The notes under the pieces are model-generated. The model was not told the origin of the DNA. It ran no database searches and was given only the letters and a program-made list of their open reading frames with translations. Positions 1 to 22,550 of a stretch of DNA of 22,550 nucleotides are shown in pieces (the stretch's first letter is position 1; every line of letters starts with the position of its first letter). Source of the stretch: a virus. The translations under genes and the position numbers were made by a program. Location: IMG/VR virus record IMGVR_UViG_3300042382_000558, positions 1 through 22,550 of that record. One strand, 5' to 3'.

Positions 1-450
1 ACGGCGCGCATGCTTGGCAGAACCTCCGCGAGCACAGGAGCGGTCGAGGAGATCACGGTCGGCGCGAATCTGTCACTCTCAGCGGGCTCTCTCGCGGTGA
101 CTGGTGTCGCGGTCTCGGGCTCGATCACAACCTCGGGACTCACCCAGTCCACGGCGCGCATGCTTGGCAGAACCTCCGCGAGCACAGGAGCGGTCGAGGA
201 GATCACGGTCGGCGCGAATCTGTCACTCTCAGCGGGCTCTCTCGCGGTGACTGGTGTCGCGGTCTCGGGCTCGATCACAACCTCGGGACTCACCCAGTCC
301 ACGGCGCGCATGCTTGGCAGAACCTCCGCGAGCACAGGAGCGGTCGAGGAGATCACGGTCGGCGCGAATCTGTCACTCTCAGCGGGCTCTCTCGCGGTGA
401 CTGGTGTCGCGGTCTCGGGCTCGATCACGACCTCGGGACTGACGCAGTCC
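1..450 (+). repeat. Three tandem 150-bp units inside the fibre gene
   Basis: Units start at 1, 151 and 301. The first two are identical; the third differs only near its end (429 and 441-444). A fourth, clearly diverged unit starts at 451. Because 150 is a multiple of three, each unit adds 50 residues in frame. The same units reappear at 22124-22550. Confidence 0.95.
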
Positions 451-1845
451 ACGGCGCGCATACTCGGACGGACGACAGCCAGTAGCGGAGCAGTTGAGGA
501 GATAACAATCGGTTCAGGTCTGACGCTTGCCGCGGGCACTCTCAGCGCGGCGGGCTCTGGTCCTGGCGGCTCGACGGGCGACTATCAAATCAATTCCTCG
601 GGTGCTTTTGCGGCGGGCGTAATCGCGCAGGGATCAACTGGGCGACTCACAATCACACCGACGGCCAGCACCTCGGGAACTGCGGCATACTTCAATCTTC
701 GCACTCCGGCCGATACCGGAATCACCGTCTCGACGGAATCCGTCGGCGTGTGGCTGGGCGGCTCGACGGGCTCGACAGTGACGCGCAATTGGACCGGCCC
801 CGGTACGGTGACAGCTCAACGTGAGATTGTAATTCAGGCCCCGACGTACACCTCAACGGGCGGCGTGACAGTGATCACGACAGGGGCAACTCTGGCGATC
901 ACCGGCCCCCCCATCGAGACCGGAACGGTCGGTGTGACAAACGCTCTCGCGCTCTGGATCGAGTCCGGAAACTCGCGGGTGAGTCTGGCAAGTGGCACTT
1001 CTGCGAGACCTGGATTCCAGCTCGGCGCTTTCAATACCGGTTTTTATCAGACCGGTGTTTTGCTGGCGATATCGTCGCAGGGTATTCCGGCGATCGGGTG
1101 GAACGGCTCAAACGGTAACACGACAATCGGCGATCCGTATTCAATAGTTTGGGGCTCTCTCGGTCTGACGATTCCCGATATATCGCTCTCCCGGTCGGCT
1201 GTCAGTGTGCTCCGAGTGGGCGACGCTTCGTCCGGTGCGGGTCAGTTGCTTGTTGCGGCCAACGGCACAACCGCGACAGGTCAGGTAACTATTCTCAGCG
1301 GGCTCACAAACCGGAACGCGCTATTTGCTCAGGGTGCAGCAGGCGGAACATTCGCGCCGCTGGTGGGTGTCGTCAATCCGTCGGTTACCAACATTGCCAC
1401 GACGCATGTCCTGTCGCTGCGGGCTCGATCGACAGGGACCCCGGCGGCGGGCTTTGGCGGCACGCTCAACCTTATGGCGCAGACCACCACGACGAACGAC
1501 GTACATGCGGCGGAAATTGTGTGGTCCTGGACTACCGCGACGCATGCAACCCGGACCTCTCAATTAGTGGTTTCGGTGGTCGCAGGAGCAACGGCTGTCA
1601 ACGTCCTGACAATCGATAGCGCAGGTCTGACAATCAGCCAGCGCGGAATCTACCTCACCCAGACCGGCGGCGGGGCAAACTATACCGGATTTATCGCGCC
1701 GTCAACACTGACCGCGACCAGCCCCTACACGATGCCGACGAACTATCCAGCGATGAACGGCGCAATGTTGGTTTCTGACACGGCGGGAACGCTCTCCTGG
1801 ATGGGCGACATTACCGATATTCTCGCAACGCAGGTTTTTTCATAA
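1..1845 (+). CDS. Phage fibre/spike protein, C-terminal part (5' end lies at 21794 if circular)
   Basis: Frame 1 is open from the first base, so the gene is cut by the window edge and the first ATG at 10 is not a real start. The left part is a 50-residue unit repeated in identical DNA, containing LGRTSAS and GAVEEITVG. Motifs of the LGRTTAGTGAVEEI type are widespread in phage tail-fibre proteins. After a diverged copy (residues about 150-185 of this part) comes a long Gly/Ser/Thr-rich beta region. The C-terminus (YTGFIAPSTLTA and GTLSWMGD) matches the usual end of such fibres. Expected role: trimeric receptor-binding fibre or spike on the virion surface. It is followed four bases later by another virion-type gene. 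The gene at the right end enters the same repeat in the same frame, giving a 724-residue protein if the 427-base ends are merged. Confidence 0.85.
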   Translation, partial: TARMLGRTSASTGAVEEITVGANLSLSAGSLAVTGVAVSGSITTSGLTQSTARMLGRTSASTGAVEEITVGANLSLSAGSLAVTGVAVSGSITTSGLTQSTARMLGRTSASTGAVEEITVGANLSLSAGSLAVTGVAVSGSITTSGLTQSTARILGRTTASSGAVEEITIGSGLTLAAGTLSAAGSGPGGSTGDYQINSSGAFAAGVIAQGSTGRLTITPTASTSGTAAYFNLRTPADTGITVSTESVGVWLGGSTGSTVTRNWTGPGTVTAQREIVIQAPTYTSTGGVTVITTGATLAITGPPIETGTVGVTNALALWIESGNSRVSLASGTSARPGFQLGAFNTGFYQTGVLLAISSQGIPAIGWNGSNGNTTIGDPYSIVWGSLGLTIPDISLSRSAVSVLRVGDASSGAGQLLVAANGTTATGQVTILSGLTNRNALFAQGAAGGTFAPLVGVVNPSVTNIATTHVLSLRARSTGTPAAGFGGTLNLMAQTTTTNDVHAAEIVWSWTTATHATRTSQLVVSVVAGATAVNVLTIDSAGLTISQRGIYLTQTGGGANYTGFIAPSTLTATSPYTMPTNYPAMNGAMLVSDTAGTLSWMGDITDILATQVFS

Positions 1846-1849
1846 AATT

Positions 1850-2194
1850 ATGCCGACATACACAAAACGATTATTTTCCGCGAGTACAAACGGCCAGCCG
1901 ATATTAATCGGCAGCACCTCGACGACAATTCACACGTCGATAAATAACGCGACTGATTTTGACGAAGTCTGGATATGGGCGCAGAACACAAGCGCAAGCG
2001 CGGTCAACCTGACGATTCAATGGGGCGGAACGGCAGACCCGGCCAACGCGGTAAAGCTGCAAATGGCCGCGTCGAGTGGCTCTTATCTGCTGGTCCCTGG
2101 GTGGATTCTCAATAACTCTCTCGTGGTGAGTGCAGTTGCGGCGACAAACAACGTGATTAGTGTAACTGGCTTTGTCAATAGGATTACAGCGTAA
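1850..2194 (+). CDS. Small conserved phage virion-type protein
   Basis: A 114-residue protein with a beta-rich composition and no signal peptide or membrane segment. The central DEVWIWAQNTSAS and the IQWGGTADP segment resemble small proteins that commonly sit beside fibre genes in environmental phages; this is family recall, with no known biochemical role. It starts four bases after the fibre stop without a clear Shine-Dalgarno site, suggesting translational coupling. Its stop overlaps the next start (TAATG at 2192-2196). The C-terminus (SVTGFVNRITA) is hydrophobic and beta-like. Likely a fibre accessory or head-decoration protein, but the function is inferred only from neighbours. Confidence 0.75.
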   Translation: MPTYTKRLFSASTNGQPILIGSTSTTIHTSINNATDFDEVWIWAQNTSASAVNLTIQWGGTADPANAVKLQMAASSGSYLLVPGWILNNSLVVSAVAATNNVISVTGFVNRITA

Positions 2195-3003
2195 TGAGCT
2201 TGCAAGTTCCTCGAATGCGAATGCGTCAAGGTATCGGCCAGGTCGATACCGTCGGCACGTTTATATCAACATTTACACTGGAATATCTCGTTGTCGCTGG
2301 TGGCGGTAGTGGTGGGCACTCATTCGGCGGAGGTGGCGGAGCTGGTGGAGCAGTATCTGGCAGCGTTACCGCGACAGGAGGAGTCACTTATAACGTAAGC
2401 GTGGGCGCAGGTGGCGCGGGGCTCACGGCGGCAGGCCAGGGCAACAACGGCAATGCTTCCAGTTTTTCTCTTGGCGGCATTACGACAACCGGCGGAGGTG
2501 GCGGTGGTGGCGGTGGCGGCGCGGGTTCAGTGGGACGCCCTGGAGGCAGTGGCGGCGGTGGGTCTGCGACATTCGCTGGAGGAACTGGCGTATCCGGTCA
2601 GGGTTTCGCGGGCGGTGGTAGTGGAGCGGTTGCGGGTACGGGCGGAGGTAAAGGGGGCGCGGGTAGTACCACAGTTGCAGGAACGGGGACCGGCGCAACA
2701 TCAACATTATTGTCCGTGTTTGGCGGAAGTGGAAATTATGGTGGAGGCGGTAGCAGTGCATCTGTAGCAGGTGCGACCACGTTCGGCGGCGGAGCATATG
2801 GCCCCTCTGGGGGAACTGCTAATACTGGAGGAGGTGGTGGCGCATGGAATGGCACAAACCCATCGGGACCGGGTGGGTCGGGTGTCGTGGTGCTGAAATC
2901 GCCAATTGCCGCGGCCAGCGTAACGGGCACTTTTACCACGATCACCACGGGCGGATTCACCTATTATCGATTCACAGCCGGAAGCGGCACAATTACTTTT
3001 TAA
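2194..3003 (+). CDS. Glycine-rich adhesin-type fibre protein
   Basis: A 269-residue protein. After a short N-terminal segment, EYLVVAGGGSGG (about residue 30) opens a long poly-glycine region with many GGGGGAGG-type tracts up to about residue 230. It then closes with GGSGVVVLK and a short beta domain. This layout is typical of phage glycine-rich fibre tips and adhesins thought to bind the host surface through loops of a polyglycine sandwich. It overlaps the preceding gene by one base and follows the large fibre, so the three are probably co-translated parts of one receptor-binding apparatus. Family assignment is firm by composition; the receptor is unknown. Confidence 0.8.
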   Translation: MSLQVPRMRMRQGIGQVDTVGTFISTFTLEYLVVAGGGSGGHSFGGGGGAGGAVSGSVTATGGVTYNVSVGAGGAGLTAAGQGNNGNASSFSLGGITTTGGGGGGGGGGAGSVGRPGGSGGGGSATFAGGTGVSGQGFAGGGSGAVAGTGGGKGGAGSTTVAGTGTGATSTLLSVFGGSGNYGGGGSSASVAGATTFGGGAYGPSGGTANTGGGGGAWNGTNPSGPGGSGVVVLKSPIAAASVTGTFTTITTGGFTYYRFTAGSGTITF

Positions 3004-3012
3004 GAGGACCCC

Positions 3013-3291
3013 ATGACTTTAACTTCAACAGTAACAGAGCAGAGACAGCAGGACTTTTACACTGAGGTGAGACAGGCGAATAAAGAGGCTTGGAATGCCA
3101 TGATCAAGCTCGTCGGGTATCAACGCGAATGGGCGGCGCAGAATTACACGGAGACGCTCGGCCCTGGTATCGGCGAGAACTCCGGCCTGGTCGCGGGTGA
3201 TCTCAGCGCGGTGATTTTCGACGCGGCGAACGCAGTCGCGGACGTACTCGCAACGAACGGATACTCAACAGCAATGACAAAATTGCTTTAA
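3013..3291 (+). CDS. Small phage protein of unknown function
   Basis: A 92-residue protein starting after a good ribosome site (AGAGGA, about 4 bases before ATG). The first half is helical and polar (EQRQQDFYTEVRQ, then NKEAWNAMIKL); the second half is Ala-rich helical. No membrane segment, cysteine cluster or recognised catalytic motif. It lies between the adhesin and the lysis genes in the late arm, so a virion or chaperone-like role for the fibres is possible but unproven. Small helical proteins of this type are frequent near fibres in environmental phages. Confidence 0.7.
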   Translation: MTLTSTVTEQRQQDFYTEVRQANKEAWNAMIKLVGYQREWAAQNYTETLGPGIGENSGLVAGDLSAVIFDAANAVADVLATNGYSTAMTKLL

Positions 3292-3309
3292 TCAAAAGGA
3301 TTTTTACCA

Positions 3310-3615
3310 GTGAAAAAAATTCAATTGCTAACAGTCACAATCAGTAATCACAGCGTCCCGGACGAGTTTCGCCTGTCCTATCGTCACGAATTTTTGCAGT
3401 TGGTCGAGACGATTCCGGAGGGCGTGAAAGTTTCCGAAATGGCGGCGCTTCTGAAAATTGTGGAGAAGCTCAACGACCTGGACAGCGACTCAATAACCCT
3501 GACTGACAGCGAGTGGACGACGCTCCGCGACCGTCTGACAGCCGCTAAATTTACGATCGTCGCCCCGGAGATCGTCGCAATGGTCGCCGCGGTCGAGAAT
3601 GCGGCGGAGGTGTAG
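3310..3615 (+). CDS. Hypothetical small acidic protein before the lysozyme
   Basis: A 101-residue protein, not recognised. It begins with GTG at 3310, preceded by AAAGGA about 10 bases upstream. The N-terminus is MKKIQLLTVTISN, then a mostly helical acidic body containing VSEMAALLKIVEKL. No membrane segment. Its end carries the GGAGG that serves as ribosome site for the lysozyme two bases downstream, so the two genes are translationally linked. A regulator of lysis or a virion component are both possible; nothing in the sequence decides. Confidence 0.65.
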   Translation: MKKIQLLTVTISNHSVPDEFRLSYRHEFLQLVETIPEGVKVSEMAALLKIVEKLNDLDSDSITLTDSEWTTLRDRLTAAKFTIVAPEIVAMVAAVENAAEV

Positions 3616-3617
3616 CG

Positions 3618-4217
3618 ATGAACATTTCACCGGCGGGACTGGCGCTTATTAAACGATTCGAGCGGCTCCGGCTCTCAGCCTATGATGACGGTTACGGAAA
3701 TCGGACGATCGGATGGGGACACCTGATCCAGCCCGGCGAGAACTATCAGACTATCACCGCGGCGCAGGCGGACGAGCTGCTCGCGCTCGACCTGGCGACG
3801 GCCGAACGCGCCGTAAACTCGCTGGTTCGCGTCCCTCTCACTCAGTCGCAATATGACGCGCTGGTCTCGCTGGTGTACAACTGGGGTGCGGGTAATTTTC
3901 GGAACAGCTCTCACCTATCGCTTGTCAACTCTGGCGACTACGCAGGGACCGCGGCCCGGCTGCGGGCGCATCCGATCACGTCCGGCGGCGTCGCCTCTCA
4001 GGGGCTGGTCAATCGACGCGCGGCGGAGGCGGATTTATTCGCACGTGACGGAATCTACAGTCTCGCGGAGATGGGCGGCGCGTCCCCTGCCCCGACGACT
4101 CCGACGACCCCCACGACCCCCACAGACCCGACAGCCGCGGAACCTGGTAAATCGTGGGTGTATCCAGCCGTCGCAATTGGCGCGGCGTTGCTGGTGATCA
4201 CTCTCATAAATGACTGA
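3618..4217 (+). CDS. GH24 (T4-type) lysozyme with C-terminal membrane anchor
   Basis: A 199-residue endolysin of the T4 lysozyme/GH24 family, which hydrolyses the MurNAc-GlcNAc bond of peptidoglycan. The catalytic triad is visible with T4 spacing: Glu15 (IKRFE), Asp24 (AYDD) and Thr30 (NRTIGWGH). The catalytic domain covers about residues 1-145, including VSLVYNWGAGNF and VNRRAAEADLF. It is followed by a Thr-Pro linker (TTPTTPTTPT, about 158-168) and a hydrophobic C-terminal helix (about 181-197, AVAIGAALLVITLI). Ordinary T4-like lysozymes end after the enzyme domain, and SAR endolysins carry their anchor at the N-terminus, so a C-terminal anchor is unusual. It could fix the enzyme in a virion membrane or the host membrane. 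The start is set by GGAGG at the end of the preceding gene. Confidence 0.93.
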   Translation: MNISPAGLALIKRFERLRLSAYDDGYGNRTIGWGHLIQPGENYQTITAAQADELLALDLATAERAVNSLVRVPLTQSQYDALVSLVYNWGAGNFRNSSHLSLVNSGDYAGTAARLRAHPITSGGVASQGLVNRRAAEADLFARDGIYSLAEMGGASPAPTTPTTPTTPTDPTAAEPGKSWVYPAVAIGAALLVITLIND

Positions 4218-4497
4218 TGGACGAGAATCAAAAATGGATTGGTTTCTCTCTCATATCGGTGAGCTGGTCGCCATTGTCGCGATCGTCACCGGAAATATTG
4301 TCGGATATGCGCGACTGCGATTCCGTACCGAGGATCACTCGGCCCGGCTCGATTTTTTGGAATCAGAAGTCGGCATCCACACTCACGACGCAACAGCACA
4401 CCGGAACCCCGATTTTGAGCGCAGGATTGCAGACCTCGGCGCGGTAATCGCGGAGATCCGGGCGGACGTAAAAACGCTACTAAACTCCGAAAGGTGA
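4210..4497 (+). CDS. Small membrane-anchored coiled-coil protein in lysis cassette
   Basis: A 95-residue protein from ATG 4210 (overlapping the lysozyme end by 8 bases), or 87 residues from the in-frame ATG 4234; both have only weak ribosome sites. A single N-terminal membrane segment (about residues 14-32, GELVAIVAIVTGNIVG) is followed by a charged helical tail with a heptad pattern (FERRIADLGAVIAEIRADV). This layout suits an inner-membrane spanin subunit or a holin/endolysin accessory. The position between lysozyme and holin supports a lysis role. No cysteine is present for disulfide-linked spanin dimers. Function is inferred. Confidence 0.7.
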   Translation: MTDGRESKMDWFLSHIGELVAIVAIVTGNIVGYARLRFRTEDHSARLDFLESEVGIHTHDATAHRNPDFERRIADLGAVIAEIRADVKTLLNSER

Positions 4498-4500
4498 ACT

Positions 4501-4695
4501 ATGAACGCTTGGGTAAAAGGACTTTTGGCCGCGGCCATTGGCGGCGCGGCAAATACGATCACGGTAGTTATCGTGGATCCCGTGAATTTCAACCTGGTGA
4601 CGGGCGCGGGCAAAGTGGCGACGGTCGCCGCGGTGGGGGCGTTGCTTTCGGTCGCGGCTTTTCTTCAGAAATCGCCGATCCCGGAGGGCAAATAA
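4501..4695 (+). CDS. Holin-like two-helix membrane protein
   Basis: A 64-residue protein with a good ribosome site (AAGGTGA) just upstream. Two hydrophobic segments, about 7-27 (LLAAAIGGAANTITVVIVD) and 37-56 (GKVATVAAVGALLSVAAFL), are joined by a short polar turn, and the tail is short and charged. The pattern WxKGLLAAAIGG...VDP...LSVAAFLxxSP is one I recognise from small phage membrane proteins annotated as holins. Holins form inner-membrane lesions that trigger lysis and release or activate endolysin. Its stop overlaps the next start (TAATG). Identity as the holin rests on size, topology and position. Confidence 0.75.
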   Translation: MNAWVKGLLAAAIGGAANTITVVIVDPVNFNLVTGAGKVATVAAVGALLSVAAFLQKSPIPEGK

Positions 4696-5168
4696 TGCGC
4701 GCTTCCCTGCTCTGCGTCGTGCTCTCTGGGGTGGTGCTGATGTCCGGGTGTGACAACTCCGGGCGACAGTTGGCGCTCAATCTCGATCGCGCCGCCGGGT
4801 ATATCGGCACGGCGACGGCACTCATCGAGCGACAGGCGACAGCCGGGACTCTCTCAACCAAAACGGCGGAGCGCCTGGCGGGAGATCTCCAGCAGCTCAA
4901 CCGACTCAACGGTGATCTGATCGCCGCGGTGAGACCGCTCAAATCTGCCGACGGTTCGCGGCTTGCCCTCGATGGCGACAGCCGCGCGCGATTGCTGGCG
5001 ATACTGACGGCGGCGCGCCGGGTGGTTGTGTCGAGATTGGAGGATCCGGATTTTCTAACGCTGGCGGATAATCAGCGCCGGGAGATCACCGCGATTTACA
5101 CACAGATAGAGACGCTGATTCAGCTCTCGGCCGAAATTGTCCAGACGGCAAAGGGGGTGAAACAGTGA
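4695..5168 (+). CDS. Lipoprotein of lysis cassette (outer-membrane spanin candidate)
   Basis: A 157-residue protein. The N-terminus MRASLL and a hydrophobic stretch end in a lipobox-like LMSGC with Cys19, so lipidation after signal peptidase II cleavage is expected. Met at -3 is slightly atypical. The mature part is helical and polar (about 20-157) with two long amphipathic helices. The start at ATG 4695 overlaps the holin stop by one base; longer in-frame starts upstream would destroy the signal peptide and run through the holin gene. In a holin-endolysin operon such a lipoprotein is a natural candidate outer-membrane spanin, or a phage exclusion/lysis-control lipoprotein. It is longer than typical o-spanins, so this remains tentative. 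It implies a Gram-negative host. Confidence 0.8.
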   Translation: MRASLLCVVLSGVVLMSGCDNSGRQLALNLDRAAGYIGTATALIERQATAGTLSTKTAERLAGDLQQLNRLNGDLIAAVRPLKSADGSRLALDGDSRARLLAILTAARRVVVSRLEDPDFLTLADNQRREITAIYTQIETLIQLSAEIVQTAKGVKQ

Positions 5169-5368
5169 GTAAGGAAAAATCGATTCTTGACGTTCTGAAT
5201 TTTGGGTCTGAGTTGCTCGTCCTGCTCCTCGTCGAATTGCGCCGGGAGACAGTCCGACGCGGATTGTCCCTTGACGAATTGATAGACTCGGCGGAGAATC
5301 AGACCCGCGAGAATGAAAACAAACTCGCGGATTTACTTGGCCAACTAACCGCAAATTCCACGCGATAG
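5165..5368 (+). CDS. Hypothetical small protein, last gene of the rightward arm
   Basis: A 67-residue protein starting with GTG at 5165, overlapping the lipoprotein stop by four bases (GTGA) with an AAGGGGGTG ribosome site upstream. A short hydrophobic stretch (SELLVLLLVELRRE, about 15-28) is too short and charged for a clear membrane helix. The rest is acidic and helical. Its TAG stop lies in the loop of a 7-bp hairpin, and the arm's main terminator follows 36 bases later. Function unknown; it may belong to the lysis module. Confidence 0.65.
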   Translation: MSKEKSILDVLNFGSELLVLLLVELRRETVRRGLSLDELIDSAENQTRENENKLADLLGQLTANSTR

Positions 5369-5375
5369 CGCGTGG
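5358..5375 (+). other. Perfect hairpin enclosing the last stop codon of the rightward arm
   Basis: CCACGCG (5358-5364) pairs perfectly with CGCGTGG (5369-5375) around the loop ATAG, which contains the TAG stop at 5366-5368. There is no T-run directly after it, so it is more likely an mRNA 3'-end protector or translation/termination helper than the terminator itself. Confidence 0.6.
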
Positions 5376-5404
5376 CCCCGTTGAAACCCTTTTGACCGTT
5401 GCTT

Positions 5405-5438
5405 ATAGTCCCCGGATGGCCGGGGACTATTTCATTTT
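5405..5438 (+). terminator. Bidirectional terminator between the two converging arms
   Basis: ATAGTCCCCGG (5405-5415) pairs perfectly with CCGGGGACTAT (5420-5430) around ATGG, an 11-bp stem, followed on the plus strand by TTCATTTTGT. The rightward arm ends at 5368 and the leftward arm's last gene stops at 5432, so this hairpin sits exactly where opposing transcripts meet. Confidence 0.85.
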
Positions 5439-5734
5439 GTGACCCAGCGATACCCAGCATCTCCACCCCACAACAACCACGCAATCAGCCCGGCGGACGG
5501 GTAGCCCGGTTCACCTGGTCGCGCGCCTGGGGCTATCAGGTCCACAGCGTGACGGGCGAAATATGCGCGCATCCGGGCGCGTGTACGCTCGGAGACCGGG
5601 CGACCGTTCGCCAGATCGCGGGCCCGTGCTACTCCGACGGCGGTCCCGCCGCGTCCATATTGCCGCCGGAGATCGAGCCCACGCGCGGCGGCTCTCTGGA
5701 CAGCCAGCGGCGGGACGAGTGAATCAGCGTTCAT
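5432..5734 (-). CDS. Conserved small phage protein (GVARARDL / FARH / WLLWGGDAG family)
   Basis: A 100-residue protein. It carries the conserved blocks RGGTAVGVARARDLANG (about 28-44), RMRAYFARH (about 54-62), RPGEPGYPSAG (about 72-82) and IAWLLWGGDAG (about 83-93). I recognise this from many phages as a short domain found alone or fused to structural proteins; its biochemical role is not established to my knowledge. It is the last gene of the leftward arm, overlapping the upstream gene by 11 bases, with CAGGA directly before ATG. There is no membrane segment. The basic central helix might bind nucleic acid, which is inference only. Confidence 0.8.
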   Translation of the reverse strand: MNADSLVPPLAVQRAAARGLDLRRQYGRGGTAVGVARARDLANGRPVSERTRARMRAYFARHAVDLIAPGARPGEPGYPSAGLIAWLLWGGDAGYRWVTK

Positions 5735-6023
5735 TCCTGAGCCTTTCTATTTCGCGGTCGATCCTCGCGGTAAGATCCTCTCTCGCAACAATTCCAAACT
5801 CCGCAAGCGCCTCAACAACGTGACCCCGCGACAACTCCGCGACCAGGGCGGCGCGTGTGGTTTGGTGCAGTGTCTGAAGATTCCCCGCGTCCGCTAACGA
5901 CTGGTAATAGGATTCCCAGTCCACAGACTCAGCCGCGGCCAGAGTGTTCCCCGCTCTGGTCGTCAACTCAAAAAGAATCGACGCCTTCGCGTAATCGATC
6001 AAAAGTAATTCTATATCACCCAT
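5724..6023 (-). CDS. Hypothetical helical protein
   Basis: A 99-residue protein from ATG 6023, chosen because AGGGGGTG lies five bases upstream; an in-frame GTG at 6029 falls inside that site. It is helical throughout, with an acidic N-terminus (MGDIELLLIDYAK) and an amphipathic C-terminal helix (REDLTARIDREIERL). There are no cysteines or membrane segments. It is separated from the next upstream gene by 113 bases containing a long hairpin, so it may begin its own transcription unit with the following gene. Function unknown. Confidence 0.65.
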   Translation of the reverse strand: MGDIELLLIDYAKASILFELTTRAGNTLAAAESVDWESYYQSLADAGNLQTLHQTTRAALVAELSRGHVVEALAEFGIVAREDLTARIDREIERLRNER

Positions 6024-6092
6024 AAGCACCCCCTAAATTTCGCGCAGATATGGCGCGCCTTACGTTTTTCGACCCTCACGGGTAGATAGGTG

Positions 6093-6124
6093 TGCCCGCC
6101 GCGATTTTTTGACCGTGGCGGGCA
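6093..6124. other. Long GC-rich hairpin in a leftward intergenic gap
   Basis: TGCCCGCC (6093-6100) pairs with GGCGGGCA (6117-6124), and inner bases can extend the stem to 11 bp with one wobble. It lies between the genes ending at 6137 and starting at 6023. The minus-strand flank lacks a T-run after the stem, so a transcript-stability or attenuation role fits better than a canonical terminator. Confidence 0.55.
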
Positions 6125-6136
6125 ATTGTGCGCGAT

Positions 6137-6346
6137 TTACCGCCCGCTAATCCGGACGGTAAAACCTCCGAGTTCATATTTCCGGATGAGTTGCTGCAAA
6201 TAGGTCTGAGCATGTCTGACGGAATTAAAAATTTCCGTCGAGGTCAGTCCCCGGTGAGTGATCGAGACGCCATAGCGCCCCATTGATTTCTTCATCTCAA
6301 TAACTCTCTGATCCCTGTCGGAATCGCCCTGGGCTATTAATCGCAT
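6137..6346 (-). CDS. Hypothetical small basic protein
   Basis: A 69-residue protein with a strong ribosome site (AGGAGA, 5-6 bases before ATG) overlapping the preceding gene's end by 10 bases. Basic overall (MKKSMGRYGVSITHRG) with a helix around SVRHAQTYLQQLIRKY and a beta-like C-terminus (GGFTVRIS). No membrane segment or cysteines. The size and charge suit a nucleic-acid-binding or replication accessory protein downstream of the initiator, but nothing specific identifies it. Confidence 0.65.
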   Translation of the reverse strand: MRLIAQGDSDRDQRVIEMKKSMGRYGVSITHRGLTSTEIFNSVRHAQTYLQQLIRKYELGGFTVRISGR

Positions 6347-6594
6347 GTTTTCTCCTGGTCAGGTCGCTTCTTCGATGATCGACGCCGACTTAAAAATATC
6401 TCTTCGTTTTGATGGATCCGGTAATCCCTCGCGGGTGCGATGTCTACCGCGTCGGGGGCGGGTGCTGGCTCGGCCGCTTCGATTGCGGCGACCTGCTCAA
6501 ATTGAGCTTGGAAGAGCTCCCATGGCTGGGGCTTCTCATCATACTCAAAACACGCGCACCTGTGGACGATGTAGGCCTGTTCGGCTGGTGTCAT
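6337..6594 (-). CDS. Hypothetical small protein in replication operon
   Basis: An 85-residue protein overlapping its upstream neighbour by four bases (ATGA) with GGGTGAG as ribosome site. The N-terminal half (about 1-45) is helical, with an acidic/aromatic patch FEYDEKPQPWELF and two close cysteines (CAC). The C-terminus is strongly basic (FLSRRRSSKKRPDQEK), which suggests nucleic-acid contact. Not recognised. Its place in a chain of overlapping genes after the replication initiator supports co-expression with replication functions. Confidence 0.65.
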   Translation of the reverse strand: MTPAEQAYIVHRCACFEYDEKPQPWELFQAQFEQVAAIEAAEPAPAPDAVDIAPARDYRIHQNEEIFLSRRRSSKKRPDQEKTCD

Positions 6595-7106
6595 ATCTCA
6601 CCCCCATGATCCAGCCCGGCAGACGCAAAAAAAGCGGCGGCTTGCGTGCCTGTCAAGATGCGCGGACGGTAGAGCCCGCAAAGCTTGCATTCATGTCCGC
6701 CATCAAAGAGCGTGACCTTTTCCGGTCGCTCGCTTTGCCAGACGAAATCATGCTTGCAGTTGATCATACGCATGAGAGAGGGATTGACCGGCGGGGGCGT
6801 GTCACAGAGAGTAAACCACGCCTGGCGGAGATGCTCGACCCCGAATGGAACGTCCGTGTAGGTGTAGTCTGACAGCGCCTGGCGGAGGACCTGCTGAATC
6901 CTCTCGGCGGGAATGTACTGGGTGAGCGCCGACCAAGTCAGGCCGACCTCTACAGCGCCGCCGGATGTGGCGGAGATCGTGAAGCCTCGGGCCCGTTGCG
7001 CGGCGCAGTACGCGCCGATCATGGCGCGCTGGTGGTCAGTGTAGGAGTCCGACAGCCCGGAGACTGTCGAGATCGGGCGATCGTTCGGCTTTTCGTGATT
7101 TTGCAT
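6591..7106 (-). CDS. Replication-operon protein with C-terminal zinc-ligand motif
   Basis: A 171-residue protein starting inside the initiator gene (71-base overlap, AAGGA about 6 bases before ATG). The N-terminal part (about 20-115) is helical (DHQRAMIGAYCAAQRARGF) and could be a helicase-loader or initiator-partner domain, as gene P and G39P partners follow initiators in other phages. The C-terminal part has Cys and His placed like a small zinc ribbon: CKHDF about 119-123 and ECKLCGL about 140-146. There is no Walker A motif, so it is not a DnaC-type ATPase. The partner role is inferred from position only. Confidence 0.7.
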   Translation of the reverse strand: MQNHEKPNDRPISTVSGLSDSYTDHQRAMIGAYCAAQRARGFTISATSGGAVEVGLTWSALTQYIPAERIQQVLRQALSDYTYTDVPFGVEHLRQAWFTLCDTPPPVNPSLMRMINCKHDFVWQSERPEKVTLFDGGHECKLCGLYRPRILTGTQAAAFFASAGLDHGGEI

Positions 7107-7827
7107 GGGTGTCCTTTCCGGCGGCGGTCGCCGCGAGTGAGTTGTTTTGTGCGTTGCGAATCCAGCCCTTCCAGGACCGGATGAGGGCGACCCGTGACCG
7201 GTGCTGGGTCTCGTGGTCCAGGTGATACGCGATCCAGGCGCGCGTTGCCGTATCGAGATTCACGGCGGGCGCTTCCTGAGTCGCCCAGGCTGTCAGGGAG
7301 TCGTCTAAATACTCATCCAAGAATTGATTAATATCAGAAACACACCACCCACTTTTTTTCCCGTCGCGTGAAGCGCGCGGCAAAAAACTCTGTGCTGTAA
7401 TCTCTGTTGTATTCTCTGCATGGAAGGTTGGCGGGAATCCTGCCGACCGGATGGCAGAATCCTGCCGACCGGATGGCGGGAATCCTGCCGACCGGATGGC
7501 AGAATCCTGCCGACCGGTTAAGAGCTCGGTCAGCCGATCAGCATCGATTTTGAAATATAATCGATTGTCCTCACCGCCTCTTCTCTCGACGAGGACTCCG
7601 ATTAATCGCAGGGCTTTCCGCGCGGTCTCCTGCTCTGACCGGGTTAAAAATGTTTCCGCGGTCCATTGGTCACGGGATTTATAAAAAAATCCCGACGGAT
7701 CAGATGTCCGACGGGACCAGTAAACGGCCTGCGATAAAAAAACCCCGGCTGTCACCGATCCAGCCATTTCGGCGAAAACTCTGTGGTATGCAATGGGGCG
7801 ATCTAATAGTTCCAAAATGTTCGACAT
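7036..7827 (-). CDS. Phage replication initiator-like winged-helix protein
   Basis: A 263-residue protein with an excellent ribosome site (AGGAGGAAC before ATG 7827). Residues about 6-107 match the common phage/plasmid replication-protein domain: DRPIAYHRVFAEMAG, VFLSQAVYWSRR, FFYKSRDQWTAETFLTRSEQ-type helices and a wing around GEDNRLYFKID. This is followed by a low-complexity linker with a 15-residue repeat (GRQDSAIRSAGFPP, twice, about 113-142) encoded by DNA iterons. The C-terminal domain (about 155-235) includes ATRAWIAYHLDHE and SWKGWIRNA. As in lambda O, the N-domain would bind the iterons in its own gene and the C-domain recruit a partner or helicase. Family level is well supported; exact biochemistry is inferred. 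Confidence 0.85.
   Translation of the reverse strand: MSNILELLDRPIAYHRVFAEMAGSVTAGVFLSQAVYWSRRTSDPSGFFYKSRDQWTAETFLTRSEQETARKALRLIGVLVERRGGEDNRLYFKIDADRLTELLTGRQDSAIRSAGFPPSGRQDSAIRSAGFPPTFHAENTTEITAQSFLPRASRDGKKSGWCVSDINQFLDEYLDDSLTAWATQEAPAVNLDTATRAWIAYHLDHETQHRSRVALIRSWKGWIRNAQNNSLAATAAGKDTHAKSRKAERSPDLDSLRAVGLLH
7430..7519. repeat. Four iterons inside the initiator gene; candidate replication origin
   Basis: Four direct repeats at 7430-7452, 7453-7474, 7475-7497 and 7498-7519, alternating 23 and 22 bp. Each contains AATCCTGCCGACCGG. Units 1 and 3 are identical, and units 2 and 4 differ only at the end. Each even copy carries the dyad GGCAG-AATC-CTGCC. An A/T-richer flank with a T7 run lies on one side (about 7320-7420). 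Iterons of two helical turns within a winged-helix initiator gene reproduce the lambda ori/O layout. The 45-bp super-unit keeps the reading frame. Confidence 0.75.
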
Positions 7828-7843
7828 GTTCCTCCTGTTTATA

Positions 7844-7867
7844 ATCCGGGGACTCGCGCCCCCGGAT
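7844..7867. other. Hairpin upstream of the initiator gene
   Basis: ATCCGGGG (7844-7851) pairs perfectly with CCCCGGAT (7860-7867) around an 8-base loop. It lies between the candidate promoter and the initiator ribosome site, within the initiator's 5' leader. It may control initiator translation or mRNA stability; there is no T-run on the minus-strand exit. Confidence 0.55.
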
Positions 7868-7882
7868 GCTCGATCATCGTTG

Positions 7883-7911
7883 TAATTATCTCTCTATAAG
7901 TCTCCTTTCAA
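7883..7911 (-). promoter_or_regulatory. Candidate promoter for the replication operon
   Basis: On the minus strand TTGAAA (7911-7906) is followed by 17 bases and TAATTA (7888-7883), a good sigma70-type match with ideal spacing. It overlaps the stop codon of the upstream gene and would start the mRNA about 50 bases before the initiator ATG, with a hairpin in the leader. Confidence 0.5.
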
Positions 7912-8159
7912 AATTCCGGCGGGTCAAACAGCCCGCTCTGTTTTTCGGGTGAAGCAGACAACTCAGACTTGTGGCTTCCGGTGCGGTGCTTATTGCAGAA
8001 CCTGAGAGACCCACTTTTCCACGCGTGGGCCTCACACAGTGGCAGGTGACATGGCCCTATAGCCTCTTTGTCCCACGCGTGGCAATGGGTCCGCGCGTAG
8101 GAATAGCAACCAGGCTCCGAGCAGCTCCGCAAGGTCCAGTCAGGGACACGCGAACTCAT
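7908..8159 (-). CDS. Small Cys/His-rich putative zinc-binding protein
   Basis: An 83-residue protein overlapping the upstream gene by four bases (ATGA). Ligand-like residues are dense: Cys13-x4-Cys18, His25/Cys26/His27, Cys37-x4-Cys42-x2-His45, Cys55-x2-His58. This is enough for two zinc sites in a compact fold such as a treble clef or zinc ribbon pair. The C-terminal tail (59-83) is polar and probably disordered. No known family is recognised. Position in the early-type arm just before the replication promoter suggests a DNA, RNA or host-factor binding role. Confidence 0.7.
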   Translation of the reverse strand: MSSRVPDWTLRSCSEPGCYSYARTHCHAWDKEAIGPCHLPLCEAHAWKSGSLRFCNKHRTGSHKSELSASPEKQSGLFDPPEF

Positions 8160-8371
8160 GCGGGCTCCTGAGTGGAGAGGGCGACAGCCTGCGAGGCTGT
8201 GACGGGCGCTGTCCCCTGCTCCTCCGCGGCGGCTTGTGCCAGCGCGGAGAGGAAGAGCGAACGTGCCATTTCCGTAGTCGATTCGATGAATCGAGCGGAT
8301 TTGACGCGCTCGAAGGCGGCGACCTGGTCATTCGTGATTTTGAACTGAATAAAAACGATACGCTTTTCCAT
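8156..8371 (-). CDS. Probable ribbon-helix-helix regulator
   Basis: A 71-residue protein with GGAGG ahead of ATG. Secondary-structure reading gives a short beta strand (RIVFIQFKI, about 3-11), then helix A (TNDQVAAFERV) and helix B (STTEMARSLFLSAL), followed by a disordered tail. That order and size suit an Arc/MetJ-type ribbon-helix-helix DNA-binding dimer, in which the strand residues touch the major groove. Such proteins commonly autoregulate phage early operons; the CCAAG repeats at 13106-13156 are one possible target. The fold call is moderate and the target is speculative. Confidence 0.6.
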   Translation of the reverse strand: MEKRIVFIQFKITNDQVAAFERVKSARFIESTTEMARSLFLSALAQAAAEEQGTAPVTASQAVALSTQEPA

Positions 8372-8372
8372 G

Positions 8373-9503
8373 TTAGTCCTCCAATCGCACGATTGCGCCT
8401 AGTCTCCAGCCCTCCAGGCGTCTGACCTCGACGATATGTGGGTTAATTTTTGTTTCTCCCTGCGCCTCGTTGGCGCGTAGGACCTCGCTTTCGACATCGG
8501 GAGTGTACCCATACCAGGAGACACCGTCCTTGTCGATTGCGACCAGATTATCTGCGGGGTGATATGTTCGCAGCGCCGGACGGCGCAGGCGATGCCAGAA
8601 TTGAGAATCACCTGCAAAACTTTGATCCCACCCACTATGGAAATAATGGACAGGTCCGTCCCCGCCGACGTACCACTCACATGGCAAGCCATCAGGAATG
8701 GCGGTCAGCGGTCCTGTTGCTCTGCGGGATTGGCCGGTCGCCCATTCCGCCAGGGCATGTCCCATCAACCGGCCCCCGGTCGGCGAAGGTTCGCCATGAT
8801 ACCAGGTAGTCTCAAAAAACTTGCTTTCACGCCAATAAAGGCGCGAATCGAGCCAAGAGCCACGAATAAGAACCCTCTGAAGATCTCGACCAGTCCGGTT
8901 CTGATGCCAGTCGTCAAGGCTCTCTCCGCGAGAAGCCATCAGGGCGAAGGCTTCCCGGCACCTCGGGCAGGTGTATGACCCATCTCCCGCCGGACCGCGC
9001 GGACAAACGACTTCAATCTCTCGGTCGTCGGGGATCTCACCCGACGCGGGAAGCATCACCCACTGTCGGAGAGTCTCCCCGGCATAGATCAGATGCCAGA
9101 CAAACCCCGTAGGGGCGACCGGAGCAAGCATCAGGTCATCTCCGCTCACTCGGGCGGATACGACCGCCTCCGGGGCGATCAGTACGAGCCCGCCGATCCG
9201 GCCTGACCAGTTGGTCAGGATAGACGGGACATTGAGAGTCTCGGAGAATGGCTGGAGATCCGGCAGACTGCCGACTCCTCCGGAGAATAGCCAGAGATCC
9301 CGGAGAGGCATTTTGGCGAATGCTTCCGGTCTCGTGGTCTCGATCGCACTGGCGCGGAACTGGTTAGTGGTGCAGCCGCAATGAATGCACTGCCTGAGCA
9401 CGATTTTAGGGTACGCGACAATCGCGCCCTCCTCTGGACGGTCGCCCGTCCAGAGTTTTCCAAACGCTCCAATGCCCCGCCGGATACGAAAAATCTCGCT
9501 CAT
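8373..9503 (-). CDS. Unrecognised 376-residue protein with two zinc-ribbon-like Cys sites
   Basis: Start chosen at ATG 9503, where GGGGTG precedes by four bases and the ATG overlaps the stop of a 31-residue gene; the upstream in-frame ATG at 9521 has no such signal. Cys39-x2-Cys42 (CIHCGC) near the N-terminus and a CPRG...YTCPRC cluster near the middle suggest metal binding. The remainder is Trp-rich and beta-like (SWLDSRLYWRESKFFETTW). A repeated-looking C-terminal region contains WYVGGDGPVHYFHSGWDQSF. There is no nuclease, polymerase or ATPase motif that I can recognise. As the largest well-ordered protein of the leftward arm it deserves structure prediction. Confidence 0.75.
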   Translation of the reverse strand: MSEIFRIRRGIGAFGKLWTGDRPEEGAIVAYPKIVLRQCIHCGCTTNQFRASAIETTRPEAFAKMPLRDLWLFSGGVGSLPDLQPFSETLNVPSILTNWSGRIGGLVLIAPEAVVSARVSGDDLMLAPVAPTGFVWHLIYAGETLRQWVMLPASGEIPDDREIEVVCPRGPAGDGSYTCPRCREAFALMASRGESLDDWHQNRTGRDLQRVLIRGSWLDSRLYWRESKFFETTWYHGEPSPTGGRLMGHALAEWATGQSRRATGPLTAIPDGLPCEWYVGGDGPVHYFHSGWDQSFAGDSQFWHRLRRPALRTYHPADNLVAIDKDGVSWYGYTPDVESEVLRANEAQGETKINPHIVEVRRLEGWRLGAIVRLED

Positions 9504-9595
9504 CTTGCACCCCCTAACCACGCCAACAACCCAATCAGAACGCCTATGACAAAACCATAGACAAGGAATTTCAGCATCGCGTCAATGACTCTCAT
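9500..9595 (-). CDS. 31-residue single-pass membrane peptide
   Basis: A very short gene with near-perfect signals. AGGAGA lies about 3-4 bases before ATG 9595, its ATG overlaps the stop of the upstream gene by four bases, and its TGA overlaps the start of the 376-residue gene. The protein is MRVIDAMLKF followed by a hydrophobic helix of about 20 residues (LVYGFVIGVLIGLLAWL), ending GGAR. Tight coupling on both sides argues that it is real. Small phage membrane peptides of this kind often modulate host membrane enzymes or lysis; the specific function is unknown. Confidence 0.75.
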   Translation of the reverse strand: MRVIDAMLKFLVYGFVIGVLIGLLAWLGGAR

Positions 9596-9834
9596 GCCGT
9601 CTCCTTTGTGGCCGGGTAGTAAGCGCGACCACCTTTGCAGGATCGACCCCAAGCCACGACGCCGCTCCGATACTGGTTATCAAGATCACGCTGGAGAGCC
9701 TTAAGATATTTATCCGCGTATCTCTTGGCGGTCCCTTTGAGTTCATACGCGAGGAAGGTCTGAAGGGTGTATCCGTTGCCGTCGCCGCGTTCCGCGTTGG
9801 TTCGCAAATATTTGTTTGTGTACATCGAAGCCAT
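9592..9834 (-). CDS. Hypothetical small basic protein, first gene of its operon
   Basis: An 80-residue protein from ATG 9834, preceded by GGGAGAAAAAA; a longer reading frame to 9900 would overlap the promoter. Basic and tyrosine-rich, with a helical centre (GTAKRYADKYLKALQRDLDNQ) and a C-terminal WGRSCKGGRAYYP. It is the first gene after a consensus-like promoter at 9906-9934, so it is probably among the strongest expressed early proteins. Not recognised; small basic first-gene products in phages often bind DNA or host proteins. Confidence 0.7.
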   Translation of the reverse strand: MASMYTNKYLRTNAERGDGNGYTLQTFLAYELKGTAKRYADKYLKALQRDLDNQYRSGVVAWGRSCKGGRAYYPATKETA

Positions 9835-9905
9835 TTTTTTTCTCCCGGTAGTGGCGGCGCTATTGCCGCGTGTCGTCGGGACCGTGTGTCCCTCTGACAA
9901 AATGG

Positions 9906-9934
9906 AGATTACCGGAATCGCTCTCAGGTGTCAA
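9906..9934 (-). promoter_or_regulatory. Sigma70-type promoter for the 9.8-kb leftward operon
   Basis: On the minus strand a consensus TTGACA (9934-9929) is followed by exactly 17 bases and TAATCT (9911-9906). The 11 bases TTGACACCTGA are shared exactly with the rightward promoter candidate at 13186. The region upstream (9935-9985) is distinctly AT-rich. It lies just downstream of a terminator, as expected for a new transcription unit. Confidence 0.65.
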
Positions 9935-9983
9935 GTAAATTTTAGTGAAAAATAGTAATTTTAATCTAAACTCATTTTGCAAC

Positions 9984-10015
9984 AAAAAAGAGGGGCAGTC
10001 CGTAGACGGCCCCTC
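9984..10015 (-). terminator. Rho-independent terminator of an upper leftward operon
   Basis: On the minus strand GAGGGGC (10015-10009) pairs with GCCCCTC (9996-9990). The stem is extended inside by GTC/GAC past one mismatch with a TACG loop, and is followed directly by TTTTTTG (9989-9983). It lies 10 bases after the stop of the 111-residue gene. Confidence 0.88.
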
Positions 10016-10024
10016 ATATACATG

Positions 10025-10360
10025 TCATGCGGTGGTCTCAATCCCCTTCCCCGCCCGCTTCGTCTCGACCCATTGAGCAATCGAGTCAGGCGTCGCGGTC
10101 GGCAGGGCGCGTACTCCCAGATAACCCAGATAGACTCTACCGCGGCGGTGACGGTGGCTTTGTCCCGCTGGCAGATGCCAGGCTTCCCAGCCGCCGCGGG
10201 CGTTGCGTTCCCACTGGATCCCCGGCAGGACTGGCAGACCAGCGCCGGGAATGGTCTCGTATCCGCTACCGGAACGTTCCGGAACATGTTCCGGTAGCGG
10301 GTCTGGCGTTGCCTGGACAGGCTCGACGACAGCGGCGCGGGGGGCTGGTGGCGGTGGCAC
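10025..10360 (-). CDS. Hypothetical protein with proline-rich N-terminus
   Basis: A 111-residue protein from GTG 10360, the only start codon available in this frame after the in-frame stop near 10430; the ribosome site is not obvious. Residues about 1-30 are proline-rich. From about 35 the sequence is compact and basic (GIQWERNARGGWEAWHL, then RVYLGYLGVRALPT) and ends in a helix with WVETKRAGKGIE. The RxYLGYLG pattern resembles small DNA-contacting beta domains seen near plasmid and phage regulators, but I cannot assign a family. The gene contains a 38-bp palindromic element (10263-10300). A competing frame (9961-10374) is rejected because it runs through the terminator. Confidence 0.6.
   Translation of the reverse strand: MPPPPAPRAAVVEPVQATPDPLPEHVPERSGSGYETIPGAGLPVLPGIQWERNARGGWEAWHLPAGQSHRHRRGRVYLGYLGVRALPTATPDSIAQWVETKRAGKGIETTA
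10263..10300. repeat. Nested palindrome with 13-bp arms inside a coding region
   Basis: CCGCTACCGGAAC (10263-10275) is the exact inverse complement of GTTCCGGTAGCGG (10288-10300). The 12-base centre itself contains the perfect palindrome GTTCCGGAAC (10276-10285), giving several GGAAC/GTTCC half-sites in a row. Possible roles are operator, cruciform, or recognition site. Confidence 0.8.
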
Positions 10361-10377
10361 ATATAGCGGCGCACGGC

Positions 10378-10399
10378 GGAGAGGCTGGGCGACCTCTCC
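10378..10399 (-). other. Hairpin that includes a Shine-Dalgarno-like arm
   Basis: On the minus strand GGAGAGG (10399-10393) pairs perfectly with CCTCTCC (10384-10378) around an 8-base loop. It is placed between the stop of the 236-residue gene (10417) and the GTG start at 10360. The purine arm could act as a ribosome site masked by the stem, or the hairpin may separate expression of the two genes. Confidence 0.45.
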
Positions 10400-10416
10400 G
10401 GCCCGATCCGGCGGCG

Positions 10417-11127
10417 CTAATGAGGGCGGTTAGAATTGCTCCCGGTCCACGTCCGAGCAAGCGCTCGATCCGCGACCGACTCATGCGGGCGGGAATACTC
10501 GATCCGGTCAGTCTCGGCGACCTGGTCGGACTCCTCTCCGGAGTTGAGGATCAGCGCACAAATCGAGAGCAAAAGCGCCCCGGCAATCGCGGAGAGCGGG
10601 GGAAGGGAATAGAGCCCCTGATCGAGCAGCCACGCGGGGATTTTTGCCTCAAGCGCCGCGCGCTGGTTTGTCGCGGTCTGGGTGACGCTCTCTGTGGCGG
10701 AGACCTTGGCGAGCTCGCGCATGGCCTCTCGCGTACCGCTTATCCCGGCAAGAGACTTCACCGCCTCGGCCCGGCTGGCGATTTCCGCGCTTTTATTTTG
10801 CGCGGTAAGTTTCGAGACCTCGGCGGTCTGATGGTCGGCGCGCATGATCATTATGGCGATTGCGGCGACACAGACCATAATCGCGGCAATCCCGAATTTT
10901 ACCGCCAGCGACACCGCGCGCATTACCGCATGACCTGTGCGCGTGGACCAGTGCGAAGAAAACCACATAACGCAATCCGTCAGCAGGAGACCGCCAATCG
11001 CAAGCAGGGCAAACCCGTCCAGCGTCGTGTAGTAGTGATACGCCAGAATCGGCAGACAGCAGAGCGTGATGAGCGCGCAGAAAAGATAGCTGAAAACTTT
11101 AACCTCGGTTTTGAATCCGTTTTGCAT
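10417..11127 (-). CDS. Multi-pass membrane protein with a coiled-coil loop
   Basis: A 236-residue protein, GAGGT before ATG 11127. Three hydrophobic segments lie in the N-terminal half: about 11-31 (VFSYLFCALITLCCLPIL), about 38-56 (FALLAIGGLLLTD) and about 72-95 (LAVKFGIAAIMVCVAAIAIM). A long polar Ala/Glu/Lys-rich helical region follows (about 97-165), then a fourth membrane segment (about 175-196, LPPLSAIAGALLLSICALIL) and a charged tail. The layout recalls plasmid and phage membrane proteins of unknown function that modify the host envelope or anchor complexes. Its location among regulatory genes, away from the late membrane proteins, suggests a host-interaction rather than virion role. 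Not assigned to a family. Confidence 0.72.
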   Translation of the reverse strand: MQNGFKTEVKVFSYLFCALITLCCLPILAYHYYTTLDGFALLAIGGLLLTDCVMWFSSHWSTRTGHAVMRAVSLAVKFGIAAIMVCVAAIAIMIMRADHQTAEVSKLTAQNKSAEIASRAEAVKSLAGISGTREAMRELAKVSATESVTQTATNQRAALEAKIPAWLLDQGLYSLPPLSAIAGALLLSICALILNSGEESDQVAETDRIEYSRPHESVADRALARTWTGSNSNRPH

Positions 11128-11252
11128 GGAACCTCAATTTTGTTTGTGGGTTGTGGTCAGGGCGGGGAAGGCGCAGGGCAAAAAAAAACGCTCAACCACC
11201 GCCGGGAGACGATGATCGAGCAAGGGGATTATGACCGATGCTGGGCTCGGTG

Positions 11253-11504
11253 TCAATTAATCCGGTTCGATTTTGGGACTCCTCCGCCGAATTGCGCCTG
11301 GCGCATAATCGCGCGCAGCGTCTCGACGAACGTCGTCGCGTCATCGTCCTCAAGTGCGATTTCGTGACCGTCTACCAGGTGTATCCGGTAATCAGTCGGT
11401 GTGATCTCTGTTACGCTGGCGATGGCCGCGACGTTTATCGCGGTGTTGCCGATTATGACCATACCAAGCAGTCCGAGCGGTTCAAGATTTTTATTCGTTG
11501 TCAT
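11253..11504 (-). CDS. Small beta-rich hypothetical protein
   Basis: An 83-residue protein from ATG 11504 (AGGAGA about 6 bases before), overlapping the upstream gene by 14 bases. The order of alternating strands and final helix, with INVAAIASVTEI, YRIHLVDGHEIAL and DDDATTFVETLRAIM, resembles small phage/plasmid proteins with a WINxxxVxxI...IxLxDGxxIxL pattern that I know only as uncharacterised. No membrane segment. It is followed by a 125-base gap before the membrane-protein gene. Confidence 0.65.
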   Translation of the reverse strand: MTTNKNLEPLGLLGMVIIGNTAINVAAIASVTEITPTDYRIHLVDGHEIALEDDDATTFVETLRAIMRQAQFGGGVPKSNRIN

Positions 11505-11805
11505 GCGGTTTCTCCTGATGAAAGTTTTCGTGTAGATATTCAATCGAGCGGTCGAGCTTGTCCGACCACTCGCGACCCAGTATCCGCCGGGCGATCGAGA
11601 GCGCAGGGAACTCGCTATCCAGCCAGACAATTAACCCGGCGGCGGTCGGCTGATTCAGAGCCTTTTCGATCGTCTCCGCGGCGGTCGGGTACTCCAGGCG
11701 AAATTGATCCCGCCAGACTGACAGCCGCTCCGCGTCGGCAGTGGCGGCGATTCGTTGGAGCTCCTCAAGTGTCGCCAGCAGTATTAGATTATCAGGCTTG
11801 CTCAT
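11491..11805 (-). CDS. Hypothetical helical protein
   Basis: A 104-residue protein from ATG 11805, chosen because GGAGGAG lies eight bases upstream; the longer frame to 11868 lies inside the preceding gene. It overlaps that gene by 14 bases. It is helical and acidic overall (LATLEELQRIAATADAERL), with a C-terminal helix containing WSDKLDRSIEYLHENF. No cysteines, membrane segments or known motifs. Second gene of the first leftward operon. Confidence 0.62.
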   Translation of the reverse strand: MSKPDNLILLATLEELQRIAATADAERLSVWRDQFRLEYPTAAETIEKALNQPTAAGLIVWLDSEFPALSIARRILGREWSDKLDRSIEYLHENFHQEKPHDNE

Positions 11806-13099
11806 TGTCTGGCTCCTCCGTTGAAAGTGCCTTCTGTAGTTGCTCGATCCATTCGGACGATCCTTCACGCCTCAGCACGGGCGCGGCCTGGGGGAAAAAC
11901 GATTCCAAAAAGGCGAGGCAATCCGCCGGACTCATCTCCAGAAACGAATCGATCAACGGATTAACCTCGGGGTGTTGCGCGGCGAACGAGTCCGCAAATG
12001 TCGCCGCGGCTGCGGCTGGCGCGTCTGCCTGGCGGTATTGGATCACGGTTCCGAGCAGCGCTATCTCCGGTGACGGTCCGCGTTCTGGGGCGATCGTCGG
12101 GGGCGCTGGTTGTGGCGGTGGCGGTGCGACTGGTGGCGGGGCAGGGAAGCCGCCAGGGTTCTCGATCATCATCGGTTGGCGCATATCGCGCAGACCAGCG
12201 AACAACTGTTGAATTATCGCCGGACCATTGTCGAGCGCTGATTTAATTACCGGCCCCCAACTGTCTGCGTCTGACGGTTCTGGCGCGCCGAATAATCGCT
12301 TGCTGATTTTCTCGGAGAACTGCCCGATCACGTCGCTATTTGAGGTGATCAATTTGAGGAGCGCCGCCTCCTCGGTCAATTGCGCGGGCGGATTGACGAC
12401 TCCGCCGGAGACCTCCGGAAATAGCACCGTGCGAAGTTTGGCGAGCTCCTTCAAGTGCTCGATCGTCTCAGAAAATCCGGGCGGTGTCGGGATGTACGGG
12501 GCAGGGCTGGCGGTAGTGGGTGCGGTGCGGTCAACCTCGGCGATCACCTCCGGCGGCGGCGGTTCCAGGCTGATTACCTCCGGCCAATGTGCATGGATTC
12601 TTCCGTTTTTCTTGATCAGTACTCGGAAATGATTCGCCTTGTTTGGCCGGGCGAACTGTGACCGAATATCTTCGATAAAATCGACCGACATGGGTCGTGT
12701 TCCGCAATTGATCCGACGGGCCCCGGCATCGTGACGCCCGTCCTTTTCAAACGCTGGCAATCTCTCGACGATCATCGTCCAGGAGAATTGACGCTTCTCA
12801 ACCTGGAGGTCTCGGAGCATCTCCCCAATTGCGTCGGGATACTGGTCGCCGCTCTCGACCTGCGATGGCTGGCGATAGGGCGGCAGGACCGGAGACTCCA
12901 TGTAATCATCGTCTCCATCGTCCGGCGCGTGATACTCGACCAGCTCCGGTTCCGGCTCTGGGTCTGATTTCGTCTCGATCTCCTCGACCGGGACGGTTTT
13001 GGTGTAGGTGGTGGTTACGCGGTGGACCTGTCTCGCGACGGGGATTCCGTTCTCGACAGGCAGGGATTCAGGTACTTCGATATTTTTTTTTCTTGCCAT
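11792..13099 (-). CDS. Large acidic proline-rich protein, first gene of the leftward arm
   Basis: A 435-residue protein from ATG 13099 (GGTGA about 5 bases upstream); an ATG at 13114 has no ribosome site. A basic start (MARKKN) is followed by an acidic, Pro-rich disordered region (about 45-85). A compact basic segment (about 105-170) contains FSWTMIVERLPAF, RPNKANHFRVLIKKNG and IHAHWPEV, with the look of a small nucleic-acid-binding domain. Then come helices (about 205-290), a Pro-rich hinge (about 315-340) and a C-terminal helical domain. It is not recognised. As the first product of the leftward promoter and largest early gene, it may bind DNA or ssDNA or organise a replication or packaging complex; this is speculation. 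Confidence 0.72.
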   Translation of the reverse strand: MARKKNIEVPESLPVENGIPVARQVHRVTTTYTKTVPVEEIETKSDPEPEPELVEYHAPDDGDDDYMESPVLPPYRQPSQVESGDQYPDAIGEMLRDLQVEKRQFSWTMIVERLPAFEKDGRHDAGARRINCGTRPMSVDFIEDIRSQFARPNKANHFRVLIKKNGRIHAHWPEVISLEPPPPEVIAEVDRTAPTTASPAPYIPTPPGFSETIEHLKELAKLRTVLFPEVSGGVVNPPAQLTEEAALLKLITSNSDVIGQFSEKISKRLFGAPEPSDADSWGPVIKSALDNGPAIIQQLFAGLRDMRQPMMIENPGGFPAPPPVAPPPPQPAPPTIAPERGPSPEIALLGTVIQYRQADAPAAAAATFADSFAAQHPEVNPLIDSFLEMSPADCLAFLESFFPQAAPVLRREGSSEWIEQLQKALSTEEPDNEQA

Positions 13100-13105
13100 A
13101 CTTTC

Positions 13106-13156
13106 ACCAAGCATTTACACGTTTTTACCAAGTGATTCGCCAAGCGGCGACCAAGC
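13106..13156. promoter_or_regulatory. Four CCAAG repeats in the divergent promoter region (candidate operator)
   Basis: Copies of (A/G)CCAAG(C/T) begin at 13106, 13127, 13139 and 13150. All lie on the same strand; the last three are spaced 12 and 11 bases apart, about one helical turn. They lie downstream of the leftward -10 box and upstream of the rightward -35 box, where a bound regulator could repress leftward and influence rightward transcription. Confidence 0.5.
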
Positions 13157-13157
13157 T

Positions 13158-13185
13158 AGATTACAACGCTTTACAAAAAAAACAA
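13158..13185 (-). promoter_or_regulatory. Candidate leftward promoter of the early arm
   Basis: On the minus strand TTGTTT (13185-13180) and TAATCT (13163-13158) are separated by 16 bases. The same -10 hexamer occurs in the stronger promoter at 9906. The start of transcription would fall among the CCAAG repeats, about 50 bases before the ATG at 13099. Confidence 0.45.
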
Positions 13186-13214
13186 TTGACACCTGACATT
13201 TCCCGTGGTGATCT
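13186..13214 (+). promoter_or_regulatory. Candidate rightward promoter for the structural arm
   Basis: Consensus TTGACA (13186-13191), 17 bases, then TGATCT (13209-13214), a weak -10. TTGACACCTGA is shared with the promoter at 9906-9934. The mRNA would start about at the GGAGGT ribosome site (13221), leaving a very short leader. The weak -10 suggests need for an activator or an alternative late start. Confidence 0.45.
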
Positions 13215-13230
13215 GGTCGCGGAGGTACGA

Positions 13231-13764
13231 TTGATCACGTATGAACGATTACCTGATGGGATTCCGGGGACTATCCGAACGCTGGCGGCAATGGCGGCAG
13301 CGGTGCGCGGTGACGTTGGCCCGGATTATTGCGGGTATCGGGCAGAAGCGATCAGGCGCGCAGCTATCCGCATTTGCATGGGGATTCAGGGCCACGACTC
13401 ACAGGGCGAGCTCGGGGCCCTTTTTGAGTTTGTGCGTGACCAGGTCAAATATCGTGCGGACCCCTGGGATACTGAGAGAGTTCAGGACCCGTGCCAGACT
13501 CTGCTATTGGAGAGCGGCGACTGTGACGATAAATGTGTATTACTCGCGGCGCTGGTGGCGTCTCTGGGTTATTTGCCGCGTTTTGTCGTGCAGTCGCAGG
13601 ACCGTAAATTTTTTGACCATGTTTATTTAGAGGTGGAGCGGTCGGGGCAGTGGGTCGCGCTCGACCCTACAGCCGACGGCCAATCCGGGCTTGAATTGGC
13701 GACGGTCGGATGGCGAAACCCTACGGGGTGCGAATGGATTTATCAAATTTTTGAGGTGCGTTAA
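13231..13764 (+). CDS. Transglutaminase-fold cysteine peptidase-like protein
   Basis: A 177-residue protein. The start is TTG 13231, four bases after GGAGGT; the frame stays open further upstream but only through the divergent promoter. The transglutaminase-like (papain-clan) triad is plain: Cys98 in ESGDCDDK followed by a helix CVLLAALVASLGY, His130 in FFDHVYLEV, and Asp145 in WVALDPTADG. Members of this fold act as cysteine proteases, amidases or crosslinking enzymes. In phages they are usually uncharacterised and near structural genes. It is the first gene of the structural arm, overlapping the next by one base, so a role in virion maturation (proteolysis or crosslinking) is attractive. 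Possible substrates are the NP-punctuated proteins encoded downstream. Family is firm; substrate is inference. Confidence 0.85.
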   Translation: MITYERLPDGIPGTIRTLAAMAAAVRGDVGPDYCGYRAEAIRRAAIRICMGIQGHDSQGELGALFEFVRDQVKYRADPWDTERVQDPCQTLLLESGDCDDKCVLLAALVASLGYLPRFVVQSQDRKFFDHVYLEVERSGQWVALDPTADGQSGLELATVGWRNPTGCEWIYQIFEVR

Positions 13765-14033
13765 TGGATTATCTTTACGGCTATCAGGACCCGGCATGGC
13801 TTCAGATTGCAAACCGCGGCATCGACGTTCTCGGCGCTCGATACGGGCAGGGACAATATACGTCTCCCGATAATCCGATGTATCGGCAGGGCGGCGGCGG
13901 GGGTATAGTCGCCACTGGTCCAGCGCTTACGCCTGGCGCGGTGTCAGGGCAGGGATTTCAAATCAATTGGTGGGCTGCGGCTCTCGGCGGTGTTTTGATC
14001 GGGGCATTTCTGCTCGGTCGGAAGGGCAGGTAA
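13764..14033 (+). CDS. Small tail-anchored membrane protein
   Basis: An 89-residue protein beginning in the TAATG overlap, with GAGGTG as ribosome site. The N-terminal part is Tyr/Gly/Gln-rich (MDYLYGYQDPAWLQ), then a Gly-rich linker. A C-terminal membrane helix (about 69-84, WWAAALGGVLIGAFLL) ends with the basic tail GRKGR. This is the first of five consecutive genes with the same plan: soluble N-part, one C-terminal helix, basic end. The plan predicts a protein held in a membrane with the N-part on one side, as for minor proteins of membrane-containing phages. YGYQDP recurs in the 242-residue protein. Confidence 0.75.
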   Translation: MDYLYGYQDPAWLQIANRGIDVLGARYGQGQYTSPDNPMYRQGGGGGIVATGPALTPGAVSGQGFQINWWAAALGGVLIGAFLLGRKGR

Positions 14034-14037
14034 CTGT

Positions 14038-14514
14038 ATGGCCTGGCGTGGACATCTCAGAAGTCGCGGACTCGGTGAGGCTCTCCCGATCCGCCTGGTG
14101 ATCGATAATCCGATTCAGGTAGTCGGGCAGCGCGGGACATATCGCGTAATCGGCGCGCCGCCAGACGCAGAAATATTCTGGTCGAGCTACAAAAATGGCG
14201 TGGCAACCGGCGAACTCAACGCCAGCTATGGGCATAAGGTCGAGCCAAACGGAACCGCCTCGATCTCGATGGGCGCGCCGTGGACGGACGACCAGACGGG
14301 CAATTGGATCAAGGAAATTTTGGTCAAGGATGCCGCCGGAAACATCTCGACAGCAATGGTCCCGTTTACGGTTATCGGTGCTGGCAGCGGTGCAGCGGCC
14401 CCGGCCCCGGCATCAACAAACCCCCTTACCAGCTCGATCAATATCGCCGGGATCAATATCCCGGTCTGGGTCCCCGTCGCGGCAGTGGTCGCCGTGGTTG
14501 CGATGAAAAAGTAA
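14038..14514 (+). CDS. Tail-anchored membrane protein with beta-sandwich ectodomain
   Basis: A 158-residue protein. Residues about 17-115 look like one Ig-like beta-sandwich: alternating strands with EIFWSSYKNGV, GTASISMGAPW and WIKEILVKDAAGN. An Ala/Pro/Ser linker (about 118-130) and a C-terminal membrane helix (about 138-156, IPVWVPVAAVVAVVAM) end in KK. AGG lies upstream at some distance, so the start is moderately supported. It is probably an envelope or membrane-to-capsid bridging protein. Its end lies in a 14-bp direct duplication that also contains the next gene's start. Confidence 0.72.
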   Translation: MAWRGHLRSRGLGEALPIRLVIDNPIQVVGQRGTYRVIGAPPDAEIFWSSYKNGVATGELNASYGHKVEPNGTASISMGAPWTDDQTGNWIKEILVKDAAGNISTAMVPFTVIGAGSGAAAPAPASTNPLTSSINIAGINIPVWVPVAAVVAVVAMKK

Positions 14515-14536
14515 AAATGAACAAGTAAAAATGAAC
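14509..14536 (+). repeat. 14-bp tandem duplication covering a stop and a start codon
   Basis: AAGTAAAAATGAAC occurs twice in direct succession (14509-14522 and 14523-14536). The first copy holds the stop of the 158-residue gene and creates a three-codon minicistron (ATG AAC AAG TAA, 14517-14528). The second copy holds the start of the 242-residue gene. Confidence 0.9.
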
Positions 14537-15259
14537 AAACGACGCGCCATCCCCATTCCGTTTCTCGTTCCTGGTGTCCTGCGACGCAAACCGCTAGGGC
14601 TCGGATTTTTGCCGTCTGGCGAGTCGGGCGACGGAGATAGATTTACTGATTTTTGGGACCCCTACGATTACATGTCTCCTCGTGATAGTGGGTGGTATGG
14701 CGCGGGCGGTGGTGGTGATTATTATTACCAGCCCATAACCTATGATTACGGGTATCAGGACCCCGGCGGTTCCGGCGGCTATGGCCCCGGAGATACTATT
14801 TACATGCCCCCGACTACTGAGCGACTCCCGTTACCAAGATCAGACTGGGACCCGCTGCATCTTTTCACGCCATGGCTATACGATCCGGGCATCTACGATT
14901 TTACGTATGATCCCGGTATCCCGCCGGTCCCACGCTCGGGAGCAACGACCCCACGCAGACCGACGACGCCGACGACCCCGACGACTCCGCCGCGGCGACC
15001 GTCGCCAGGTAGCAGCGGGACGACCAGACCGACCCCGCAGAATCAGCAGTGTAGAGCGCCGTTTATTTTTGACGCGAAAAATAAAAAATGCGTGTTGCCG
15101 CCGTGTCCAGCAGGACAGGCGTTTTCGATCTCGCAAAATAAATGCGTCCCGATTCCACAGTTGACCGCGGAGGATGAGGTCAAAGAGCCTTTCCCATGGT
15201 GGTTTGTCGTGCTGATTGGAACCGGTCTGGTAATTGCGACATCGAGACCGAAAAAGTAA
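14531..15259 (+). CDS. Tail-anchored membrane protein with Thr-Pro linker and Cys motif
   Basis: A 242-residue protein. The first half is Tyr/Asp/Pro/Gly-rich, with YDYGYQDPGGSGGYGPGD about 74-91, and probably extended. A Thr-Pro linker (PTTPTTPTTPP, about 144-154) precedes a four-Cys segment (about 175-205, CRAPFIF, KKCVLPPCPAG, NKCVPI) that could form two disulfides. The C-terminal membrane helix (about 220-238, PWWFVVLIGTGLVIAT) ends SRPKK. No Shine-Dalgarno site precedes ATG 14531; initiation may depend on coupling through the minicistron. The linker-plus-anchor layout is shared with the lysozyme. Possible vertex, spike or membrane protein; not recognised by family. Confidence 0.7.
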   Translation: MNKRRAIPIPFLVPGVLRRKPLGLGFLPSGESGDGDRFTDFWDPYDYMSPRDSGWYGAGGGGDYYYQPITYDYGYQDPGGSGGYGPGDTIYMPPTTERLPLPRSDWDPLHLFTPWLYDPGIYDFTYDPGIPPVPRSGATTPRRPTTPTTPTTPPRRPSPGSSGTTRPTPQNQQCRAPFIFDAKNKKCVLPPCPAGQAFSISQNKCVPIPQLTAEDEVKEPFPWWFVVLIGTGLVIATSRPKK

Positions 15260-15820
15260 ATGTGTGACTGCATGCAAAATTCAGGACTTGGAGCAATAAC
15301 AGGCAGACCCGTCCACGTTGGCGCGCCGTTTGAGTTGGGCGTTGAGCTGGGGAATGTCCTTTTCGCGACGGAGGCAACCAGGATGCCGACGCTCCTCACG
15401 GAGATCGAAAGCAAACTAGCGGCCTCTGGATATATCTCCGGCCTGATTCGCGCTTATCAACTCTCTGGGACGATTAACCCATTTATCGTTATCGCTGGCG
15501 GGAGTGGTCGCGAATATGGTTCTGATCTCGATCTGAGAGACGCGGTGTTATCGGTGCTCGACGGGATAATGCGTGGCATCGGGAGCAACATCAATTACGC
15601 GAGTGTGACGTTTACCGCGCAGACCTACGACCCGCAGACCGGACAAACGACAGTCTCGACGACTCCGGCCCCGCGTGACGCTGTCACCGGTGGCGTCGGG
15701 GGAACTCTCGACCAGGTCGGGCAGACTCTCGGCGGCTGGTTCGCGACGGATTCACAGACCGGATTGATAATTGGTGGGATTGGCCTTCTCGGGCTGGTGT
15801 TATTGCTGAAACGAATATGA
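15260..15820 (+). CDS. Tail-anchored membrane protein
   Basis: A 186-residue protein starting right after the previous stop (TAAATG), without a clear ribosome site. The N-terminus MCDCMQN has two cysteines; an in-frame ATG at 15272 is an alternative start. An alpha/beta soluble part (about 25-115) includes LLTEIESKLAASGYISGLI and FIVIAGGSGREYG. A Thr/Gly linker and a C-terminal membrane helix (about 166-183, TGLIIGGIGLLGLVLLL) end KRI. It overlaps the next start (ATGA). Role as a virion membrane protein is inferred from the five-gene series. Confidence 0.7.
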   Translation: MCDCMQNSGLGAITGRPVHVGAPFELGVELGNVLFATEATRMPTLLTEIESKLAASGYISGLIRAYQLSGTINPFIVIAGGSGREYGSDLDLRDAVLSVLDGIMRGIGSNINYASVTFTAQTYDPQTGQTTVSTTPAPRDAVTGGVGGTLDQVGQTLGGWFATDSQTGLIIGGIGLLGLVLLLKRI

Positions 15821-16314
15821 AACGAATAATTGCCACGCTCAAACTCAATTTTGCACCGTCCACAACGGGCCCCGGTCCGCTTCTGTGGTCTTCTCCGGCT
15901 GTCCAGGTGTCGGCGGCGGAGGGGCTGGCGCGATTGATTGCGGCTCTCGGTCCTGAGTATGTGCAGGGTTCCGGCGAGATTTTAACCAATACTGGATTCG
16001 CGATTGTTCGATTGACAGTCACCGACCGCGGAGTTGAGATCGTGCGGAATTTTTGGGATGTGAAATCCGTTCAATCTGACACCTTGGCTTCAACATTTGT
16101 GCAGCCTGACATGACGAATGCCCCGGTGTACTCGACAAGCCCCGTCCAGACCGCGATACCTGTCCCGACGGTGGGTGTGTCACTGCCTGGAGCTGGCGCG
16201 GCGCTGGGAGTACCGCCGACGATGGCGACGACCGACGCGGGGGAGGTTCCAAACTGGCTATTGTGGGGCGGACTGATCGCGATTGGATTTTATTTGATGA
16301 AGGGGACTCGATGA
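15817..16314 (+). CDS. Tail-anchored membrane protein
   Basis: A 165-residue protein overlapping its neighbours by four bases at both ends (ATGA). The N-terminal domain (about 1-90) is mixed alpha/beta with AEGLARLIAALGPEYV and a beta pair (FAIVRLTVTDRGVEIV). A Pro/Val-rich linker (about 95-140) leads to a C-terminal membrane helix (about 146-161, NWLLWGGLIAIGFYLM) ending KGTR. Last of the consecutive tail-anchored series. No homologue recognised. Confidence 0.7.
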   Translation: MKRIIATLKLNFAPSTTGPGPLLWSSPAVQVSAAEGLARLIAALGPEYVQGSGEILTNTGFAIVRLTVTDRGVEIVRNFWDVKSVQSDTLASTFVQPDMTNAPVYSTSPVQTAIPVPTVGVSLPGAGAALGVPPTMATTDAGEVPNWLLWGGLIAIGFYLMKGTR

Positions 16315-17156
16315 GAAAAGCAACGACAAAAAAACGCAATCCGCGATACGTCGCGACAGATGAAAGCGGTTATGAGCTGGCATTTATTCCGGCTTTCAAC
16401 GCTGCTGAGGCTTTGAAAATTGCTAAAAAACGATACCCTGGGCGAAAGCTGAAAATTACAAAAGTCGATGAACAGATGTACATCGGGCGAGGCGCGAAAG
16501 AGCTGGAAGCAAAAGAGCGACAGCTCCGGAGAATTGCACGCGCGGGAAGTCGCAAGCGTAACCCCCTCGGAGACGCGGACGCCGCGAATCTCTACCATGA
16601 GCTAAATCAGGCGGGGCAGGGATTCGCCATCGGTGAGGATTACGACGACATCGGCACGGCCTCGGCGGCCAGTGGCTGGCACGTCGTGCATCGATACACG
16701 ATATCTCTCCTCCTCGCGGAAGATCCTGCGGGACGGCAGTTTCTCGTTGGCGGTGACGGGCAGGGGCGCGGACCGTGGGCGGTCTCAGTCCCGCGAGAGA
16801 ATCCCCGTCGTGGAGTGGCGCGAACCGTCACCCGGCGCGCAGTGGCGCGGGGCGTAGTCCAGCCGCGACGGCGCAACGCAACGCATATCCACGCGGATAA
16901 AATCGATCATCTGGACGTGGCGAAAATTCATAATCCTTCTGATGAAGATGAATATGTCCGCCTGGTATTTGAGGGGCGCGAGGGACTGATAGACGAATAT
17001 TATTTGGCGGACGATGAACGCACAGAAACATTAATCGCCATGAAATATGGCCCCGGATTGCATACCATGCCAGCCTATTACGGCTCAGATCCGGATGAAC
17101 TTGGTGATCCTACGGTTTACACCAAGACAGGTCATTACGTTACTTTTGAAGTTTAG
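16311..17156 (+). CDS. Basic modular protein punctuated by (K/R)NP motifs
   Basis: A 281-residue protein from ATG 16311 (AAGGGG about 6 bases upstream, ATGA overlap). Basic junctions separate compact segments: KKRNP at 7-11, RKRNP at 81-85, RENPRRG at 162-168, and PRRRNA at 185-190. Between them lie a small alpha/beta module (about 12-60, FNAAEALKIAKKRYPG), a helical stretch, a second module (about 86-160) with SLLLAEDPAGRQFLVGG, and a C-terminal acidic module (about 191-281) with EYVRLVFEGREGLIDEYY. It looks like domains joined by cleavable or DNA-contacting basic linkers. It shares this punctuation with the next two gene products. Not recognised as a named family; virion-interior location is inferred. 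Confidence 0.75.
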   Translation: MRKATTKKRNPRYVATDESGYELAFIPAFNAAEALKIAKKRYPGRKLKITKVDEQMYIGRGAKELEAKERQLRRIARAGSRKRNPLGDADAANLYHELNQAGQGFAIGEDYDDIGTASAASGWHVVHRYTISLLLAEDPAGRQFLVGGDGQGRGPWAVSVPRENPRRGVARTVTRRAVARGVVQPRRRNATHIHADKIDHLDVAKIHNPSDEDEYVRLVFEGREGLIDEYYLADDERTETLIAMKYGPGLHTMPAYYGSDPDELGDPTVYTKTGHYVTFEV

Positions 17157-17162
17157 GTGAAT

Positions 17163-18563
17163 ATGAGTCCACGCATTCAACGAAAACGCAAACGGCGCAA
17201 CCCTTACAACTCGCGCGGCGAATGGGTGATGGATCTCAATCACGTCCCAGGCGTAGATCCAGAGCTGGACGCGCTCTATTCCGATCCAGAGTTACGCGCG
17301 CTGGAATACGAACTGGAGCATGACGCGCGTCATCAGCTATTGCGGGACCTTGTGTTGAGCGGTGAGGCGACCGCGACCGAAATCAGCGAGTACAACAGCG
17401 ATGAACGACCCCGACGACTGATTCGGCGCGCGCTGGAGATTGGAGATTCTCGACGAAAAAACCCCCGGCGCCGTAACGCGCTTGACCGCGACTCCGATCA
17501 CCCGATTGAGGTAACGCGCCATTATCGAACGGGCCCCCCTGGGTATCTGTCACCGTGGCAGCGCGCCGCCAGTATGGGGCAGAATGAATTATTTTCGACG
17601 GGCATCGCCCTATCCAGTCGGGCGGCGGACCGGCTCAAATCGCGGAATCCTGGCGTTACAAAAGCGGCATATAAGGCGGGATTGAAAGAGGCGACGGCGG
17701 CGCAGCTCGGGAAGCTCGCGCGGATTGGACTCAGAACCGGGCACACAGTCGCGGAGGTCAAATCCGACTTGAAGGCGACCGGACGATTCACCGCGGCGCA
17801 GATAACGCGCGGACTCGACCAGGCTACAGCAGCAGAAAAGCGACAGAACCCAAAGCGGCGCGGGAATAAAGAGACGCAGGTCGCAATTGCTTTCAAGACC
17901 GACAAACGCGGAAAGACCCTTGCTTATAAATACTCTCCATCTGCTTCGCGATGGATCAAAACGGGACTCGATCAGGCGCGCATGATGATCTCGACGGGGC
18001 AAGCAAAGCAGGTTGATTACCTGTCACGCGTGACATCCGAGACGCTAAAGCAGCCGTACCAGAAGCATTCCGACACATGGATTGAAGACGTTCCGAGTAG
18101 TAGCAAATACGTCAACCCCGGAAAGGGCAGTCGCAAAACTCGCGAAATTTACGAGAAATTCAACGGTCGCCCGGCGCGAAAAACGACAACCACGACCGCG
18201 CCAAAAGGTACGCCCAAAAATGTCGCCAAGCTGGGCGCGCTCCGCCTGATCAAAACGACCGACGGGCGCAAATGGGCATTTTCCGGCGCTGGCGCGCCTG
18301 ACCTGGCTGCGGATTCTCGCGGACGGCTCCATGTAGTGGGTGGCAGCTATCGCGCAAATCCGGCGGGCGAACACGTCGGAGAGATCGAGCAGATCGAGTA
18401 CGAGACCCGGAAACCGCATCTCGGACAGCCCAAGCAGACAATTTATTATCATCGTCTCGGTGAGGAGGGCGGCAAGCGCCCGCGCCTGGTGATCGACCGT
18501 GAGGGACTCATAAAAATTCACGGCGGCGACTACCGCATAGAGGCGGACGGAATCCACGACTAA
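17163..18563 (+). CDS. Large basic modular protein with repeated NP motifs
   Basis: A 466-residue protein from ATG 17163 (AGGTGA immediately upstream); GTG 17157 is an alternative adding two residues. NP motifs recur at 13-14 (RKRRNP), 100-101 (RRKNPRRRN), 162-163 (KSRNP), 229-230 (KRQNPKRR), 318-319 (YVNPGKG) and 399-400 (YRANPAG), dividing it into segments of roughly 60-90 residues. The segment 164-225 is helical (LGKLARIGLRTGHTVAEV, then ITRGLDQATAAE); 236-315 and 352-398 look alpha/beta. The punctuation suggests a polyprotein processed in virion assembly, or a DNA-bound scaffold. No catalytic motif is seen. Function inferred from pattern and neighbours only. Confidence 0.75.
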   Translation: MSPRIQRKRKRRNPYNSRGEWVMDLNHVPGVDPELDALYSDPELRALEYELEHDARHQLLRDLVLSGEATATEISEYNSDERPRRLIRRALEIGDSRRKNPRRRNALDRDSDHPIEVTRHYRTGPPGYLSPWQRAASMGQNELFSTGIALSSRAADRLKSRNPGVTKAAYKAGLKEATAAQLGKLARIGLRTGHTVAEVKSDLKATGRFTAAQITRGLDQATAAEKRQNPKRRGNKETQVAIAFKTDKRGKTLAYKYSPSASRWIKTGLDQARMMISTGQAKQVDYLSRVTSETLKQPYQKHSDTWIEDVPSSSKYVNPGKGSRKTREIYEKFNGRPARKTTTTTAPKGTPKNVAKLGALRLIKTTDGRKWAFSGAGAPDLAADSRGRLHVVGGSYRANPAGEHVGEIEQIEYETRKPHLGQPKQTIYYHRLGEEGGKRPRLVIDREGLIKIHGGDYRIEADGIHD

Positions 18564-18604
18564 CGCGCACGCGCGCAGACCGCCATCCGGCGGGAAGGGG
18601 GCAT

Positions 18605-19252
18605 ATGCCAACGAAAGTTAAACTGGTCAATCCCGGGCCCGCGGCCCTGATGATCGTCAATCCCACAGGAGGGAAAAACATGCGAACTCGCAGCAAATCG
18701 ACGCGCCGCAAGTCGGCCCGGAAGAATCCAATCGCTAAATCAGCTTATCCGGCCCGCGTCCGTCGCCGTCGCGCGTCAAACCCAAAGCGCCGAACGGCGC
18801 GCCGTCATAATCCAGGGCTCAATCTTGGCCTGCTCTCTGAGGGCGTGACCCTCGCGGCGGGCGGTGGTCTGACCCAGTTCGTGACGAACATGGTCCCAGC
18901 AATCGGCGGCATGTCACCATTGGCAGACGCTGGGCGGACCGCAGCGGTCGCCTATATTCTCGGGATGGTCGCGAATCGCGTCGGTCTCTCGCGCTTCTCG
19001 CGACAGATCACGCTCGGCGGTCTGGCCGTCACCGGCGCGAAGCTCATCAACTCGTTTCTCGTTCCGTCGATTTCGTCCGTCTTCGGCCCGCGGATGGTCC
19101 AGGAGGCTCCGGCCCCGGCTGGAATGCAGGGAATTGGGATGTATCGTCCGGGGATGAATCCCTATTCCGCCTATAGCGGGCTGAATGGAATCGGCGTACA
19201 GATGCCGGGAATGTTCCCTTATGGCGACTACGCGCCGGACCCGAACGCCTAA
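18605..19252 (+). CDS. Arg/Lys-rich NP-motif protein with hydrophobic C-terminal domain
   Basis: A 215-residue protein from ATG 18605, or 190 residues from ATG 18680, which has the stronger ribosome site (AGGAGG). The first 25 residues hold two NP motifs (KLVNPG and MIVNPT). From Met26 a very basic region of about 45 residues repeats the pattern (ARKNP, ASNPKRR, RRHNPG). Three hydrophobic stretches follow (about 72-97, 107-124, 134-155), then a Gly/Pro/Met/Tyr-rich tail. A basic arm plus membrane-like segments suits a protein linking genome to a membrane or capsid. It lies directly before the probable capsid gene. Identity is not known. Confidence 0.72.
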   Translation: MPTKVKLVNPGPAALMIVNPTGGKNMRTRSKSTRRKSARKNPIAKSAYPARVRRRRASNPKRRTARRHNPGLNLGLLSEGVTLAAGGGLTQFVTNMVPAIGGMSPLADAGRTAAVAYILGMVANRVGLSRFSRQITLGGLAVTGAKLINSFLVPSISSVFGPRMVQEAPAPAGMQGIGMYRPGMNPYSAYSGLNGIGVQMPGMFPYGDYAPDPNA

Positions 19253-19265
19253 AGCTCAATAGCGG

Positions 19266-19281
19266 CGGGGCTTCGGCCCCG
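19266..19281 (+). other. Hairpin with TTCG tetraloop upstream of the capsid gene
   Basis: CGGGGC (19266-19271) and GCCCCG (19276-19281) enclose TTCG, a very stable tetraloop; the stem can gain a flanking wobble pair. No T-run follows, so it is more likely an mRNA processing or stability element, or a partial terminator, before the highly expressed capsid gene. Confidence 0.6.
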
Positions 19282-19334
19282 TCATCCATTAATGTTGGTA
19301 GTGTAGGGGAGCCCGATCCCTCACGGAGAAAAAA

Positions 19335-20153
19335 ATGTCTTATAACGGAATGCCCGTCGCCAATCGCGTAAATTTCGCGAATCAGTCGCCCAAATCCACG
19401 CTCGACAATGTCGATCCCTCTCAATACCAGATGATCGCGAATATCATCCGGGACAATCCAGGCGCGCGCCTGGCGAGTTTCTACGGTCTCAGACTGTACG
19501 ACGTTGCACGCGTCGCCGCTGGGACTGCTTTCAATTCGTCGGAGTTTGAGCTGTTCGCGACTCCCGTCGGACAGCAGACGACGGAAATGAACGGCTCCAC
19601 TCAGTACACCAAGAGCAGGATCGACACAAACATGTCTGTGTCCCGCCAGCTCCCGGCGAGCCAGGAAGCATGGATTACGTCGATTCAGGTCCGGGTGCTG
19701 ATTTCGGGAAATCTCGACGTTACGACCCAGACCGGCGCGAATCTCGGCCTTGCAAACAATCCCGGCCTGGCGACCAGTCTCACGGCTGCGATGGATGCAC
19801 AGGCGACGAACCTCGCACAGGCGGCGCTTGAATCGATCTATCTCAAGTTCAGCTACAACCAGACGACGTTCGAGGAAGGTCCGCTTTACTTGTTCCCCTC
19901 ACGGTACGGAATCAGCGGTTACTCTGGCCCGGTCAACGTCACGCCAAACGCCGCGGGAACTGGAGTCATCCAGAACGAAACCGCCGTCAACAACGGATTC
20001 GGGTACGTCTACCGTCTCCCCGTGTTCCGGCACATCGAGAGCCTCTACCAGTTCAACGCGACTCTCCAGGCCCTCAACACGTTTACTCCGACCCGGAATT
20101 TCCGTATTCAGGTAATTTTGGAAGGTCTCGGCGCGAAGGGTGTCACCGGCTAA
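19335..20153 (+). CDS. Probable major capsid protein
   Basis: A 272-residue protein with a good ribosome site (CGGAG about 7 bases before ATG), set apart from its neighbours by leader and trailer hairpins as abundant phage proteins often are. No signal peptide, membrane helix or catalytic motif. After a helical N-terminus (about 25-50, NVDPSQYQMIANIIRDNPGARL), it is rich in beta strands and Asn/Gln/Thr loops, ending in FRIQVILEGLG. Length is close to PM2 P2 (269 residues), the double-jelly-roll capsid protein of a tailless membrane phage. The context of tail-anchored proteins and absence of HK97/portal/terminase fits that type. The fold is inferred, not shown. It could also be a large minor capsid protein. 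Confidence 0.5.
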   Translation: MSYNGMPVANRVNFANQSPKSTLDNVDPSQYQMIANIIRDNPGARLASFYGLRLYDVARVAAGTAFNSSEFELFATPVGQQTTEMNGSTQYTKSRIDTNMSVSRQLPASQEAWITSIQVRVLISGNLDVTTQTGANLGLANNPGLATSLTAAMDAQATNLAQAALESIYLKFSYNQTTFEEGPLYLFPSRYGISGYSGPVNVTPNAAGTGVIQNETAVNNGFGYVYRLPVFRHIESLYQFNATLQALNTFTPTRNFRIQVILEGLGAKGVTG

Positions 20154-20226
20154 TATCAGTTTGTCGGGGCACTTGTCCTGACAATTGCGTTACGGATACA
20201 CCGCGTTCACTGGCAAAAATCCGCGC

Positions 20227-20254
20227 GCGGGGTGAAAGGCCCCGCATCACTTTT
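20227..20254 (+). terminator. Terminator-like hairpin after the capsid gene
   Basis: GCGGGG (20227-20232) pairs with CCCCGC (20240-20245) around a 7-base loop, followed by ATCACTTTTACC. The T-run is short and offset, so partial termination is likely, which would lower expression of downstream genes relative to the capsid gene. A weaker TTGTC/GACAA stem lies just upstream (20161-20184). Confidence 0.5.
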
Positions 20255-20271
20255 ACCAATAGGAGAGACCC

Positions 20272-20736
20272 ATGGGTTATGGAATTTACGGCGGGTATTT
20301 CTCGGAATACGTCGCGACAATCCTCAAAAAGTACAAAACCTGGCAGCCGCTCTACCTCACGACCCTGATCGGTTTCGATGGCTCGACGGCCTCAGAGAGA
20401 ACGACTTGCTTCACGCCACAGGTTGACAGCGACGCGATACTATTCGCGGCCCATACGAATTTCAGCAACGCGCAAGTCAATCTAAAAATCAGCGATACCG
20501 GATCGGGGTATGTGTGGAACGTCCTACAGGGGGCAACAAGCGCGACCACAAGTGGAACTCCAGTAACAGCGATAGCGGGCGCGTCAACTCAGGTCATGCC
20601 GATTCTCGCGATGGTCTGCCCCTATTTTTTGAGCAGACAGAGCAAACTGCAGATGGATTTCACAAACGCTGCGACCAGCGTTGCAGGCGCGACCAGCTCG
20701 ATCACCTGGGTCGGAATCAAACTGCTTAATAATTAG
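20272..20736 (+). CDS. Small beta-rich virion-type protein (minor capsid candidate)
   Basis: A 154-residue protein with a strong ribosome site (AGGAGAG). A Tyr/Gly-rich N-terminus (MGYGIYGGYFSEYVATIL) is followed by beta-rich sequence with Thr/Ser/Ala loops. The alternating pattern (AILFAAHTNF, then VNLKIS; SITWVGIKLL at the C-terminus) resembles a single jelly roll or similar sandwich. There is no transmembrane segment. It lies directly after the capsid gene and before two further small beta proteins. A penton, spike base or minor shell protein is plausible, by position and composition only. Confidence 0.62.
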   Translation: MGYGIYGGYFSEYVATILKKYKTWQPLYLTTLIGFDGSTASERTTCFTPQVDSDAILFAAHTNFSNAQVNLKISDTGSGYVWNVLQGATSATTSGTPVTAIAGASTQVMPILAMVCPYFLSRQSKLQMDFTNAATSVAGATSSITWVGIKLLNN

Positions 20737-20743
20737 GTGACTC

Positions 20744-21127
20744 ATGATTTTCGTTCCATGGATGGAGACAATCTGGCTTCCGATTAGCGGGCGGTATCTG
20801 TACTACAGCACTCCTCAAGATACCGCGTGCATATTGACGGGATTTAACCTGGTGTACGGTCGAACGCTGCCCTATGATTCAACTTTTGATATTCAGATGT
20901 CCGAGAGCAGTTCTCCGGATACCTGGACACCGTTCTATTTTGCGCCATATCGCGCGTTATCCGGATATCAAGATCAGGGTGTTTCGCCAGTGAGCCAGCT
21001 CCCGCAACCGTTTCGGATTCGGCCATTTTCACGGGTTCAGATTGTTTTCAATATCAACCCCAATTTTTTTCCCATCGGAAGTCAAAACAGATTTACTCTG
21101 GTCGGAGTGCGGGAGGTGATCACATGA
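20744..21127 (+). CDS. Small beta-rich virion-type protein
   Basis: A 127-residue protein with AGGTGA close before ATG. Aromatic and proline-rich with alternating hydrophobics (ISGRYLYYSTPQD, then CILTGFNLVYGR) and a closing strand pattern RVQIVFNINPNFFP...RFTLVGVREV. This final pattern resembles that of the neighbouring capsid-type proteins. No membrane helix or catalytic motif. It overlaps the next gene by four bases. Probably a minor capsid or spike protein; no family assigned. Confidence 0.62.
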   Translation: MIFVPWMETIWLPISGRYLYYSTPQDTACILTGFNLVYGRTLPYDSTFDIQMSESSSPDTWTPFYFAPYRALSGYQDQGVSPVSQLPQPFRIRPFSRVQIVFNINPNFFPIGSQNRFTLVGVREVIT

Positions 21128-21615
21128 GTTTACAGCTCAACCACATGCGGTTACTCGCCGAAATGGCGCGTGTCCCCTACAGTGAGATCGTCCCGCATAT
21201 GTTCGGGATTGATTACGACCTGACCGCGGAATTTGGGTCGTTTATCGCCGCCTCAACTTTTGTCCCCGCTAATTCCGGATTGGTAGTTTTGCGGGTCCAA
21301 TGCTATGCAGTAAATATTGACGAAAACACGACGGATTATTTGTTTTACCGGTCTTATCCGCCGGAAGATTCGCGTTGGATTGTCGGTCTCAGCGACGATG
21401 ACATGTTTAGTCCGACTTGGGCGAACGCTTATTTGGATACTGACGTATTTTTGATTTTCCCGACTCAAAAATACGCCAACCTGTTATTCACTCCGATGGG
21501 ATTAGTTCCCGCGACGGGGACATGGATCGTTCGGACAATCGCTTATGGATACATCGTGCCAGTCCGCGTAGTCGATGCGTTGCAGGACAGCCAGGCGCTA
21601 ACTTCGGGGTATTAA
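21124..21615 (+). CDS. Small virion-type protein
   Basis: A 163-residue protein with a near-perfect ribosome site (GGAGGTGAT) and ATGA overlap with the previous gene. A helical N-terminus (about 5-25, LNHMRLLAEMARVPYSEIV) leads into beta-rich sequence (LVVLRVQCYAVNID, DVFLIFPTQKYANLLF, TWIVRTIAYGYIVPV). It is probably a partner of the preceding protein, perhaps forming a vertex complex or the attachment point for the fibre encoded 180 bases further on. Function inferred from order only. Confidence 0.62.
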   Translation: MSLQLNHMRLLAEMARVPYSEIVPHMFGIDYDLTAEFGSFIAASTFVPANSGLVVLRVQCYAVNIDENTTDYLFYRSYPPEDSRWIVGLSDDDMFSPTWANAYLDTDVFLIFPTQKYANLLFTPMGLVPATGTWIVRTIAYGYIVPVRVVDALQDSQALTSGY

Positions 21616-21617
21616 TC

Positions 21618-21791
21618 TTGACCAGATGGGAAATCATCTACGGCGGCGAAGACTGGCAATCCCGGCCCCCTGGCGGAGCGGGGATTTTTGGTCCATCGTG
21701 CGGAATCCTGCTGGAGACCGGCGCGCCTGATTATATTCTGGTTGAGGATTCAAGCGGCTCAAACGACGTGATTTTGTTAGAGGATTGTTAA
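21618..21791 (+). CDS. Short acidic fibre-associated protein
   Basis: A 57-residue protein from TTG 21618, three bases after the preceding stop; in-frame starts further upstream would lie inside the preceding gene. The ribosome site is weak (GGGGT). The C-terminal motif DYILVEDSSG...VILLEDC is a beta-strand repeat (xxILLEDxSG) that I know from small phage proteins and fibre ends. It lies just before the fibre gene, so a fibre-assembly or attachment role is plausible. The start codon is less certain than the frame. Confidence 0.6.
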   Translation: MTRWEIIYGGEDWQSRPPGGAGIFGPSCGILLETGAPDYILVEDSSGSNDVILLEDC

Positions 21792-21793
21792 AC

Positions 21794-22550
21794 ATGGCGA
21801 CATCAAAAAAAATAACAGCGATGCCGTCCCTAGGCGGTACACAGGTCCCGACAGACCTGATACCGGCGATTGACCTTAGCGCGCTTCCAGCCGCTCAGAA
21901 CGTTCAAACGACGCTCAATGACCTGTTCGCGACGATCACAAAAAACATCACGGACGGCGCTCTCAGATTCCAGGCGGTGACGGCCCCGGCGACCAGCACG
22001 GCGGGCAACGGCGCAATCTATTTCAGCTCGGCGACATCGACATTTCAGGCGTCTCAGGCGGGCAGCGCGTATGCCGCTATCGTCCTGGCGGGCTCGATCA
22101 CGACAAGCGGTCTGACCCAGGCGACGGCGCGCATGCTTGGCAGAACCTCCGCGAGCACAGGAGCGGTCGAGGAGATCACGGTCGGCGCGAATCTGTCACT
22201 CTCAGCGGGCTCTCTCGCGGTGACTGGTGTCGCGGTCTCGGGCTCGATCACAACCTCGGGACTCACCCAGTCCACGGCGCGCATGCTTGGCAGAACCTCC
22301 GCGAGCACAGGAGCGGTCGAGGAGATCACGGTCGGCGCGAATCTGTCACTCTCAGCGGGCTCTCTCGCGGTGACTGGTGTCGCGGTCTCGGGCTCGATCA
22401 CAACCTCGGGACTCACCCAGTCCACGGCGCGCATGCTTGGCAGAACCTCCGCGAGCACAGGAGCGGTCGAGGAGATCACGGTCGGCGCGAATCTGTCACT
22501 CTCAGCGGGCTCTCTCGCGGTGACTGGTGTCGCGGTCTCGGGCTCGATCA
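21794..22550 (+). CDS. Phage fibre/spike protein, N-terminal part (continues at window start)
   Basis: ATG 21794, with GAGGA about 8 bases upstream and three bases after the previous stop; open to the window end (252 codons). The N-terminus (MATSKKITAMPSLGG, then VPTDLIPAIDLSALPAAQN) is typical of phage fibre attachment domains. It is followed by a helix, a beta segment (about 65-110) and then the same 50-residue repeats that open the left end. The frame joins the ORF ending at 1845 exactly, because the terminal overlap and each repeat are in phase. Merged over 427 bases, it encodes about 724 residues; merged over 127 bases, about 824. It would be a receptor-binding spike or fibre of the virion. 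Confidence 0.85.
   Translation, partial: MATSKKITAMPSLGGTQVPTDLIPAIDLSALPAAQNVQTTLNDLFATITKNITDGALRFQAVTAPATSTAGNGAIYFSSATSTFQASQAGSAYAAIVLAGSITTSGLTQATARMLGRTSASTGAVEEITVGANLSLSAGSLAVTGVAVSGSITTSGLTQSTARMLGRTSASTGAVEEITVGANLSLSAGSLAVTGVAVSGSITTSGLTQSTARMLGRTSASTGAVEEITVGANLSLSAGSLAVTGVAVSGSI
22124..22550 (+). repeat. Tandem 150-bp fibre repeats and terminal direct repeat with positions 1-427
   Basis: Units start at 22124, 22274 and 22424, the last cut at 127 bases. The whole stretch equals bases 1-427, ending just before the first difference in the left-hand third unit (429). It is both an in-frame protein repeat and the overlap that closes the circle. Confidence 0.95.

Follow-up and report, generated by a model that had tools for sequence, protein, structure and literature searches.

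A basic NP motif punctuates shuffled modular proteins in small bacterial viruses that are probably tailless

The tailed phages T4 and P1 package variable proteins in the capsid and deliver them with the DNA (the T4 internal proteins and the P1 head proteins DarA-DarB), and the known prohead-protease sites of these phages differ from the motif described here. Shuffled multi-domain phage proteins are an already known theme: the polyvalent proteins of phages and conjugative elements bring together several disparate domains, undergo strong shuffling and, in some cases, have been proposed to be processed by peptidases (Iyer et al. 2017, PMC5512222). The cultured phage SSIP-1 is tailless and has an internal membrane (PMC6356626); it grows on Salisaeta. 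The proteins K1 and K2 (hereafter, the K proteins), encoded in a virus record of 22,550 bases (the window, that is, the whole stretch of DNA that was analysed), resemble polyvalent proteins in that several domains, frequently shuffled, are combined in one polypeptide, and in that they are phage-encoded, being found in IMG/VR virus records with a structural operon. They are unlike polyvalent proteins, however, in carrying a uniform NP header before each module, and the window lineage differs further in possessing a separate TGase-fold gene and no embedded metallopeptidase. No domain known from polyvalent proteins (metallopeptidase, ART, ParB, methylase etc.) was recognised in the K proteins of the window lineage, and neither a terminase nor a portal was recognised in this lineage; among the proteins compared, gp43 of SSIP-1 alone, a protein of 2319 aa, carries domains of this kind (methylase and ParB_N). 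No sequence relation was found between the K proteins and the T4 internal proteins or DarA-DarB. In the limited literature searched, a uniform header for each module, shared with a basic neighbour and the arm of a capsid protein, is not described, and a search of the literature on KRNP/RRNP motifs gave nothing relevant.

The ends of the window overlap within the 150-base repeats of a fibre gene, and it is therefore very probably a complete circular genome (Table 1). Its close relatives are six IMG/VR contigs of 18-22.6 kb (L002-L007), one of which, L006, carries an 87-bp terminal repeat, and one MAG contig (L023); the capsid gene is 67-99% identical in these seven, and the gene order is common to them: TGase-fold gene, small proteins with a hydrophobic C-terminus, K gene(s), K3, capsid gene and more small proteins. 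More distant viruses were reached by searches with Z, the C-terminal domain of K2 (L047, L048 and L049, which are larger), with K3 (L057) and with a degenerate DNA pattern derived from the K3 hydrophobic region (L079); all five carry the TGase gene along with Z and a K3-like protein that contains NP. A scan of viral contigs with a CGN-only RRNP pattern was abandoned, the matches being mostly frame-shifted or unrelated ORFs. The metagenomic genomes of the lineage span 18-41 kb, and most of the structural genes tested have no match in Pfam, PHROGs or an annotated phage collection. No packaging ATPase was recognised in the window: its ORFs of at least 80 aa contain no Walker A motif (GxxxxGK[ST]), a pattern that a degenerate P-loop would escape, and the window is therefore not classed with the SSIP-1-like membrane-containing icosahedral phages. 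The window belongs to a lineage, not described before, of bacterial viruses that are small and probably tailless. Patescibacteria, to which the MAG containing L023 is assigned, were considered as hosts and not retained: Z was found in one of 380 genomes of this phylum, that MAG alone, so that contamination during binning, or a free virus, explains the contig equally well.

Table 1. Features of the structural operon in the window
Feature	Coordinates	Strand	Details
TGase-fold cysteine peptidase-like protein	13168..13764	+	first gene of the structural operon; start codon uncertain
Five consecutive small proteins	13764..16314	+	mostly with a single hydrophobic segment, C-terminal and basic at its end (hydropathy); order conserved in relatives
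K1, modular protein, 281 aa from ATG	16311..17156	+	headers KKRNP 16338, RKRNP 16560, RENP 16800, KIHNP 16932
K2, modular protein, 468 aa	17157..18563	+	headers RKRRNP 17199, RRKNP 17460, KSRNP 17646, KRQNP 17847, KYVNP 18114
Z, conserved K2 C-terminal domain, ~147 aa	18120..18560	+	ends ...GGxYxIEADGIHN; from alignments
YRANP	18357	+	within the K2 C-terminal domain
K3, 215 aa	18605..19252	+	N-terminal KLVNPGPAALMIVNPTGG, basic NP array, glycine-rich hydrophobic region
Capsid protein candidate, 272 aa	19335..20153	+	position, conservation
Three further small proteins	20272..21615	+	order conserved, homologous among relatives

By position and conservation, the 272-aa product is probably the major capsid protein. 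SSIP-1-like phages have two single-jelly-roll major capsid proteins; the 272-aa product has no sequence match in the PDB, and its structural model has a pLDDT of 40, at which a fold search is meaningless. The capsid proteins of the distant viruses are partly related to it (L048 against the window profile, hhalign E 1.8e-5). The five small proteins upstream of K1 would mostly be of the tail-anchored membrane-protein type, as judged by hydropathy, and the three downstream of the capsid gene are probably minor capsid or spike proteins.

Counted against composition-preserving shuffles of each protein, NP is strongly enriched in three adjacent products, with 4 occurrences versus 0.39 expected in K1, 6 versus 0.79 in K2 and 6 versus 1.19 in K3 (p<0.0005 in each case), in agreement with the view of an earlier note on this DNA that the motif is non-random and common to three neighbours. 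The 35 other window genes tested contain at most three NPs, and only two of them, with a single NP each, reach p ~0.04-0.05. The same note had called for a search for (K/R)xNP enrichment across related genomes, and such enrichment was indeed found: the K and K3 proteins are the NP-rich proteins in every close relative, and in all eight close genomes the enrichment is restricted to them. A non-redundant set of K1/K2 homologues contains 73 NPs where 11.8 are expected, a roughly six-fold excess, and the K3 homologues contain 42 where 7.1 are expected. In the K1/K2 homologues, the frequency of K or R is 0.49 at position -3, 0.58 at -2 and 0.34 at -1, compared with 0.17 overall; position -1 varies (R, H, Q, A or S), as do the flanks in general except for NP itself and the basic -2/-3, and weakly basic or non-basic sites exist (KIHNP, SKYVNP, KLVNP, MIVNP, PGMNP). 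Every one of the motifs that the note listed is present in K1, K2 and K3, whereas its count of at least three basic NPs in each protein is slightly generous, the strictly basic sites numbering about three in K1, four to five in K2 and two to three in K3. The codons for N (AAT/AAC) and P (CCG/CCC/CCT/CCA) differ between sites, which rules out a DNA-level repeat or recombination site and indicates selection on the protein.

From one relative to another, whole segments delimited by (K/R)(K/R)xNP have been swapped, put in a different order, joined or separated. The K2 proteins of the window and L002 are nearly identical save for one segment: the DNA is 93-100% identical through KRQNPKRRGN, unrelated modules follow, and identity returns exactly where the next NP is encoded (AACCCC), such that the borders of the exchange fall at, or at most 8 codons from, NP codons. 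L003 holds both alternative segments, that of the window and that of L002, along with others, between NPs; one module found at the N terminus in L003 occupies an internal position in L013; and K1 segments have been gained, lost and exchanged in L003, L004 and L005. In L005, L013, L023 and the L006 contig a single gene encodes both K1 and K2, which elsewhere are divided between two or three genes. Across all K proteins, 32% of the ends of homology blocks are no more than 3 residues away from an NP, compared with 8.4% under a null in which the NP positions were rotated (p<5e-5). Because matching NPs could themselves attract alignment ends, the motif and the three preceding residues were also masked, and the fraction of block ends within 10 residues of an NP was then 43%, against 24% for the null. 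An NP is present in the first 25 residues of 17 of the 23 K and K3 proteins and in the last 25 residues of only one, and the motif therefore precedes the modules, the first one included, and does not stand behind them.

The predicted structure of K2 agrees with the module swaps and the border statistics in placing NP at segment borders, as the earlier note had proposed. In the AlphaFold model (ten-row alignment, mean pLDDT 63), the NPs at residues 15, 102, 164, 231 and 320 are located in stretches with pLDDT <50, mostly between helical or beta segments, and the NP at residue 401 is in a loop inside the confidently modelled Z domain. The module borders are marked by the motif, which is a genuine punctuation. 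As to what is punctuated, a search with the K2 model (Foldseek and VIA-align) gave no significant match for Z or for the modules, which does not make their folds new; the K proteins of the window, its relatives and the distant viruses have no Pfam or PHROGs matches above the cut-off, and for none of the modules in the window lineage do these two resources indicate a clear function. Neither were significant matches found for the K proteins, the capsid protein or K3 in annotated phages, or for the K fusion in plasmids.

We favour, with a probability of about 0.5, the interpretation that K1, K2 and K3 are modular cargo or core proteins of the virion interior, and that the motif is a flexible basic header that contacts the packaged DNA and separates the modules. 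Under this scenario, K1 and K2, a single gene in several relatives, would make up a multi-module virion-interior protein, and K3 would be its basic partner, probably associated with the membrane. A (K/R)(K/R)xNP header in an unstructured basic linker would precede each independently folding module, and the modules between headers would be cargo or core domains that viruses acquire, lose and shuffle among themselves, as with the injected polyvalent proteins of other phages. The headers would act as flexible basic hinges, touching the packaged DNA and capping the fold behind them, which would permit an exchange of modules that leaves the neighbours undisturbed. Z, the sole module retained in every relative, would be the constant part and probably the docking point of the protein in the virion. 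It was detected in L047, L048, L049, L057 and L079; in the last of these the protein is reduced to a minimum, consisting of a basic tail that bears a single NP and, immediately after it, Z. The NP within Z is conserved in seven viruses and missing from distant homologues.

Several of the K2 NPs coincide with predicted helix starts in the AlphaFold model (164/165, 320/323), and this is compatible with a neutral linker, NP being a good N-cap or breaker of helices, whereby inherited basic NP linkers would mark sites at which the insertion of domains is tolerated. Such neutrality appears quite unlikely, given that the basic preference is sharp at -3/-2, that the motif repeatedly accompanies unrelated modules and that it persists in the SSIP-1 counterparts. 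The hinge-like, DNA-contacting header that we favour derives further plausibility from K3, the start of which is conserved in the close group (KLxNPGPAxLxxVNPTGG): its NP arrays are rich in arginine and lysine, adjoin a glycine-rich hydrophobic region, and fit a DNA-contact repeat, one of the alternatives raised in the earlier note, better than a processing signal.

Processing was nevertheless the other prominent suggestion of that note, in view of the TGase-fold peptidase-like gene that it placed at the head of the operon. This assignment holds (Pfam Transglut_core, PF01841, E 2.6e-7), the Cys-His-Asp triad of the protein is intact (GDCDD / FDHVY / ALDPT), and the expected co-occurrence is borne out: the TGase gene is present in 13 of 13 genomes (all 11 relatives searched, L079 and SSIP-1), and NP arrays without a TGase gene were sought and none was found. 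Maturation cleavage would make K1/K2 a true polyprotein, from which the peptidase, encoded upstream in the same operon and with an intact triad in every genome tested, would free the modules by cutting at (K/R)xNP, also trimming K3 and, perhaps, taking off the N-terminal arm of the capsid protein. The interchangeability of fused and split K1/K2 among relatives and the annotation of the SSIP-1 TGase as a virion protein are in line with such cleavage, and so is the NP of the capsid candidate, invariant in an alignment, which closes the N-terminal arm at residues 41-42, 14 residues before a conserved YD (14-15 among the viruses compared); NP ends this arm in 8 of 10 viruses, the two short-armed viruses being those without it. 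Conversely, a cleavage site sits uneasily with flanking residues that are loose beyond NP and the basic -2/-3, with the location of the NP conserved in seven viruses within the folded Z, and with the age of the TGase, which is as old as SSIP-1, a phage that has this gene and no NP arrays. Furthermore, the faint nearest matches of the TGase-fold protein, with E-values that are not significant, are pseudomurein endo-isopeptidases (Peptidase C71, Pei) of the transglutaminase-like superfamily, which share its fold class and Cys-His-Asp arrangement; this likeness to cell-wall isopeptidases is no less consistent with a function at the cell wall than with motif cleavage, and the C-terminal hydrophobic anchors of the distant TGase forms suit host entry. 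On balance, cleavage seems doubtful. More doubtful still is the broader proposition that (K/R)xNP is a maturation signal for a virion TGase-fold peptidase across a broad lineage of tailless viruses, freeing shuffled polyprotein modules and trimming the capsid arm; if true, it would imply a plug-in cassette system that accepts any domain behind the header.

Among annotated phages, the sole match of the TGase protein is SSIP-1 gp34 (tblastn 9e-7), which contains the PF01841 domain as well and is annotated as a structural protein. Downstream of gp34 lie gp41, gp43 and gp44, each annotated as structural, and then the capsid genes, so that gp34, the huge multi-domain gp43, gp44 and the capsid genes follow the order in the window, the capsid genes being matched by order alone. 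Four of the five (K/R)xNP motifs of SSIP-1 are in gp41-gp43, and with H allowed, five of six are in gp41-gp44, a region that accounts for 22% of the proteome; by a post hoc binomial estimate, this concentration has p ~0.01, and ~0.003 with H allowed. Within gp41 the motif occurs at the start and again ahead of the C-terminal hydrophobic segment; gp42 contains it as well, and in gp43 it immediately precedes the final 165 residues. Z shows a weak similarity to these C-terminal 165 residues (hhalign E 0.007; a score as high arises in about 1 of 1000 shuffles), and K3 compares with gp44 no better than shuffles do. SSIP-1 differs from the window in having a genome twice as large, with few motifs and no arrays.

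By analogy with these counterparts, annotated as structural proteins in SSIP-1, the K proteins would be located in the virion. The motif could be a sorting or packaging label, a short linear signal to which a protein of the capsid or membrane binds and which gives each module its own virion address. A header before each module and near the N termini, the occurrence of the motif in adjacent virion proteins and the retention of RENP in the SSIP-1 counterparts would all be expected of such a label. We regard it as unlikely, however, because one signal per protein would suffice, the number of motifs varies from 1 to 8 per protein, and many of them lie in K3 arrays with arginine tracts that resemble nucleic-acid tails. 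Two observations also speak against our preferred reading of the motif as a DNA-contacting hinge: one NP lies inside domain Z, and in SSIP-1 the motif survives as RENP with no basic linker around it, suggesting that what recognises it is more specific than the charge of DNA.

SSIP-1, an unassigned membrane-containing isolate, is tied by these findings to a metagenomic lineage, and the question of what the motif does becomes testable in a phage that can be grown. If the uniform header defines exchangeable modules, it would constitute a natural cassette format, showing where domains can be joined, and would provide a simple rule for spotting modular virion cargo in unknown viruses.

The run of at least five small proteins in the window is kept throughout the lineage, with the same arrangement in L013 and L023 of the close group and in the more distant viruses L047-L049 and L079, and most of its members have one hydrophobic segment at the C terminus, after which the protein ends in basic residues (GRKGR, MKK, RPKK or LKRI). 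In L058-L061, such an anchor is borne by the TGase-fold protein itself. In the close group, this anchor seems to have been detached into a separate gene, the one starting at 13764. The window endolysin ends in a proline/threonine linker and a transmembrane segment, and this C-terminal placing of the membrane anchor is unusual.

Features discussed in the window and its relatives
Feature	Genome	Coordinates	Remark
Fibre-like gene	window	21785-22550 + 1-1845	runs across record ends
Lysozyme-like endolysin	window	3618-4217	
Small-protein run	window	13764-16314	
Zinc-ribbon (CxxC)-rich proteins	L047	5808-6698, 8542-9021	
Zinc-ribbon (CxxC)-rich protein	L057	1798-2745	
Out-of-frame K1 module	L004	7997-8140	
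Product with DUF6926 match	L004	6816-8018	aa 334-380

No Walker A motif occurs among all window ORFs of at least 80 aa and, therefore, no packaging ATPase is recognisable there, in contrast to the tailless phage SSIP-1, where gp40 fills this role. The fibre-like gene contains 150-base DNA repeats, the count of which is unreliable because the circular join lies within the array.

In the 37-kb relatives, the zinc-ribbon-rich proteins are located between K and K3 and next to the capsid gene. Of the putative cargo modules, only one, in L004, hints at a domain already described, through a sub-threshold Pfam match to DUF6926 (24.1 bits; cut-off 27). In the same virus, the last module of the window's K1 persists out of frame, 3' of the stop codon in L004's own K1, apparently a remnant left when other modules were inserted. 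The structural genes of L002 and the window are mostly 92-100% identical, the swapped module of K2 excepted, whereas m3 and m4, the final two genes downstream of the capsid gene, are only 82-83% identical, a disparity that suggests patchwork recombination.
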